A stretch of 64,000 nucleotides of DNA from Idiomarina seosinensis (lineage in GTDB: Bacteria > Pseudomonadota > Gammaproteobacteria > Enterobacterales > Alteromonadaceae). Every line of letters begins with the position of its first letter. Within the stretch, counting starts at the first letter, position 1. Of this stretch, positions 1 through 64,000 are shown in pieces. The stretch covers positions 62,001 to 126,000 of the forward strand of contig NZ_PIQF01000002.1 of assembly GCF_003987275.1 (NCBI RefSeq), in the 5' to 3' direction. The notes under the pieces were generated by a model. The model searched no databases and had not been told where the DNA came from. It was given only the letters and a program-made list of their open reading frames with translations. Position numbers and translations under genes: made by a program.

Positions 1-537
1 ATTGTTCAGATTAAGCAAGGGTTCACCCATGCCCATCATCACCACATTGGTTACCGGTTTAATTCCTGTCTTGCCGTAAGCACCAAGTAACTGGTTAACA
101 CGCCAAACCTGACCGATAATTTCAGCCACGTTCAGGTTACGGTTAAAGCCCTGTGCACCGGTTGAGCAAAATGTACATTCGAGTGCGCAACCAACCTGTG
201 ATGAAACACACAACGTGGCACGATCGCGTTCAGGAATCCACACTGTCTCAACGTCTTGCCCGTCAAATAGAGTCATTACAAACTTAATGGTACCATCAGA
301 GGACTGCTGCTGTTCTCTAATTTCAGGCGCCCTAATCTCTGCAACTTGCTGTAACTTTTGACGCAATGCTTTGTTCAAGTTGGTCATTTCGTCAAAGTCG
401 TCGACACAAAAATGGTACAGCCACTTCATGACCTGGTCGGCACGAAATGGTTTCTCACCGATGTCGCTGAAAAACTCTTTCAGTCCCTCGCGGTTTAGGT
501 TGAGAAGATTCACTTTTTTGTCGATGGTATTGGTCAT
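1..537 (-). CDS. rlmN: 23S rRNA/tRNA adenine-C2 methyltransferase RlmN (3' part beyond the window)
   Basis: Radical-SAM enzyme that methylates C2 of A2503 in 23S rRNA and A37 in some tRNAs. The visible 179 codons are the N-terminal half, starting at an ATG read from 537; the rest lies left of the window. The radical-SAM cluster motif CALECTFC (CxxxCxxC) is present, followed by the [10 protein letters not shown] block shared by RlmN and Cfr. The N-terminal part carries the helical accessory segment with the [11 protein letters not shown] stretch seen in RlmN. It lies downstream of ndk on the same strand, an arrangement common in gammaproteobacteria, but a 223-bp palindromic repeat separates the two genes. 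RlmN rather than Cfr is inferred from this context and the housekeeping-like sequence. Confidence 0.95.
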
Positions 538-550
538 ATAAATCCTGTTG

Positions 551-755
551 TGGGCCTGCGGCGGTGTAGACTCACGCTTTGCGCTTGCGGTATGGGCTCC
601 GGCTATGCCGTCGCGGCGTGGCGTGCCGCCTTTCGGCGCACGGGTTTAGGGGCTTCGCCCGTCAATAATTAAACACGAGCGTAGCGAGTCTATACCCGCG
701 AAGCGCCACACCGCGAGGGCGCAGCCGGAGCCCACCCCGCGAACGAAGCGGGCCT
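551..755. repeat. Palindromic intergenic repeat, family 2, copy A
   Basis: GC-rich inverted-repeat mosaic filling the ndk-rlmN gap. Perfect inverted pairs include GGGCTCCGGCT at 594-604 with AGCCGGAGCCC at 723-733, and TAGACTC at 567-573 with GAGTCTA at 686-692. Inside is a small hairpin GGGC-TTC-GCCC at 650-660 following GGGTTTA. The same core, in the form TTTAGGGGCT then CGCCCGTCAA, recurs near 46734-46754 and in modified form near 50061-50080. No credible open reading frame. In transcripts from ndk into rlmN it would fold into a large structured spacer. Confidence 0.75.
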
Positions 756-760
756 ATCTT

Positions 761-1192
761 TTAGCGTGTACGTGGGCAGATTTCTTCGTCGCTGAAGAAG
801 TAAGCAATTTCACGTGCTGCTGATTCAACGGCATCTGAGCCGTGGACTGCGTTTTCGTCAATAGTTTCAGCATAGTCTGCGCGTAGCGTTCCTGCCAGTG
901 CTTCTGCTGGGTTAGTAGCACCCATAATTTCACGATTTTTTAATACCGCGTCTTCGCCTTCCAGCACTTGTACAACGATTGGGCCAGACGTCATAAACTC
1001 AACTAGCGCGCCGAAGAAAGGACGCTCTTTGTGTTCTGCGTAAAAACCTTCTGCTTGCTCTTTGCTCAGGTGCATCATTTTAGCTGCAACAATGCGAAGA
1101 CCCGCGCTTTCAAAACGAGTATAGATAGCGCCAACTAAGTTTTTAGCAACTGCGTCGGGCTTGATGATTGATAAAGTGCGCTCTAAAGCCAT
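761..1192 (-). CDS. ndk: Nucleoside diphosphate kinase
   Basis: Transfers the terminal phosphate of ATP to other NDPs and dNDPs through a phosphohistidine. The 143-residue length is that of the bacterial family. The catalytic histidine is H117 in the NAVHGSDA motif, and the N-terminal SIIKPDAV nucleotide-binding strand is intact. The ATG is preceded by GGAGT at good spacing. It is followed on the same strand by rlmN. In relatives such as Shewanella the isc operon normally lies just upstream of ndk; here msrA and a truncated isc locus occupy that place. The cytoplasmic function is secure. Confidence 0.97.
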
Positions 1193-1241
1193 TTTCTTAC
1201 TCCAAAAAAGGTTTTAACCTGTGATTAAATTTTCCGCGCGA

Positions 1242-1270
1242 ATTATACGGGATATTTGTTTAAAAATCGA
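1242..1270 (-). promoter_or_regulatory. Probable sigma-70 promoter of ndk
   Basis: On the minus strand a consensus -10 TATAAT (1247 down to 1242) stands 17 bp from TCGATT (1270-1265), a weak -35. Transcription would begin about 45 bp before the ndk start codon. Seen in sequence only; the -35 match is poor. Confidence 0.5.
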
Positions 1271-1362
1271 CTACCGATTGATTGTTTCCAACTGCTTTCT
1301 GAGTTAGGATGACATTATTATATAGCCATATAGACGTCCATTTGACGTAAGGAGTTGTAAAC

Positions 1363-1890
1363 ATGGCCCAGGCAACATTAGGTGGCGGTTGTTTTTGGTG
1401 TATAGAATCAGCCTTTCTACAGGTTAAAGGCATTGAGAAAGTTCAGTCGGGATATACCGGTGGAGATACTGAGAACCCAACTTACAAACTGGTATGTACC
1501 GGCACCACCGGACATGCAGAAGTCGCTCAGCTAACCTATAACCCGGAGGTAATTTCTTACCGCCAAATCTTAGAAATTTTCTTTACCCTGCATGATCCGA
1601 CACAGCTGAATCGACAAGGTAATGATGTTGGTACTCAGTACCGCAGCTCGATTTTTTACCACGACGACGAACAAAAGCATGAGGCTGAGCAAGTTATAAA
1701 AGAACTTGAAGAAGACGATGCGTTCGCTGATCCGATCGTGACAGAAGTATCAACGTTAGAAACGTTTTGGGCAGCTGAGGACTATCACGAAAACTATTTT
1801 AATCGTAATCCTGAAAACCCCTACTGTCAGGCGGTTATATCACCGAAGCTGGCGAAGTTTCGGAAAACGTTTTCCAGTTTGCTGAAATAG
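1363..1890 (+). CDS. msrA: Peptide-methionine (S)-S-oxide reductase MsrA
   Basis: Reduces the S-epimer of methionine sulfoxide, free or in proteins, using thioredoxin. The catalytic GCFWC motif has the nucleophilic cysteine at residue 10 and a second cysteine at 13. The family blocks GYTGG, GHAEV and YHQ-like YHENYF are recognisable. At 175 residues it is a compact MsrA domain with no MsrB fusion. AAGGAG lies just upstream of the ATG. It is transcribed divergently from ndk and convergently with iscS, sitting where iscUA-hscBA-fdx would be expected in relatives. Its 3' end runs directly into two stem-loops shared with the end of iscS. Confidence 0.96.
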   Translation: MAQATLGGGCFWCIESAFLQVKGIEKVQSGYTGGDTENPTYKLVCTGTTGHAEVAQLTYNPEVISYRQILEIFFTLHDPTQLNRQGNDVGTQYRSSIFYHDDEQKHEAEQVIKELEEDDAFADPIVTEVSTLETFWAAEDYHENYFNRNPENPYCQAVISPKLAKFRKTFSSLLK

Positions 1891-1952
1891 CTTGCGTCGC
1901 TGACGCAAGTCAACACTCAAGGCAGTTACGTCTATGACGCGACTGCCTTGAG
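1891..1952. terminator. Two adjacent stem-loops between msrA and iscS
   Basis: First hairpin: CTTGCGTC-GCT-GACGCAAG at 1891-1909, beginning one base after the msrA stop. Second: an 11-bp perfect stem, CTCAAGGCAGT at 1916-1926 with its complement at 1942-1952, whose loop contains an inner CGTC-TAT-GACG and the iscS stop codon (1932-1934). Neither is followed by a strong T-run, so intrinsic termination is plausible but not textbook. The GTC-NNN-GAC tip recurs in other intergenic hairpins of this window. Confidence 0.6.
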
Positions 1953-3089
1953 CTTATTATAAACCTGCAAAATATGTTCTATGGCGTGCTCGACGTCTGC
2001 TTCGCTGGTTTGCCGACCAAAACTGAAGCGCAGCGAGGCGTGCGCCAACTGGTCGTTAATGCCAAGAGCTCTAAGCACGTGGGATGGTTCGACGCTGGCA
2101 GAAGTACAGGCTGACCCGGACGAAATCGCTAAATCTTTTAACGACATTAATAAGACTTCGCCTTCAACCCCGGCGAAACGCAAATTAACAATGTTAGGTA
2201 CTCGATATTGGTCGCTGCCGTTAAGCTCAATGCCATCGGTTGCTAGTAGTGGTTGTAAAAACTTAGATCGTAGCTGCTCAAAGTACTCGATATCTTGCTG
2301 CATTCTGTTCGCCGCCACTTCTGCGGCTTCGCCCAGCCCCACGATCTGGTGAGTAGCAAGAGTTCCGGAACGCATTCCCCGCTCGTGTCCACCGCCATGA
2401 ATTTGAGCCTCGATTCGTACTCTTGGTTGCCGACGAACATATAACGCACCAATGCCCTTAGGACCGTACATTTTATGCGCGGACAGCGATAGTAGATCAA
2501 TTGGCAGGCGACTGACATCAATCGGTAATTTGCCGACGCTTTGCGCCGCGTCGACATGAAATAGAGTGTCATTATCACGGCAGATTTGACCAATCGCCTC
2601 AATATCCTGCTGCACCCCAAGCTCGTTATTAACATGCATAACACTGACCAAAACCGTGTCTGATCGCAATGCTGAGCGCAGTTCGTCTAAATCGATACGA
2701 CCATCTTGATCAATCTCTAAATAGGTAACCTCGTACCCTTCTTTAACCAATTGAGTCGCTGGGTCTAATACCGCCTTATGCTCACTTTTGACGGTGATCA
2801 AATGTTTGCCTTTCTCTTTCAAAAAGTGCGCAACGCCTTTCAGCGCCAAATTGTCAGATTCAGTCGCTCCCGAGGTGAAAACAATTTCACGCGCATCGGC
2901 ATGAATAAGATCGGCGACCTGATTGCGGGCTATATCAACTGCTTCTTCGGCTTGCCAACCATACCGGTGAGAGCGCGAGGCAGGATTGGCATAGACGCCA
3001 TCGCTGGTAAGAAATTGCATCATCTTCTCGGCCACCTGCTTGTCGACCGGTGTGGTTGCCGCGTAATCCAGATAAATAGGCAATTTCAC
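1932..3089 (-). CDS. iscS: Cysteine desulfurase IscS, short C-terminus
   Basis: PLP enzyme that takes sulfur from L-cysteine as an enzyme-bound persulfide for Fe-S clusters and tRNA thiolation. The PLP lysine is K206 in [10 protein letters not shown] and the persulfide cysteine is C328 in SSGSACTS, the same numbering as E. coli IscS. The protein has 385 residues against 404 in E. coli: the tail that ends WAHH there and helps contact IscU is missing. It lies 34 bp downstream of iscR, but iscU, iscA, hscB, hscA and fdx do not follow. The stop codon lies inside a stem-loop. Start supported by the YLDYAATTP beginning. Function is secure; the partner scaffold is unknown from this window. Confidence 0.95.
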
Positions 3090-3123
3090 TGCGCAATGAC
3101 TCCTTTAGTGTTTATCGGTAGTG

Positions 3124-3582
3124 CTAAATAACGTTAAGTTCTATTTTATCACTCGCCTGACGTTCGCTCATAAAAGCGACGTCTTTGCTATCCATCAGCT
3201 CCGCCAACGTAATGCCATTTAAGAACTCAGCAATGCGGTCGCTCAAACCTTCCCATAGTGAATGAGTTAAGCAGCGTTCACCTCCCTGACAATTGGCTTT
3301 ACCCTGACAACGGGTCGCATCTATCGACTCGTCCACAGCATCAATAACCGCGCCAACAGAGATTACTTGAGCATTTTTACCCAACTGATAGCCGCCGCCG
3401 GGACCCCGAACACTATGTACTAAACCGCGTTTACGCAGTCGTGCAAACAGCTGTTCAAGGTAAGAAAGTGAGATACCTTGTCGTTCTGAAATATCGGCCA
3501 GCGGTACTGGATTTTCCTTAGCAAACATAGCTACATCCAGCATAGCCGTTACGGCATACCGGCCTTTTGACGTCAGGCGCAT
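3124..3582 (-). CDS. iscR: Fe-S cluster regulator IscR (Rrf2 family)
   Basis: Rrf2-type winged-helix repressor that senses Fe-S status and controls isc and other genes. The N-terminal HTH begins [18 protein letters not shown]. Cluster ligands C92, C98, C104 and H107 occur in the [11 protein letters not shown]...GERCLTH segment and match E. coli IscR numbering. The wing with GPGGGY is intact. Length is 152 residues (E. coli 162). Directly upstream is a near-consensus IscR type 1 operator over the promoter, so autorepression by the [2Fe-2S] form is expected. iscS follows in the same operon; nothing else of the isc set does. Confidence 0.96.
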
Positions 3583-3614
3583 GATCTAATCCTCTTCGCT
3601 TCGCGTATTCGCCA

Positions 3615-3646
3615 AGTTTACTTTCCTGACTAAATTAGTCAAGTAT
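3615..3646 (-). promoter_or_regulatory. iscR promoter with IscR type 1 operator
   Basis: Minus strand: -35 TTGACT (3642-3637), 16-bp spacer, -10 TAAACT (3620-3615). The 25-bp palindromic block at 3622-3646 (ATACTTGACT, AATTT, AGTCAGGAAA) agrees with the published IscR type 1 consensus at 23 of 25 positions and overlaps the -35. It begins within the trmJ stop codon. The match supports classical feedback repression of iscRS by holo-IscR. Confidence 0.8.
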
Positions 3647-4374
3647 TAGCATTTCTTGTCGATCGAAGCGAGAATGCCGCGCAAAATGTTAAGTTCGCTC
3701 TCTTCCGGTCGCGCCCGATTGTACAAGCGTCGCAACTTAGTCATCACTTGCCCTGGATGGCTTTTAACAATAAACCCAGTGTTATAAAGCGTTGTTTCAA
3801 GGTGTTGATAAAACCGTTCTAGCTCTTCAGCCCGCGGATAATCGCCGATATCTTGTTGTTGCTGATAACGCGATTGTTCGGCCTCTGCCTCAAGATGCTG
3901 CAAACGCAATTCATAACACACCGTTTGCACTGCCATCGCCAAGTTCAGCGAGCTGTAATCTGGATTAGTCGGGATATGCAAATGATAATGGCTCAATTGC
4001 AACTCTTCGTTGGTCAGGCCATTGTTCTCACGCCCGAATACAATCGCCACCTTATGCTTTGGAGCCTCCGACAATACTTTTGCCGCGGCCTCCCGCGGTC
4101 CTAAAACAGGCCAGTCCAAGGTGCGGTTACGAGCGCTGGTTGCTAATACCAACGAGCAATCACTAATGGCCTCTTGTAGGGTATCAACAGTGTTGGCATT
4201 GGCCAGAATATCAGTCGCTCCGGCAGCTAATGCAGAGGCGTGACTGTCTGGCGCTTGCACCGGATCGACCAGCGTTAATTGCTTTAAGCCCATCGTCTTC
4301 ATCGCTCTGGCTACAGAGCCTATGTTGCCGGTGTGTGAGGTATTTACGAGTACAATTTTAATAGTATCAAGCAT
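3646..4374 (-). CDS. trmJ: tRNA (cytidine/uridine-2'-O-)-methyltransferase TrmJ
   Basis: SPOUT-class enzyme that 2'-O-methylates C32/U32 in the anticodon loop using SAM. The chosen start, [14 protein letters not shown], matches the E. coli MLQNIRIVLVETSH start; a longer in-frame reading exists but would overlap the suhB upstream region. SPOUT blocks [25 protein letters not shown] and [10 protein letters not shown] are intact, followed by the helical C-terminal extension ending about residue 242. No strong ribosome binding site is visible. It is divergent from suhB and directly upstream of iscRS, as in E. coli and relatives. Confidence 0.95.
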
Positions 4375-4490
4375 GATGTTTGGTCTGTTTGTTGACTGTC
4401 TGCTGCTGAATAAAAGTTGTGCATGATAGCGCATTACTGGTATTATCCGCGACCGAAAAATCGTTCTTTGACAGCACAGGTAATTTGAAT

Positions 4491-5270
4491 ATGCATCCGA
4501 TGTTAAACATTGCGGTGCGCGCAGCGCGTGCAGCCGGCAAAATTTTAGTCAAGCAGTTTGATCAAGGTCAACCGATCGACGCAGTCTCGAAAGGCCCTAA
4601 TGATTGGGTATCAGAGATGGACAAGGCGGCCGAACAAGCAATCATTAGCACTATTCGTAAATCGTATCCAGACCATGGAATTATTGCGGAAGAGAGCGGC
4701 CAACAAGCCGGTTCGGATAATGATTTCCAATGGGTTATTGATCCGCTGGATGGCACCACAAATTACCTGCGCGGTATCCCTCACTTCTGTATTTCTATTG
4801 CGTTGTTACATAAAGGCTCTGTGCAGCAGGGCGTGGTCTACGATCCGATTCGTGAAGAGTTATATACCGCATCACGCGGCGCCGGTGCGCAATTGAATGG
4901 CCGTCGTTTGCGGATTTCTCCGAAAGTTGAATTAAAAGATTCAATACTGGCGACAGGCTTTCCATTTAAGGCAAAACATAAGTTGCCGGAATACCAGCAA
5001 ATGTTTAATAACCTATTTGAACATTGCGCAGACATGCGCCGTGCGGGCTCTGCCGCTTTAGATTTAGCCTATGTAGCAGCTAGCCGCCATGACGGTTTCT
5101 TCGAAATGGGATTAAAACCTTGGGATATGCTGGCTGGCGAATTATTGATTCGCGAAGCCGGAGGTATCATCTGCGACTTTAACGGCGGTCACAACTACGT
5201 ACAAACTGGCAACGTAGCCGCCGGCGCACCTAAAGTCCTGAAGCAAATGCTGCCATTGATGCGTCTGTAA
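4491..5270 (+). CDS. suhB: Inositol-1-monophosphatase family protein SuhB
   Basis: Mg-dependent phosphatase of inositol monophosphate. In enterobacteria SuhB also binds NusA and joins the rRNA antitermination complex. The start [17 protein letters not shown] matches E. coli, so a 24-residue longer reading is rejected. Metal-binding motifs [14 protein letters not shown] and the C-terminal [16 protein letters not shown] are present. Length is 259 residues. It is transcribed divergently from trmJ and ends just before a perfect 12-bp stem-loop. Assignment is secure; the antitermination role is inferred from the family. Confidence 0.95.
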
Positions 5271-5280
5271 AAAGACGACT

Positions 5281-5307
5281 GTAACGTGCGTCCTTGACGC
5301 ACGTTAC
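5281..5307. terminator. Bidirectional stem-loop after suhB
   Basis: Perfect 12-bp stem GTAACGTGCGTC with 3-base loop CTT and complement GACGCACGTTAC, between suhB (+) and the convergent DUF3545 gene (-). No T-run of more than two bases follows on either strand. A smaller hairpin, CGCGT-TATAG-ACGCG, follows at 5316-5330. The 9-mer GTAACGTGC is also the arm of the hairpin at 54542-54570. Confidence 0.6.
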
Positions 5308-5332
5308 AATTAAACCGCGTTATAGACGCGAC

Positions 5333-5506
5333 TTACTGCAGGTCGATTTCTTCTAGATCCAGGTCGTAGGAATAATCGATTTCAGCGAGCTCTTCCCGCA
5401 GTTGGTATTTTTCTTTAATTTGTTCTATCTCACGCCACTTGCGCTTGGCTGCGCGTCCTTTAGATGACTTTTCACTGACTTTCTGAAGCTCTTCTGAATG
5501 ATCCAT
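5333..5506 (-). CDS. Small DUF3545 family protein
   Basis: 57-residue, highly charged, probably cytoplasmic protein. It has a short Ser/Lys-rich start, then a KRKWREIEQIKEKYQL helix-like segment followed by an acidic tail ending EEIDLQ. This basic KRKWREIE core followed by an acidic end is characteristic of DUF3545, a family of unknown function in Alteromonadales and Vibrionales. The ATG has GAGAGG at 6-bp spacing. No Cys, signal peptide or membrane segment. It converges on suhB across a shared stem-loop. Function unknown. Confidence 0.8.
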   Translation of the reverse strand: MDHSEELQKVSEKSSKGRAAKRKWREIEQIKEKYQLREELAEIDYSYDLDLEEIDLQ

Positions 5507-5533
5507 ACTTGCCTCTCAGCTTTTATAATTATC

Positions 5534-5561
5534 AATTTAGCGCACGCGAACCAATTGTCAG
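5534..5561 (-). promoter_or_regulatory. Possible promoter of the DUF3545 gene
   Basis: Minus strand CTGACA (5561-5556) and TAAATT (5539-5534) are separated by 16 bp, about 30 bp before the start codon, in an A/T-rich stretch. Reasonable spacing, imperfect hexamers. Confidence 0.35.
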
Positions 5562-5838
5562 AAAAATGTTTCTGTTAACAATTAATTCACAACTAACTTA
5601 ATACCATAACAGCGGTGAGATTAAAAGATATTTGTTACGAAAATGTTGCAAATTCATCATCTTTCGATGACCATTTTATTCCGAATCAAGGGAGCGACGA
5701 GCGGCATTCCATAGCAGCCGCCGAGGAACACGAATGGCTTCGCCCCATCGGCAAGCCGATGGTCGGATCCGTCGCACCTTTACCCGTCACCCTCGGTGCG
5801 GATAAAAAAACCTCCACCCGCGATCCCTCAGAGTCACG

Positions 5839-6004
5839 TTTTTAAAAACGATTGGTGTTAAATGCTCTGATGTCCATGGCTACCGGGAAGTCCCTTCAGA
5901 TCTTGGGTAGCCTTCGGCTCGCCGAAGGGGCAGGAGGTCGTCGACAACTCCGATGGTCGGATCCGTCGCACCTTTACCCGTCACCCTCGGTGCGGATAAA
6001 AAAA
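5839..6004 (+). repeat. Direct repeat unit (Z+Y), copy 1
   Basis: About 165 bp repeated without indels 369 bp downstream. It runs from the TTTTTAAAAACG segment through the CCTTCGG hairpin to the GGATAAAAAA end. The only clear differences from copy 2 are near 5940-5946 (GTCGTCGACA against GTCATCGGCA) and at 5986 (CCCTCGG against CCTTCGG). Confidence 0.85.
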
Positions 6005-6207
6005 AACCGCCATCCGCTATCTGAGAACCGAATAAAGAGCCTTTTTTCGGCATCCCCGATACCAATAACATCGTTCCCATTGCACACCGCGGACGCGAAT
6101 AGCGGCATTCCAATTGGGCCGCCGAGGAACACGAATGGCTTCGCCCCATCGGCAAGCCGATGGCTACCCACGATATGAACAATATCCAGCAATCCCGAAA
6201 TATCGAT

Positions 6208-6373
6208 TTTTTAAAAACGATTGGTGTTAAATGCTCTGATGTCCATGGCTACCGGGAAGTCCCTTCAGATCTTGGGTAGCCTTCGGCTCGCCGAAGGGGC
6301 AGGAGGTCATCGGCAACTCCGATGGTCGGATCCGTCGCACCTTTACCCGTCACCTTCGGTGCGGATAAAAAAA
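6208..6373 (+). repeat. Direct repeat unit (Z+Y), copy 2
   Basis: Second copy of the 165-bp unit, exactly 369 bp after copy 1. It ends about 25 bp before the ung stop codon. On the minus strand its T-run (GGAGG then seven Ts) is the first thing transcribed after ung, so it may end the ung transcript. Confidence 0.85.
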
Positions 6374-6398
6374 CCTCCACCCGCCCCCCGCGATGCCA

Positions 6399-7070
6399 TC
6401 AAGCGCCCCAATTAATCGGCTGACGCCCTACGCTTTGCAGGTAGTCATTGGCTTTGCGGAAGTGGTGAGCGTCGAAAAAACCACGGTGGGCGGATAGGGG
6501 CGATGGGTGTACCGTTTTTAGAATGCAATGTTTAGAGCCATCAATCAGCTCGGCTTTCTTCTGCGCGTGGGCTCCCCACAACATAAACACGATATGCTGA
6601 TGCTTATCAGCCAGTTTTTGAATCACCGTATCGGTGAAAGTCTCCCAGCCCCATTTTGCATGACTATGCGCTTTGCCCTGCTCCACCGTCAGTACCGTAT
6701 TCAGTAACAAAACACCTTGCTCTGCCCAACGCGTCAAATCGCCGTTTTGCGGAGGCTGACTATCCGGGTAGTCAAGCTGAATGGCTTTTAAAATATTGCG
6801 CAGCGATGGCGGCAGCTTTACACCCTCTGGCACAGAAAAACTCAGCCCGTGGGCCTGGCCTGGACCATGGTACGGATCCTGACCCAGAATAACAACTTTT
6901 ACGTTATCCGGCGGCGTCTGCGTTAATGCATTAAAAACGTCTTCTTGTTCAGGGTATACCGTGCCCTGCTGCCGCGCTGCTGCGACTTTTGCCATTAAAT
7001 CGGTAAAGTACGGCTTGGTTTTTTCATTGCCAAGCAACGGTCTCCAACTTTGCTGTTTCTCTGGAATCAC
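6399..7070 (-). CDS. ung: Uracil-DNA glycosylase, family 1
   Basis: Removes uracil from DNA to start base-excision repair. The water-activating loop GQDPYHGP has D65 as the catalytic aspartate; the downstream HPSPLSAHRG loop carries the catalytic histidine. LLNTVLTV and GWETFTD blocks complete the family-1 pattern. 223 residues, close to E. coli Ung. The start is GTG, preceded by AGG at about 7 bp, and the ATT upstream gives no better choice. It is divergent from the glycosyltransferase operon and its 3' end abuts the hairpin-repeat array with no spacer. Confidence 0.96.
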   Translation of the reverse strand: MIPEKQQSWRPLLGNEKTKPYFTDLMAKVAAARQQGTVYPEQEDVFNALTQTPPDNVKVVILGQDPYHGPGQAHGLSFSVPEGVKLPPSLRNILKAIQLDYPDSQPPQNGDLTRWAEQGVLLLNTVLTVEQGKAHSHAKWGWETFTDTVIQKLADKHQHIVFMLWGAHAQKKAELIDGSKHCILKTVHPSPLSAHRGFFDAHHFRKANDYLQSVGRQPINWGA

Positions 7071-7135
7071 TTAAGCCTGCTTTGTTGTTGTAGTAGACTG
7101 ATGCCATTATTGGCAATAATCGGACTTCACGCAAC

Positions 7136-8245
7136 GTGCGAGTAATTCATTTTGTAACCGGCGGGTTTTCTGGGGGAGCAACCCAGGTAGCCGCAAACTT
7201 GGCGCAAATGCATAACCTATACCCACAAGTTGAACCAATACTTGTGTTACGTAAAAAGGCGCATATGCCAACAGCTAAGGTTGAACACCTTAAACAAATG
7301 GGTGTGCGTGTTCATATCGTTAATAACTGGTCGCACATAACCACTATTATGGCGTTAATTAGATTGTGCCTACAGTTGCGACCGGATATTTTTGTCGCCC
7401 ACGGATTTAGCGAACATATTTGGGGACGCATAGCGGCTATTATCGCCAAGGTGCCTCATATCGTGCAGGTGGAACATAACACTCGGGAGCGCTATACACG
7501 CTTACGCCTAGCGCTTTCTCGCTGGTTAAATCGCTATACCGATGCACTGGTTGGTTGCTCGGAAGGTGTGCGCCAGGTCCTACTAAAACGAGGCTACCCG
7601 CAAGCTAAGTGCATAGCCATTAGCAATGGCATTAACACCCGACCTTTTGTTGAAACTCCCGCACCACTTGTCGAGCGTAAGCGACAAATCATAATGATTT
7701 CGCGGATAGCCAAACAAAAGGACCACGCCACGCTTATTCGCGCTGTTGCCCAACTCAAATCTGCCGGTATAGAATTGCCGCTACTATTGGTTGGCAAGGG
7801 CAAAAGTAAAATCACTAAACAGTTAACTGAGCTGACCCAAGCGCTGGGTGTTGACTCACTGGTTCAGTTTTGTGGTTATCGAAGTGATGTACCAAAACTG
7901 CTGAATGAAAGCCGCATTTTTGTACAATGCACCCACTACGAAGGTATGCCATTAACACTTATTGAAGCGATGGCGGCTGGCTGTGCGGTTATCGGTAGCG
8001 AGGTACCCGGGGTACAAGAAACCATTGAGGAAAACTTTAATGGCCTCCTCCATCGCCACGCTAGTGCCGATGACCTTGCGCAGAAAATAAAGCGATTACT
8101 CGATAACGATGATTTTGCGCAGCAGCTTGCTGTTCGGGCCCGTGAGCAGGCGCTTAGTGAGTATTCTCAAGAACAAATGAATCACCGCTACTATCAGTTA
8201 TTCCAACAACTTATTAGCCACAACGGAAATCCTAATGCATTCTGA
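7136..8245 (+). CDS. Glycosyltransferase family 4 (GT-B fold)
   Basis: Likely retaining glycosyltransferase acting on a nucleotide-sugar donor in surface polysaccharide or LPS assembly. The N-terminal part has the glycine-rich FVTGGFSGGATQVA acceptor-side loop. The C-terminal Glyco_transf_1 domain has ISRIAKQKDH and the donor-binding HYEGMPLTLIEAMAAG with the E-x7-E pair. 369 residues, cytoplasmic or peripheral membrane, with no transmembrane segment. GTG start with a weak GGA upstream. First gene of a three-gene operon: it overlaps the GT25 gene by 11 bp. Sugar specificity cannot be read from sequence. Confidence 0.85.
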   Translation: MRVIHFVTGGFSGGATQVAANLAQMHNLYPQVEPILVLRKKAHMPTAKVEHLKQMGVRVHIVNNWSHITTIMALIRLCLQLRPDIFVAHGFSEHIWGRIAAIIAKVPHIVQVEHNTRERYTRLRLALSRWLNRYTDALVGCSEGVRQVLLKRGYPQAKCIAISNGINTRPFVETPAPLVERKRQIIMISRIAKQKDHATLIRAVAQLKSAGIELPLLLVGKGKSKITKQLTELTQALGVDSLVQFCGYRSDVPKLLNESRIFVQCTHYEGMPLTLIEAMAAGCAVIGSEVPGVQETIEENFNGLLHRHASADDLAQKIKRLLDNDDFAQQLAVRAREQALSEYSQEQMNHRYYQLFQQLISHNGNPNAF

Positions 8246-8960
8246 CGTCCCTATTCTGCTGATCAATTTAGATCGCTCAAAACAGCGCTTACAGTCAGCA
8301 ACTGAACAATTAAATCAATGGAGGTTGCCCTTTACACGAATTAGCGCGGTTGACGGCAAAAGTCTGGACGAGAATACAGTTAAGCGCGTATTTGATGAGG
8401 ATAATGCTCGCTGCCGTTATCCCTACGACTTAACTATCGGTGAAATTGGCTGTTATCTGAGTCATGTAAAATGTTGGCAGTACATTGTTGACCACAAACT
8501 CGACTTTGCCGTTATTCTGGAAGATGATCTGTGCTTGAACGCCGATACACCCAAGGTGCTTGATCAACTGCGAAAAATAACAACGGAGTGGGATTATATA
8601 AAGCTCGCCTCACCTTATAAATTTCGTCCTTATCATATCGTAGAGCAATTAACTCAATCGAATCCCACCATTTCGTTGGTTCGCTATCGCCAAAAAATAC
8701 CGTCGGGAACGGTAGCGCAAGTGATCAGCTATCGCGGCGCTCAGCGTTTATTACAGCAGCGCCCGCCGTTCTTTAGACCAATTGACGTAGACATTCAGTG
8801 GCAACACGAATTAACACTAGATACTTTTGGTCTATTGCCCTACATTGCCGATAATGCAGATGCGCCTAGCGAGATCCAGCAATTAGCCACACGCAAAGCG
8901 CTGAAACAACGACGCTGGGTAAAACTAAAAGAATTATTGCGCTTTAAATTAAAGATATAA
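8235..8960 (+). CDS. Glycosyltransferase family 25 (LPS biosynthesis)
   Basis: Glyco_transf_25 protein, the family of LPS beta-galactosyltransferases such as Haemophilus lex/lgt enzymes. It starts with PILLINLDRSKQRL, typical of the family, followed by SAVDGK, GEIGCYLSHVKCW and the acidic VILEDDL motif that plays the metal-binding DxD-like role. 241 residues. Residues 150-200 carry the YRGAQRLLQQ and PIDVDIQW blocks. It begins inside the preceding gene and is followed after 4 bp by the sulfotransferase gene. A role in decorating LPS core or O-antigen is inferred; the sugar is unknown. Confidence 0.85.
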   Translation: MHSDVPILLINLDRSKQRLQSATEQLNQWRLPFTRISAVDGKSLDENTVKRVFDEDNARCRYPYDLTIGEIGCYLSHVKCWQYIVDHKLDFAVILEDDLCLNADTPKVLDQLRKITTEWDYIKLASPYKFRPYHIVEQLTQSNPTISLVRYRQKIPSGTVAQVISYRGAQRLLQQRPPFFRPIDVDIQWQHELTLDTFGLLPYIADNADAPSEIQQLATRKALKQRRWVKLKELLRFKLKI

Positions 8961-8964
8961 CACT

Positions 8965-9615
8965 ATGACCTATTTTCTGAACAAACTGATAGCACGCAAG
9001 TTTCCTCGCAAACTTAAGGCAACGCCTTTACACGCGACTTTTAAAAGCCGTAATGGACTATTTGTACATATTCCCAAGGCTGCAGGCAGTGCTGTTTGTA
9101 TGTCTTTGTTTGGACATCAGGTGGGGCATAAAAAAATTGCCGATTATTATTTTAGCGATTACCAAGGCACCGCCTCGCTATTTAAATTCGCCTTTGTTCG
9201 CCATCCGATAACTCGGTTTGAATCGAGCTTTCACTTTTTACGCAGCAACAGTCCTTTTCTAAGCGATAAAGGCATGCAACAACAGCTCGCTAAATTTGCT
9301 GATATTAATGCTTTTTGTGACGCCTTTTTAGCGGATCCCAAAAGCTACAGCAGCTTGCATTTTGTGCCTCAGTATCAATTTTTAAGCTATACAGGTAACC
9401 GCAAAGACAAGCAAATTGGGGTTGACTATATTGGCCGTTTTGAGTCTATCGACGAGGACTTTGCAACCGTTTGTCAGCAACTCGGCGTGAGCCGAGAATT
9501 ACCGCAATTGAATGTCAATAAACAGCTCCAGCGGCTATCGCTGGATGCAGAACGCAGCGAGCGTTTACGAGAGTATTACGATACCGATTTTTATTTGTTC
9601 GGCTACAACTTATAA
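8965..9615 (+). CDS. Sulfotransferase family 2-like protein
   Basis: Probable PAPS-dependent carbohydrate sulfotransferase. The 5'-phosphosulfate-binding loop is LFVHIPKAAGSAV (about residues 29-41) and the 3'-phosphate motif is FVRHPITRFESSF (about 76-88), in the order and spacing of Sulfotransfer_2 proteins. 216 residues, with a basic N-terminus and no clear signal or membrane anchor. Third gene of the glycan operon, so the likely acceptor is the sugar chain built by the two upstream glycosyltransferases. Sulfation of a bacterial surface glycan fits a marine lifestyle. Acceptor identity is inferred only from context. Confidence 0.8.
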   Translation: MTYFLNKLIARKFPRKLKATPLHATFKSRNGLFVHIPKAAGSAVCMSLFGHQVGHKKIADYYFSDYQGTASLFKFAFVRHPITRFESSFHFLRSNSPFLSDKGMQQQLAKFADINAFCDAFLADPKSYSSLHFVPQYQFLSYTGNRKDKQIGVDYIGRFESIDEDFATVCQQLGVSRELPQLNVNKQLQRLSLDAERSERLREYYDTDFYLFGYNL

Positions 9616-9647
9616 AAAAAGCCCAGTCTGAACAGGCTGGGCTTTTT
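9616..9647. terminator. Bidirectional intrinsic terminator
   Basis: Stem of about 15 bp with one G-U pair: AAAAAGCCCAGTCTG at 9616-9630, then AA, then CAGGCTGGGCTTTTT at 9633-9647. A-run before and T-run after serve both the sulfotransferase operon (+) and the convergent S9 peptidase gene (-). Confidence 0.85.
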
Positions 9648-9662
9648 CTTGAGAACAACAAG

Positions 9663-11687
9663 CTATTCGTCTTTATATTTATCAAACCAATGCAAAATAT
9701 ATGCGACTTTATTCATCAGGTTACTTGGCCGCGCGTAGATACCATGACCAGAATCCTGAATACGCACCATTGCGGTTTCGACCCCGGCAAGTTTAAGTGC
9801 CTGATAGTACTGCTCGGTCTCAGACATTGGCGTGCGGTAGTCATTCTCACCTGTTAGCAACATGGTTGGCGTCGTTACATTGCCGACGTAACTGATCGGT
9901 GAGTACTTCATGTAATGTTCCATGTTTTCCCATGGCAGGCCGGGGAACCAATACTGATAAAAGTAATTGTACATATCTGCGGTTAACACAAAGCTGTACC
10001 AGTTAATCACCGGCTTAGCGACCACAGCAGCTTTAAAGCGATCGGTATGACCAACAATCCAGGCGGTTAATACACCACCGCCACTACCACCGGTAACAAA
10101 CAGTTGATCTTCATCGATAAAGCCTTTATCAATAACCGCATCAACACCGTCCATCAGATCGTCGTAATCATGGCTCGGGTAATTTTGGCTGATTTCATTC
10201 GCAAATTCGTCGCCATAGCTGGTGCTACCGCGCGGGTTGGTATACAACACCACATAGCCGGCTGCGGCAAATAACTGCACTTCCGCCGCAAACCGAGGTC
10301 CATAATTAGTATGCGGTCCGCCATGAATTTCTAGCATCAAAGGATATTCTTTGCTGGGATCAAAATTAGGTGGGTATGCAACCCAGCCTTGTAAATCCAG
10401 CCCGTCGACGCTCGATTTATAGTTAATTTCTTCAACCTTAGCCAGTTGCTTGTGGCCCAGCGCGTCTTCGTTCAGCTGTGTTATCTGCTGCGTATCACCG
10501 TCGTCCCAGATACTTAGCTCGGCAGGAAGCAGTGGGTTTGATAGTGTATAAAGAATTTCATCATTATCGGCTACTGAAAAGTCTCCACCACCGTAGGGAC
10601 GACTATAGGACAAACCACCCACCCGGTCGGTCAGTGTTTCCATCTCGCCATCTAAATCGGTACGGGCCAGATAACCAAGGCCATGGTCGTCATAGCTAAA
10701 ATAAATACCGTCGCCATCGCTATCCCACTCAAAGCCGGTAACGCTACGATCTAAATCTGCCGTGAGTAGCTTGCTGTCTGAACCGTCGGCGGCCATCACA
10801 TAAAGCCGGGTTACCTGAAAACTTTTGCCATTGTCGTCATTTCCCAGGTAAGCGATATAGTCACCATTAGGAGATACTGAGGGCGAACGATCCGGTCCCT
10901 TACGATCGGTGACTTGCTTAATTTCACTGTTGCTTACGGATACTTGATACAACTCACTGTTGGTTGGTTGACGGAATGCATCCTCGCGGCGGTTAGCAGA
11001 GAACAAAATAGAATTACCGTCGGCACTCCAGTCCAACTCACCACCGTGGTTATAATCGCCTTCTGTTAGCTGCCGAGGTGTTCCACCTTTAGTCGGTACT
11101 ACGTATATATGCTGGAAGCCATCGCGGGCATAACCACCGCCATCATAGCGATAGTTGTCTTTATCGATATATTTGGGCGACTCTGTCCAGTCCGCACCCT
11201 CGGGTTTCCCCGGCAGCGAAACAGGGGCCGGCTTCGCTTCAGGAGTGAACATAGAAAAGGCTAAGTGCTGACCATCCGGTGACCAGGATAAACCTGAGGG
11301 GGCCTGGGTTAAATCGGTGACCGCGGCGTGCTCGCCGCTATCTGCCCAATATATATGAATTTGCGGACTACCCGTTGCCGTAGAAACAAACGCCAGCCGC
11401 TTGCCATCGGGAGACCAGACAGGCTGGCTCTCATTCGCTTTATCGCCGGTTAACGGTCGAATATCGCCGTCGGGTAAGATTTTCCATAACCGACCCACTT
11501 TACGGTCATTATTAATATCCATCGACTGGCGAACAAACACGCTCCAGTCACCGCTTGGATGAATGGTTGGTGATGACGCATATTCCAGCGTGAACACATC
11601 TTCAAGTTGTAAGTGCTGTTGATGATCATCCGCCGACGCGGATGCAGACAACAGTACTCCCGCCAATATTGATAAAGTATATTTCAT
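9663..11687 (-). CDS. Exported S9 family prolyl oligopeptidase/dipeptidyl peptidase
   Basis: Serine peptidase with a seven-bladed beta-propeller N-terminal domain and alpha/beta-hydrolase C-terminal domain. The chosen start gives a signal peptide MKYTLSILAGVLLSASASA and an AAAGGG site upstream; a 15-residue longer reading is rejected. WD40-like WSPDGKRLAF/WSPDGQHLAF and similar repeats fill roughly residues 50-400. Catalytic triad by motif: S535 in GGSGGG, D616 in GENDYR, H648 in DSGHGI. The usual GGSYGG nucleophile elbow has G in place of Y. 674 residues. Periplasmic or secreted peptide degradation is expected. It stands alone, sharing a terminator with the glycan operon. Confidence 0.9.
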   Translation of the reverse strand: MKYTLSILAGVLLSASASADDHQQHLQLEDVFTLEYASSPTIHPSGDWSVFVRQSMDINNDRKVGRLWKILPDGDIRPLTGDKANESQPVWSPDGKRLAFVSTATGSPQIHIYWADSGEHAAVTDLTQAPSGLSWSPDGQHLAFSMFTPEAKPAPVSLPGKPEGADWTESPKYIDKDNYRYDGGGYARDGFQHIYVVPTKGGTPRQLTEGDYNHGGELDWSADGNSILFSANRREDAFRQPTNSELYQVSVSNSEIKQVTDRKGPDRSPSVSPNGDYIAYLGNDDNGKSFQVTRLYVMAADGSDSKLLTADLDRSVTGFEWDSDGDGIYFSYDDHGLGYLARTDLDGEMETLTDRVGGLSYSRPYGGGDFSVADNDEILYTLSNPLLPAELSIWDDGDTQQITQLNEDALGHKQLAKVEEINYKSSVDGLDLQGWVAYPPNFDPSKEYPLMLEIHGGPHTNYGPRFAAEVQLFAAAGYVVLYTNPRGSTSYGDEFANEISQNYPSHDYDDLMDGVDAVIDKGFIDEDQLFVTGGSGGGVLTAWIVGHTDRFKAAVVAKPVINWYSFVLTADMYNYFYQYWFPGLPWENMEHYMKYSPISYVGNVTTPTMLLTGENDYRTPMSETEQYYQALKLAGVETAMVRIQDSGHGIYARPSNLMNKVAYILHWFDKYKDE

Positions 11688-11827
11688 GGTGTGCCCTTTT
11701 ATGACAGTGGAGCCAGAACTCTGCTTAAACATTTCATCAGTTGTAGCCTTCTATGTCTTTTTTAGCAAGGGACCAACAGAAAATTTCGATGGAACCACAA
11801 GCGATGTCGATTACTGGTACGCTGCCG

Positions 11828-12010
11828 CTATTTGTTGTTTTGAGAGGCTTCGATCTGCTGAATTTTTTTCCATAGCTCGTCAGCTTCCTGACTGATCATA
11901 GAGCTGCCTCGAATATCACCGTTGCGTTGCAAGTTCATCGACTTTTCCTGCAAACTTTGCAGTTCTTTTCTGAGTTTTTTGGTGGGATTTTTTTTGAATA
12001 AACCAAACAT
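11828..12010 (-). CDS. Small DUF6435 family protein
   Basis: 60-residue basic, helical, probably cytoplasmic protein. It opens MFGLFKKNPTKKLRKELQ and contains QRNGDIRG and EADELWKKIQ, the hallmarks of the DUF6435 family. Function unknown. It lies downstream of the DUF1302 gene on the same strand but behind an intrinsic terminator, so is probably a separate unit. The 140-bp gap between it and the S9 peptidase shows nothing recognisable. Confidence 0.8.
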   Translation of the reverse strand: MFGLFKKNPTKKLRKELQSLQEKSMNLQRNGDIRGSSMISQEADELWKKIQQIEASQNNK

Positions 12011-12070
12011 GTGATTATTCCATAAAGGTGTGGAGCCTTTGATTACGGAATATTTCGCCGTTTAGATTCA

Positions 12071-12099
12071 AAAAAGCCACGTTTTAGCGTGGCCTTTTT
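12071..12099 (-). terminator. Intrinsic terminator after the DUF1302 gene
   Basis: GCCACG at 12076-12081 pairs with CGTGGC at 12088-12093, flanked by an A-run on one side and a T-run on the other, so it can act on either strand. It directly follows the DUF1302 gene. Confidence 0.8.
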
Positions 12100-12121
12100 A
12101 AGGTACTTACTACAGCAAGAA

Positions 12122-13954
12122 TTAGAAAGCGTAAGAGAAACTGACAGACGCGAAATCGCGGTCGGTTGTCGCGTCGTAATCGCCGCCACTAAATTGCGTG
12201 TAGCCTAAGCTCACTTTATAAGTAGTTAAGTAGCTCGCCGTCAGGTTAAGACCTAACGATTTACGATCTTCGATAAAGTTGCTGTTCGGTGAATAACCAT
12301 CAACGTCGTGATTGAACTGAACCACTGGTGTTAAGCCCCAGCCCTGCCATACGTTGCTGTACTCAAACTGGAAGCGAGTGCGATAGCCCCATGAGTTTTC
12401 AGTGACAAAGCCGTCGCAGTTGCCCGCTGCCGCTGGACCCACTTCAGAAGGCAACAAACATTTACCAAACAAGGGTAAACGCCCATAACGTTGCTCTTCC
12501 AGCCCTGGCATGTCATGCACCTGATTCATCGCCAGTTCACCGACAAAGGTCATGCGGTCAGAACCCCATAAACGATCCAGGAAACGCACGAAGCTTGCTT
12601 GTGCCTGACTGACGTCTAAACGATCGTAACCATTGGCTAAACCACCCAGTTCAGTACTTTGAACACGGTCACCAAAAGTGCTTGGCACGTTAGGACGCAG
12701 ACCTGCGGTCAAAATTTCTGTGGTATTAATTTGTACTGGCGTATCTTTACGGAAGCTGTATTCACCGGAAACCGACCACAACCCAAGATTCGTGCTAAAG
12801 CTCGCGCCATAGACTTCGGTATCTTCAGGGTATTCGATAACCAGACGCGGCCCGTCAACCGGATAGCCGTTAGGTGTTGCGTAGGTATAACCTGGATTCA
12901 TCCGATCTTCGGCTGACATATACTGCTCTGGATCAACGGTCCAGTTATACGCCGAGATAATGGGTGTATTGTTGTGCAGATTTAAGAAGTAGAAACCGAA
13001 TTCAGTGCCCAGATCCAGCGAGTAATAACGGAAGTTAACACCCCATTGACCGCTGTCGGAGGCTTCTAACATTGGATTACTGCCAATGTAAGCACCAGCC
13101 ATTACCGATTCACGGTCACTTAATTCACTGCCAGGCTCATCCAATTGTGGGTTAAGAGTAACTTTACCGCAGCCAGGGCCGCCAATGATATCAACACTTG
13201 AGAAATAGGTACCACAGCCATCAAGCTTAGTGTTATCCCACTCGTACTGATAAAAGGCTTCCATGTTGATGTCATTGGTTAAGCCCATATTCACGCTAAC
13301 CATACCAACCGGTAACAAAGCTTCTTTAATTTCAGCACCAGGGCGGCGTGCTGCGTTCACATCAAGCGGATTAATGTCATTGATACCGTTAAAAACGAAG
13401 GTGCTTTCACCCCAGCTCAAAACCTGCCGACCGACTCGCAAACTGGTTGGGATATCACCCATATCGAAGTTTGCCCAGACGAAGGCATCAAGCAGCTCGG
13501 CGCCGCTACCCTGAGAGTAATCATCAAAGATTTCATCATTTAGGGTGGTGTTAGGAATATAGTTATTGCCCGGATGTCCGTGTGCCATTTCTTCTTCTGA
13601 CACCACATAGTCGTACCAGTAGTTAAAACGGATAAAGGCACCGTAGTCACCGCCATCGATACTCAAGTCGTGCACGCCCTTAAATACCGAGCTGACCAGA
13701 TCGCCTTTATCGAAGTTCAGGTTGCCGTCGTCACCAACACTTGAGCCGGCGGTTCCACCAGCACGGTTGCCCGGATGGATTAAATGCAGAGACGGATCTT
13801 CCATGCGCCATGCGGCACCATAGGACAAGATAGAATCGAATTTGATATCGAAATCACCGACTTCAAAATCTGCTGCCTGGGTCGGCAGTGTAACGGCCAG
13901 CGCAATGGCCGACGCTAGAGGTAATTTTTTTAGCATAGTTGTTCTTCTTTTCAT
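12122..13954 (-). CDS. DUF1302 family outer-membrane protein
   Basis: Large outer-membrane beta-barrel of the DUF1302 family, often found with DUF1329 proteins and RND exporters in marine and environmental Proteobacteria and suspected to act in lipid or hydrophobic compound handling. Signal peptide: MKRRTTMLKKLPLASAIALAV ending TQA. Mature part is rich in aromatic and Gly residues, with VGRQVLSWGESTF and FNGINDINPLD, both typical. It ends with SFSYAF, the terminal Phe of barrel proteins. 610 residues. The first ATG has AGGTGG at good spacing. No DUF1329 gene is adjacent. Function is not proved for the family. Confidence 0.85.
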   Translation of the reverse strand: MKRRTTMLKKLPLASAIALAVTLPTQAADFEVGDFDIKFDSILSYGAAWRMEDPSLHLIHPGNRAGGTAGSSVGDDGNLNFDKGDLVSSVFKGVHDLSIDGGDYGAFIRFNYWYDYVVSEEEMAHGHPGNNYIPNTTLNDEIFDDYSQGSGAELLDAFVWANFDMGDIPTSLRVGRQVLSWGESTFVFNGINDINPLDVNAARRPGAEIKEALLPVGMVSVNMGLTNDINMEAFYQYEWDNTKLDGCGTYFSSVDIIGGPGCGKVTLNPQLDEPGSELSDRESVMAGAYIGSNPMLEASDSGQWGVNFRYYSLDLGTEFGFYFLNLHNNTPIISAYNWTVDPEQYMSAEDRMNPGYTYATPNGYPVDGPRLVIEYPEDTEVYGASFSTNLGLWSVSGEYSFRKDTPVQINTTEILTAGLRPNVPSTFGDRVQSTELGGLANGYDRLDVSQAQASFVRFLDRLWGSDRMTFVGELAMNQVHDMPGLEEQRYGRLPLFGKCLLPSEVGPAAAGNCDGFVTENSWGYRTRFQFEYSNVWQGWGLTPVVQFNHDVDGYSPNSNFIEDRKSLGLNLTASYLTTYKVSLGYTQFSGGDYDATTDRDFASVSFSYAF

Positions 13955-14056
13955 TGTGAGCCACCTACTATTTTTAACTTTTACGGCGGTTATGACTGAA
14001 TCATGTCCGATGAGTTAAAAATATGCAAGTGTATCGGCGCGAAAAGTGAGGAAAAT

Positions 14057-14095
14057 GACGCTGCCTTTTATCAGAGTTTTAATACAGGCAGCGTC
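14057..14095 (-). terminator. Stem-loop downstream of etfA
   Basis: Perfect 9-bp stem GACGCTGCC (14057-14065) and GGCAGCGTC (14087-14095) with a 21-base A/T-rich loop. On the minus strand it is followed by ATTTTCC. It is the probable end of the etfBA transcript; the loop is large for an efficient terminator. Confidence 0.5.
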
Positions 14096-14117
14096 TTAAC
14101 AGGCAGGAGAAGTGCGA

Positions 14118-15047
14118 TTACAGCTTTTGCTCTAATTCTGGCAGCACTTCAAATAAATCAGCGACTAAGCCATAGTCGGCAACCTGAAAGATGGGTGCTT
14201 CTTCGTCCTTATTAATAGCAACGATGATTTTAGAGTCTTTCATGCCCGCTAAATGCTGGATAGCGCCGCTGATACCGACAGCAATATACAACTGAGGGGC
14301 GACAATTTTACCGGTTTGTCCAACTTGCATATCGTTCGGTACAAAGCCCGCATCAACCGCAGCTCTTGATGCGCCAACCGCAGCACCGAGCTTATCAGCG
14401 ATATCTTCAAGCAGTTTGAAGTTCTCGCCATTTTGCATACCGCGGCCACCGGAAATAACGATTTCAGCCGCGGTCAGATCAGGCCGCTCTGACTCAGCCA
14501 GCTGTTCGCCGACGAACTCAGACTTATCGTTATCAATCGCATTATCAATACTTTCGACGTTACCACTACCGCCTTCGGCCGCCACAGCGTCAAACGCCGT
14601 TGCACGGACAGTGATGACCTTAATCGCATCTTCAGACTGCACCGTGGCAATCGCATTACCTGCGTATATCGGACGCTTAAAGGTATCGTCACTTTCAACG
14701 GAGATAATGTCAGATACCTGGGCTACATCCAGCAGCGCCGCTACGCGTGGCATAAAGTTTTTACCCGTTGTGGTGGCCGGCGCAAGCACATGGCTATAAC
14801 CCTTGCCCAATTCTGCAACCAAAGCACCCACGTTTTCGGCTAACTGATGCTCATAAACAGCATTGTCGGCCAATAATACTTTGCTGACGCCTTCGGCTTT
14901 GGCGACATTTTCTGCAACTGTTGAACAACCCATGCCAGCGACCAAAACGTGAATATCACCACCAATTTTTTGTGCGGCTGCCAAGGTCTTCAGCGTTGCC
15001 GGATCAACGGCGTTATTGTCGTGTTCTGCAACTACTAAAATACTCAT
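14118..15047 (-). CDS. etfA: Electron transfer flavoprotein alpha subunit
   Basis: FAD-carrying subunit of the ETF heterodimer, which passes electrons from acyl-CoA and other dehydrogenases to the quinone pool through ETF-QO. The C-terminal FAD-binding domain has [39 protein letters not shown] and [12 protein letters not shown], then the closing [19 protein letters not shown]. 309 residues, standard. It starts within etfB, overlapping by 4 bp (ATGA), so the two are translationally coupled. No ETF-QO gene lies nearby in this window. Confidence 0.97.
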
Positions 15048-15793
15048 AGTACTTTGGCCTCGTTTTTCAATTTTTCGACAAGTTCATCGACGTCAGCCAC
15101 TTTCACACCTGCACTGCGTTCTGCCGGTGTCTCAACTTTAAGTAACTTAACGCTGCGCTTAACTTCGACACCTAGATCGTCAGTGCTGATAGTTTCCAGA
15201 GGCTTACGCTTGGCCTTCATAATGTTTGGCAACGAAGCGTAACGTGGCTCATTAAGGCGCAAGTCGGTAGTAACAATGGCTGGCAGGTTCAGTTTAACCG
15301 TTTGCAGACCACCATCAACTTCGCGCGTGACGTTAATAAAGCCGTCACCCACTTCTACTTTTGATGCAAAAGTACCCTGCGGCATACCAGTTAATGCACC
15401 CAGCATTTGTCCGGTTTGGTTGTTATCCGAGTCGATCGACTGTTTACCCAGTATTACCATATCCGGGCCTTCTTTCTCGACCACACCTTTTAAAATCTTG
15501 GCTACTGACAGCGAGTCCGGCATATCATCGGTCTCGACTTGAATAGCGCGGTCAGCGCCCAACGCCAATGCAGTACGCAGTTGTTCCTGAACTGCTTTAG
15601 GCCCAATCGACACCACCACAACCTCATCCGCTGTACCCGCTTCTTTAAGCCGTACCGCTTCTTCTACCGCGATTTCGCAAAACGGGTTGAGGGCCATTTT
15701 GACATTGGCCAAATCGACATCTGACTGATCTGGCTTAACGCGTACCTTGACGTTGTAGTCAATAACGCGCTTCACCGCGACAAGTATCTTCAT
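15044..15793 (-). CDS. etfB: Electron transfer flavoprotein beta subunit
   Basis: AMP-binding partner of EtfA. It begins [20 protein letters not shown] and carries the conserved [33 protein letters not shown] and [20 protein letters not shown] signature used to recognise ETF-beta. 249 residues. AAGGAA lies 7 bp before the ATG. First gene of the etfBA operon, with a clear promoter upstream and divergent from a SufE-like gene. Confidence 0.97.
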
Positions 15794-15858
15794 GTTAACT
15801 TCCTTTTGTTGGAACTTTTGTAAAAGTTACTCTTGTGATTTGCTGTTAGATAGTCGTT

Positions 15859-15887
15859 ATTATCCTTAACTAGCATCGATCTCACAA
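15859..15887 (-). promoter_or_regulatory. Probable etfBA promoter
   Basis: Minus strand TTGTGA (15887-15882), 17-bp spacer, GATAAT (15864-15859). Hexamers match consensus at 4/6 and 5/6. It lies about 65 bp before the etfB start codon. Confidence 0.55.
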
Positions 15888-15933
15888 GTTATGCGACAAT
15901 TTAGTTTATCGAATGTAAGGGAGAGTTTACGTT

Positions 15934-16287
15934 TTGAACTGGGAACAGCAATACCGCCGCTTAGTAAAACTATCACGAGAGCTCTCTCCATACCCGGACT
16001 CCGCTAAGGATGACGAGCACCTTGTCAGCGGTTGCGAGGCTAAGGTCTGGTTATACGTGGACAATTCTGATCCGGATGCGGTGGTGATTCGGTTTGATAG
16101 CGGATCGCGCATTATTAAAGGTCTGTTAGCCTTGATTCAACAACGCTTAGACGGTAAGCCCCAACAAGCTATCCGGCAATTTAATATCGATGCTTTATTT
16201 CGCGAAGAAGGCCTCGAAGGCCACCTAACCCCCTCACGCACAAACGGCCTCACCCAGGTCGCCCGCGAGCTTTCGCGACGGGCTTGA
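15934..16287 (+). CDS. SufE/CsdE-like sulfur acceptor protein
   Basis: Small protein of the SufE family, which accepts persulfide sulfur from a cysteine desulfurase and passes it on. The acceptor cysteine is C34 in VSGCEAKVWL. The family's DSGSRIIKGLLALI and the C-terminal LTPSRTNGL are intact. At 117 residues it is shorter than E. coli SufE (138) or CsdE (147), losing mainly the N-terminal extension. Start is TTG with AAGGGAGAG upstream; no better ATG exists. CsdE is the favoured reading because tcdA (csdL) is the convergent neighbour, but no csdA desulfurase is adjacent. IscS, 13 kb away, is the only desulfurase in the window. Confidence 0.8.
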   Translation: MNWEQQYRRLVKLSRELSPYPDSAKDDEHLVSGCEAKVWLYVDNSDPDAVVIRFDSGSRIIKGLLALIQQRLDGKPQQAIRQFNIDALFREEGLEGHLTPSRTNGLTQVARELSRRA

Positions 16288-16295
16288 TTGACGGG

Positions 16296-16720
16296 GTGGC
16301 CGATGACCTCCTGCCCCTTCGGCGAGCCGAAGGCTACCCACGATATGAAGGTGTTTTCCGGTAGCCGTGGGCATTGGTGCATTTAACACCGATGGTTGTT
16401 CAAAAACGGGATTCTGAGGGATCGCAGATGCCGGGTGGAGGTTTTTTTATCCGCACCGAGGATGTCGGGTGAAGGTGCGACGGATCCGATCATCGGGGTA
16501 ACCGATGACCTCCTGCCCCTTCGGCGAGCCGAAGGCTACCGACGATATGAAGGTGTTTTCCGGTAGCCGAGGGCATCGAGATTTTAACACCGACCTTGGT
16601 TCAAAAAGCAGCATCCCCAGCCATCCTGGATATCGTTCAGATCGTGGGTAGCCATCGGCTTGCCGATGGGGCGGAGCCATTCGTGTTCCTCGGCGGCCGC
16701 TATGAAATACCGCTATTCGC
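16296..16720. repeat. Mosaic array of hairpin repeats, family 1, locus 2 (inverted)
   Basis: Fills the gap between the SufE-like gene and tcdA, in the opposite orientation to locus 1. The complement of the Z+Y unit covers about 16300-16500, including the GGAGG-T7-ATCCGCACC segment at 16436-16456. A second hairpin copy follows at 16518-16535. Module X is present inverted at 16652-16714, with about 4 differences in 63 bp from 5700-5762. Hairpins: CCTTCGG-CGAG-CCGAAGG at 16316-16333 and 16518-16535; CCATCGG-CTTG-CCGATGG at 16652-16669. No transposase, no credible gene. Confidence 0.85.
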
Positions 16721-16747
16721 GTCCACGATGCCGATTTTTATCGGGTA

Positions 16748-17536
16748 TCACAGCCGACGTAAGATAACGGCGACGGCGTGCATGGCGAAGCTGCAGGTGA
16801 CGGTCATGGCGGCGCCGAAGCCGCTGGAGCAATTCATGGGTGCGCTCCCGCTACCGGGCTTTTGCAGGGTAACTTCTCCGGCTTGCTCGCCACTGACGAT
16901 GGGATAGCGCAGTTGCTCCTCGGAATATATGCAGTCGACACCCCATTTGCGTTTGGGGTTCTTTGAAAAACCATAATTACGGCGTAGATCGGAACGAACC
17001 TTGGCTAATAATGGGTCCTGTTTAGCTTTGGCCAAATCTGAGACCCGGATTTGAGTGGGATCGATTTGCCCACCAGCGCCACCACAAACCACCAGTCGTA
17101 TTTTTCGACGTTTACACCAGGCCACCAACGCCGCCTTGGTTTTAACACTATCAATGGCATCGAGCACAGCATCGGCGCCAGTCAGGTGTTGATCAAAATT
17201 GTCCGCTAATAAAAAGTCATCAATAACGGTCACCTGGCATTGAGGATTGATCGCCTTAACACGCTCAGCTAGCACTTCTGTTTTTAGTTCCCCTACCGTA
17301 TCGAAGGTTGCTGGCAACTGGCGGTTGATATTACTGACGCAAATATCGTCCAGATCGATGAGAGTAAGCTTTCCGACGCCACTGCGCGCCAGCGCCTCAA
17401 CTGCCCACGAGCCAACACCGCCCAGGCCAGCCACCACAATATGGGTTTGGGTAAAAGCAGTTAATGCGGTTTTGCCGTAAACACGTTCGGTACCGCCAAA
17501 GGCTTCTGCTGTTTTATCGCTCACGAACCTGCTCAC
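16748..17536 (-). CDS. tcdA: tRNA threonylcarbamoyladenosine dehydratase TcdA
   Basis: E1-like enzyme that cyclises t6A at tRNA position 37 to ct6A using ATP. The ThiF/MoeB nucleotide fold shows GLGGVGSWAVEALARSG and LIDLDDICVSNINRQ; later blocks DAIDSVKTKAALV, CGGAGGQIDPTQI and GVDCIYSEE fit TcdA/CsdL. 262 residues. The start is a GTG inside the preceding PAS gene (23-bp overlap); a second GTG at 17524 is an equally plausible start. Last gene of a long leftward operon. In E. coli it is csdL, next to csdA-csdE; here only a SufE-like gene lies nearby, convergent across repeats. Confidence 0.93.
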   Translation of the reverse strand: MSRFVSDKTAEAFGGTERVYGKTALTAFTQTHIVVAGLGGVGSWAVEALARSGVGKLTLIDLDDICVSNINRQLPATFDTVGELKTEVLAERVKAINPQCQVTVIDDFLLADNFDQHLTGADAVLDAIDSVKTKAALVAWCKRRKIRLVVCGGAGGQIDPTQIRVSDLAKAKQDPLLAKVRSDLRRNYGFSKNPKRKWGVDCIYSEEQLRYPIVSGEQAGEVTLQKPGSGSAPMNCSSGFGAAMTVTCSFAMHAVAVILRRL

Positions 17537-17930
17537 TCACATCATAAAGAATTAAACACACCTGATAGACCTCGCCGCGGGTATTATGCAGCGGAATAAT
17601 AGTCAGATTTTGATACATCCACTCGCTATACCCGCTGACCGGCCGACTGTTGCGAAAGCGAAACACATAAGGCCGCTGTTCCCAGGTAATAAATACCCGT
17701 GCATCAAGCTCCCAGACTCGCTCTACTTTGCGCTCCAGCCACGCCTGATCGACTTCAGGGCACATTTTAAATAGGTTTTTATCGCGCACCTGACTGGGCC
17801 GCAGACCGCTGTGGTTCTGCATAAACTCATTCCACATATTAATCCGATAGTCCCTGTCCAGCACGACGATGCCGACATCAATCGCACCGAGGATACTCAT
17901 TTTGGCGTGCAACTCATCCATTTCGGTCAT
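17514..17930 (-). CDS. Single-domain PAS protein
   Basis: 138-residue cytoplasmic protein consisting of one PAS fold. After an N-terminal helix, the core runs AIDVGIVVLDRDYRINMWNEFM...GLRPSQVRDKNLF, the typical PAS start, and ends with the strand NLTIIPLHNTRGEVYQVCLILYDVSE. No kinase, GGDEF or other output domain. It starts 1 bp after the REC-CheC gene, so the two products probably work together, with the PAS protein sensing or docking. Ligand unknown. tcdA begins inside its 3' end. Confidence 0.8.
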   Translation of the reverse strand: MTEMDELHAKMSILGAIDVGIVVLDRDYRINMWNEFMQNHSGLRPSQVRDKNLFKMCPEVDQAWLERKVERVWELDARVFITWEQRPYVFRFRNSRPVSGYSEWMYQNLTIIPLHNTRGEVYQVCLILYDVSEQVRER

Positions 17931-17931
17931 G

Positions 17932-18948
17932 TTAGTCCTCCTGCCCCGCCAGCCAATGTGCTAATTGCTGATCAAGCACTTTAACAGCGTCAGCCGGGAA
18001 CAATAACAGTAAATCAAAACCTACCTGATGTTGCTGCAGTTGATAACCAATTTCGATGGCCAGAATATTTTGCCAACGCTGCTCTGACTCTTTCAACAGT
18101 TCGCTAACCGCTTTATGTTCACCCAACAACACAGGTTGTGAGGCGGTAAAGTCGACATGTAATTGTTGCCCTAGACCATTCAGGCAAGCCGACGAGATAA
18201 TAGAAGCAATATCCATTAGTGCTTCTATTCGTTGCTGCCGTAAAGAGCCACTAAGCTGACTACCTAATAGCTGGCAGACATCGTCAATCGATGTGTCACT
18301 AAATAAGGTGAGTGCTTCGCCAAGAATACCGCTGCCCGCAAAGCCCTGGCTAATGGCTGACACGCGTTCAGTGTTGTCGATAGTTTGCAGCGCCATATGT
18401 AATTCCGACGGAGCAATAAAATTGACATTAGGCACCGGTAATTCAATAAAAGTATCTAAAACTCGCGCTAAATGGTCACCAGCCTGGCCCATCGCCACGT
18501 TACTGACTTCGCGATAAACATCCAGCGGATTCTCGGGCTGGTCTTGTTGCTCGTCCACCAGTTGCAAGTGACCGGAAGCTGGCTGGTACAGACCGAACTG
18601 CTGCAACAACTCACGCAGTTCGCCACCTCCCATCGGCTTTTTCACGAACGCCATGGCGCCCAACTCTGTAACACGACTATGAGCTTGTGGCTGAATGTCG
18701 CCGGACACCACAATCACCAGACACTGAAGCTGCTGCTGTTGAATGGCTTCTAATGTTTGGTAACCATCCATCACCGGCATATTTAGGTCCAGGAACAAGA
18801 CTTCGGCGTTACCGGCCTTGACTCGATCTAATGCCTGCTGCCCATGCTCAGCCTGATAGACTTGAGCATCCCAATCCTTAGGCAGGGTTCGTAGTAATTG
18901 CTTGCGCGCCATCCCTGAGTCGTCGCAAATAGTGACTCGCAATGTCAT
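17932..18948 (-). CDS. Response regulator with CheC-like phosphatase domain
   Basis: Two-domain cytoplasmic protein. Residues 1-120 form a receiver: acidic pair D9/D10, phosphoacceptor D54 in LFLDLNMPVMDG, and K about 103 in FVKKPMGG. Residues about 145-335 resemble CheC/CheX phosphatases: VYREVSNVAMGQAGDHLARVL is the EVxNxxxG-type catalytic helix, and ALMDIASIISSACLNGLGQQL is a second such helix. It may dephosphorylate a partner regulator under control of its own phosphorylation. The gene follows thyA after 8 bp and is coupled to the PAS gene. No chemotaxis gene is nearby, and the partner is unknown. Confidence 0.8.
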   Translation of the reverse strand: MTLRVTICDDSGMARKQLLRTLPKDWDAQVYQAEHGQQALDRVKAGNAEVLFLDLNMPVMDGYQTLEAIQQQQLQCLVIVVSGDIQPQAHSRVTELGAMAFVKKPMGGGELRELLQQFGLYQPASGHLQLVDEQQDQPENPLDVYREVSNVAMGQAGDHLARVLDTFIELPVPNVNFIAPSELHMALQTIDNTERVSAISQGFAGSGILGEALTLFSDTSIDDVCQLLGSQLSGSLRQQRIEALMDIASIISSACLNGLGQQLHVDFTASQPVLLGEHKAVSELLKESEQRWQNILAIEIGYQLQQHQVGFDLLLLFPADAVKVLDQQLAHWLAGQED

Positions 18949-18956
18949 AACTTTCT

Positions 18957-19823
18957 CTATACTGCAAACGGATATTTAATCGGCGGGTGAGACTTATAAT
19001 CGCTGACTGAAAAGTCATCGCGACTGACCCAGGTCTCAATATCCTGCAACGATTTAATTGCTGGATTAATGGTCAACTTTGGCGCCGCATAAGGCTGCCG
19101 CTTAAGCTGTACATCACGCATCTGCGATAGCTGGTTCTCATAAATATGGGCGTTAACAATTTTATGGTACGCCATGCCCGGCTTGTGACCGGTGATTTGA
19201 GCCACCAGCGCCAGCAACACAAAGCACTGTATTTGATTAAAATTAAGACCTAGCGGCACATCGCAACTACGCTGGTAAGACGTTAAGTGCAGAGTATCGC
19301 CTAATAACGAAAACGTGTGTGTGTGCATGCACGGGCGCAGACATCCTAGCTCAAATTCGCCGGGGTTATAAAAGCTGATAATTTCGCCTCGATCATCGAT
19401 TCCTCGGGTTAAATTATCGATAACTTTTTGCAGCTGATCTAAGTGGCTACCATCAGGCTTTTGCCAGGAGCGTCCCTGCACGCCATAAACCCTCCCCATA
19501 TCATCTTCGCCTTTACGGTGAGGATTATTCAGCCACGCCTGGTTTTCGTTGGCATTAGCATTCCAGGTGTTACAGCCTATCTCGCGAAACTGGGCTGCGC
19601 TGTCATAGCCTCTTAAGTAGCCTAATAATTCTGCTATCGCGGCTTTGTAAAAGCTTTTTCGGGTAGTAATTAGCGGAAACTCGTTATTGCCAACATCATA
19701 TTCCAGATCGGCATTTACAACCGTTAGGCAATTAATTCCCGTACGTTCATTATTAACCCACGTACCTTGTTCAACAATGCGGCGGCAAAGCTCTAAATAT
19801 TGATGTTCAGGGCGATTAATCAT
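18957..19823 (-). CDS. thyA: Thymidylate synthase ThyA
   Basis: Converts dUMP to dTMP with methylene-tetrahydrofolate. The nucleophile is C165 in [14 protein letters not shown], followed by [16 protein letters not shown] which binds the dUMP phosphate. The usual PPCH is RPCM here, and 288 residues exceed the 264 of E. coli: this is the longer variant known from Shewanella-like relatives. Start overlaps the lgt stop (ATGA). Works with DHFR (folA at 46 kb) and the folE2 product in folate turnover. Confidence 0.95.
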
Positions 19824-20623
19824 AACTGCTCAGCCTGCTGTTTTTTGCCCGCGTTAACAATTAACGCAATACCCAAGATAATCATTGGTATGGTCAACCA
19901 CTGACCCATGGACATACCGAGGGATAGCAACCCAAGATGGGCATCTGGCTCACGGAAAAACTCGACGACAAAACGTGCTACGCCGTAGCCGAGCAGAAAT
20001 AATCCACTGACCGCGCCGACTCCACGAGGCTTTTTCTGATACCACCACAATAAGCCAAATAATAACAAACCCTCGAGTATAGCCTCGTAAAGTTGTGACG
20101 GATGACGCGGAACAGGGCCACCACTCGGGAACACGATTGCCCAGGGCACGTCTGTTGAGCGGCCCCATAGTTCGCCATTGATAAAGTTACCGATACGGCC
20201 GAAAAATAGCCCCATCGGTACCAGCGGTGCGATAAAGTCGCTGACCTGTAGAAACTTCCGTTGCTTAAAGCGGGCGTAAAGATACATGGCGCCAATGACA
20301 CCGAGCAGGCCGCCATGGAATGACATCCCCCCTTCAGTGATCATGAACAAATAAAGAGGATCCTGAATAAAGCGTTCAAATTGATAAAACAGGACGTAAC
20401 CAAAGCGACCGCCGATAATAACGCCTAAAAAGCACCAAAACAGTAAATCCGAGAACTGCTGTTTATTCCAATGCTGACTGCGTTCAGCCTGACGATTACC
20501 CCACCAATAGGCAAACGCAAACCCCGCCAAATAGGCAAGCCCATACCAACGAATAGCAAGTGGGCCAAAACCAATGATAACCGGGTCTATTGCTGGAAAC
20601 TGCCAAAAATCCGTCGGGGGCAC
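19820..20623 (-). CDS. lgt: Prolipoprotein diacylglyceryl transferase
   Basis: Inner-membrane enzyme that adds diacylglycerol to the lipobox cysteine of prolipoproteins. 267 residues with about seven hydrophobic segments. The Lgt signature [14 protein letters not shown] is present, as are [11 protein letters not shown] and the arginine-containing HPSQLYEA. Standard position between ptsP and thyA, as in E. coli, apart from an inserted TauE gene. Among likely substrates here is the DUF885 lipoprotein at 52.8 kb. Confidence 0.96.
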
Positions 20624-20632
20624 TGTTCTCTC

Positions 20633-21424
20633 CTACTTTATTAATAAGTTAATAGCGACCACCACTAAAAAAGCGGCAAAGAAGCGACGTAATAATTTAA
20701 TCGGCAATCGGTGCGCCAATTTTGCACCGACCGGGGCCAGTAGTACCGAAGCCATCGATAGAGCAACCCAGGCCTGCACATTAATTAAGCCTAATGCACC
20801 ATCGCCGGCGTTAGACACCCAGCCACTGACAATAAACATGACCACCGAACTACAGCCAATAACGAAGCTGCCCAGCGACGAGATCGCTATCGCCTGATGT
20901 ACCGGTAGCCTAACTCGTTGCAAAAATGGCACCGTAAGCGCACCACCACCAATACCGACCAACCCTGACAAGGTACCAATCGCTGTTGCCCCTACTGCCA
21001 GCAAGCGTTTTGATACTGTTGTCTTAGGCTCGCCCTCAGGAACTGGCACCAACATACGAATCGATAATACCACTAACACCAGCGCGAAAATCACTTTCAG
21101 CCAGTCCGGATTGACGACCGTAACCAGATAAGCCCCAAGCACAGCACCAACTGCTAGCCCTGGCAGCACTCTAATTAACCAAAAGTTATCCAGCAAGCCG
21201 GTGCGCGCGTGTGTTAGTGCTGCCGATGCAGTGGTCATACAAATCGTTGCTAAGCTGGTTGCGATGGCACTAGGCACCACCAGCTCTGGACTGACCCCAA
21301 CAATTGGCAGCAAGTAAATCAATAACGGAACCACCACCAAACCACCGCCGATACCAAGCAATCCAGCCAGCAGCCCCGCCAGAGCGCCGCCCCCCAAGTA
21401 CCAAAGCCAAAGGCCAAGTTCCAT
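20633..21424 (-). CDS. TauE/SafE family membrane transporter
   Basis: 263-residue protein with about eight hydrophobic segments arranged as two halves. Each half has the glycine-rich family signature: LAGLLGIGGGLVVVPLL (residues about 18-34) and LSGLVGIGGGALTVPFL (about 155-171). The family exports sulfite, sulfoacetate or related anions. Substrate cannot be told from sequence. It sits between ptsP and lgt with gaps of 1 and 9 bp, so it belongs to the rppH-ptsP-lgt-thyA operon; it is an insertion relative to E. coli. Confidence 0.88.
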   Translation of the reverse strand: MELGLWLWYLGGGALAGLLAGLLGIGGGLVVVPLLIYLLPIVGVSPELVVPSAIATSLATICMTTASAALTHARTGLLDNFWLIRVLPGLAVGAVLGAYLVTVVNPDWLKVIFALVLVVLSIRMLVPVPEGEPKTTVSKRLLAVGATAIGTLSGLVGIGGGALTVPFLQRVRLPVHQAIAISSLGSFVIGCSSVVMFIVSGWVSNAGDGALGLINVQAWVALSMASVLLAPVGAKLAHRLPIKLLRRFFAAFLVVVAINLLIK

Positions 21425-21425
21425 C

Positions 21426-23696
21426 TTATTTACCTGCCCTTACAAAGCCACCGAGCCCAATACTTTCCATTTTATTCGAAATCATTTTTCGAATCTGTTC
21501 GGGATGTCGAGCTTGCAGTGCTTTTGCCAACATAACCTGCAAGGTACTTGAGCGGACGTTGCGTAAGATCCAACGCACTCTATCGATGTTATAGCTGTTC
21601 ATACTGAGCTGACGATAACCCATTGCCACCAATAGCAAGGCTCCGCCTGGATCGCCGGCCAGTTCACCGCAGACGCTGACTGGCTTACCCAGTTCCTCAC
21701 ACCGCCGGGCGATTTCGTCGAGACTGGCCAATACCGCGGGATGGTAGGCATCGTACAAATTTGCTACGCGTCGGTTATTACGGTCCACCGCTAGCAAATA
21801 TTGCGTCAAATCGTTAGAGCCGACGGAGAAAAAGTCGACTTTACTAGCCAGTGCAGGTAACTGATAAATAATCGCCGGAACTTCTATCATCACACCAAGC
21901 TGCGGCTGCACGAGATTAATACCGACCGCACACCCCTGCTCTTCAGCCACTTCAAAATAGGCCTGTTTAATTAGCCGCGAGGCTTCTTCGACTTCGCTAA
22001 CACTGGTCACCATTGGCAGTAAAATACGTAAATTACTACGACCAATACTGGCGCGAAGCATGGCTCGTACCTGCACCAAAAATATTTCCGGATGATCGAG
22101 TGTTAGCCTAATGCCGCGCCAGCCTAAAAAAGGATTGTCTTCTTGCAGCGATAAATACGGTAAGGGTTTGTCTCCGCCAACATCAAGCGTCCTCATCACC
22201 ACTGGCTTATCGGGAAACTGCTCCAGCACTTCGGTGTACATCTCGACCTGCTCATCTTCGGTCGGCAACTGGTCACGCATCATAAAAGGTATTTCAGAGC
22301 GATACAGACCAATGCCATCGATGTTCAGTCCTTGTAAATAGGACTGTTTCAGATCTAACCCAAGGTTCAGGTGTAAACTGACACGTTGGCCGTCCTGAGT
22401 TTCGGCGGGCAAGTGCGCATGTTGGCTAACAACCTGCTTAAGTTCTTCTTCCTCTTCAGCCAGGTGCTGGTATTGCTCTCTCACCTGAGGTGGAGGGTTT
22501 ATGTATATTTCTCCGGTGTAGCCATCAACAATCAGCTGCTTCTCAGCAAAAAAGTGCAGTTCGATGTCATCCACACCAAGCACCGCTGGTATACCCACGC
22601 TCCGGGCCATAATAGCTGCATGAGAGTTGCTCGACCCCCGCAGCGAAATAATACCTGCGATCTTTTCCTGAGGTAACTCAGCCAGCATTGACGCTGTCAC
22701 TTCATCGGCAATTAAGATGCCATCTTCGGGAAATTGCCGAGCCTTGCGCTGTCGTTTTTGCAGGTGCAGTAAAACTCGCTGACCAATGTCGCGCACGTCG
22801 GTGGCACGCTCGCGCAAATAGGAGTCGTCCAGAGCTTCAAACTGGTCAATAAACTGCTCAACTACATGCTTCAGTGCCGTTTGCGCACGCCAGCCATCGT
22901 TGATCATTGACTCAACAGCATTACCCAGGCTGGCGGCGTCCAGCATTCCCTGATAAACATCGAATATCGCCAGAGTGTCATCCGGCACTTGTCCCAACAT
23001 CCGTTCTGACAGATGTTTTAAATCGGCTCTGGTCCGCGCTACGGCCTGTCGAAATTTCCGAATTTCATGTTGGGGTTTGTCTGTGCGCTGCGGCGATATT
23101 TCTTTAAGTGTGACTTCCGGTCGCGATACATAAGCATCACCAATAGCCACTCCGGGCGAACCGGGCAGTCCTTGCAAACTATGAATCCAGGGCGAGTTTT
23201 CGTTGGCCAGCAGGCCTTTAGAGCTAGCGTGTGCAATAACCACTGCTAACTGAGCAGCCAGTGTCACTACAAAGGCTTCTTCTTCTCGGGTAAAGCTTCT
23301 AGCCTCACTTTGGTGGACCACGATAATACCCAGCACTTTACGCCGGTGAATAATCGGTGCTGCTAATAACCCTCGGTATTCCGATTCATTCGTTTCTGTC
23401 AGTTTTTTGTTGGCTGGATGCCGACTGGCGTCGGCAATATTCAGTGGTTCTTCTCGCTGTGCCGCCAACGAAATAATGCCTTCACCAAAATCGACTCTGA
23501 CTTGCTCACCCTGCGCGGCACTGAGTCCATCACTGGCGGTCATAACAAACTGATGAGTATCGTCATCGGCAATAAACACGCTGCAGCTATCTGTACCCAG
23601 AGCTTCTCGAACTTGACCCACCATCGTATGCAGCGCCAGCTTAAAATCTGGCGACTTATTGACGGTTTCTACGATTCGCTGCAGTGTTATCAACAT
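21426..23696 (-). CDS. ptsP: Phosphoenolpyruvate-protein phosphotransferase PtsP (enzyme I-Ntr)
   Basis: First enzyme of the nitrogen-related PTS relay, moving phosphate from PEP to NPr. Order: GAF domain (about 15-155), enzyme I N-terminal HPr-binding domain (about 175-310), phosphohistidine swivel domain with H359 in RGSSNSHAAIMARS, and C-terminal PEP-binding barrel with GIGLYRSEIPFM, GWRGIRLTLDHP, SVGSNDLTQY and the cysteine in SVCGELAGDP. 756 residues, as in E. coli. It follows rppH after 3 bp. The GAF domain may bind an amino acid such as glutamine, as known in homologues. Confidence 0.96.
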   Translation of the reverse strand: MLITLQRIVETVNKSPDFKLALHTMVGQVREALGTDSCSVFIADDDTHQFVMTASDGLSAAQGEQVRVDFGEGIISLAAQREEPLNIADASRHPANKKLTETNESEYRGLLAAPIIHRRKVLGIIVVHQSEARSFTREEEAFVVTLAAQLAVVIAHASSKGLLANENSPWIHSLQGLPGSPGVAIGDAYVSRPEVTLKEISPQRTDKPQHEIRKFRQAVARTRADLKHLSERMLGQVPDDTLAIFDVYQGMLDAASLGNAVESMINDGWRAQTALKHVVEQFIDQFEALDDSYLRERATDVRDIGQRVLLHLQKRQRKARQFPEDGILIADEVTASMLAELPQEKIAGIISLRGSSNSHAAIMARSVGIPAVLGVDDIELHFFAEKQLIVDGYTGEIYINPPPQVREQYQHLAEEEEELKQVVSQHAHLPAETQDGQRVSLHLNLGLDLKQSYLQGLNIDGIGLYRSEIPFMMRDQLPTEDEQVEMYTEVLEQFPDKPVVMRTLDVGGDKPLPYLSLQEDNPFLGWRGIRLTLDHPEIFLVQVRAMLRASIGRSNLRILLPMVTSVSEVEEASRLIKQAYFEVAEEQGCAVGINLVQPQLGVMIEVPAIIYQLPALASKVDFFSVGSNDLTQYLLAVDRNNRRVANLYDAYHPAVLASLDEIARRCEELGKPVSVCGELAGDPGGALLLVAMGYRQLSMNSYNIDRVRWILRNVRSSTLQVMLAKALQARHPEQIRKMISNKMESIGLGGFVRAGK

Positions 23697-23699
23697 AAC

Positions 23700-24227
23700 T
23701 TAGCGTCTTCGTTTATTAGCACGGTGGTGACGTGACGAGCGTCCGCCGCTGGAAAAAGGCATCGCGTGACTGACAAATTCTTTCATCACACGCCGATAGA
23801 CATCGCGCTTAAATGACACTACCTGCCGCACGGGGTACCAAAAACTGACCCAGCGCCATCCGTCAAACTCCGGGTGACCGGATTTTAATACGTCAACGTC
23901 TTCCTCACGGCATTTTAGCCGTAATAAAAACCATTTTTGCTTCTGACCAACACACATGGGCCGTTGTTCGCGTCGAATAAGCCGTTTTGGCAATCGGTAG
24001 CGCAACCAGTGACGGCTGGTGTACAGAATTTCAACCTGCTCTGGCTTTAACCCGACCTCTTCCCAAAGTTCGCGGTACATCGCCTGTTCAGGAGTCTCGC
24101 CGTCATCAATTCCACCTTGTGGAAATTGCCAGCTGTGCTGGTTAATTCGGCGAGCCCAAAATACCTGCCCATGCCCGTTACAGATGACGATTCCCACATT
24201 TGGCCGGAATCCTTCTGCATCTATCAC
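23700..24227 (-). CDS. rppH: RNA pyrophosphohydrolase RppH
   Basis: Nudix enzyme that removes pyrophosphate from the 5' end of mRNA and so triggers RNase E-dependent decay. Nudix box [11 protein letters not shown]...RELWEEVGL at residues 38-60. Starts [17 protein letters not shown] like E. coli RppH, followed by WPQFPQ-like WQFPQGG. The basic tail ends RANKRRR. 175 residues. GTG start with TTGAGGA upstream. First gene of the long leftward operon and divergent from mutH, as in many gammaproteobacteria. Confidence 0.95.
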
Positions 24228-24306
24228 TCGAGCATCCTCAATTATTCTCTGTTAGCATTGATTTTTCCATAAAGGCCCGCGTTGGGCAAACGATTTACGG
24301 GTAAAT

Positions 24307-24987
24307 ATGACAATGGCTCTTTCTCGTCCTGACACCATTGATGAATTATTTGAGCGCGCCAGTGCTCTGGCTGGCCAGCGTTTTGCTGATCTGGCGGCAA
24401 ACGCGCGGCTACCTATTCCAAAAGATCTGCGCCGCGACAAAGGGTGGGTTGGGATGTTACTTGAACATTATCTGGGCGCCACCGCTGGTTCAAAACCGAT
24501 TCAGGACTTTCCGGAACTGGGCGTTGAGCTCAAGACCCTGCCCGTCGACGCAGCCGGTAAACCGCTGGAAACTACGTTTGTTTGCGTTGCTCCCTTAACT
24601 CAGCTTGATGGAGTAAACTGGAACACCAGTAATGTGCGTAATAAATTACAATGTGTCTTATGGTTACCCATAGACGGACGTCGTGAAATACCGTTGGCCG
24701 ACCGAGTGGTCGGTAGTGCGTTTATCTGGCAGCCATCGGCTGAGCAACAGTTGGTACTGCAAAATGATTGGGAAGAGCATATGGACCGGATAGCGCTGGG
24801 TCAGGTCGAGTCGATAAGTGCACGCCAGGGCACGGCCCTACAAATAAGGCCTAAAGCCGCCGACGGTTCCGTAGTAACCGACGCTATTGGTCCTGATGGT
24901 GGCCTAATAAAGGTACGCCCACGCGGTTTTTATCTGAAAAAGAGCTTTACTGAACAAATTATCCAACAGGTGTTCAATGCAATTTAA
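24307..24987 (+). CDS. mutH: DNA mismatch repair endonuclease MutH
   Basis: Nicks the unmethylated strand at hemimethylated GATC sites when activated by MutS/MutL. Catalytic D67, E74 and K76 lie in QDFPELGVELKTLP with the same spacing as E. coli D70/E77/K79. RDKGWVGMLLE, ETTFVCVAPL and LQIRPKA are conserved. 226 residues. Presence of MutH implies Dam-directed mismatch repair. The DUF2982 gene starts inside its 3' end with an 11-bp overlap. Confidence 0.96.
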   Translation: MTMALSRPDTIDELFERASALAGQRFADLAANARLPIPKDLRRDKGWVGMLLEHYLGATAGSKPIQDFPELGVELKTLPVDAAGKPLETTFVCVAPLTQLDGVNWNTSNVRNKLQCVLWLPIDGRREIPLADRVVGSAFIWQPSAEQQLVLQNDWEEHMDRIALGQVESISARQGTALQIRPKAADGSVVTDAIGPDGGLIKVRPRGFYLKKSFTEQIIQQVFNAI

Positions 24988-25663
24988 TGTCACTCCATAC
25001 GCCAAGCGTAACGCCATTGCCTTTTGTGGCATCGGACTATTGTCGTTGGTGCTACTTATGTTTATTCATTTAGTGCTGGAGCAGGTACCTACCGGTATTA
25101 CCGTCATTTTTGGAGCCACTGCTTTCATCTTTATGCTGTTGGGAGTGGGTAAACTGATTGAGCCACCGGTGTCGTTGGTCATCACTCCTGATCAGATTCG
25201 TTACTTGCATCGGCGTGGCAGTTGGGAAATCAGCTGGGACAATATTATCCGTTATGACGTTCCTCGTTTGAGCCGTATTCTGGACTTGGAAGATGCGCCA
25301 TTCTTAGGCTTTCGTCTGTACAATGTAGACGAAGTACTGAACTCGATATCACCACGTCTGGCGTCTGCCTTATTGTTTGAGCAACGTCAGCTGCTAACTA
25401 TGGCATTGCGTCATGAACGCCCTGACCAAAACGACTATTCTCAATATTTTGATATTCCCAATCAATACGTCAGTCCCTCAGGTACAGTTTATAAGGGTCT
25501 GATTGCATCTTTTGGCTTACGCATGGAACAAATGCGTGACCTGTTAGGTTATGACCTGTATGTCAGTGCAACGGCGTTGGATAGGGAGGTCTATGAGTTT
25601 AAGGCGCACCTACAGAAATTGCAGGCCAGCCGCAATGAAGCGACTGACGCTACTCCGGACTAA
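24977..25663 (+). CDS. DUF2982 family membrane protein
   Basis: 228 residues with two N-terminal hydrophobic segments (about 13-33 and 42-62) forming a hairpin anchor. Then comes a soluble part with VITPDQIRYLHRRGSWEISWDNI, a PH-like beta-rich start, and GFRLYNVDEVL and QYFDIPNQYVSP. These blocks are those of DUF2982, found in Alteromonadales and relatives. Function unknown. Coupled to mutH and convergent with the EAL gene, which overlaps its stop by 4 bp. Confidence 0.8.
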   Translation: MQFNVTPYAKRNAIAFCGIGLLSLVLLMFIHLVLEQVPTGITVIFGATAFIFMLLGVGKLIEPPVSLVITPDQIRYLHRRGSWEISWDNIIRYDVPRLSRILDLEDAPFLGFRLYNVDEVLNSISPRLASALLFEQRQLLTMALRHERPDQNDYSQYFDIPNQYVSPSGTVYKGLIASFGLRMEQMRDLLGYDLYVSATALDREVYEFKAHLQKLQASRNEATDATPD

Positions 25664-26394
25664 TCATACTGTGGAATCGTAAAGGCTTCTATCTGAGGCC
25701 GCTGAAAGTAGTAACCCTGCATTAACTCAACACCGCTATCGCGTAGGTACTTGTATTCATCTTCGGTTTCTACGCCCTCGGCGATTAACAAAATGCCTAA
25801 CTCTTCAGCCAGACCGTGCATTGCTTTGAATAAGGCCTGTTTAACACGATCTCGATGGATATCGCGAACCAGCTTGATATCCATTTTTAAAATATCAGGC
25901 TGGAAATCTGCCAATAAGTTGAGTCCCGCATAGCCTTCGCCAAAATCATCAATAGCAGTTAAAAAGCCGTGCTTACGATATTCTTTAAAGATATCGACCA
26001 AGAAATCATTGTCTTTTACCCGTTCGTGCTCGGTCACCTCAAAGATAATTCGCTCACGCGGGAACCCCGTTTTGCGTGCGGTTTTTAAGGTTTTCGACAA
26101 ACAGGTCTCAGGATCGTAAATGGCATTTGGCATGAAATTTATGCTCAACATCGACGGCAGTTCGATTGCCGATGCTGTCTCTATTGCCCGCATCCGACAG
26201 GTTTGATCAAAAGTGTATTTGTTGGCTTCAGTAACGCGCGATAGAACTTCACCAGCCCCTTCACCGTTACTGCCACGGACCAAGGCTTCGAACGCAAATA
26301 CGTCCTTGGTTTTAACATTTACGATGGGCTGAAAAGCCATTTTAATATCAAAACCCAACGGGGTCTCGCAATCACATGATGGGCACGCCGCCAT
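25660..26394 (-). CDS. EAL-domain c-di-GMP phosphodiesterase
   Basis: Stand-alone EAL protein, 244 residues, expected to hydrolyse c-di-GMP to pGpG. Motifs: FEALVRG (E36), N-containing LSINFMPNAI, FEVTEHERV, LTAIDDFGEGYAGL (double Asp loop) and IAEGVETEDEY; the main metal and substrate residues appear present. The N-terminus is MAACPSCDCE, with C4, C7 and C9 in a CxxCxC arrangement that is not part of the EAL fold. This may bind a metal or sense redox. No GGDEF or membrane segment. Single gene, convergent with mutH-DUF2982. Confidence 0.9.
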   Translation of the reverse strand: MAACPSCDCETPLGFDIKMAFQPIVNVKTKDVFAFEALVRGSNGEGAGEVLSRVTEANKYTFDQTCRMRAIETASAIELPSMLSINFMPNAIYDPETCLSKTLKTARKTGFPRERIIFEVTEHERVKDNDFLVDIFKEYRKHGFLTAIDDFGEGYAGLNLLADFQPDILKMDIKLVRDIHRDRVKQALFKAMHGLAEELGILLIAEGVETEDEYKYLRDSGVELMQGYYFQRPQIEAFTIPQYD

Positions 26395-26554
26395 TTATTT
26401 CCTCCTCGCTCGTGCTCAATTTATAAACACGTTACTGTATGAAACGAACATTATACACACGAAGATCAATTTAACACTTTAGAAAAAATAGGATTGCGCT
26501 AATCTAAAAATAGTGGCATTAAGCGACTGGATTTTCTATTTGCTGGAGATTTTG

Positions 26555-26971
26555 ATGCAAACATTGGGATGGAAAGAATGGGGGTCGCTTCCGCAACTGG
26601 GTATCGAACGTATTCGCATGAAAGTAGATACCGGTGCCAAGACCTCCTGCTTACACGCCTTTAAATTAGAGCCTTTTGAACGCGATGGACAGCAATGGCT
26701 AAACGTTTATATGCATCCTCATCAGGACTCATTGTATGAGCATTCGTTTCAGGTTCCTGTCTACGAACAACGTGAAGTTACCGACTCTGGGGGACATACC
26801 GAGGTCAGGTATGTTATTCGTTCACAATTAAAACTCGGCAAGTTTGACCAAACCGTCGAATTAACGTTAACTAACCGGGACACCATGAAATTTAGAATGT
26901 TGCTTGGCCGACAAGCTATGCGTCATAACTTTATGGTTGATCCGGCAGCCGCCCACTTACTAGGAGAATAG
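26555..26971 (+). CDS. rimB: RimB-like retropepsin-fold protease (PF05618)
   Basis: 138 residues of the family called ATP-dependent zinc protease in databases but with a retropepsin-like aspartyl active site: [13 protein letters not shown] carries the DTGA motif. [16 protein letters not shown] near the C-terminus is also conserved. The start at the ATG preceded by GGAG is preferred over a GTG 42 bp upstream. It lies 2 bp before rimK; in Pseudomonas the RimB/RimK pair controls glutamylation of ribosomal protein S6. RimB action on glutamylated S6 is inferred from that work. Confidence 0.82.
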
Positions 26972-26973
26972 CC

Positions 26974-27879
26974 ATGCGAATTGCCATTTTATCGCGCAAC
27001 AGCAACCTTTATTCCACTCGCCGTCTGGTTGAAGCAGCCCATGAACGCGGCCATGATGTGGACGTGATGAATCCGCTAAGTTGCTACATGAACATTAATG
27101 CGCGGGAAAACTCAATTCACCGGCATGGTAAAGAACTGCCTCACTACGACTGTGTGATCCCACGAATTGGCGCATCGATCACTTTTTACGGTACGGCCGT
27201 ATTGCGCCAGTTCGAGATGATGGGTACCTACCCACTTAACGAATCCGTAGCAATCTCACGTAGCCGTGACAAACTGCGTTCTATGCAGTTACTGTCGCGC
27301 AAAGGCATTGGTTTGCCGATTACCGGCTTTGCTGATCAACCCAAAGACATTCCCGATCTGATCGACATGGTCGGCGGCGCGCCTTTGGTCATCAAATTAC
27401 TGGAAGGTACTCAGGGCATTGGTGTTGTGTTAGCAGAAACAGCCCAGGCAGCAGAAAGCGTCATCGAAGCTTTCATGGGTATGAAATCGAACATAATGGT
27501 GCAGGAATACATTCGCGAAGCCGGCGGTGCAGACATCCGCTGCTTTGTCATTGGTGATAAAGTTATCGCCTCCATGAAGCGTCAGGCGAAAGAAGGTGAG
27601 TTTCGATCTAACTTACACCGAGGCGGTAGTGCCAGTCTGGTAAAACTTACCCCTGCCGAGCGTCAAACGGCAATAAAAGCCGCCAAAACGATGGGCTTAA
27701 ACGTTGCCGGTGTCGACATCTTACGCTCTAATCATGGACCGCTGGTCATGGAAGTTAATTCTTCGCCTGGGCTGGAAGGCATCGAATCAGCCTCTGGCAA
27801 AGACGTGGCCGGACAGATTATTACTTTTCTGGAAAAAAATGCAAAAGCGCATAAAACGCGCACTAAGGGTCAAGGTTAA
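26974..27879 (+). CDS. rimK: Ribosomal protein S6 glutamate ligase RimK
   Basis: ATP-grasp ligase that adds glutamates to the C-terminus of S6 and can make free poly-glutamate. 301 residues. It starts [18 protein letters not shown] as in E. coli. ATP-grasp blocks: [52 protein letters not shown] and the metal-binding [26 protein letters not shown] precedes the ATG. Its stop and the next start share bases (TAATG), so the aspartoacylase-like product is made in fixed proportion. Confidence 0.94.
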
Positions 27880-28925
27880 TGGTGCCGCGCAGCCCCAGTC
27901 GCAAGCCAGTTACTGCTTTTGAACTGGCTGGAGAGCGAATCGAGCCCGGCTCACACCAGCATATTCTGTTACCGGCGGTGCGGCTTTATAACGACGCGCC
28001 GTTGGATCTTCGCATTGATGTGTTTCACGGCACCCGGCCAGGTCCAGTTATGCTGCTGTGTGCAGCCATCCATGGTGATGAACTGAACGGTATTGAAGTG
28101 TGTCGGCAAATAATTGACCAGACCGACGCATTGAAGCTGCATGGCACGTTAATTGTGGTTCCCATCGTTAATCTATTTGGTTTCATTCAGCAGTCCCGTT
28201 ATTTACCGGATCGGCGCGACCTTAACCGTTGTTTCCCCGGTTCTGAACGCGGAGCCTTAGGCTCACGCATGGCGTACTTGTTTAGCGAAGAACTGGTCAA
28301 AAAATCGACTCACGTATTGGACCTTCATACCGGCGCAATTCATCGCAGTAATTTGCCGCAAATTCGTGTTGATGTAGAAAACCAGTCAGCTCTGGACATG
28401 GCAAAAGCCTTCGGCTCGCCGGTTATTCTGCATTCGAAAGAGCGAGATGGCTCCTTGCGCGCTTTCGCAAATGAATTGGGTATCCCGCTGATTTTATATG
28501 AAGCGGGCGAAGCCTTGCGCTTTGATGAGTCTTGTATTAACGCTGGTGTTACTGGTGTGCAGAACGTTATGAAGTACTTAAAAATGCTTAAAGGACGACG
28601 TAAAGGCAAGCGAATTACACCCGTTATTGCCCGCCGCTCGACCTGGGTACGGGCGGAGAAAGATGGCTTAGTATTACGCAAAGTTGAGTTAGGCCAGACC
28701 ATTCAAAAAGGCCAGGTATTAGCACATAGCGTCAGTCCTCATGCAAAAGGCGCCGACGTTATTAGTTCACCGGTACGGGGAATTATTATTGGGTGCAGTA
28801 ATATTCCTGTAGCAAATGAAGGTGAAGCGCTATTTAACGTCGCCCAGTTTGAAAAGGAAGATATTTCGGAGGCCACCGAAGTGGTTGGCTCCTTCACCGA
28901 AGAGTTTGACAATAAAACGAACTAA
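27879..28925 (+). CDS. Succinylglutamate desuccinylase/aspartoacylase family protein
   Basis: Zinc-dependent deacylase of the AstE/AspA family, M14-like fold. Zinc ligands H and E in CAAIHGDELNG and H in LDLHTGAIHR; RRDLNRCFPG is the conserved arginine block. The C-terminal third (about 245-330) is a beta-barrel-like extension with RKVELGQTIQKGQ and SPVRGIII, resembling a lipoyl/biotin-type fold seen in this subfamily. 348 residues. Translationally coupled to rimK (TAATG) and to the Hpt gene downstream. The place beside RimK suggests it acts on an N-acyl or peptidyl glutamate; this is inference. Confidence 0.85.
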   Translation: MVPRSPSRKPVTAFELAGERIEPGSHQHILLPAVRLYNDAPLDLRIDVFHGTRPGPVMLLCAAIHGDELNGIEVCRQIIDQTDALKLHGTLIVVPIVNLFGFIQQSRYLPDRRDLNRCFPGSERGALGSRMAYLFSEELVKKSTHVLDLHTGAIHRSNLPQIRVDVENQSALDMAKAFGSPVILHSKERDGSLRAFANELGIPLILYEAGEALRFDESCINAGVTGVQNVMKYLKMLKGRRKGKRITPVIARRSTWVRAEKDGLVLRKVELGQTIQKGQVLAHSVSPHAKGADVISSPVRGIIIGCSNIPVANEGEALFNVAQFEKEDISEATEVVGSFTEEFDNKTN

Positions 28926-29275
28926 TGAATACCGCTATCGATTTTAATCAGGGCTTGCGTCACTGCGATAATCAACTCAGCATTTTTAGCGCTGTACTGG
29001 AACAATTTCGGCAGCAATATAAACTGGGTCTCAACATCCAGTCGATGTTGAATGATGCTCAGTACGCGCAACTTCAATTGCATACACTAAAGGGCTTAGG
29101 AGCAACCATTGGTGCGCAACAGTTAAGCGCAGGAGCGCTAGGTGCGTATCAAAATTGGTCAACGCTGGAGCCGGATGAGCGACAAAAAAACCTGTTAACA
29201 CTCGAAACTCGGTTACAGCAAGTGATACAACAAATTGATCTGTATCTAAATAGTAATTTGTCGTTAAAAAATTAA
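28925..29275 (+). CDS. Histidine phosphotransfer (Hpt) protein
   Basis: 116-residue single Hpt domain, all helical. The phosphorylatable H53 lies in LHTLKGLGATIGA, the standard Hpt signature with K following two residues later and G at the right places. No membrane segment. It starts in a TAATG overlap with the deacylase gene, so it is part of the rim operon. The kinase and regulator partners are unknown; the sensor kinase 3 kb downstream lacks a receiver domain and is not an obvious direct donor. Confidence 0.82.
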   Translation: MNTAIDFNQGLRHCDNQLSIFSAVLEQFRQQYKLGLNIQSMLNDAQYAQLQLHTLKGLGATIGAQQLSAGALGAYQNWSTLEPDERQKNLLTLETRLQQVIQQIDLYLNSNLSLKN

Positions 29276-29344
29276 CCACAGACGGCTTATTTTTCGATAA
29301 ACTGAGCCGATATAACAATAACTATAAAACATTTAACAGGTGTT

Positions 29345-31051
29345 ATGTCTGGTAAGCCGTCCGAAAACGTTCGCTTGCAGCGTGATGGGAACGATATTTA
29401 TGTCTTTATTCCGGCATCGAATAAATCCATCAAGCCAGAGCATTTAAAACAGGCCTTTCAGTTGTCTGAGTTTGCCAGTGCGCGACTGTTGGACACCAAT
29501 ATTTTTGAGGCCGTTGCCAAGCATTTTTCTGAGTGGTTGCAGCGTGAACAATCCCCTGAAAAAAATTACAGCGAAGAAATCGCCCAGGTTATCGACGCTG
29601 AACTGTCAGTTACCTTAGACGATGACGACATGCAGGCCACCGCTGAAGTAACCACCCCATATGGTGGCGAACCAGTTAGTCGACCGCAACTACTAGCAGA
29701 GTTAAAAGCTTGCGGCATATCCACCGGGATCCAGCGCAGTGGTATCGATCAGGTTTTACAGCATTGCATTGAGGCGCCTCCCGGCACCACTATTGAAGTT
29801 ATTATCGCTCGTGGACGTCCGCCTAAAAATGGTAAAAACGCCCGCTTTGAACGATTAGTTGAGGATGCCAGGCAACGGGTGCTGCGGCCGCAGGAGCGGG
29901 CTGACGGTACCGTTGATATGCGCGACCTCGGCAAACAAATAACCGTTGATGTCGGTGACCCGTTGATGCGCCGCCTTCCGCCGGAGGGAGGCCGTGACGG
30001 TTTTACCGTTAAAGGCGAAAAACTGCTGGCCGAAGCGGGTGATGACCAGGCGTTGGTTGAGGGGCAAGGATCGCAGTTCAGTGAAGAGCAACCGGATATA
30101 CTGATCGCAACAAAGCGCGGGATGCCCTGGTTTACTCACAACTCGGCCAACGTAGACGATGTTTTGACCTTAAAATCCGTTGATGTTTCTACCGGCCATG
30201 TCGACTTCAAAGGCTCGGTTATTGTTTCGGGTAGTGTTACTGAGGGAATGCGCGTTACTTCCTCCGGCGATATTACTGTCGCCGGATATGTCGATTCCGC
30301 TGAGCTAAGAGCAGGTGGCAATATCACCGTGCGTAAAGGCTGTATTGGACACATCTCTAAAGAAGACGAACAGCTGGTATTAGACAATGAAAATTTTATA
30401 CCAACACTGTCCAGCAAATTATCCAGCGAGGGATCCATTTGGTGTGCCTATGCACAATATGCCTATCTGGAGAGTGGCACCGGGCTAACTGTCGATAAAC
30501 AGCTAACTCACTGCCATGTTATTACCTCGGGTCAGGCAGAAATAGGCGGTAATGATAAACAAGCCAGAGGAAAAATTATTGGTGGTACTTTTGAAACCTG
30601 TGCTCCGGTATTTGCTGGTCAGCTAGGCGCGCGAGCAGGCACCCGAACCCGTTTTGTGTTATCACCTCCGCCCGCGGACGAGCAAACCTTAGATGCACTC
30701 TCTAGCCTGACCGAGAGCTTTAAGTCGACGTTGAACAAACTAAAACGCCTGCAACTTGGATTAAAACGCTGTCAGGCGTTAGAAGATGACAGTAAACGAA
30801 AACAGCATAGCCAAACACTGATTAAGGCGATTCGCATAGAGCAAAACAAACTAAAGGCTTGCAAGGACGACATTGCGGTCATTAAAGCAAGTACCGAAAA
30901 TCACCCCACGCTTCGGGTTATAGCCGGAAAAGAAGTCTTCCCGGGCGTTAAATTTGTCTACAACAATAAAAAGCTGCAGATGAAAGAACGGCGTGGTGGT
31001 ACACTCTTTATGCTTCAGGATCATCAATTAAGAATGGATATTTTACGCTAA
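29345..31051 (+). CDS. FapA family protein (DUF342)
   Basis: 568-residue cytoplasmic protein. The N-terminal region (about 1-170) precedes the DUF342 beta-helix (about 190-430), marked by VDFKGSVIVSGSVTEGMRVTSSGDITVAGYV and ELRAGGNITVRKGCIGH repeats. Then comes a coiled-coil (about 455-520) and a C-terminal strand segment with AGKEVFPGVKFVYNN. FapA proteins are tied to flagellar assembly and polar localisation in Vibrio. No flagellar gene is near. It follows the Hpt gene after 69 bp, so may belong to the same signalling group. Confidence 0.83.
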   Translation: MSGKPSENVRLQRDGNDIYVFIPASNKSIKPEHLKQAFQLSEFASARLLDTNIFEAVAKHFSEWLQREQSPEKNYSEEIAQVIDAELSVTLDDDDMQATAEVTTPYGGEPVSRPQLLAELKACGISTGIQRSGIDQVLQHCIEAPPGTTIEVIIARGRPPKNGKNARFERLVEDARQRVLRPQERADGTVDMRDLGKQITVDVGDPLMRRLPPEGGRDGFTVKGEKLLAEAGDDQALVEGQGSQFSEEQPDILIATKRGMPWFTHNSANVDDVLTLKSVDVSTGHVDFKGSVIVSGSVTEGMRVTSSGDITVAGYVDSAELRAGGNITVRKGCIGHISKEDEQLVLDNENFIPTLSSKLSSEGSIWCAYAQYAYLESGTGLTVDKQLTHCHVITSGQAEIGGNDKQARGKIIGGTFETCAPVFAGQLGARAGTRTRFVLSPPPADEQTLDALSSLTESFKSTLNKLKRLQLGLKRCQALEDDSKRKQHSQTLIKAIRIEQNKLKACKDDIAVIKASTENHPTLRVIAGKEVFPGVKFVYNNKKLQMKERRGGTLFMLQDHQLRMDILR

Positions 31052-31054
31052 CCT

Positions 31055-32068
31055 ATGCCTGCACAAACAACCTCTCAGGCGGTCGCCAAACTATTACAGC
31101 GGCAGCCTCAGCAGCCGTGGTTATTTGATCAACAAGACGGTCATCCACTGCTGGTTATAAACCCCGACGGTCAAGCGTTGACCGACCTGCCCGCTGCTGC
31201 CTGGTGTTTCCATGCCGGTCACGCACAACACTGGTCAGTGCATTACTGCCAACCTGAGCCGCCAGCATTAGAAAGTTATCAGGGAGTGTTGTTAATTGTC
31301 GCTAAAGAGCAGCCGCTTAACCAATACGTATTGCAACAGCTATTATCGTTGGCACCAGGCCGTCCTATCTGGTTAGCTGGCGAAAAACGAGGTGGTGTCG
31401 CATCATTGGTCAAAAAGCTTCCAAAAGGCTACCAAGCGGCACAAAAAGTTGCCTCTGGTAATCACTGCCAGCTTTATCAAACCAGTATTTTGGAGCCAAC
31501 CACAGCGCCGCCACTAGACAGTTATTTGCACTCAGTCAATGTAGAGCTGCCTGATTGTAAACTGCAGCTACAAAGCCTGCCCGGTGTATTCAGTCGCGAG
31601 CGACTTGATGCCGGTACCGAGCTATTACTTACTGCATTGCCGGCCAAATTACCAGGACCGATTACTGACTTTGCCTGCGGCAACGGCGTAATTGCGGCGG
31701 TGCTGCAGCAACGCCAACAACCGCAATTAACTTTAACCGATGTTAATCCAATGGCAATTGCCGCCGCGCAAATTAATTTAACCGGGGCAAACTGTACATT
31801 TTACCTCAATGACGGATTGCCTGAAGAATTACCACCGCAGAACTGCATCGTCAGCAACCCGCCCTTTCACACGGGTCTAAAAACAGATTACAGTATTGCT
31901 CGTCAGTTCATTCAAAGTGCTTATGCTAAGTTGCGAAATAAGGGTCAGCTCTACATCGTAGCGAATCGATTTTTACCCTGGCCTGACGCTATTCAGCAGG
32001 TGTTTGGAAACTGCCAGACAATTGCTGATAACGGTAAATTTTGTGTTTACCATGCACACCGCAAGTAA
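31055..32068 (+). CDS. rsmC: 16S rRNA guanine-1207 N2-methyltransferase RsmC
   Basis: SAM-dependent methyltransferase with two tandem Rossmann-like domains; the N-terminal one (about 1-160) is degenerate and supports folding. In the catalytic domain are DFACGNGVIAAVL (motif I), LTDVNPMAIAAAQINL and SNPPFHTGL, the NPPF motif that contacts the base. 337 residues, as in E. coli. It starts 3 bp after the FapA gene. Translation-machinery gene, as rimK is. Confidence 0.92.
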   Translation: MPAQTTSQAVAKLLQRQPQQPWLFDQQDGHPLLVINPDGQALTDLPAAAWCFHAGHAQHWSVHYCQPEPPALESYQGVLLIVAKEQPLNQYVLQQLLSLAPGRPIWLAGEKRGGVASLVKKLPKGYQAAQKVASGNHCQLYQTSILEPTTAPPLDSYLHSVNVELPDCKLQLQSLPGVFSRERLDAGTELLLTALPAKLPGPITDFACGNGVIAAVLQQRQQPQLTLTDVNPMAIAAAQINLTGANCTFYLNDGLPEELPPQNCIVSNPPFHTGLKTDYSIARQFIQSAYAKLRNKGQLYIVANRFLPWPDAIQQVFGNCQTIADNGKFCVYHAHRK

Positions 32069-32158
32069 TCGAAGGGCAGCGTCATTTAACGGGTGCAGAT
32101 CACTTAACCATTTGATAACATGTCGCTATAAATTAACGGACTGATTACGCCGGTTTCC

Positions 32159-33781
32159 ATGCAGACGATCTCCCTAAAACGCGGACTCATTGCAGTTGTT
32201 TTAATTGTAACAACGGCAGCGTTGGCTGTGGGCTTCAGCATTAATGTAATCAGTCAGGTATCGCAATACAAAAATTCAATGGTCGCGCGCGTTTCTTCCT
32301 ATGCAAAAATCGTCGCCGGCAACGCCACCGAGAGCGTGGCACTAAACGACAACAATGATGAGTCACAGCGGTTAGCGCCATTATCCCATAGTAAATTTGT
32401 GCAACATGTCCATATCTACCGGGTTGATCCTGGTAGCGGCGAGTTGTCTTTCTTTTCCAGTTACAACAAGGAAGGTTTAGCCCCAATTCCGGCTAAATTT
32501 TCTAAAGTTGAGCAACTTACAACGCCAAATATCAAAGACGCCTACATCGAGGTTTCTGAACCCATTATTTTAGATAACTCGGTGATTGGTTACGTTTATC
32601 TGCGCGGCGCTACCAGCGAAGTCCGTTTATTTATGTGGCGGGCCATCGCGATTGCCGTTGGCGTATTTCTAATAACCCTTATCGCTTGCTGGTTAATCAC
32701 CCTGCAGTTGCGACAACGGATTAGTCGCCCCCTTGACCGCATTGTCGATATAGCCAGCCAAATCGCGCGCGACAAGAATTACACGTTACGAGTGCCAGAC
32801 TCGACCATTGCTGAATTTAATGATCTGGCCCAGTCACTCAACATCATGCTCGAGCGGATTCAGCATCAGATAACCCGACAGCAAAGAGCAGAACGCGAAG
32901 CAAGCCAGTTAAATGCAGAACTTGAACAACAAGTGACCCAGCGTACTAAGGCCCTGCGTGAATCCAATCAGGAGTTACTGGCGACACTGGAGCAGTTGCA
33001 CCAATATCAAGGACAGTTAGTCGAATCGGAGAAAATGGCTTCACTGGGTGATATGGTAGCGGGCATTGCACACGAAGTTAATACGCCGATCGGACTGTCG
33101 GTAACCGCGTCGACGCTGTTGCAGGACAAGCTTGCAGTGATGCAGGAGAAGTTCGATGAAAAACGTATCTCAACCAATGAGTTTGCCCGTTTTCTGGATG
33201 ACTGCGGCGAGAATTTAGCCATTATTTATCGCAACCTGAACCGTGCGGCAGAATTGGTAACTAGCTTCAAGCAGGTGGCCGTTGACCAATCCTCAGAGAT
33301 TGACCGAACCATCGAAATTAGAACTTTTATGCACGATGTGCTGACCTCGGTAAAACCCCGACGTTTGGACCATGAGAAATTTCCAATTAATGTTCATTGC
33401 CCTGAGCAGCTATCGGTGACCACTAAACCAGGTCCGCTCAATCAAATACTTATTAATTTAATTATAAATTCAATGATACACGGCTTCGACGGCAAAGAGT
33501 CTGGTACTATTGATATCAATTTTGAGATGGTCGGAAGCGAACTCGAGATTACCTATCGAGATGACGGCAATGGGGTGCCCTTTGATATTCGCCGCAAAAT
33601 ATTTGATCCCTTCGTCACCACCAAACGCGGTTCCGGCGGCAGTGGTTTAGGCTTACACTTAGTCTATAATCTGGTGACTCAGGTGCTGGGAGGGAACATT
33701 CACTTTTTCAGTGAAGAGAAACACGGTGTTGAATTTATCGTCCGATTCCCGGTAACGGTCATTAAAACATCGAATAGATAA
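32159..33781 (+). CDS. Membrane sensor histidine kinase
   Basis: 540 residues. TM1 about 8-33, a periplasmic sensor of about 125 residues resembling CHASE8, TM2 about 160-183, HAMP about 183-237, a coiled coil to about 290, then the dimerisation helix with H305 in GIAHEVNTPIG, and an ATPase domain with ILINLIINSMIHG (N box), DDGNGVPFDI (G1), FDPFVTTKRGSGGSGLGL (F/G2). No receiver or Hpt domain. The HExNTPIG form places it with NtrB-like HPK4 kinases. It lies 150 bp before arcA in the same direction but has no ArcB architecture. Signal unknown. Confidence 0.87.
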   Translation: MQTISLKRGLIAVVLIVTTAALAVGFSINVISQVSQYKNSMVARVSSYAKIVAGNATESVALNDNNDESQRLAPLSHSKFVQHVHIYRVDPGSGELSFFSSYNKEGLAPIPAKFSKVEQLTTPNIKDAYIEVSEPIILDNSVIGYVYLRGATSEVRLFMWRAIAIAVGVFLITLIACWLITLQLRQRISRPLDRIVDIASQIARDKNYTLRVPDSTIAEFNDLAQSLNIMLERIQHQITRQQRAEREASQLNAELEQQVTQRTKALRESNQELLATLEQLHQYQGQLVESEKMASLGDMVAGIAHEVNTPIGLSVTASTLLQDKLAVMQEKFDEKRISTNEFARFLDDCGENLAIIYRNLNRAAELVTSFKQVAVDQSSEIDRTIEIRTFMHDVLTSVKPRRLDHEKFPINVHCPEQLSVTTKPGPLNQILINLIINSMIHGFDGKESGTIDINFEMVGSELEITYRDDGNGVPFDIRRKIFDPFVTTKRGSGGSGLGLHLVYNLVTQVLGGNIHFFSEEKHGVEFIVRFPVTVIKTSNR

Positions 33782-33931
33782 CGACAATCGATCGCATTTA
33801 CTCGGCTTTCGCTTGAAAAATTTTGAACGAAAGTCATAATATGACGTCAACAACCTATAATTATTCGTCAGCGCTAGCAGGTTTTACCAGGATAGACGCT
33901 AGCCTACTATTTGCCAGGAATGCGGAACGCT

Positions 33932-34654
33932 ATGAACGCCAGATTATTAATTGTGGAAGACGAGGTTGTCACCCGCCAAACGTTAACCCGCTTATTTCAA
34001 CAAGAAGATTACGAAGTTTTTGACGCGGCTGATGGCCTGCAGATGGAAAACATTATGCGCCAAGAGCGCATCGACGTGGTCATCATGGATGTTAACTTAC
34101 CCGGTAAAAATGGATTGGAACTAGCGGAATCGCTGCGTGAACGGGACAATATCGGCCTTATCTTTTTGACCGGACGCGATAGCGAAGATGACCGCTTGCT
34201 CGCGTTAGAGTTAGGGGCTGATGATTATTTAATTAAACCATATAACCCTAAAGAACTGACTATTCGGGTGCGCAATTTATGCCGCCGTATAGAAGCTTCA
34301 CGCAACAGTAACCCGGTAGAAACTGACAGTGTTCAATTCCATTTTCATGGTTGGTGCCTGAATAGCGATAGTCGCTGCCTATATTCACCTGATAATCAAA
34401 TGTTTCGGTTACCAAAAAGTGAATATCGGGCTTTAGAATTATTCCTAAATAATGCGGGACGCATTTTGGATCGCGAAACATTGGTTAAACGAATGCTCGA
34501 CCGTGAACTGAGACCGAACGACCGGACCGTCGATGTCGCCATTCGCCGTATCCGTCGTCATTTCGAATCGCACCCGGAAACTCCTAACCTAATCACCACG
34601 ATACACGGTGAAGGTTACCGGTTTATTGGAGAGGTCACGCAGGAAGCTCAATGA
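33932..34654 (+). CDS. arcA: Response regulator ArcA
   Basis: OmpR-family regulator very similar to E. coli ArcA along its whole length: start NARLLIVEDEVVTRQTL, D53 phosphoacceptor in VIMDVNLPGKNGLEL, FLTGRDSEDD, GADDYLIKP, then a winged helix with ELRPNDRTVDVAIRRIRRHFES and TIHGEGYRF. 240 residues from the chosen ATG; earlier TTG and ATG readings lack suitable spacing to a ribosome site. A TATAAT at 33856-33861 may be its -10. ArcA represses aerobic respiration genes under low oxygen. A separate Hpt gene converges on its 3' end with 7 bp overlap. Confidence 0.93.
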   Translation: MNARLLIVEDEVVTRQTLTRLFQQEDYEVFDAADGLQMENIMRQERIDVVIMDVNLPGKNGLELAESLRERDNIGLIFLTGRDSEDDRLLALELGADDYLIKPYNPKELTIRVRNLCRRIEASRNSNPVETDSVQFHFHGWCLNSDSRCLYSPDNQMFRLPKSEYRALELFLNNAGRILDRETLVKRMLDRELRPNDRTVDVAIRRIRRHFESHPETPNLITTIHGEGYRFIGEVTQEAQ

Positions 34655-35001
34655 GCTTCCTCGTCCAGCCATTGTTGCAGCTGTTGACGGTGGGGGATGA
34701 CTGAATCTGCCCATTCAATCAACAGCCGCTCTGCCTGTGGCCATTCCCAGCTTTCTTTTTCCAGCTGTTCCATTAACGCCGCCAGTTTGATCAAACCGAC
34801 CGAGTTACAGGCTCCTTTTACTTTGTGCGCCTGACTGCGCAGCTGCTCTTCATGTTTTTGTTTAGCGGCCTCGTGCAATAAATTGGCGTAGCTTTGTATT
34901 ATTTGATCAAAGGTTGTAAGCGTCGACTTTAACCCCTCGTCCCCTAAACTTTCGCGGTACTGAGTTAATAATTGCTTATCCAGAATTTCTTGCTGCGCCA
35001 T
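34648..35001 (-). CDS. ArcB-type free-standing Hpt protein (HptA-like)
   Basis: 117-residue helical Hpt domain with H59 in AHKVKGACNSVGL. It resembles the C-terminal Hpt domain of E. coli ArcB more than generic Hpt proteins: the LDKQLLTQYRESLG start and HKVKGAxxSVGL match ArcB LDIPMLEQYLELVG and HKIKGAAGSVGL. In Shewanella a separate HptA protein performs this step for ArcA with the kinase ArcS. Its tail-to-tail position with arcA supports the same role here. Transfer of phosphate to ArcA is inferred. Confidence 0.8.
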   Translation of the reverse strand: MAQQEILDKQLLTQYRESLGDEGLKSTLTTFDQIIQSYANLLHEAAKQKHEEQLRSQAHKVKGACNSVGLIKLAALMEQLEKESWEWPQAERLLIEWADSVIPHRQQLQQWLDEEAH

Positions 35002-35190
35002 TATTGCTGCTCCTTAAAATCCAAAATCCTATCGTGTGCGTAAACTTTGATTCAGTCAACCGATACTGATAATCGATTAATTCTGATTAAATTTTAGCTT
35101 CGGGAATGAAATCATCCATGCATCTACGATACAATAGCGGATTCGACAGTTATGCTTGATACTTTACAAACAGATCGGAGTTCTAAACGA

Positions 35191-36117
35191 ATGCCTAATA
35201 GCATGCCCGACGTAGCTAACCAAAGCCAGGCGCAGACCGAAGGTACCCTGGATTGGGTTGGCATGAGCAATATTGAAGTGCCTCTAATGGTCGCCGCTTC
35301 TGATGCCGCTGAGCGTCCAGTTGCAGCTCATGTGGAGGCATTCGTTAATTTAAAAGACCCGAAGACCAAAGGCATTCACATGTCGCGTCTTTACTTGTTG
35401 CTGGATAAATTGTCGACTGACGGTGAACTTAGCCACGCGTCGCTGAAGCAACTACTGCTCGACTTTATTGAGAGCCACAACGATATTAGTGATCAGGCCT
35501 TTATTAAGTTTGATTTCGATTATCATTTACGCCGTGAGTCTTTAATAAGCCGCAAAAAAGGCTGGAAAGCTTACCCGGTTACTCTAACTGGTCGCTATGA
35601 TGCGGGTAAACTCTCATTGGAACTGGCAGTAGACGTACCTTACTCATCGACCTGTCCATGTTCAGCCGCTCTGGCTCGACAGCTGATTCAAGAGGCCTTT
35701 GTTGATAAGTTCTCTGATCAAGAGGTGGTGGACAAGGCGACTATCCATGAATGGCTTGGCTCAACTGAGGGAATCGTGGCAACGCCTCATAGTCAGCGTT
35801 CAACCGCGCAAGTTAAAGTAAAGCTATCGGAAGAACTGGAAGAATTTCCGATTGTCGCGCTTGTCGACGCCGTTGAAGCGGCCTTAAAAACTCCGGTTCA
35901 AGCAGCCGTTAAGCGCGAAGATGAACAAGAGTTTGCGCGTCTGAATGGACAAAACTTAATGTTCTGCGAGGACGCCTCACGCCGACTGAAACATCAGCTT
36001 AACCAAATGCCAATTTTTAAAGACTTCTGGCTACGCGTTAATCATTACGAATCGTTGCATGCTCACGACGCGGTAGCTATCGCGACAAAAGGCATCGAAA
36101 GTGGTTACCGCTCCTAA
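35191..36117 (+). CDS. folE2: GTP cyclohydrolase I type 2 (FolE2)
   Basis: Zinc-independent GTP cyclohydrolase that makes dihydroneopterin triphosphate for folate and modified-base synthesis. Blocks: [49 protein letters not shown] with the active-site cysteine, and [11 protein letters not shown] with the conserved histidine. The ATG 39 bp inside the longest reading is chosen because GGAG lies 10 bp before it and the product begins MPNSMPDVA as in relatives; 308 residues. QueF is excluded by the TCPC and HMSRLY signatures. No Zur box was recognised upstream. Confidence 0.92.
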
Positions 36118-36138
36118 TTTCTAATAGCGACAAAGACG

Positions 36139-36173
36139 AGGCCCAGTCACTTAAAAGGTACTGGGCCTTTTTT
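36139..36173 (+). terminator. Intrinsic terminator after folE2
   Basis: AGGCCCAGT (36139-36147) pairs with ACTGGGCCT (36160-36168), a perfect 9-bp stem with a 12-base loop, followed by TTTTTT. Confidence 0.88.
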
Positions 36174-36239
36174 ATGGCATGCCCTTTGCATTTAATTTGA
36201 TACAAAGTTTGATCTGTCAATTTTTTGCTGAGGTGAGTT

Positions 36240-36812
36240 ATGGAATTCGTGCTTTTATTATTTGTTGTGGTGTTAATTGCCGTAGCGCTTATCGCCAGCC
36301 GCATGTCTGAAAATTACGTGCCCTACCCGTACAAGCTGAAAGATATGAGCTTTTGTACACCCCAGGAAGCACAGTTTATGACGCTACTGGATAAAGCGGT
36401 TGGCAATGATTTTCGTATTTTTACTAAAGTACGCTTAAGTGACATAGTCGCTGTTAAGAAAGGTGTTTCCGGCAGTGTTCAGAAAGACGCACAGAACAAA
36501 GCCAATCAACGCATTCTAGACTACGTGCTATGCGATATCGAAACCATGGAAATTAAAGGCGTTATCGAACTAGAGCCAGCGACTAGTAACCTGCAGCAAC
36601 AAAAACGTAACCTGTTTTTAAAGAATACTCTGGCCGCTGCTGGTCTTCCGTTCTTGCGCTTTAAAGCCAAGCCTGGTTATCGAGTTGCTGACCTGCACGA
36701 CTACATTCACGGTAAAATTCGTCAAGCAGAACATATCCGCGCAGCGACACCTACCACCTCGCACGATCAGGACAGCAAAGATTCACAGCAGTCGTCGCCA
36801 GTTGCCGCGTAA
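36240..36812 (+). CDS. Membrane-anchored DUF2726 protein
   Basis: 190 residues. An N-terminal hydrophobic anchor (about 3-19) is followed by a DUF2726 domain (about 40-150). The domain shows MSFCTPQEAQFMTLLDKAVG, FTKVRLSDIVAV, a restriction-nuclease-like core RILDYVLCDIETMEIKGVIELE, and GLPFLRFKAKPGY. The family is thought to belong to the PD-(D/E)xK superfamily; here D, then E in VIELE, are present but the usual ELDD ends in EP, so activity is uncertain. The C-terminal 30 residues are Ser/Thr/Gln-rich. It is followed by the CobD-like gene after 24 bp. Confidence 0.78.
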   Translation: MEFVLLLFVVVLIAVALIASRMSENYVPYPYKLKDMSFCTPQEAQFMTLLDKAVGNDFRIFTKVRLSDIVAVKKGVSGSVQKDAQNKANQRILDYVLCDIETMEIKGVIELEPATSNLQQQKRNLFLKNTLAAAGLPFLRFKAKPGYRVADLHDYIHGKIRQAEHIRAATPTTSHDQDSKDSQQSSPVAA

Positions 36813-36836
36813 GCCAATTTTCGGCATTATGAGGCA

Positions 36837-37790
36837 ATGAGTGCGAATCACTGGTATGAATTTTTAACCTCCTCCTGGGTACTGGCGGCTCTGGCCTTAT
36901 TGCTGGAGCGTTGGTTACCCTGGCCGGAACAATGGCATCCACTGGCCATTTTCCGGCTATTTGCCAACTACCTGCAATACAAAGTTAATAAACCTGGCTA
37001 TGCCGCTAATCAACAACAAGTTGCAGGGTGGTTGGCTTTAATCACCTTATTAGTTCTTAGTTTAACCCCCACCGCAATCGTTATTTATGCTGCTGAATTT
37101 TCACAAATTATTGGCGCATTAGTATTGTTAGCTTGTTTGCGACAATCGAACTACCTTAAAACTCTGGATAAGGTGCATAGACTCGCCACTAAGAGGCAAA
37201 AGGGTGCCGCTCGTGCCTGGCTAGCGCGCATTGATTATCGCGACACTCATGAGCTTAGCTTGCACGGGCTTGCAAAAAGTACTCTGGAATTAAGAGCCCT
37301 TAGCATTCTTCATCACCGGATGGTGCCGATTAGTGCATTTCTAATCGGCGGCCCTATCTTATGTCTGGGATTAAGGCTAGTTACCGAGTTAAGTCAGCTC
37401 TGGCCAACTGAGCAACGTCGCTATCGTCATTTCGGACTGGCGACACGCGCGGCTTATGCCATGACCGTTTGCTGGGTTACCGCTGTAGTGGCGCTGCTAG
37501 CGTCGGCTTTATGCGTTGTTAAACCATGCCGCAAACGCCTGTCCCTACAAGCGACTCAGGGCTGGCTCTGGACCACTGGCTGGTGGCTGGATTCACTCAG
37601 TCGTCTGCACAACGTTTCATTGGGTGGCCCGATTAAAACTCAGGGAGTAAGAATCGCCCGACAGCGCTTCCCGGGGCGGCCTGCTGAACAGGTCTGGCAG
37701 GCTGCGGCGGCGGCCATCATGCGCTGGCAGTGGTTACCAACAATCATCGTAACAACGGGTATTGTCCTGTCGTACATTTATCGACCCTGA
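36837..37790 (+). CDS. CobD/CbiB-family membrane protein
   Basis: 317 residues with about five hydrophobic segments. Family blocks: LLLERWLPWPEQWHPLAIF near the N-terminus, ARIDYRDTHELSLHGLAKSTLE in the middle (compare RDT...ARATVE in CbiB), and GGPIKTQGVRIARQRFPG near the C-terminus. CbiB makes adenosylcobinamide phosphate, but no other cobalamin gene is in the window, and the middle lacks the usual SVAENLSDG extension, reading ELRALSILHHRM instead. An AmpE-like or otherwise altered role is possible. Coupled loosely to the DUF2726 gene. Confidence 0.7.
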   Translation: MSANHWYEFLTSSWVLAALALLLERWLPWPEQWHPLAIFRLFANYLQYKVNKPGYAANQQQVAGWLALITLLVLSLTPTAIVIYAAEFSQIIGALVLLACLRQSNYLKTLDKVHRLATKRQKGAARAWLARIDYRDTHELSLHGLAKSTLELRALSILHHRMVPISAFLIGGPILCLGLRLVTELSQLWPTEQRRYRHFGLATRAAYAMTVCWVTAVVALLASALCVVKPCRKRLSLQATQGWLWTTGWWLDSLSRLHNVSLGGPIKTQGVRIARQRFPGRPAEQVWQAAAAAIMRWQWLPTIIVTTGIVLSYIYRP

Positions 37791-37809
37791 GATTCAGTTG
37801 GTATATAAT
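37781..37809 (+). promoter_or_regulatory. Promoter of the adenosine kinase-ahcY operon
   Basis: TCGACC (37781-37786), 17-bp spacer, consensus TATAAT (37804-37809), 29 bp before the start codon. The -35 overlaps the end of the CobD-like gene. Leader too short for a SAH riboswitch. Confidence 0.55.
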
Positions 37810-37838
37810 ATGCGCCTAATTAACAACCCTAAATAGCT

Positions 37839-38840
37839 ATGAAAACCATTGACGTAATTGGTATTGGCAACGCGCTGGTAGATCAAGAGTTCGAAGTGTC
37901 GGACGAGTTTCTGCAGCAGCATCAGTTAGAAAAGGGCATGATGGCCCTAATTGAAGAGCAAGACCAAAACAGATTAATCGCTGAATTGAGTAAACTTGGT
38001 GATTTGAAAAAACAATGTGGCGGTGGTTCAGCGGCCAATTCACTGGTAGCCTTTGCCCAATTTGGCGGTAACGCTTTCTATTGTTGTAAAGTCGCCGACG
38101 ACGAAGCTGGTCAGTTTTATCGACAAGATCTAGAACAGGTTGGTATTCGTACTAACCTTGAGCAACAACAGCACCCCGGTACTACCGGTCGTTGTCTGGT
38201 GATGGTAACTCCTGATGCAGAGCGCACGATGCGAACGCACCTGGGTATTACCGCCGATTTATCTACTGCCGAACTGGATCGGGACGCTATTGCTGCTGCC
38301 GAGTACCTCTATATCGAAGGGTATTTGATTACTTCGGAAATTGCCCGTGGCGCTATTGCTGAAGCAAAGCGCGTCGCTCGTGAAAACAATACCAAGTTGG
38401 TGATGACCTGCTCTGATCCAGCGATGGTCAAATATTTTCGCGATGGCATTGACCAAATACTTGATGGCGGTGTCGACCTAATGTTCTGCAACCGTGAAGA
38501 AGCCGAATTATTGACCGGTGAAGCCGATCCAGAAACAGCGGCTAAAGCTTTGTTAAAACTAGCTAACACGGTGGCAATTACATTAGGCAAAGACGGTGCA
38601 TTAATCGTCGATAACGAGCGTCAGGTTCATATACCCGGAGTAAAAGTTAAGGCCGTTGATACTAACGGAGCAGGCGACATGTTTGCCGGAGCCATGTTAT
38701 ACGGATTAACCCAGGGCATGTCGTTGGCAGATGCCGGCCATTTGGCCAGTCATGCTGCTGCTGAATTAGTGACTGAGTTTGGTGCACGTCTCGATAAAGA
38801 GCGCCAACAACAACTGATTAAACGCTTATTCAATCATTGA
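37839..38840 (+). CDS. Adenosine kinase (PfkB family)
   Basis: Ribokinase-like sugar kinase, 333 residues. Start [19 protein letters not shown]; substrate loop [18 protein letters not shown]; anion-hole motif [15 protein letters not shown] with the catalytic Asp. Position 10 bp before ahcY argues that the substrate is adenosine, released by SAH hydrolase: removing adenosine as AMP pulls that reversible reaction forward. A general PfkB kinase is the alternative, but the pairing with ahcY is common in this order. Confidence 0.85.
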
Positions 38841-38850
38841 GAGAGCTATT

Positions 38851-40236
38851 ATGAGTTTGAACGATCCAAAGCACACTGACTATAAAGTCGCGGACATTAG
38901 TTTAGCCGACTGGGGCCGCAAAGAAATCGCGATTGCTGAATCTGAAATGCCAGCGCTGATGACTATTCGCCGCAAATATGCCGCAGAAAAGCCGCTGCAA
39001 GGGGCTCGCATTATTGGCTGTATTCACATGACGATTCAAACGGCTGTCCTAATTGAAACGTTGTTGGAACTTGGCGCGGAAGTGCGCTGGTCATCGTGCA
39101 ACATCTTCTCCACTCAAGACCATGCTGCCGCAGCAATGGCTGCAGCCGGTGTTCCTGTTTTTGCCTGGAAAGGCGAAACCGAAGAAGAATATGAATGGTG
39201 CCTGGAGCAAACCTGTCATAAAGACGGTAAGCCTTGGGACGCTAATATGATCTTGGATGACGGTGGCGACTTAACGTTAATGATCCACGACAAGTTCCCA
39301 CAGATGTTAGAAAAAATTCATGGCATCACTGAGGAAACCACCACCGGTGTTCACCGCCTGCTGGACATGTTGGAAAAAGGTACACTTCGGGTTCCTGCTA
39401 TCAACGTGAACGACGCGGTGACGAAATCTAAGAACGATAACAAGTACGGCTGTCGCCATTCGTTAAATGACGCGATAAAACGCTCCACTGACCACTTGAT
39501 GTCCGGCAAAAAAGCCCTCGTCATTGGTTATGGGGATGTTGGCAAAGGTTCTGCTGCCAGCTTACGCCAGGAAGGCATGATCGTTAAAGTGTCGGAGATT
39601 GATCCAATTTGCGCAATGCAAGCCTGTATGGACGGATTTGAAGTTGTCTCTCCGTACATTGGTGGCGTTAACGATGGCAGCGGCAGCACTATCGATAAGG
39701 CGTTGTTAGAAAATACTGACCTACTGGTTACCACCACCGGCAACATGGATGTCTGTGACCGCCACATGCTGGCCGCGATTAAGTCGACGGCGGTTGTCTG
39801 CAACATTGGTCATTTTGATAACGAAATTGATACTAAGTTTATGCGCGATAACTGGCGCTGGGAAGAAATTAAACCTCAGGTTCATAAAATTTACCGCTCG
39901 GACGACGACAAAGATTATATCCTGTTGTTGGCCGAAGGCCGCTTGGTAAACCTGGGTAACGCGACCGGTCACCCAAGCCGTATTATGGACGGTTCTTTTG
40001 CAAACCAGGTATTGGCACAACTGCATCTGTTCGGACAAAAATTTGCTGATATGACTTTGGAACAGCAAAAAGAGTACTTGCGCGTAGAGGTACTACCTAA
40101 GCAACTGGATGAAGAAGTAGCTCGTTACATGGTCCAGGGTTTTGGTGGCGTTATTACTAAGCTTACTTCTGAACAGGCAGGCTACATCCATGTTGACGTG
40201 GATGGCCCGTTCAAAACTGATGAGTATCGCTACTAA
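38851..40236 (+). CDS. ahcY: Adenosylhomocysteinase
   Basis: NAD-dependent hydrolase that splits S-adenosylhomocysteine to homocysteine and adenosine in the methyl cycle. Landmarks: [33 protein letters not shown], the NAD fold [29 protein letters not shown] and the C-terminal [11 protein letters not shown] whose Lys/Tyr contact NAD of the neighbouring subunit. 461 residues. Ends with TAATG shared with the GNAT gene. Many methyltransferases in this window (RlmN, TrmJ, RsmC) feed it. Confidence 0.97.
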
Positions 40237-40811
40237 TGATAGATAACGACATCGTTTATCGCGAAATAACGGCTGCCGATTCGGCGGCCGTTATTGATTT
40301 AGCTAACCAGGTTCATGGCGACAATTACCTAAATAGCGAATCGTTGGCAGCACTGCTAGAAGGCGGCACTGTTGGTAACAAAAAGCTTAATTTCTTAGCC
40401 GAGAAACAGGGGAAAGTGGTTGGCGTACGTTTGACGCTAGCGCCCGGTAACTGGTCTATTGACCAAGCCTGCACGCCTGAGGAATGGCCCGTTGAACCCG
40501 AGCATATTTGTTATTTTAAGTGTGCAGCAGTTGCCGAAAGCGCTCGCGGCTTAGGTATCGGCAAACAGCTTTTGCAAAAAAGTATTAATGCCGCAGCAGA
40601 CCTTGGCTGTCGCGCTGGACTTGCTCATATTTGGCTGCAAAGTCCGGCAAACAGTGCTTATGAATATTTTTCCCGGTGTGGTGGCGTGCTGGTTAATCGC
40701 CATCCCGATCGTTGGTTACAAGCTTCCCTTGAAGACGGCTACTACTGCCCTGTTTGTGATGGCAACTGTCGTTGTGACGCGGGCGAAATGATTCTGATGT
40801 TTGATACTTAA
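40236..40811 (+). CDS. GNAT acetyltransferase with C-terminal Cys cluster
   Basis: 191 residues. N-terminal GNAT fold: YREITAADSAAVIDLANQVHG, acetyl-CoA-binding CAAVAESARGLGIGKQLLQK (the RGLGIG loop), then a strand and SANSAYEYFSRCGG. The last 20 residues contain CPVCDGNCRCDAG, four cysteines as CxxCx3CxC, which may bind zinc. Substrate unknown. Translationally coupled to ahcY and 5 bp before a FAD oxidoreductase gene, so it may belong to amino-acid or amine turnover. Confidence 0.8.
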   Translation: MIDNDIVYREITAADSAAVIDLANQVHGDNYLNSESLAALLEGGTVGNKKLNFLAEKQGKVVGVRLTLAPGNWSIDQACTPEEWPVEPEHICYFKCAAVAESARGLGIGKQLLQKSINAAADLGCRAGLAHIWLQSPANSAYEYFSRCGGVLVNRHPDRWLQASLEDGYYCPVCDGNCRCDAGEMILMFDT

Positions 40812-40816
40812 GTGTT

Positions 40817-42136
40817 ATGTATGATCCGCTTAGTGATAAACATTTGCCCCCAGCGCAGCATGCCGTAGACAGTTATTGGGAAAAGCACACAAAAGTACGC
40901 TGGCCGGACACGGCATCGATGCCGAAACATTCTGATGTGTTAATCATCGGCGCCGGCTATACCGGACTTAATGCTGCCAAGACCCTAGCCGAGAGTTATC
41001 AACAACAAGTCACCGTTATTGATGCAAACCGGATTGCCTGGGGATGCTCCAGTCGTAATGCCGGCTTCGTGATGAAAAGTACCGGCCGCCTGGGTCTGTC
41101 ACAATGGGCCGACCGGCTTGGTGACAAGACGGCAAAGGCTATCGCCGACGAACACCAGACAGCATTAGAGCTGGTGAAGCAGTGGATAAGCCAGTCTCCT
41201 GACCAATGTGATGTTCAGCGCGGCGGCTACATTAAGCTGGCACACCGAGCTAAAGCAATTGAGCCGTTACGGCAACAGTATCAGACCCTTAAACAGTTTA
41301 ACCAGCCAGTGTCCTGGCTGTCCGGCGAACAGCTCAGTGAGCAGCTAAACAACCGCCATGCGCTGGCCGGACTCAAGTTTGATGACTGCGTTAGTGTTAA
41401 CCCGTTAAAACTAGCTGCAGTGACTGCTCAGCAAACCGCTAAAGCTGGCGTCGACCTAGTGGAAAACTGTAGTGCGTTATCGGTAAAGCGGCTCGCTGAC
41501 GGCTGGCAAGTAGAGACTACGGAAGGCGCTGTAAGCTGCAGCAAGTTGTTAATTTGTACCAACGCTTACACTGCTAATAAGTTAGTTCCCGCCTTAACAG
41601 GCCGCTCTCTTCCCGCCCTTTCCAGTATTATTACCACGCCGCCGCTAACGCAGCAGCAGTTGGCCGATACAGGCCTAACGCCGGCTCAATCTTATATGGA
41701 TACGCGGATACTAAAATATTATTTCCGTTTACTACCGGATAACCGATTATTGATGGGCGGACGCGGAGCAATACGCGGTAAACAAGCCCACCATCCTAGT
41801 TACGCCAAGCAACTCCTAAAAGCGCTCAAGCAATCGTTCCCCGGACTAGCCACAATTGACCACTGGCAACACTTTTGGAGTGGCTGGGTTAGTGTGTCTT
41901 TAGATGACTACCCGCGAGTCGGGGCTATCGGCGACAATTTATATGCGGCTATGGGGTATTGCGGAGCTGGAGTCAGTTTTAGCAGCCTGGCAGGAAAACG
42001 GTTAGCGCAGGCAGCCATGGGTGAGGAGTTACCGCGACTGCCTTATTATCAAAGCCCGCTAAAACGTTTCCCTATGCCGTCCATGCGTCGTGTTGGTCAG
42101 TGGGCATACTATCATTATGCCCGCCTGACCGAATGA
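40817..42136 (+). CDS. FAD-dependent amine/amino-acid oxidoreductase (DAO family)
   Basis: 439 residues. N-terminal Rossmann motif SDVLIIGAGYTGLNAAKTLAE (about 39-59) binds FAD. RIAWGCSSRNAGFVMKS is the flavin-contacting loop of the PuuB/OrdL-like group, GGYIKLAH is a core strand, and GRGAI with GYCGAGVSFSSLAGKRLAQ closes the FAD site. Related enzymes oxidise gamma-glutamylputrescine or other secondary amines. Substrate not predictable. Last gene of the adenosine kinase-ahcY-GNAT operon and convergent with the ABC genes. Confidence 0.85.
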   Translation: MYDPLSDKHLPPAQHAVDSYWEKHTKVRWPDTASMPKHSDVLIIGAGYTGLNAAKTLAESYQQQVTVIDANRIAWGCSSRNAGFVMKSTGRLGLSQWADRLGDKTAKAIADEHQTALELVKQWISQSPDQCDVQRGGYIKLAHRAKAIEPLRQQYQTLKQFNQPVSWLSGEQLSEQLNNRHALAGLKFDDCVSVNPLKLAAVTAQQTAKAGVDLVENCSALSVKRLADGWQVETTEGAVSCSKLLICTNAYTANKLVPALTGRSLPALSSIITTPPLTQQQLADTGLTPAQSYMDTRILKYYFRLLPDNRLLMGGRGAIRGKQAHHPSYAKQLLKALKQSFPGLATIDHWQHFWSGWVSVSLDDYPRVGAIGDNLYAAMGYCGAGVSFSSLAGKRLAQAAMGEELPRLPYYQSPLKRFPMPSMRRVGQWAYYHYARLTE

Positions 42137-42159
42137 AGGAGCGCCATCGAAGCCGCTGT

Positions 42160-43305
42160 TTAAAGACCGAACACCGTTTTTTCGCTGTTTAGCATGCGAC
42201 TAATAAATAAAGCTAATAGGTAAGCAAACACCAAGGTCGTTAATGCACTAACGCCAATTCCAAACCAGTTAACAGCTTCTCCACGAATCAGTGATAAAAA
42301 TGCCTGGTGCTGACCCGTAAGTGGCAGGTAGTACAAAATAGGAGTTTTCAAACGGGCAAATTCAACACCAAAAGACGCAGCCATTGGAATGATTAACAAA
42401 AAGCTTATGTAAGTCTGTGCCTCTTTGAAGTTTTTCGCCCTAAATGACACAAACAGCTGCAACGTCGTCGCCAACAGCGCCAGCGGTATCAATAACACGA
42501 ACATCAATATGATCATGAACGCTGAGAACTCGACACTCATACCGATTTCTTGTAATGGCACAAACTGAAAAATGACCGGTATTAAAATCAGTGACAAAGC
42601 TCCCCCAAATATCGCAAAGCTAGCTGCCGCCAATGTTTTACCCCAGACGATCGACTCGGTACTTAACGGTTGCGATAATAATAGCTCTAAAGAGTTGCGC
42701 TCTCTTTCACCGGCGCTAATATCAATAGCCACGTTCATTCCTGACCAAAAAACAGAAAGCAAAATAAACACCAAGACACTACCCATGATCAGTGCTGCTT
42801 TTGAACCTCGCGTAGCAACGTCCTGCTTACTTAGGTTAATGGGCTGTACCACTCGTGGGTCAAGCCCCCGTAGCAATAAACGATAGTTGGTAACCTTGGC
42901 CGCATAACTCTGGACCGCTCGTTCTACTCTTTTGATTTCCGTTTGTTGTTTTTGCGCTGACCAATCGGCTCTTAAAATGACAGTAACCGGTTCTGCTGAC
43001 TTCAGCTGCTGGTCCCAGCTTTCGGGAATCGTTAACTTAATCGGATTAACGGTATCAGGCCACGGTTCCTGCCGCTGAACAACACCTTGAGTTTTAAGGT
43101 GTTCCACCAACTGAGGCGCGTGCTGTTTCCCGTCGATGGTAATCTCAACGTCGGAGGGGTCGGTCAGTTGATTGATTAAAAAGAAAAACGCAACGGCCAT
43201 TAACATGGGCCCAAAAAATGCGTAAGACATTGCCGCCAATACCGAACGCTTATCACGAAGGGCATCACGAAATTCCTTTCGCCAAATGGTTACTATCTTA
43301 CTCAT
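42160..43305 (-). CDS. ABC-2 type permease (NatB-like)
   Basis: 381 residues with one N-terminal TM segment (about 28-46), a periplasmic domain of about 140 residues, and five C-terminal TM segments, the ABC-2 exporter layout. It starts VTIWRKEFRDALRDKRSVL, typical of NatB-like permeases, and has SAGERERNSLELLLSQPL before the TM block. Its start overlaps the ATPase stop by 1 bp. Export of sodium or another small ion is known for NatAB, but the substrate here is unknown. Confidence 0.87.
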   Translation of the reverse strand: MSKIVTIWRKEFRDALRDKRSVLAAMSYAFFGPMLMAVAFFFLINQLTDPSDVEITIDGKQHAPQLVEHLKTQGVVQRQEPWPDTVNPIKLTIPESWDQQLKSAEPVTVILRADWSAQKQQTEIKRVERAVQSYAAKVTNYRLLLRGLDPRVVQPINLSKQDVATRGSKAALIMGSVLVFILLSVFWSGMNVAIDISAGERERNSLELLLSQPLSTESIVWGKTLAAASFAIFGGALSLILIPVIFQFVPLQEIGMSVEFSAFMIILMFVLLIPLALLATTLQLFVSFRAKNFKEAQTYISFLLIIPMAASFGVEFARLKTPILYYLPLTGQHQAFLSLIRGEAVNWFGIGVSALTTLVFAYLLALFISRMLNSEKTVFGL

Positions 43306-44039
43306 TATGCTGCAATCCCCTCGTCGCTACCTATTATTTTGACAAACGCCTCTTCCAGCGCGGATTCGCCGGTCATCTCGCATAACTCTTCGGGGGTTCC
43401 CTCGGCGGCAACTCTACCATTTGCCATGACGACTACGCGGTCACATAGTGCGGCGACTTCTTGCATGACATGACTCGAAAACAAAATACAGGTGCCCTGC
43501 TGTCGCTGTTCTCGTAGTATATCTCGCAAAATACGAGTACTCATTACATCCAGTCCGCGGCTTGGTTCGTCTAAAATAAGATGCTTGGGGTCATGCACTA
43601 ACGACTGCGCCAACGCGACTTTCATACGCTGACCCTGAGAAAACCCAGCTGATCGGCGGTCACTTAACGACTGCATATCGAGCTGTTCAATGACTTTATT
43701 AACTCGTTGTTCAAGGTGGTCGCCAGATAAGTTGTGCAGCGCCGCGAAATAAGTTAGCTGCTCGCGTACTGTCAGTCGTTCATATAAACCAAACTTATCG
43801 GGAAAAATGCCAATTTGCCGACGGGCGTTAATCGGATCCTGGTTCGCATCAATCTGGTTAATTAAAGCCTCGCCGCTTTGTGCCTGCAAAAGCCCGTAGA
43901 TAATTCTTAAACAGGTTGTTTTACCTGCTCCGTTCGGACCCAACAAGCCAGTAATTTTCCCGTCGGGCGCAGAAAAGGTAAGTTTATCAAGCGCCTGGAT
44001 ATCCTTAAACGATTTACTAAGCTGTTTAACTTCAATCAC
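43305..44039 (-). CDS. ABC transporter ATP-binding protein (NatA-like)
   Basis: 244-residue ATPase. Walker A GLLGPNGAGKTT (about 32-43), Q-loop IGIFPDKFGLY, signature FSQGQRMK in place of LSGGQ, Walker B HLILDEPSRGLDV, H-loop FSSHVMQE. FSQG signatures are typical of NatA-type exporters. Pairs with the permease gene immediately downstream and follows the alpha/beta hydrolase gene after 2 bp, so the three form an operon. Confidence 0.92.
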   Translation of the reverse strand: MIEVKQLSKSFKDIQALDKLTFSAPDGKITGLLGPNGAGKTTCLRIIYGLLQAQSGEALINQIDANQDPINARRQIGIFPDKFGLYERLTVREQLTYFAALHNLSGDHLEQRVNKVIEQLDMQSLSDRRSAGFSQGQRMKVALAQSLVHDPKHLILDEPSRGLDVMSTRILRDILREQRQQGTCILFSSHVMQEVAALCDRVVVMANGRVAAEGTPEELCEMTGESALEEAFVKIIGSDEGIAA

Positions 44040-44041
44040 GA

Positions 44042-45508
44042 TTATAACCCCTCGCCGTTGACATTCAGCACGAACGGCTGTGGTATTCTATTTTTTAAAC
44101 ATTCGGCATTGAGTTGCTGCACGCTACCCTGCTCAATAAAATTAGCTATCAACGTATTGGCGCAGGTATGGCTCGCAATGGTATGACTTGCATGTTCAGC
44201 CACAATATGGCGACTGTTTGGCAACGTTCTCGCGGCGATATCTCCCCAGCGCGGCGGAGTTACAGGATCCTGCGTTCCCGATAGCAACAGAACAGGCTTT
44301 TCAGACTTTACTGGTTTGTCCCAGTCGTCAGCTACCGGCTTAGACTCCCAGCCCGCACATAGAGCCTTAAAAGCGTCACCAGTGCGGCCACCGATAAAAT
44401 CGTTATTAGCGTCTTGTTGAAATAACGAATCAGTGGCTCGCGGTAAGTCCTCGCTACATACCACTGACAACATCAAACCAAGGTAAATTGAATTTTGCGT
44501 GGCAATGGTGGTACCACCCATCAGCCCTAAAACTGGTTTGAAATTATTTTTTGCGGCCGAGTGAATCGCGTAAGGTAATAATTGCCTCGTCATTGGGCTG
44601 TATAGTGCCATTCGAATGATAGAGCTAAACCGCCCTGGTGTTAGTCGAATGGTTAGTGGCTGATGAGACAACGGGTCGGTGGTTTCTAAAATGACTTGCT
44701 CATTGCCCAAACGACTCATAACTTGCTGATAGTCATCTCCCAGCTCGGGGAATGCGTCGCTGCACGACAGTTGCTGCTGGCAGTCTTCTAATAACTGGTC
44801 AAACGCAAGGCTACCGTGCAGCCCAAAGGGGCCAATAATCACCTGTGGGGGCGCCACTGCGTCCAAAGTCGCTGTGCGAACCGAGTCAGGATAGAGTTGT
44901 AGATATTTTAATGCCGCGCGCGAGCCATAAGAGCCGCCGTACAAATTAAATTGCTCAACGCCCAGTTCTTTGCGAACTCGTTCAAAGTCACGAATGCTGT
45001 TATGAGTTGAGTACTGTAAGGTATCAGTGTCAGAAAAATTGGCCAGACACTTGCGGGCAGTTTCAGTCAGATTCTGCTCTTCATCGGACTGAATGAGTTC
45101 ATCGGCGTGCGATATGTCGCATTCCAAAGGATTACTTTTACCGGTGCCCCGTTGATCGATAAGCACAATATCCCGCTGCGGGCGGACAGCATCAAAGATG
45201 CGGGAAATCATTGGAGCAAGCTCGGTCGCAGCCTGTCCGGGCCCGCCGGCTAATATCAACAGAGGATCGGGTTTTGCACCCTCGCTAATAGCCGGCAAGA
45301 TAGCGTAGTGGATCTTTATCTGCTTAGCGCCCGGTTGCTGATAGTTTTCCGGCACCGGTACATAACCACAGGTGAGTTGTTCCTGAATACCATCGATAAA
45401 ACAGCTACCAGAAGACGGTTCCGCTAAATTATCTGGCGTGGCTTTGGCTACCGCCGACAACAACAATGCCATCGGTACAATGAGTATAAAGCTCCAACGA
45501 GTTCGCAT
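44042..45508 (-). CDS. Exported alpha/beta hydrolase (tripeptidyl aminopeptidase-like)
   Basis: 488 residues. Signal peptide MRTRWSFILIVPMALLLSAVAKA. Hydrolase fold with LILAGGPGQAATEL (oxyanion loop HGGPG-like), LIDQRGTGKSNPLEC, nucleophile elbow YGGSYGSRAAL, then a TAP-like C-terminal region with VLLSGTQDPVTPPRWG (acid) and EHASHTIASHTCANTL (histidine). The group includes secreted proline iminopeptidase and tripeptidyl aminopeptidase. Several cysteine pairs fit a periplasmic protein. Its substrate is unknown; coupling to an ABC exporter suggests a peptide-related role. Confidence 0.85.
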   Translation of the reverse strand: MRTRWSFILIVPMALLLSAVAKATPDNLAEPSSGSCFIDGIQEQLTCGYVPVPENYQQPGAKQIKIHYAILPAISEGAKPDPLLILAGGPGQAATELAPMISRIFDAVRPQRDIVLIDQRGTGKSNPLECDISHADELIQSDEEQNLTETARKCLANFSDTDTLQYSTHNSIRDFERVRKELGVEQFNLYGGSYGSRAALKYLQLYPDSVRTATLDAVAPPQVIIGPFGLHGSLAFDQLLEDCQQQLSCSDAFPELGDDYQQVMSRLGNEQVILETTDPLSHQPLTIRLTPGRFSSIIRMALYSPMTRQLLPYAIHSAAKNNFKPVLGLMGGTTIATQNSIYLGLMLSVVCSEDLPRATDSLFQQDANNDFIGGRTGDAFKALCAGWESKPVADDWDKPVKSEKPVLLLSGTQDPVTPPRWGDIAARTLPNSRHIVAEHASHTIASHTCANTLIANFIEQGSVQQLNAECLKNRIPQPFVLNVNGEGL

Positions 45509-45602
45509 TTTCTTTCCCTGTCAATATGCTGCTATTGAGTTATGTTACCCAGCCTGAACCATATAGCAAAGAAGTTATGCGGATTAATTGTTAGCAAATA
45601 TG

Positions 45603-45632
45603 AAAAAGGCCTCCCGTAGGAAGCCTTTTTTC
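45603..45632 (-). terminator. Intrinsic terminator after the DUF3718 gene
   Basis: AAAAAGGC and GCCTTTTT arms with an imperfect CTCC/GGAA extension and short loop at 45604-45631. T-runs on both sides make it usable on either strand. It ends the DUF3718 transcript before the hydrolase-ABC operon. Confidence 0.75.
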
Positions 45633-45656
45633 ATTATTAAAACGTCTCGCCGTTAG

Positions 45657-46031
45657 TTAAAGGCCAGCACGCTCTTTAATTTCGCTTGCGATTTTGGTGC
45701 CGCCGTGGCCATTCGCTTGCGCCCATTCATAATCACCTGACGCTTTCAGATCTTCAACTGACAGGCGACCAACCATAAACGTGCCAATATCTGTTGAGCC
45801 ATTGCTCATTGCGAACTGAAGCAGGCTTTGACCGTTACACTGAATACCAGAGTACACGTCGCGGATACGAACGCGTGAGTCACGAAGTTTCTTACGCATA
45901 CGCATAGTGTCGTCGCCTTGCACGTAAGTACACAGACTTAACGCTAATTCATTTGCTTCTGCGGTTTTCGAATATGTTACCCCAGTCGCAGCAACCGCTG
46001 CAATCAGCGAGCCTAATAATAGTGCTTTCAT
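45657..46031 (-). CDS. Secreted DUF3718 family protein
   Basis: 124-residue small exported protein. The chosen ATG has GAGG upstream and gives signal peptide MKALLLGSLIAAVAATGV; an earlier GTG is rejected. The mature part has two cysteines in LSLCTYVQGDD and GIQCNGQSLLQFAM, likely a disulfide, and MRKKLRDSRVRIRDVY between them: the DUF3718 pattern known from Alteromonadales and Vibrionales. Function unknown. Single gene. Confidence 0.83.
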   Translation of the reverse strand: MKALLLGSLIAAVAATGVTYSKTAEANELALSLCTYVQGDDTMRMRKKLRDSRVRIRDVYSGIQCNGQSLLQFAMSNGSTDIGTFMVGRLSVEDLKASGDYEWAQANGHGGTKIASEIKERAGL

Positions 46032-46146
46032 TAATGTGACCTCTACCACTCATCAATTGCTCAAATTTTCATCAGAATGATACTACGATTTAACCCCATC
46101 ATCAATGCCCTGTTTAACCCTAACTCTATGATATATTAACAATTTA

Positions 46147-46647
46147 TTAACTTACCTTTTCGAGAATAAGGGTAGTATAGGCGGGCTGTTCTGGGCTACT
46201 GGGGGCAACTTCTTGCCGCTCAACCTCAACCCAATCAGCTATTTGAGTGTAGTCTGGGAAGTAAGTGTCGCCGGCAACATCCAGTTCGATTTTAGTAACA
46301 TAAAGCCGGTCTGCATACGGCAAAAAAATTTCATAAATTTTTCCGCCACCAATAACCATGACCTCTTCCACCGGTCCGGCAGCCGCTAATGCCTGCTTAA
46401 CCCCAGAGACCCAGACCACTTGATTATCCTGGCTTTCAGCAAGATGGGACTGACTTGATAAAACAATATTTTTACGGCCCGGTAAGGGTCGCCCCAAAGA
46501 CTCAAAGGTTTTTCGCCCCATAACAATTGGCTTACCTAAGGTAATTTTTTTGAAATACTTTAATTCACCGGGGATATGCCAGGGCATTTTATTGTCTTTA
46601 CCAATAACCCGATTATTAGCCATCGCGGCGACAAGTGAAACTTTCAT
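46147..46647 (-). CDS. folA: Dihydrofolate reductase
   Basis: Reduces dihydrofolate to tetrahydrofolate with NADPH, replenishing the cofactor used by ThyA. 166 residues. SLVAAMANNRVIGKDNKMPWHIPGE contains the Met20 loop and the catalytic Asp-equivalent region; IVMGRKTFESLGRPLPGRKN binds NADPH; VIGGGKIYE is the conserved glycine turn. AGGAG precedes the ATG. Upstream lies family-2 repeat copy B. Confidence 0.96.
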   Translation of the reverse strand: MKVSLVAAMANNRVIGKDNKMPWHIPGELKYFKKITLGKPIVMGRKTFESLGRPLPGRKNIVLSSQSHLAESQDNQVVWVSGVKQALAAAGPVEEVMVIGGGKIYEIFLPYADRLYVTKIELDVAGDTYFPDYTQIADWVEVERQEVAPSSPEQPAYTTLILEKVS

Positions 46648-46661
46648 TAAATCTCCTTTTT

Positions 46662-46850
46662 AGGCTTCGGCTACCCCTCTCGGTGTGGTGTGGGTCCTAC
46701 GGCCGGTGTGGCTTGCAGCCTTCGGCGCAAGGGTTTAGGGGCTGCGCCCGTCAAACCAAGAGCGCAGCGACTCTACACCGGCCGTAGGCCCCAACCCGCG
46801 CAAAGCGCCCAACCCTGCCTTAGGCCCAAACCTGCGAGCGCAGCGAGCCC
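46662..46850. repeat. Palindromic intergenic repeat, family 2, copy B
   Basis: Fills the obgE-folA gap. A 14-bp perfect inverted pair, CCTACGGCCGGTGT (46696-46709) with its complement (46775-46788), encloses a hairpin GGGC-TGC-GCCC (46739-46749) in the same TTTAGGGGCT...CGCCCGTCAA setting as copy A. Further pieces such as GAGCGCAGCGA recur. A reading frame runs through it but is only an antisense extension over obgE. Confidence 0.75.
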
Positions 46851-46854
46851 TAAG

Positions 46855-48024
<1,170 letters not shown>

Positions 48025-48073
48025 TTACTTACTTTGGTTAAATGCTTTGTATAAAATTCTAGCACATATGAAA

Positions 48074-48098
48074 AAGCCCCGCCGATTTGGCAGGGCTT
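48074..48098 (-). terminator. Terminator after rplU-rpmA
   Basis: AAGCCC (48074-48079) pairs with GGGCTT (48093-48098), with an inner GCC/GGC pair and one mismatch. On the minus strand it is followed by TTTTT. Confidence 0.75.
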
Positions 48099-48145
48099 CT
48101 ATAATCCGACGCTTAATTTAGAAAGCGACAGTTTATCGCAATTTA

Positions 48146-48403
48146 TTAGTCAGAAACGACGCTAATATATTTACGATTTTTGCTGCCTTTTGTTTCAAAA
48201 GACACTTTGCCTTCGCTTGTCGCGAACAACGTGTGGTCTTTGCCCATACCTACGTTGCTACCAGCATGGAACTTAGTACCACGCTGACGAACCAGGATGT
48301 TGCCTGCTAAAACAGACTCTCCGCCGAAGCGCTTTACACCAAGACGTTTACTCTCTGAATCGCGACCGTTTTTAGTAGAACCACCAGCCTTTTTATGTGC
48401 CAT
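48146..48403 (-). CDS. rpmA: 50S ribosomal protein L27
   Basis: 85-residue basic protein whose N-terminal tail reaches the peptidyl transferase centre. [30 protein letters not shown] is the expected start and [11 protein letters not shown] the core. 15 bp after rplU, in the universal rplU-rpmA order. Confidence 0.98.
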
Positions 48404-48418
48404 GTCGTTACTCCTTAA

Positions 48419-48730
48419 TTAGCTGTTGATACCAGTGATTTTCACTTCTGTGAACCACTGACGGTGACCTTGTTGAGTACGAGAGTGCTTACGACGACGG
48501 AACTTGACGATTTTTACTTTATCGCCACGACCGTGATCGACAATCTCTGCCTTCACTTTGCCACCTGATACGAACGGAGCACCGATTTTTACATCGCTGC
48601 CGTCTGAAACCATCAAAACCTGGTCGAATTCAACTACGTCTCCGGTAGCTGCTTCCAGTTTTTCCAGGCGGACGATTTGGCCTTCAGTCACACGGTGCTG
48701 CTTACCGCCACTTTGGAATACTGCGTACAT
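48419..48730 (-). CDS. rplU: 50S ribosomal protein L21
   Basis: 103 residues from the ATG giving [14 protein letters not shown], identical in length to E. coli L21; a 9-residue longer reading is rejected because GGAG sits just before this ATG. The C-terminal signature [16 protein letters not shown] binds 23S rRNA. First gene of rplU-rpmA with its own strong promoter. Confidence 0.98.
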
Positions 48731-48779
48731 AGTAATCTCCACAACCCTTATGGGCATCCGAATTTAAATCAGGCCGCGA

Positions 48780-48808
48780 ATTGTACGCAAAAGCTAAAAT
48801 GAACGCAA
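48780..48808 (-). promoter_or_regulatory. rplU-rpmA promoter
   Basis: Minus strand TTGCGT (48808-48803), 17-bp spacer, TACAAT (48785-48780), 49 bp before the start codon. Good match on spacing and hexamers. Confidence 0.6.
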
Positions 48809-48828
48809 GCAGTTATTTCGGCTATTTG

Positions 48829-48974
48829 CCCGCGTGGCGGGCGGCTTTTTGCTCGCTCCGCTCGCGGCTATTTACAACGGCGCTACGCTTGTTAAGGCTG
48901 TTTCGAGCAAAGCAATGTCGTAAATAGCCGGCGCAAGGCGTCAAACAGCCACTTGCGCAGCAAGGTAAATAGCC
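48829..48974. repeat. Inverted-repeat cluster between rplU and ispB
   Basis: Non-coding block with several matching arms: CGGCTATTTAC (48865-48875) pairs with GTAAATAGCCG (48920-48930); a further GGTAAATAGCC stands at 48964-48974, and GGCTATTTGCC at 48830-48840. GGCTGTTT (48896-48903) pairs with AAACAGCC (48943-48950). The style is like family 2 but the core differs. No gene seen in the 321 bp between rplU and ispB. Confidence 0.65.
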
Positions 48975-48975
48975 T

Positions 48976-49007
48976 TACACACTTTCAGTGTTAAGCGAAA
49001 GTGTGTA
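48976..49007. promoter_or_regulatory. Palindrome upstream of ispB
   Basis: Perfect 11-bp inverted repeat TACACACTTTC (48976-48986) and GAAAGTGTGTA (48997-49007), 10-bp spacer, 45 bp before the ispB start. A TACTAT at 49006-49011 could be a -10. Could be an operator or a leader hairpin; no known regulator site was recognised. Confidence 0.4.
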
Positions 49008-49051
49008 CTATGTCGGCTCCGTTAAATTTTGTAAAAAAACAGATAGCTATG

Positions 49052-50023
49052 ATGGATATGCAGTCCATTAATGCGTTAGCCAAGCAAGACATGCTGGGTG
49101 TTAATGCGCTAATTGGTGAACAACTTACGTCGGACGTGGCGTTAATTAATCAGCTTGGGCTTTATATCGTTAATAGTGGCGGCAAACGTTTACGCCCTTT
49201 ATTAACGGTTATCGCGGCCCGCGCTCTAGGCTACGACGGCGACCACCACCACAAGCTGGCAGCGATTATTGAATTCATTCATACCGCTACTCTCCTGCAC
49301 GATGATGTCGTTGATGAATCAGAGCTCCGGCGCGGCCGCAAAACCGCTAATGCCGTATTTGGTAACGAAGCATCGGTGTTGGTGGGCGACTTTCTATATA
49401 CTCGCGCGTTCCAAATGATGGTACAGCTGGATTCCCTGGAAATACTGAGTATTTTAGCTGATGCCACCAACATTATTGCCGAGGGTGAGGTTCTGCAGTT
49501 AATGAACTGCAATGAACCGGACACGTCTGAAACCCAGTATTTTGAAGTGATTTACGGTAAAACCGCAAAACTATTCGAAGCTGCAACTCAGCTTGCCGGA
49601 ATCCTCACCAAACAACCATCTGCAATTACCGCTTCGATGGCCGACTATGGCCGCTACCTAGGTACCGCGTTTCAATTGGTCGATGACTTGCTGGACTATA
49701 CGGCTGATACAGAGACTATGGGGAAAAATGCCGGTGACGATTTAGCCGAAGGCAAACCGACTTTACCGCTGCTTTACGCCATGTGGCATGGCAATGAGAC
49801 AGAACAACAGTTGATTCGAAAAGCAATCGAAAATGGTGATGGACGTGAGCACTTACAAACGGTGCTTAGCGCAATGGAGAGAACTGGCGCCCTAACTTAC
49901 ACTAGAGATAAAGCCTTAGAAGCAGCCCAACAGGCAAAAAATGCGTTGGCTGATATTCCGGAATCTGATTACAAACAAGCGTTGTTATCGTTGGCTGATT
50001 TATCGGTGAATCGAATTAATTAG
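49052..50023 (+). CDS. ispB: Octaprenyl diphosphate synthase
   Basis: Trans-prenyltransferase that builds the long side chain of ubiquinone and menaquinone. First aspartate-rich motif LLHDDVVDESELRRG, second LVDDLLDYTAD, with GKRLRPLLT for diphosphate binding. The ATG chosen matches the E. coli start (INAL five residues in); longer GTG and ATG readings exist but cross the promoter region. 323 residues. Normally upstream and divergent from rplU, as here. Chain length (C40) is inferred from the E. coli resemblance. Confidence 0.94.
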   Translation: MDMQSINALAKQDMLGVNALIGEQLTSDVALINQLGLYIVNSGGKRLRPLLTVIAARALGYDGDHHHKLAAIIEFIHTATLLHDDVVDESELRRGRKTANAVFGNEASVLVGDFLYTRAFQMMVQLDSLEILSILADATNIIAEGEVLQLMNCNEPDTSETQYFEVIYGKTAKLFEAATQLAGILTKQPSAITASMADYGRYLGTAFQLVDDLLDYTADTETMGKNAGDDLAEGKPTLPLLYAMWHGNETEQQLIRKAIENGDGREHLQTVLSAMERTGALTYTRDKALEAAQQAKNALADIPESDYKQALLSLADLSVNRIN

Positions 50024-50157
50024 CGGTGTGGGGCTCCGCCGGTTTAGGCCTTCGGCGGTTTAGGCGCTTCGCGCGTTAAACCCTCGCGCCGAGGGCAGCA
50101 AGCTACACCGCGAGTACGTAGCACGAGCCCAAACCGGCCGAAGGCCCCAAAACGCCG
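50023..50157. repeat. Palindromic intergenic repeat, family 2, copy C
   Basis: Between the convergent ends of ispB and mdh. Arms: GCGGTGT (50023-50029) with ACACCGC (50105-50111); GGGCTC (50031-50036) with GAGCCC (50125-50130); GGCCTTCGGC (50047-50056) with GCCGAAGGCC (50137-50146). Core hairpin is GCGC-TTC-GCGC at 50064-50074, where copies A and B have GGGC-NNC-GCCC. It starts in the ispB stop codon and may end both transcripts. Confidence 0.75.
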
Positions 50158-50158
50158 A

Positions 50159-51091
50159 TTATTTAACGAATTCAACACCCTTCTGGATATCGCCTTTCAG
50201 GCCATCCAGCATGTCATCCATGCACTTTTTCTCGAAGGCACTGATGTCGCCATACGGCAGAACTTCTTCTGCGCCGTTTTTTCCAAGACGTACTGGCTGC
50301 GCGAAGAAAGTCGCGTGATCGCCAGGTCCTTCAACATAGGTGCACTCAATAGTGTCCTGACCTTGCAAGCCTTTAACTAACGACAAGCAGAACCGAGCCG
50401 CTGCCTGACCCATTGATAAGGTTGCTGAACCGCCGCCCGCTTTTGCTTCTACAACTTCAGTGCCGGCGTTTTGAATACGGTGTGTTAAGTCTTTAATCTC
50501 TTGCTCCGTAAACTCAACATTCTCTACCTGGGATAGTAATGGCAGAATCGTTGTACCACTGTGCCCACCAATAACCGGAACATTCACGTTCTCAGGATTT
50601 AAACCACGCAATTCAGCAACGAATGCTTCTGAACGGATAACATCCAGTGTTGTTACCCCAAACAGACGACGTTTGTCGTAACAACCATTGTTCTGCAGAA
50701 CTTGTTTGGCAATTGGAACCGTTGTGTTTACCGGGTTAGTGATAATACCAACACAGGCGTTTGGACAATTGTCAGCAACACCCTGAACCAGGTTTTTTAC
50801 AATACCGGCGTTCATGTTAAACAAGTCAGAACGGTCCATCCCAGGTTTACGCGGGACACCTGCTGGAATCAAAACGATATCGCTGCCAACAAGTGCTGAC
50901 GCTAAATCGTCTTTGCCGAAGCCCTGAACTTTGACGTCCGTAGGAATGTGACTTAGATCAACAGCCACTCCTGGTACTACTGGTGCTACGTCGTATAAAG
51001 ATAACTCAGTACCCGCTGGTAATTGAGTTTTTAGAAGTAATGATAATGCCTGGCCGATACCACCGGCCGCACCTAATACGGCTACTTTCAT
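50159..51091 (-). CDS. mdh: Malate dehydrogenase
   Basis: NAD-dependent TCA-cycle enzyme. Start [20 protein letters not shown] as in E. coli (310 residues), with GGAG just upstream; a 4-residue longer reading is rejected. NAD fold GAAGGIGQ, substrate arginines in [11 protein letters not shown] and VNTT region, catalytic VIGGHSG histidine. Divergent from argR, the standard arrangement. Confidence 0.98.
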
Positions 51092-51121
51092 CTCAGACTC
51101 CATTTGACTGTTTGATAAGGT

Positions 51122-51150
51122 ATTGCATAAAGATAGAATAGTTATGCAAT
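51122..51150. promoter_or_regulatory. Inverted repeat in the mdh-argR promoter region, possible ARG box
   Basis: Perfect 9-bp inverted repeat ATTGCATAA (51122-51130) and TTATGCAAT (51142-51150) with an A/T-rich 11-bp spacer. It resembles the half-site style of ARG boxes (TGAAT...ATTCA) but does not match them closely. ArgR autoregulation at this position is known in other gammaproteobacteria; here it is inferred. Confidence 0.4.
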
Positions 51151-51224
51151 ATTTGGCGCAAAACTGTACTCTAATAGGGTAAAAATTACAAATTTAAACG
51201 ACAGCTCGGGAAACTCGATAAACC

Positions 51225-51698
51225 ATGACTCAAGAGAAACTACTCGACGCTTTTAAAGCGTTACTTAAAGAAGAACGCTACGGCTCACAGACCGAAATTG
51301 TAAACACCCTTAAAGCTCAGGGCTTTAATAATGTCAGTCAGTCTAAGGTTTCGCGAATGCTCAGCAAACATGGTGCCGTGCGAACCAGGAATGCGAAACA
51401 AGAAATGGTCTACTGTTTACCCTCGGAGATTAGCGTACCCTCTGCAAAAGCGCCATTAAACCAACTGGTACTGGATATTCAGCATAATGATGTCATGATC
51501 ATCATTCGCACCAGTCCCGGCGCCGCTCAGTTAATCGCGCGATTACTCGACTCGGTCGGTAAGAAAGAAGGCGTACTTGGCACCATTGCTGGTGACGACA
51601 CTATTTTCATCGCGCCGCTAAAAGTCTCTGAAATTGACTTTACCTTAAATAAGGTTAAAGAGTTGTTTGCCACTCACTCGGTAGTATCCGAACCCTGA
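51225..51698 (+). CDS. argR: Arginine repressor ArgR
   Basis: 157-residue hexameric repressor. N-terminal winged helix (about 1-70) with [16 protein letters not shown] and [17 protein letters not shown]-terminal arginine-binding and oligomerisation domain (about 85-150) with [15 protein letters not shown] and [14 protein letters not shown], where the paired Asp binds arginine. Divergent from mdh. Its last 25 bp overlap the convergent DyP peroxidase gene. Confidence 0.96.
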
Positions 51699-52639
51699 TT
51701 ATGCTCCGGCTGCGCCGGATAGCTGTGCTGGTTTAAAAAGTCCGGCGATGGCACAAAAAAACTGGCGTTGGTCACTGCTTGGGTATAATCAAGCAACGGG
51801 TCGTAATTACCCTGCTCGTCTTCGTAATAACGCTGCTTTAACCAGTCGTTCACTGCTTTAGGCTGTTGGCTTAAGTAAAGAGCTAATAACCCTTGCTCAC
51901 GCAGGTCGCCCCAGGGCATATTTTGTCGTAGCAACGGAATGGGCTGCTCATCGTCGCTTATCAAACGAGTCTTACTGGCGTGTGTAACACCTTCTATTTC
52001 AGCTTCCGGAAGTCGCTCGCCAGTCACTTTATCACGACCCATTATTTGCTGCTGTCTATCGCCGCCCAAATGGTCCCAGTGGCGCAAGTCATGCCGAAAT
52101 TTTTGTAACAACAAATAGCTGCCGCCGGCAAACTCCTGATCCTGCTCTTTATCTAACAGGGCTACTGCCCGTTTTCGCAGGCCCTTAGGATTATCCGGAG
52201 CGTCGATGAAGCCCGTTAAATCACGCCCGTCGAGGTAGCGAAAAGTGCGTAGTTGATCGACTACCTCAATATCATAACCAAGCCATTCTAATAGCGTTCG
52301 GCCAGCCAGGTAGTTGGCATCAAATCGATCTGAGCGAATTTGCAGTAGCAGGTCAAAAGGTTGTCGCGGTGCTTCTCGGTCAGCTTGCTGAAGCTCGGGA
52401 AAGCGATGTAAATAGACAGGCTTAGTTTCCGGATAAATGACATCCCAATAGTCGGCTCCTATAGCAACAAAGCCATTCAACATGGATTCCGAAAAGCGGT
52501 CATCTAATTCGGTAATGATCGCCGGGATACGTGCTAATTTTCGCCGCATCGAGTCGACATCGTCAGTCATCACATTACAGAATAACGTTAACCCGTGCAG
52601 ATTAGGTTCGGCGCAAACGCCTGATTGTGCTTTAAGCAA
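51674..52639 (-). CDS. DyP-type heme peroxidase, class B-like
   Basis: 321-residue dye-decolorising peroxidase. Catalytic D146 lies in [11 protein letters not shown]; the family's GxxDG here ends in Ala. The proximal heme ligand is probably H220 in [10 protein letters not shown]238 and N240 in LLRQNMPWG are the distal residues of the B class (R-x-N-MP). No signal peptide, so cytoplasmic as YfeX. TTG start with GGGGA 7 bp upstream; no ATG is near. It converges on argR with overlapping 3' ends. Confidence 0.85.
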
Positions 52640-52764
52640 ACTGTTTCCCCGTTATTTTTATAGTATCTGCGACATCTTGTGCGGTTTTTCAGTTCTTTTA
52701 CATTGCCGTTCACTGCAGGCATTATAGAATGCCTGTACGTACCACTGCTTCGCAAGGAAAATTT

Positions 52765-54528
52765 ATGCGTAAAACGATTATCGCTTTAGCGGTTATGTCA
52801 CTGGCCGCTTGTGCCACTCAACCGAATAATACGTCTACTGTTCAAACAACTAACAATAACGCGGTAACGGCTAGCTCACAATCGGAGCAGTTTCATCAGT
52901 TAGCCGATAGCATCTGGGAGACGTTGTCCGAGTCTGATGATACCGCCCTGGATGACATGTCGCCAGAAGCGCTTGAACAACGCTACCAGCGTGATAGCCA
53001 ATGGCTTGAAAAGCTAGACGCAATAGCCGTAGAGCAGCTATCCAAACAAGACCGTATTAATCACGCAATGATTCATTATGTGGTTAAAAACAAAGTGGAT
53101 AACTACCGATTTAAAGCTCACCTGATGCCGCTTACTGCCGAAGGCTCATTTCACAGTCGGCTTGCCTTTTTGCCAAGCTACACACGTTTTGCAGAAAAGC
53201 AGGACTATCTTGATTACATCGCCAAACTGAGTACCGTTAACCGTTATATGAAACAGCAGGTTAATTGGTTAAGAGAGGCTATTGAGCAAGGTTACACCCA
53301 GCCTCAGGCAGCAATGGCCGGGTTTGAAGAGAGTATTCTTGCTTATATTGTGCAGGATGCCGAAGACAGCGTCTTCTTTGATCCCTTTGAGCGCCAGCCA
53401 AAATTTGTTGACGACGACAACTGGCAAGAATTGAAAGAGCAAGCTAAGCAAATCATTGATGAGCAAATAATGCCTGCTTACGACAGCTACTTTAGCTTTA
53501 TGGTTGGTGAGTACTTACCAAGTTCTCGCGAGACGGTTGGAGCATCTGCACTGCCAAACGGCGATGCGTTTTACAAAAACCGTATTGAACACTACACCAC
53601 AACCGACTTAAGCGCCTCCGAAATTCATCAAATTGGACGACAAGAAGTTGCCCGAATCCGTGCCGAAATGCTGGAAGTTATCGAGGAATCAGGGTTTGAC
53701 GGTAATTTTGATGAGTTTGTTGAGTTTTTAAGAACTGACGAACAGTTTTACCCGGAAACTGCGGAAGAACTGCTAAAAGAAGCTGCTTATATTTCCAAGA
53801 AGATGGATGGTAAATTGCCTGGCTTATTTAAGACTCTGCCTCGCAAACCATACGGTGTCGCTCCGGTCCCTGCCGAGATAGCTCCTAAATACACTACCGG
53901 CCGCTACAGTGGCTCGAATCGTGACGATCGCGCTGGCTTCTACTGGGTCAATACCTACGCCCTCGATCGTCGCCCATTGTATCAAATGGAAGCCCTGACT
54001 CTGCACGAAGCAGTTCCAGGCCACCATCTACAAAATGCGTTGGCTGGCGAAATGAAAGATGTTCCTGAATATCGGCAGCAGACCTATATTTCAGCATTTG
54101 GTGAAGGCTGGGGACTGTATTCGGAATACCTTGGTATCGAGGCAGGTTTCTACCAAGACCCATACAGTGATTTTGGCCGGCTAAGTTATGAAATGTGGCG
54201 GGCCGCTCGGTTAGTCGTTGATACCGGAATGCATGCGATGGGCTGGAGCCGGCAGCGAGCCATAGACTTTATGGCGGACAACACAGCGCTGTCTTTGCAC
54301 AACGTAACCACCGAAATTGATCGTTACATCACTTGGCCGGGACAAGCGTTGTCCTATAAATTAGGCGAGTTAACCATAAAACGGCTACGCACGAATGCCG
54401 AGGAACAGTTAGGTAATGATTTTGATATCCGCGAATTCCACGATGCTATTTTAGAAAATGGCAGTGTGCCGCTCGATATTTTAGAGGCACACATTAACGA
54501 CTGGATTAAACAACAAAAACAACAATAA
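52765..54528 (+). CDS. DUF885 family lipoprotein (metallopeptidase-like)
   Basis: 587 residues. The chosen ATG, with AAGGAAAA upstream, gives a lipoprotein signal with lipobox LAAC at the signal end; a longer reading is rejected. The DUF885 domain covers about 60-585. HEAVPGHH at residues 414-421 is the zinc-binding motif typical of the family, followed by GEGWGLYSEYLG. Probably a periplasmic, membrane-anchored peptidase. Substrate unknown. A perfect hairpin follows the stop. Confidence 0.87.
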   Translation: MRKTIIALAVMSLAACATQPNNTSTVQTTNNNAVTASSQSEQFHQLADSIWETLSESDDTALDDMSPEALEQRYQRDSQWLEKLDAIAVEQLSKQDRINHAMIHYVVKNKVDNYRFKAHLMPLTAEGSFHSRLAFLPSYTRFAEKQDYLDYIAKLSTVNRYMKQQVNWLREAIEQGYTQPQAAMAGFEESILAYIVQDAEDSVFFDPFERQPKFVDDDNWQELKEQAKQIIDEQIMPAYDSYFSFMVGEYLPSSRETVGASALPNGDAFYKNRIEHYTTTDLSASEIHQIGRQEVARIRAEMLEVIEESGFDGNFDEFVEFLRTDEQFYPETAEELLKEAAYISKKMDGKLPGLFKTLPRKPYGVAPVPAEIAPKYTTGRYSGSNRDDRAGFYWVNTYALDRRPLYQMEALTLHEAVPGHHLQNALAGEMKDVPEYRQQTYISAFGEGWGLYSEYLGIEAGFYQDPYSDFGRLSYEMWRAARLVVDTGMHAMGWSRQRAIDFMADNTALSLHNVTTEIDRYITWPGQALSYKLGELTIKRLRTNAEEQLGNDFDIREFHDAILENGSVPLDILEAHINDWIKQQKQQ

Positions 54529-54541
54529 ATCGCTCCTGAAA

Positions 54542-54570
54542 CCAGTAACGTGCTAAACGCACGTTACTGG
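54542..54570. terminator. Stem-loop after the DUF885 gene
   Basis: Perfect 12-bp stem CCAGTAACGTGC, loop TAAAC, complement GCACGTTACTGG. Lacks a T-run. The arm GTAACGTGC is shared with the hairpin at 5281-5307. Confidence 0.55.
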
Positions 54571-54692
54571 CCATTCACCCTATTTATTACCCGAATACCT
54601 CAATGCCATGGGCATTTGCCAGCAAAATCCGTATAATGCGCGCCACTAGTGAACCGCCATCATTCGATGCAAGCAAATAAGAGGTATTACGA

Positions 54693-57281
54693 GTGCTTAA
54701 TGAATATCGCCAGCACGTCGAAGAACGTGCCGCAGAGGGGATCCCTCCAAAACCACTAACCGCCGAGCAAGTCGCAGACTTAATTGAGTTGCTAAAAAAC
54801 CCGCCAGCTGGTGAAGAACAGTTTTTAGTTGAACTACTGGCTGAACGCGTACCACCGGGTGTTGACGAAGCAGCTTATGTTAAAGCGGGCTTTTTGAGTG
54901 CGTTAGTAAAAGGTGAAATCAACAGCCCTGTTATTAGCAAACAAGACGCGGTGAAGTTACTGGGTAACATGCACGGTGGCTATAACATAGTAACACTGGT
55001 TGAGTTGCTTGATGATGAAGAGCTCGCCGAGCTTGCTGCCGAAGAGTTAAAGCACACGATACTAATGTTCGACGCCTTCCACGACGTGGAAGAGAAAATG
55101 AAAGCTGGCAATACACTGGCTAAAGAAGTAGTCCAGTCGTGGGCAGATGCAGAATGGTTTACCAGCCGTGACAAATTGGCGGACAGCATTACAGCAACCG
55201 TCTTTAAAGTGACCGGCGAGACCAATACCGATGATTTATCACCAGCGCCTGATGCCTGGTCACGGCCTGATATTCCACTGCATGCTAAAGCGATGTATAA
55301 AATGCCACGCGAAGGCATCACCGACGCCGGTAAGCAGATTGACGAGTTAAAACAGAAAGGCCACCCGGTGGCTTTTGTCGGCGACGTGGTCGGCACTGGC
55401 TCTTCGCGGAAATCAGCGACCAACTCGGTGTTATGGAACATTGGCGAAGATATGCCAGGAACGCCTAACAAACGTGCCGGTGGTATCTGCATTGGCGGTA
55501 AAGTTGCACCGATCTTTTTTAACACCATGAAAGATGCCGGTGCCTTAGTATTTGAAGCCGACGTCGATAAAATTGAAATGGGCGATATCATTACGATTTA
55601 CCCTTACCAAGGAAAAATCGAAAATGAAGCAGGCGAGATCGTCGCTGAGTATGACTACGCCTCGCGAGTCATTCTCGACGAAGTTCGTGCTGGCGGTCGA
55701 ATCAATTTGATTATCGGTCGTGGCTTAACCAGTAAGGCCCGTGAGTCACTCGGTTTAGGCCACAGCGATTTATTCCTTACTCCAGAGCAGCCAGAAGACA
55801 GCAATAAAGGCTACAGTCTGGCACAAAAGCTGGTCGGTAAGGCTTGTGGTATGGAAGGCGTTCGTCCGGGAACATACGTAGAGCCGAAAATGACGACCGT
55901 AGGCTCTCAGGATACCACCGGGCCAATGACTCGTGACGAATTAAAAGACCTGGCTTGCCTGGGCTTTAATTCCGATTTAGTGATGCAGTCTTTCTGTCAT
56001 ACCTCTGCTTATCCAAAGCCGGTCGATGTAGAAACACAGCACACATTACCTGATTTTATTATGAACCGCGGTGGTGTCTCGTTACGTCCTAACGACGGAA
56101 TCATTCACAGCTGGTTGAACCGTATGCTGTTGCCCGATACTGTCGGTACTGGCGGTGACTCACATACGCGTTTCCCACTAGGCATCTCATTCCCGGCTGG
56201 CTCTGGCTTAGTAGCCTTTGCGGCAGCAACCGGCGTAATGCCATTGGATATGCCAGAATCCGTACTGGTTCGCTTTAAAGGCAAAATGCAGCCAGGTATT
56301 ACCCTGCGTGACTTGGTTCATGCCATTCCTGCGTTCGCTATCAAGGAAGGTCTGTTAACGGTTGAGAAGCGCGGCAAGAAAAACGCATTTTCCGGCCGAA
56401 TCCTGGAGATTGAAGGTCTTGAACACTTAACCGTAGAACAAGCTTTCGAACTTTCTGATGCGTCTGCAGAGCGCTCTGCCGCGGGTTGTACTATTAACCT
56501 GTCAGAAGAGTCTGTGGCTGAGTACCTACGCTCAAACATTACCATGTTGCGTTGGATGATCAACGAAGGCTATGGTGACGCGCGCACACTCGAGCGCCGT
56601 GCTCGCAAAATGGAAGATTGGTTAGCAAACCCAGAGCTTACTCGTGCTGATAAAGATGCTGAGTACACAGAAGTTATCGAAATTGACCTGGACGAAATTA
56701 AAGAGCCAATCGTCTGTTGCCCGAACGATCCGGATGACGCTAAGTTCTTAAGCGAAGTTGCCGGTGATAAAGTAGACGAAGTATTCATTGGTTCTTGTAT
56801 GACCAACATCGGTCACTTCCGTGCTGCCGGTAAACTGTTGGAGAAGAACTCTGACCCACTGAACACACGGTTGTGGATTGCGCCGCCAACTAAGATGGAT
56901 AAAGCGCAGTTAGAAACCGAAGGTTACTACGACATTTATGAGCGTAACGGTGTGCGTACAGAGATGCCGGGTTGTTCACTGTGCATGGGTAACCAGGCGC
57001 GTGTTGAGCCTAATTCAACCGTACTATCAACCTCGACTCGTAACTTCCCGAATCGTTTAGGCGACGGTGCTAACGTTTACTTAACCTCAGCGGAATTGGC
57101 CGCGGTTGGTGCTATTATCGGTCGGCTGCCGACTCCACAGGAATATATGGAGTACGCACAAGACATCAATGCCATGGCGGGTGAAGTTTATAAGTATCTA
57201 AACTTTGACCAAATGGATGCCTTCCGCAGCGCCGAAAAGGCCGCTAAGGAAAATATCATTCCAACCATTAACGTGGCTTAA
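54693..57281 (+). CDS. acnB: Aconitate hydratase B
   Basis: TCA-cycle [4Fe-4S] enzyme converting citrate to isocitrate; also an iron-responsive RNA-binding protein in E. coli. 862 residues. HEAT-like N-terminal domain, then the swivel with VGDVVGTGSSRKSATNS, and catalytic domains with cluster ligands in the PGCSLCMGNQARV motif plus an upstream cysteine in FIGSCMTNIGHF. GTG start with GAGG at 9 bp and product start LNEYRQHVEERAAEG, as E. coli. TATAAT at 54632-54637 is a possible -10 without a good -35. Depends on the Fe-S assembly discussed for iscS. Confidence 0.97.
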   Translation: MLNEYRQHVEERAAEGIPPKPLTAEQVADLIELLKNPPAGEEQFLVELLAERVPPGVDEAAYVKAGFLSALVKGEINSPVISKQDAVKLLGNMHGGYNIVTLVELLDDEELAELAAEELKHTILMFDAFHDVEEKMKAGNTLAKEVVQSWADAEWFTSRDKLADSITATVFKVTGETNTDDLSPAPDAWSRPDIPLHAKAMYKMPREGITDAGKQIDELKQKGHPVAFVGDVVGTGSSRKSATNSVLWNIGEDMPGTPNKRAGGICIGGKVAPIFFNTMKDAGALVFEADVDKIEMGDIITIYPYQGKIENEAGEIVAEYDYASRVILDEVRAGGRINLIIGRGLTSKARESLGLGHSDLFLTPEQPEDSNKGYSLAQKLVGKACGMEGVRPGTYVEPKMTTVGSQDTTGPMTRDELKDLACLGFNSDLVMQSFCHTSAYPKPVDVETQHTLPDFIMNRGGVSLRPNDGIIHSWLNRMLLPDTVGTGGDSHTRFPLGISFPAGSGLVAFAAATGVMPLDMPESVLVRFKGKMQPGITLRDLVHAIPAFAIKEGLLTVEKRGKKNAFSGRILEIEGLEHLTVEQAFELSDASAERSAAGCTINLSEESVAEYLRSNITMLRWMINEGYGDARTLERRARKMEDWLANPELTRADKDAEYTEVIEIDLDEIKEPIVCCPNDPDDAKFLSEVAGDKVDEVFIGSCMTNIGHFRAAGKLLEKNSDPLNTRLWIAPPTKMDKAQLETEGYYDIYERNGVRTEMPGCSLCMGNQARVEPNSTVLSTSTRNFPNRLGDGANVYLTSAELAAVGAIIGRLPTPQEYMEYAQDINAMAGEVYKYLNFDQMDAFRSAEKAAKENIIPTINVA

Positions 57282-57294
57282 TTTGCCCGATAGT

Positions 57295-57320
57295 AAAAAG
57301 CTCCCAACCGGGAGCTTTTT
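57295..57320. terminator. Bidirectional intrinsic terminator after acnB
   Basis: AAAAAGCTCCC (57295-57305), loop AACC, GGGAGCTTTTT (57310-57320), with further Ts. Serves acnB (+) and the cus operon (-). Confidence 0.9.
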
Positions 57321-57337
57321 TTATGTCTGCTAAAAAC

Positions 57338-57360
57338 AGCGTGCGTCAGGGACGCACGCT
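57338..57360. terminator. Stem-loop overlapping the cusA stop
   Basis: AGCGTGCGTC (57338-57347), loop AGG, GACGCACGCT (57351-57360), a perfect 10-bp stem that reaches into the cusA TAG stop (57359-57361). Same GCGTC-NNN-GACGC tip as the hairpins at 1.9 and 5.3 kb. Confidence 0.55.
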
Positions 57361-60300
57361 ACCGTTTGTGGCGCAGATAGAACACGGCGGGGATTAATAG
57401 CATTGAGACCAGCGGTGCCAGGATCATGCCGCCAACCATCGGCGCCGCAATGCGTTGCATCACTTCATTACCAATACCACTACCTAACATAATCGGCAAT
57501 AAACCAATGATAATCGTTGCAACGGTCATTGCCTTTGGCCTGACTCGCAATAAGGCGCCTTCCTCAATCGCAGCTACAAGCTGCTGCTTATCTTCGCCAA
57601 CTCCTTTCCAGGCATTGTTTAAGTAGAGTAGCATGACCACGCCAAACTCCGCCGCCACTCCGGCTAGAGCAATCATACCAACGACAACCGCCAGTGACAG
57701 GTTATAATCTAGCCAGAATAGCAACCACAGGCTTCCGGTTAGCGCCAATGGCAATGTAGCAATAACCAGTAGCGCCTGACTCATCGAACGAAAGGTCAGA
57801 TACAACAAAATAACGATTACCGCTAACGTTAACGGGATGATTTCCTGCAAATCGCTCTCTACTTGTTGCATTGCCTCATACTGACCTGTCCAGCTCCAGT
57901 TATAGCCTGTTGGCAGCTCAATCTCCGACAGCAGCGGGGAAACTTGCTCAATATAATTAGCAACACTCACTCCAGCCGCCGGCTCGATAAAGATCCAACT
58001 ACTGGGCCGGGCATTTTCACTTTTCAGCAGCGCTGGACCCTGCGTCAACTCAACCGAGGCGACGTCAGCTAAGGTTAGCCATTTGCCACTATCACTGCGT
58101 ATTGGTAGCTCCGTAAGCTTACTCAGATGATCGCGGTCGACGCGTGGGTAACGTAAGTTAATAGGGAAGCGTTCATTCCCCTGCACGGAAATAGCAATAT
58201 TACTGCCACCAATTGCCGTAGTGATATGTTGCTGAATATCCGCCTGACTCAATCCAAAACGCGCGGCGGCCCGCAAGTTGGGTGTTATTTCGATATAACG
58301 TCCAGCGGCTGCCCGCTCAGCAATCACTGAACCGGTCGCAGAGTGTTCACCCAAAGTGCCCTCGATACGGGTAGCAACCTGCTGCAGCTGCTGAAAATCA
58401 GCCCCGCTGACCTTTATCGCCAGCGGCGTTTTAACCCCGGTCGCAAGCATCTCAATACGGGTACGGATCGGCATAACCCAGGCATTTGTCACGCCGGGCA
58501 CCTGAACTTGTTGCTCCAGCTCGGCAATCACATCGTCGACCGTCTTACCTTCTGGCCATTCCGATTCCGGAGTCAGAGTAATGCTGGTTTCAATCATGGT
58601 TAACGGGGCGGGGTCGGTTGCGGTATCGGCCCGTCCGACTTTACCAAAAACACGCTCTACTTGCGGATGCTCCGCAATCAGTGCGTCGGTTTGCTGCAGC
58701 AAGTCCGAGGCTTCATTAACACTGATGCCGGGCAATGTCGTTGGCATATACATTAAGTCGCCTTCGTACAAGGGCGGCATCAGTTCCGTATCCAGGTTCT
58801 TTAATGGATACCAGGCGCTGGCGGTTAGTCCGATAGCGAGCACAATAATCAGTTTTGGCCAGCCCAAGGTAAAATTGAGCAACGGCCGGTAAAGCCAAAT
58901 CAAAAAGGCAGTCAGAGGGTTTTTATTCTCAGCAGGTATTTTGCCTCGCACCAGCAGACCCATTAGCACCGGAATAAGCGTAATCGCTAAGATAGCGGCC
59001 GCCCCCATAGCCAGTGTTTTGGTGTAGGCTAACGGCTCAAAAAGGCGCCCTTGCTGGCCTTGCAATGCGAACACCGGAATAAAGCTCACCGTTATCACCA
59101 GCAGTGAGAAAAATAAAGAGGGCCCTACTTCGCGACAGGCGTCGGTAATAATACGCCAACGCTGCGCGCCTTTTACGACTTCGCCAGAATGTTGTTGGTG
59201 CTTGTATAAATGTCGGTGTGCATTTTCGATCATAACAATAGCCGCATCGACTAACGCACCGATGGCAATCGCAATACCGCCCAGACTCATGATGTTGGCA
59301 CTAATACCGAGTCCATTCATAACCCAGATAGCGAACAATACGGACAACGGTAAACTGATGACCGCAACCAACGCTGAGCGCGCATGCCAAAGGAATAGCA
59401 CACAGACAATCGCCACTAGGGCCATTTCTTCCAGTAACTTACTGGTTAAGTTATCCACAGATGCTTGAATCAACTGCGAGCGGTCGTACGTTGTCACAAT
59501 TTCTACGCCTTGCGGTAAACCTTGCTGCAATTGCTTCAGTTTATTTTTTACCCGTTCGATGGTTTGCAACGCATTGGCGCCATAGCGCATAACGATAATA
59601 CCACCGACAACCTCGCCTTCACCGTCTAGCTCAGCCACACCACGACGAACCTGCGGACCAATCCGTACCGTCGCAATATCTTCGAGTAAAATGACTCCCT
59701 GTTGCTGCGAGCGGTTAGCAGGGCTGTTTGGCAATACCGGTAACTCTCTTAAATCGTCGAGTGACTGCAGGTAACCAAGGCCCCTGACCATGTATTCGGC
59801 TTCCGCCATTTCGACCACGGAACCGCCAACCTCGGCATTTGCCTGCTCTATACTCGTCTCTATATCATCAAGCGTTAATTGGTATTGGCGTAGCTTCGCG
59901 GGATCAATAACCACTTGATAGGTTTCAACCATACCGCCGACCCGAGCGACTTCAGCGACACCATCGACGCTTTGTAGCTCTTGTTGCAAGAACCAATTTT
60001 GCAGGCGTGTTAATTCGCCAAGATTTTTTTGCCCCGAGTTGTCGACCAGCGCGTACTGAAAAATCCAACCAACGCCGGTAGCGTCGGGACCAAGGCTGGG
60101 TTGAACTTGTTCGGGCAACTGACTTTGAGCCTGATCCAGGTATTCAATAACGCGGCTGCGTGCCCAGTATGGGTCCGTTCCTTCTTCGAAAATGACGTAA
60201 ACGTAAGAGTCACCAAAAAAAGAGAAACCGCGCACTGATTCGGTCTTAGGAACCGACAGCATCACACTGGATAGTGGATAGGTAACTTGTTCCTCAACCA

Positions 60301-60478
60301 CCGCGGGCGCTTGACCCGGATAATTGGTCTTGATGATAACCTGAACATCCGAAAGATCAGGAATCGCATCCAATTTAGTGCGTTGTAATGATTGCCAGGC
60401 TAAAAAAGTTAATGCCGCGAACAGGACAATCACTAATAAAGGGTTTCGTAATGACGCTTGAATAATTCGCGCTAGCAT
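57359..60478 (-). CDS. cusA: Copper/silver efflux RND pump CusA
   Basis: Inner-membrane proton-driven heavy-metal exporter, 1039 residues, 12 TM segments in two halves. It matches E. coli CusA almost throughout: AIPDLSDVQVIIKTNYPGQAP, GDSYVYVIFEEGTDPYWARSR, LLEEMALVAIVCVLFLWHARSAL and AGVAAEFGVVMLLYLN. The three metal-binding methionines of CusA are all present, in EGDLMYMPTTLPG, APLTMIETS and RTRIEMLATGVK (near 570, 620 and 670), which favours Cu(I)/Ag(I) over zinc or cobalt. Its start overlaps the cusB stop. No outer-membrane CusC gene is in the operon as seen here. Confidence 0.95.
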   Translation of the reverse strand: MLARIIQASLRNPLLVIVLFAALTFLAWQSLQRTKLDAIPDLSDVQVIIKTNYPGQAPAVVEEQVTYPLSSVMLSVPKTESVRGFSFFGDSYVYVIFEEGTDPYWARSRVIEYLDQAQSQLPEQVQPSLGPDATGVGWIFQYALVDNSGQKNLGELTRLQNWFLQQELQSVDGVAEVARVGGMVETYQVVIDPAKLRQYQLTLDDIETSIEQANAEVGGSVVEMAEAEYMVRGLGYLQSLDDLRELPVLPNSPANRSQQQGVILLEDIATVRIGPQVRRGVAELDGEGEVVGGIIVMRYGANALQTIERVKNKLKQLQQGLPQGVEIVTTYDRSQLIQASVDNLTSKLLEEMALVAIVCVLFLWHARSALVAVISLPLSVLFAIWVMNGLGISANIMSLGGIAIAIGALVDAAIVMIENAHRHLYKHQQHSGEVVKGAQRWRIITDACREVGPSLFFSLLVITVSFIPVFALQGQQGRLFEPLAYTKTLAMGAAAILAITLIPVLMGLLVRGKIPAENKNPLTAFLIWLYRPLLNFTLGWPKLIIVLAIGLTASAWYPLKNLDTELMPPLYEGDLMYMPTTLPGISVNEASDLLQQTDALIAEHPQVERVFGKVGRADTATDPAPLTMIETSITLTPESEWPEGKTVDDVIAELEQQVQVPGVTNAWVMPIRTRIEMLATGVKTPLAIKVSGADFQQLQQVATRIEGTLGEHSATGSVIAERAAAGRYIEITPNLRAAARFGLSQADIQQHITTAIGGSNIAISVQGNERFPINLRYPRVDRDHLSKLTELPIRSDSGKWLTLADVASVELTQGPALLKSENARPSSWIFIEPAAGVSVANYIEQVSPLLSEIELPTGYNWSWTGQYEAMQQVESDLQEIIPLTLAVIVILLYLTFRSMSQALLVIATLPLALTGSLWLLFWLDYNLSLAVVVGMIALAGVAAEFGVVMLLYLNNAWKGVGEDKQQLVAAIEEGALLRVRPKAMTVATIIIGLLPIMLGSGIGNEVMQRIAAPMVGGMILAPLVSMLLIPAVFYLRHKR

Positions 60479-61746
60479 TAGTGACTCCCGTGGTCGTGGG
60501 TGCTCATTTCAGGCTGCTTGTCTGCGTTTGGTTGCAGCCCTTGTAACGACGCTTCCGAATCCAGTAAAAACTGGCCGTTGGTCACTACCCGCTCACCAGC
60601 ACTTAAACCGCTTTTTACTTCTATTTCATCACCGACTCGTAGGCCTGTTTTTATTTCGCGTACCGCAAACGCCTGTTCACTGGTCTGTACAACGACGCGA
60701 TTGTTTTGCGCCGTCTGGATCAAGCTTGCTACCGGAATAGTCAGCGCATCTTCAATCTCGGCCAGCTCAACATGCGCCGTTGCCCATAAACCCTCTCTTA
60801 ATCGATTTATCGAGTCACTAACCGGAACCCTTGCGGTTAAGGTCTGGGTTTGCTCATCCATTTTTGGATATATATAGTCAATCCGATTCATCCAGTGGCC
60901 ATCGACTTGGTCCGAGCTGACATGCGCCATTTGCCCCACTTTCACCTGATCCGCATAGCGTACGGGGATATCCAGCAAGAACCACAATCCTTGATCACCA
61001 CTAATTGTCATCAGTTCCTGGCCTGGATTAACATACATGCCTTGTTGAATGTTGAGGTTGGTCAAGTAGCCTGCTTTTGGTGCGTAATAGTCAACTTCAT
61101 ACTGGGATTGCCGACTCTGTTCAAGCTGTTCAATCTGCTGTTCGGTCATCCCCAACAGTTGCAGCCGCTGTCGACCCCGACGCTTAAATGACTGTTGGCT
61201 TTGTTGATCGCCGACTTCCGTCAACGAGTCCAGTAACTGTAGATAGTCATCTTGCGCAACCACTAAATCGGGCGCATAGACCCGGTATAGTTTCTCACCC
61301 TTTTCTACCCATTGACCTTCGATATCAGCATACAGCTGTTCGACCCAACCCTCTGCACGCGAATGCACATGATATTGGGCAGACTGCTGCCAATTAACCT
61401 GCGCCTGAGCGGATAACTGTGGCTGTAATGTCTTACGTTTTACCTGAGCCGTCGTCACCCGAATTGCCTGCTGTTGCTGCTGGTTAACCGTAAACTCAGG
61501 TGATGGCGCTCCTTCGGAACTTACCCTTTTACTGGGTTCCTTTTTAACCAGATCCATACCACAGATGGGGCAGGTTCCAGGCTCATCTCTGACAATTTGG
61601 CTGTGCATCGGACAAACATACTGGGTCTGCTCGTCAGACGGGTCGGCTGAGTGCTGATGTTCGCTATGATCCTGCAGTGCCTGCACGGGTTGAACAAAAG
61701 CAACAGCTAATAGCAGCACCAATACTGCATAGATATACAATTTCAT
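60478..61746 (-). CDS. cusB: Copper/silver efflux periplasmic adaptor CusB with heavy-metal-binding domain
   Basis: Membrane-fusion protein, 422 residues from the ATG with AAAGGTGG upstream. Signal [23 protein letters not shown], a His-rich stretch (DHSEHQHS), then a heavy-metal-binding domain [24 protein letters not shown] (about 44-67) with CxM and CxxCxM. The adaptor core follows: barrel-sandwich ([21 protein letters not shown]), helical hairpin (about 175-225) and beta-barrel. Ends STHDHGSH. Supplies metal to CusA. The N-terminal domain could take the place of CusF as a metal collector. Confidence 0.93.
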
Positions 61747-61800
61747 GGATAGATCCACCTTTACTTAGAAACCAGGGCGCCTATTCAGGCATTTAATCGG

Positions 61801-62142
61801 TTAAGCAAATAGTGGTTTGGGAGGACGAATTAAGCGCTCGCTGCGCTTTAATAGAGTCGCTAAGGATTTACTCGTTAATGATTCGGTTGCTTGAGACAAC
61901 CAGGGGGAGAGCTTATTCACTAAGCCAATTTGGCCAGCACAGTGTTGTTCACAATGTTGGCAAAATGAGCTTTCCTGCTCACAGGGTGTCGCTTCCTGCT
62001 GACTTTGTTGTTCATCACAACACTCATGAGCGGCAACAGAACTAACGGTATCTGACATCGGCATAGCGTGCGCTGCTGGCAGAGAGAAGCTCCCTGCCAG
62101 CAGCGTTACTATAAATGTCAGAATGACCGTTAGTGCTTTCAT
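61801..62142 (-). CDS. Small exported Cys/His-rich protein of the copper operon (CopL-like)
   Basis: 113 residues. Signal peptide MKALTVILTFIVTLLAGSFSL ending AHA. The mature part has HECCDEQQ, TPCEQESSFCQHCEQHCAG: seven cysteines and several histidines within about 45 residues, suited to binding Cu or Ag. The C-terminal third is basic and Pro-rich (RLIRPPKPLFA). It resembles in layout the small CopL or DUF2946-type proteins that precede copper-resistance genes, but I cannot assign a family firmly. First gene before cusBA (54-bp gap). No ribosome binding site is visible; see the promoter entry. Confidence 0.7.
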   Translation of the reverse strand: MKALTVILTFIVTLLAGSFSLPAAHAMPMSDTVSSVAAHECCDEQQSQQEATPCEQESSFCQHCEQHCAGQIGLVNKLSPWLSQATESLTSKSLATLLKRSERLIRPPKPLFA

Positions 62143-62149
62143 GCCAATC

Positions 62150-62179
62150 AGTATAGCAAAACCATTACCAAATGGTCAC
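62150..62179 (-). promoter_or_regulatory. Probable promoter of the cus operon
   Basis: Minus strand GTGACC (62179-62174), 18-bp spacer, extended -10 TGCTATACT with TATACT at 62155-62150. The palindrome ACCATT-ACCA-AATGGT (62161-62176) lies between and over the hexamers. The -10 ends 7 bp before the ATG of the Cys-rich gene, so the transcript would have almost no leader. It overlaps the 3' end of the M13 peptidase gene. Confidence 0.45.
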
Positions 62180-64000
62180 ACGATTTTCAGGCGCTACGTA
62201 AAGCTCGTCGCCTTCGGTAACGTCAAAGGCTTCATAAAAGGCCGGAACGTTAACCACAGTACCGTTAACCCGGTACTCAGCAGGCGAATGCGGATCGCTC
62301 ATTACCTGTTCACGGATCGCGTCTTCACGATATTTACCGCGCCAGACCTGTGCCCAGCCGATAAACACACGTTGTTCGCCGGTAAAGCCATCAATCTTAG
62401 GTGATGATTCGCCGTTCAACGACTGCAGGTAGGCATCATAAGCGATGGTTAAACCGGCCAGGTCACCAATGTTCTCACCCAGAGTTAAGTCACCTTTAAT
62501 ATTTAAACCCTCGATAGGTTCATACGCGCTGAATTGCTCCGACAGTTTTTGACCGCGTTTATCGAACGCTTCACGGTCGGCTTCGGTCCACCAGCTTTCA
62601 AGGTTGCCGTCGCCATCATACTTAGACCCCTGGTCATCAAAACCGTGGCCCATTTCATGGCCAATTACAGCACCAATGCCGCCATAGTTAACCGCCATTT
62701 CTGCGTCCATATCGAAGAATGGAGGCTGTAAAATGCCCGCAGGGAATACAATTTCGTTGCGCACCGGGCTGTAATAGGCGTTAACCGTCTGCGGCGTCAT
62801 GCCCCAGTCTTCCTCATCGACTGGACCACCAATTTTAGCGATCTCTTCCTGATAGTTGAATTCAGCATAGGCTTTATAGTTGCCTACCAGATCAGTTGCG
62901 GAAATTTGTAAATCGCTATAGTCACGCCATTCGTTCGGGTAACCAACTTTAGGATCAAATTTAGCCAACTTACCCAATGCTTTTTCTTTGGTTTCGTCGG
63001 TCATCCACTCCAGATTCTTAATCGATTCTGCATAGGCTACGCGCAGGTTTTCGATCAATGATTCCATTTTGGTTTTGGCTTCAGGCGGGAAGTATTCTTT
63101 AACATAGACTTGGCCCAGAACCTCGCCAAGAATACTGTCCGTAGCATCAACTCCACGTTTCCAGCGGGGTTCTTGTTCCGGTGTGCCACGCAACGTTTTT
63201 CCATAAAATTCGAAGCGCCGTTCGGCAAAGTCTTCGCTTAAAATAGAAGCCGCATCGTTAACCATACGGAAGCTCATGTAGTCCTTCCAGGTCTGCAGGT
63301 CAACATCGCTGAACATCGCTCCGAAGTTCTCGAAATAGGAGGGTTGACGAATAACCATTTCCTCGACTTTACCAAGATCAGCTGCATTCACCCAACTGGC
63401 AAAGTCAAACTCACCCATCAGTTCGGCCACTTCGCCCGCTGACTTCTTATTATAGGTTTTATCGGCGTTACGGCTTTCAACACGAGACCACTGAACTTCA
63501 GCAAGTTTCGTTTCCAACTCAAGAATTCGTTCAGCGGCTTCTCCAGCATCCTCAACACCCGCCATCTCCAGTACATCGGCAGCGTATTCTGTATAGGCTT
63601 CACGAAATTCTTCAAATTTTTCATCGTCTTTCAGGTAGTAATCCCGGTCTGGAAGGCCTAAACCTGATTGCGATACGTACATTGCATTGGTTTGTGGATC
63701 TTTCGCGTCAGGGTAAACATAAAATGCAAATGGCATGGAAACACTTTGGCGTGTCATTCGTGCCATGTGTTCCGCGACCGCTGAGTGGCTATCCAACGCG
63801 GCAATCGCATCTAAATCGCTGGCAATTGGCTTAGCGCCCAGTTCGTTTAAGGTCTCAACGTCCATATAGGCGTTAAAGAAGTCGCCCACTTTCCTTTCGC
63901 TCGAACCGGGTTCAGGATTCGACGCCGCCGCTTTCTCGATAATGTCGCGCAAGCGTTTTTGGTTTTGCTGACGCAAGTCGTAGAAAGAGCCGATCGATGA
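62165..64000 (-). CDS. M13 family metallopeptidase (5' end beyond the window)
   Basis: Neprilysin/PepO-type zinc endopeptidase, visible for 611 residues; the frame stays open to the right edge, reading SSIGSFYDLRQQN, so the N-terminus with its likely signal or lipoprotein peptide lies outside. Zinc motif VIGHEMGHGFDD (HExxH), preceded by NAYYSPVRNEIVFPAGIL, and the third-ligand motif GENIGDLAGL. It ends with ENRVTIW, where the family usually ends in a CxVW-like motif. Periplasmic peptide degradation is expected. The start at the first TTG in frame is not the true start. Confidence 0.93.
   Translation of the reverse strand, partial: SSIGSFYDLRQQNQKRLRDIIEKAAASNPEPGSSERKVGDFFNAYMDVETLNELGAKPIASDLDAIAALDSHSAVAEHMARMTRQSVSMPFAFYVYPDAKDPQTNAMYVSQSGLGLPDRDYYLKDDEKFEEFREAYTEYAADVLEMAGVEDAGEAAERILELETKLAEVQWSRVESRNADKTYNKKSAGEVAELMGEFDFASWVNAADLGKVEEMVIRQPSYFENFGAMFSDVDLQTWKDYMSFRMVNDAASILSEDFAERRFEFYGKTLRGTPEQEPRWKRGVDATDSILGEVLGQVYVKEYFPPEAKTKMESLIENLRVAYAESIKNLEWMTDETKEKALGKLAKFDPKVGYPNEWRDYSDLQISATDLVGNYKAYAEFNYQEEIAKIGGPVDEEDWGMTPQTVNAYYSPVRNEIVFPAGILQPPFFDMDAEMAVNYGGIGAVIGHEMGHGFDDQGSKYDGDGNLESWWTEADREAFDKRGQKLSEQFSAYEPIEGLNIKGDLTLGENIGDLAGLTIAYDAYLQSLNGESSPKIDGFTGEQRVFIGWAQVWRGKYREDAIREQVMSDPHSPAEYRVNGTVVNVPAFYEAFDVTEGDELYVAPENRVTIW

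Follow-up and report, generated by a model that had tools for sequence, protein, structure and literature searches.

The first 5270 nucleotides of the window (the whole 64,000-nucleotide stretch of DNA analysed here, from the marine bacterium Idiomarina seosinensis) carry rlmN, ndk, msrA, iscS, iscR, trmJ and suhB, in that order; msrA and suhB are on the plus strand and the others on the minus strand. The rlmN frame (1..537), assigned from its open reading frame and context, is the 5' part of the gene, truncated at the window start, and borders the ancestral isc slot on the right. The left flank is an open reading frame at 4419..5270 which, with its context, we take to be suhB-like and use only as a marker. 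Between the flanks lie ndk (761..1192; nucleoside-diphosphate kinase, above the NF001908 cut-off), msrA (1363..1890; profile match and context), iscS (1932..3089; profiles and alignment), iscR (3124..3582; 152 residues, profile match and residues) and trmJ (3646..4434). Since the TrmJ family match of this last open reading frame starts at residue 21, its true start is probably near 4374. An earlier reading of the sequence alone (the sequence-only reading) had placed AcnB and RlmN in this DNA, and both are there, acnB at 54693..57281 on the plus strand.

That reading had also claimed that iscUA-hscBA-fdx is missing from the slot, which holds only msrA and two hairpins. The stop codons of msrA and iscS are separated by only 41 bp (1891-1931); hence, no remnant of iscUA-hscBA-fdx persists there, and by locus content iscA, hscB and fdx are absent from the slot. 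Both hairpins are real: the predicted folds, obtained in dot-bracket form, lie behind msrA (1890..1910) and across the stop and final codons of iscS (1916..1952), with z-scores of -6.5 on the plus strand and -7.3 on the minus strand, and the second is likely a shared terminator of the convergent iscS and msrA genes. In the operon-bearing relatives G505, G517 and G546, msrA lies between fdx and ndk, and it therefore marks the exact deletion. Operon-bearing relatives had been expected to be Shewanella-like; such relatives exist, but the nearest belong to the same genus. Two genomes of that genus have iscUA-hscBA-fdx in exactly the window's slot, with an IscS of 404 residues.

IscS lacks its IscU-docking tail

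The window IscS has 385 residues. Its alignment with E. coli IscS (404 residues; PDB 1p3w) covers residues 1-381 of the latter with no gap, so that K206 and C328 keep the same numbering. The protein stops short of the terminal part of the last helix and of the tail, and we did not find the IscU-docking helix a12 and tail. Deletion of IscS residues 376-404 is reported to abolish IscU binding (PMC2854127). The catalytic residues H104, K206 and C328 are retained (the sequence-only reading had noted K206 and C328), as are W45, E49, D52, R55, R220 and R237, and part of the patch that faces the frataxin CyaY (R223, R225, E227, R340, F89 and K101). The protein passes the PRK14012 cut-off for IscS (623.9 versus 548 bits) and falls short of the TIGR02006 equivalog cut-off (606.2 versus 643.2 bits), with a match that ends at position 381 of the 402 in the profile.

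The genome encodes SUF in place of ISC

We searched the window's genome (completeness 99.97%) for the missing components. No match to PF01592 (IscU) was detected anywhere in it at E ≤ 0.001, with a positive control that matched in 12 of 14 genomes. Genome-wide, the HscA model gave no match that reached its cut-off, only weaker ones; TIGR01991 (HscA) scored above cut-off in 26 of 62 genomes, and the window's genome is outside those 26. We therefore rejected the presence of ISC elsewhere in this genome. The genome search also found no CyaY, a loss absent from the sequence-only reading. Compared with E. coli ISC (iscRSUA-hscBA-fdx), the locus shares orthologous IscR and IscS and a type-1 operator before iscR, but the genome lacks IscU, HscA, CyaY and the IscS tail, and the slot lacks IscA, HscB and Fdx.

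About 361 kb from the iscS locus lies sufBCDS-A-T-E. SufB, SufC, SufD, SufS and SufT each score above a curated cut-off, as in gammaproteobacterial SUF, and the SufA-like and SufE-like proteins do not reach the equivalog cut-offs for their families. The genome has three A-type matches, of which one belongs to suf, another lies in the NfuA frame and the third is elsewhere.

The IscS tail follows iscU across relatives

Among 19 genomes of the genus, the IscS tail is present in the two that retain the operon and absent from the other 17. Across 154 loci, with iscU status scored from locus content rather than genome-wide, the tail is present in 99 of 99 loci with iscU, so that a short IscS never stands beside iscU in this set, and in 2 of 55 loci without it; the two exceptions, G090 and G509, have a full-length IscS tail. 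The named loci are the best 80 of 582, picked for similarity to the window IscS. We left out of the 154 a locus with frameshifts across it (G450), one in which IscU matched for residues 1-40 only (G307; IscS of 404 residues, no SUF), two whose contigs have the same lengths as G551:C3 and G557:C3 (L047 and L064, respectively) and one named Alteromonas that has a short IscS with suf (L081).

On flanking-gene trees, one of which omitted eight rows with fewer than two marker genes and kept G307 as iscU-positive, iscU presence changes 14-17 times, a count that does not separate loss from regain. Of 11-14 independent contrasts, a mean of 9.5-12.5 have the tail changing along with iscU, and none goes the opposite way (p = 0.0002-0.004); G307 was omitted from the pair analysis and the later contrast analyses. 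SUF was found in 35 of 35 genomes without iscU versus 2 of 30 with it (65 genomes). CyaY is present in all 26 iscU-positive genomes versus none of 36 iscU-negative genomes, and TusA in all 62 regardless of iscU. In these CyaY and TusA counts, and in that for HscA, G344, G482 and G255 were scored as iscU-negative, each with a weak PF01592 match somewhere in the genome; in G344 and G482 the iscS locus contains no iscU. SUF is thus complete, the docking tail has disappeared along with the scaffold and HscA, and the same pairing has arisen in separate lineages, which bears out the proposal that the window records a true switch of system.

IscS from iscU-negative loci keeps its catalytic residues and most TusA-contact residues, and parts of its IscU and CyaY surfaces decay. 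In a column analysis, the tail positions W401, D395 and M389 were lost in ~12-13.5 of ~14 contrasts and TusA sites in 0-0.7; the accompanying Fisher tests used a threshold of 4 picked by the analyst, with p values uncorrected for multiple tests. The decay spares part of the IscU face, since the IscU contacts of helix a8 (G310, E311, L313 and M315) are kept in 48-51 of 53 iscU-negative rows. These counts cover 53 of the 55 rows, without G090 and G509.

A predicted type-1 IscR operator precedes both iscR and suf

The IscR cluster cysteines, previously noted as kept, are present (C92, C98 and C104), together with the fourth ligand, H107, and E43. The protein passes the TIGR02010 cut-off for IscR (217.7 versus 207.55 bits) and falls short of that of PRK10857 (256.1 versus 275). 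Using the type-1 motif as printed in PMC3899308, we predicted an operator upstream of iscR at 3622..3646, with 2 mismatches in 25 positions and an exact 13-base core. A type-1 operator is predicted upstream of suf too. At ≤3 mismatches, 1,605,484 bases contain 137 type-1 sites, every one of them in the 400 bp that precede iscR or sufB; at ≤4 mismatches, a site precedes 82 of 82 iscR genes and 42 of 54 sufB genes. No type-1 site was found at suf in G228 and G097. In G090, G509, G482, G327, G164, G173 and G255, iscR heads suf and carries the site. With a type-2 consensus, we found no site at ≤8 mismatches in the 361 bases before suf at L013 7900-8260, and rejected a type-2 site there.

In E. coli, apo-IscR is described as the activator of suf, acting through a type-2 site (PMC8593673); here, by contrast, suf either has a type-1 site in front of it or begins with iscR, which brings its own type-1 site. 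The suggestion that IscR still senses clusters is supported by its residues, with the correction that, judging from its predicted operators, it very probably also governs suf.

Discussion

We consider it highly likely that SUF replaced ISC under IscR control and that IscS was retained for TusA-type sulfur transfer. What the sequences show is the gene content, the in-place deletion, the recurrent coupling of iscU loss to tail loss, the retained catalytic and TusA residues and the operators; what the operators do, where the sulfur goes and in which order the steps came are inferred. On this view, sufBCDS-A-T-E would have been gained, iscU through fdx deleted and CyaY lost. IscR would have been retained, acting on suf through the type-1 operator that its cluster-bound form recognises, so that the old feedback loop would now steer SUF. 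IscS would serve as the cysteine desulfurase for TusA-type transfer, for example in tRNA thiolation, and, released from IscU and frataxin, may have shed its docking tail and much of its frataxin-facing patch. A role in tRNA thiolation, as first proposed, gains indirect support from the ubiquity of TusA and the kept TusA-contact residues; TusA occurs in every iscU-positive genome too, so its presence is no proof of why IscS stays.

The position of the window iscS, next to iscR and behind a type-1 operator, could instead mean that IscS still feeds Fe-S assembly, through SufE/SufBCD or for a small number of clusters, that of IscR among them, and that tail loss was merely neutral. A lone iscS alongside SUF is indeed reported to aid Fe-S enzyme activity (PMC10848736). 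However, suf has its own SufS and SufE-like protein, and iscR has ceased to adjoin iscS in seven SUF genomes, so the pairing is not needed; we regard this explanation as unlikely. Because the change counts leave direction unfixed, a short IscS with SUF might be ancestral in the family, with the isc operon and long IscS regained in some lineages, but several observations make this quite improbable. The same trmJ-iscR-iscS-iscU order is found in operon-bearing relatives from beyond the family, among them Shewanella, Vibrio-like and Pseudomonas; 74 of the best 80 of 582 named loci are iscU-positive; G505, G517 and G546 have the operon next to msrA, in this very slot; and the SUF of genus group g128 groups with that of g136/g102, away from its place on the flanking-gene tree, which fits SUF gain. 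The frameshifted G450 and some fragmented genomes could suggest that iscU and the tail are missing through assembly gaps, frameshifts or profile misses. For the window we reject this notion, which has next to no chance of being right: its locus is unbroken, with a slot of 41 bp, PF01592 matched in the control genomes as given above, and the one-contig genus members G405, G442, G541 and G562 also lack iscU and tail.

Mutual exclusion of the two systems in Proteobacteria has been published (PMC10631705, PMC12844025), including isc-only versus suf-only genomes in the Alteromonadaceae (PMC12844025). The either-or pattern is the same here; the available portions of those papers do not treat the retained IscS and the operators, and we found no report of decay of the IscS tail and surfaces. 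Mycobacterium tuberculosis resembles the window's genome in gene content, with SUF and a single iscS without neighbouring isc genes, for which tRNA thiolation is suggested as one role (PMC10848736, PMC8300815); its iscS is described in an operon with trmU (PMC10848736, PMC8300815), whereas the window iscS still follows iscR, in what used to be the isc slot.

With replacement of ISC by SUF as the preferred reading, we lean towards viewing the repeated swaps as a natural deletion experiment, in which IscS, once IscU and frataxin are gone, sheds the IscU tail and a basic patch around K101, R112, R116 and R225 while the TusA face stays fixed. Evolution alone would then have mapped the frataxin surface; IscS would be left dedicated to a TusA-type relay, and suf would have taken over the IscR type-1 operator, giving one cluster sensor for SUF and the tRNA sulfur relay. 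IscS is a hub that passes sulfur to IscU, TusA, ThiI and others. Lineages that have lost one of these clients reveal which part of the hub works with it: the tail for IscU, the basic patch probably for frataxin and the fixed face for TusA. Paired losses of iscU and tail that recur in related bacteria show the purpose of the tail. A coupling analysis is reported to have recovered the IscS-IscU interface, with no robust result for frataxin-IscS (PMC5471300); setting lineages that have frataxin against those that do not is an alternative way to approach that surface. The family, which includes some genomes that carry ISC and SUF together and others that lack iscU and still have the tail, displays apparent stages in the swapping of an essential machine.

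ISC is absent and SUF present in the window genome

From the window start, the genes run rlmN (cut by the start), ndk, msrA, iscS, iscR, trmJ and suhB. The IscS encoded here has 385 amino acids, matching without gaps residues 1-381 of the 404-residue E. coli IscS, and lacks the C-terminal IscU-docking segment (the tail). Only 41 bp separate the convergent iscS and msrA genes, where iscUA-hscBA-fdx would sit. This slot holds two stem-loops; the second (window 1916-1952) is strong, is common to the convergent msrA and has the iscS stop codon near its tip, and the shortened iscS end thereby doubles as a terminator-like sequence. The rlmN-ndk gap contains a 42-nt inverted repeat (window 582-745), 81% complementary, with arms 80 nt apart, and a repeat cluster (window 5694-6384) lies between suhB and the ORF at 6399-7070. 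The cluster has two copies of a 188-nt repeat (93%), three of a 66-nt repeat and two of a 69-nt repeat, along with inverted arms.

The sequence-only reading had suggested a real switch, with the scaffold and chaperone genes lost from this locus, and a search of the whole genome (2,685,339 bp, 99.97% complete) agrees for IscU: PF01592 (IscU/NifU/SufU type) has no match anywhere, with a control matching in 12 of 14 genomes. We found instead a suf operon on the contig whose positions C2:62001-126000 make up the window (C denotes contigs); it lies at about C2:426172-432196 and comprises sufB, sufC, sufD, sufS, a sufA-like gene, sufT and a sufE-like gene. SufB, SufC, SufD, SufS and SufT exceed NCBIfam cut-offs; those of the SufA and SufE equivalog models are missed by the operon's proteins. 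NfuA and TusA were found. A-type matches number three: within suf, within the NfuA frame and on C3. CyaY (frataxin) was not found in this genome, and the HscA model did not reach its cut-off.

Among relatives, IscU is present in 230/295 genomes of the family, 272/295 of the order, and 2 of the 16 examined from the window's genus (G505 and G517; G denotes relatives' genomes). SUF was detected in 35/35 iscU- versus 2/30 iscU+ genomes (65 tested). Across 62 genomes, CyaY occurs in 26/26 iscU+ versus 0/36 iscU-, HscA exceeds its cut-off in exactly those 26, and TusA is present in all 62. The CyaY distribution agrees with excerpts of PMC4440780, in which every genome with cyaY had iscU. A few genomes encode a second IscS/NifS-like enzyme (E ~1e-93 to 1e-97; G505:C12:198249-199370, G566:C15:179583-180686, G309:C1:45881-47032, G490:C33:53571-54677).

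The entire isc operon is retained between iscS and msrA in G505, G517 and G546 (sister genus). In Alteromonas-like genomes (genus group g3; named locus L081), suf occupies the exact isc slot (iscR-iscS-sufBCDSATE-ndk), and in G303, G331, G341 and G388 it lies inverted behind iscS. iscR is separated from iscS in suf loci L208, L209, L210-L212, L215 and L219 (G338, G455, G301, G397, G305, G327, G482), heading the suf operon in five of these genomes and lying behind sufE on the other strand in G338 and G455. Locus L156 (G307) has an IscU match to residues 1-40 only, despite a 404-residue IscS; no SUF match was found in G307, and its partial iscU is either a broken gene or an assembly fault.

The IscS tail follows IscU

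We compared 154 loci with an IscS gene, scored by locus content; named loci among them come from the best 80 of 582 by likeness to the window IscS. All 99 iscU+ loci encode a tail (at least 400 residues, final H), with S384, P385, L386, W387, M389, G393, W401 and H404 invariant; hence a short IscS beside iscU, sought as a counterexample, occurs in 0/99. The tail is missing from 53 of 55 iscU- loci and retained in G090 and G509. Within the window's genus, an IscS profile matched to position 402/402 in 2/19 genomes and stopped at 373-382 in 17/19. Deviations from columns conserved in iscU+ IscS number 2 in G090 (one being W401R), 12 in G509 and 27 in the window, against an iscU+ mean of 0.94. 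G482, G164 and G153 have partial or scrambled tails, as does L079, a named locus from Erwinia persicina.

A quick 93-row tree of TrmJ, SuhB, RlmN and Ndk gives 17 iscU changes, 14 of them forced by starred branches, although such counts do not separate loss from regain. Of the 14 independent contrasts, 12.5 have the tail following iscU, 1.5 show no difference and 0 are opposite (p 0.00024-0.00049). With long rows removed, iscU changes 14 times, and the tail follows it in 9.5 of 11 contrasts and is opposite in 0. In a careful 85-row tree, iscU changes 15 times (11 forced); among its 11 contrasts the tail again follows in 9.5, with 0 in the opposite direction (p 0.002-0.004). We infer that the direction is loss, since the isc operon is widespread outside the family.

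Genus group g128 is mixed: G357 has ISC only, G323 and G384 have both systems, and G428 and G446, incomplete at 81% and 71%, have SUF only with a short IscS. G090 and G509 have SUF and a full-length tail, with IscU and CyaY missing. These genomes point to an order in which SUF would have been gained first, IscU and CyaY then lost, and the tail lost last. SufBCD of g128 clusters with genus group g136 (starred branch), at odds with the place of g128 in the flanking-gene tree, which suggests that suf was transferred.

Interaction surfaces of IscS

In excerpts of PMC2854127, IscU contacts E309-A316, E347, the end of a11 and R379-K391, and IscS without 376-404 no longer binds IscU; TusA residues are W45, E49, D52, R55, R220 and R237; and CyaY and IscX depend on R116, R220, R223, R225/E227, G234, R237/M239, A327 and R340. 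Over 53 iscU- rows (excluding G090 and G509), W45, E49, R55 and R220 are kept in all, R237 in 52, and position 52 carries D in 46 rows and E in the other 7. CyaY/IscX sites are weakly kept at R116 (8), E227 (8), R225 (23), R340 (28) and R223 (31), and mostly kept at G234 (49), M239 (51) and A327 (53). IscU-contact sites are kept at S312 in 18, E309 in 21 and E347 in 37, and mostly kept at M315 (48), E311 (49), G310 (50) and L313 (51).

By independent contrasts, the greatest losses are W401 (13.5), D395 (12.0), M389 (11.8), R116 (11.7) and R112 (11.5); TusA sites score 0 to 0.7. With a column called lost at 4 contrasts, a threshold of our choosing, 4/6 CyaY-type sites not common to TusA are lost versus 17/169 other conserved columns (p 0.002), and 3/7 IscU sites (a8 and E347) versus 18/168 other columns (p 0.038). 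The window IscS carries R112T, R116K, S312V and E347Q, and retains K101, F89, E309, R223, R225, E227 and R340; R112 and K101 we take to be part of the frataxin patch.

Predicted IscR sites upstream of suf

Using the type-1 IscR motif as excerpted from PMC3899308, we found 137 occurrences with up to 3 mismatches in 1,605,484 bases of loci, all within 400 bp upstream of iscR (81/83 loci) or sufB (36/54). Single-base shuffles of the sufB upstream stretches gave the motif in 1/10,800. Allowing 4 mismatches, it precedes 82/82 iscR and 42/54 sufB genes. Of the 12 remaining sufB loci, 9 have iscR directly before suf and G303 has a stretch cut short; G228 and G097 (another family) have neither the motif nor iscR heading suf. 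Predicted sites in the window genome lie at window 3622-3646, in front of iscR, and C2:426115-426139, in front of suf.

ISC/SUF exclusion is already published for Gammaproteobacteria (PMC10631705, in extract), including Alteromonadaceae genomes (PMC12844025, likewise), and a lone IscS alongside SUF is known in M. tuberculosis (text extracts of PMC10848736). A search of open-access literature, with subscription papers mostly outside it, returned no report of tail loss, the residue pattern or a type-1 site upstream of suf in this family, and is thus weak evidence that these are new.

According to portions of PMC8593673, cluster-bound IscR represses type-1 sites in E. coli, where suf has a type-2 site, whereas suf of the window genome is preceded by a predicted type-1 site. 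Hence, from these predicted sites, suf here is probably controlled by the kind of feedback that acts on isc in E. coli.
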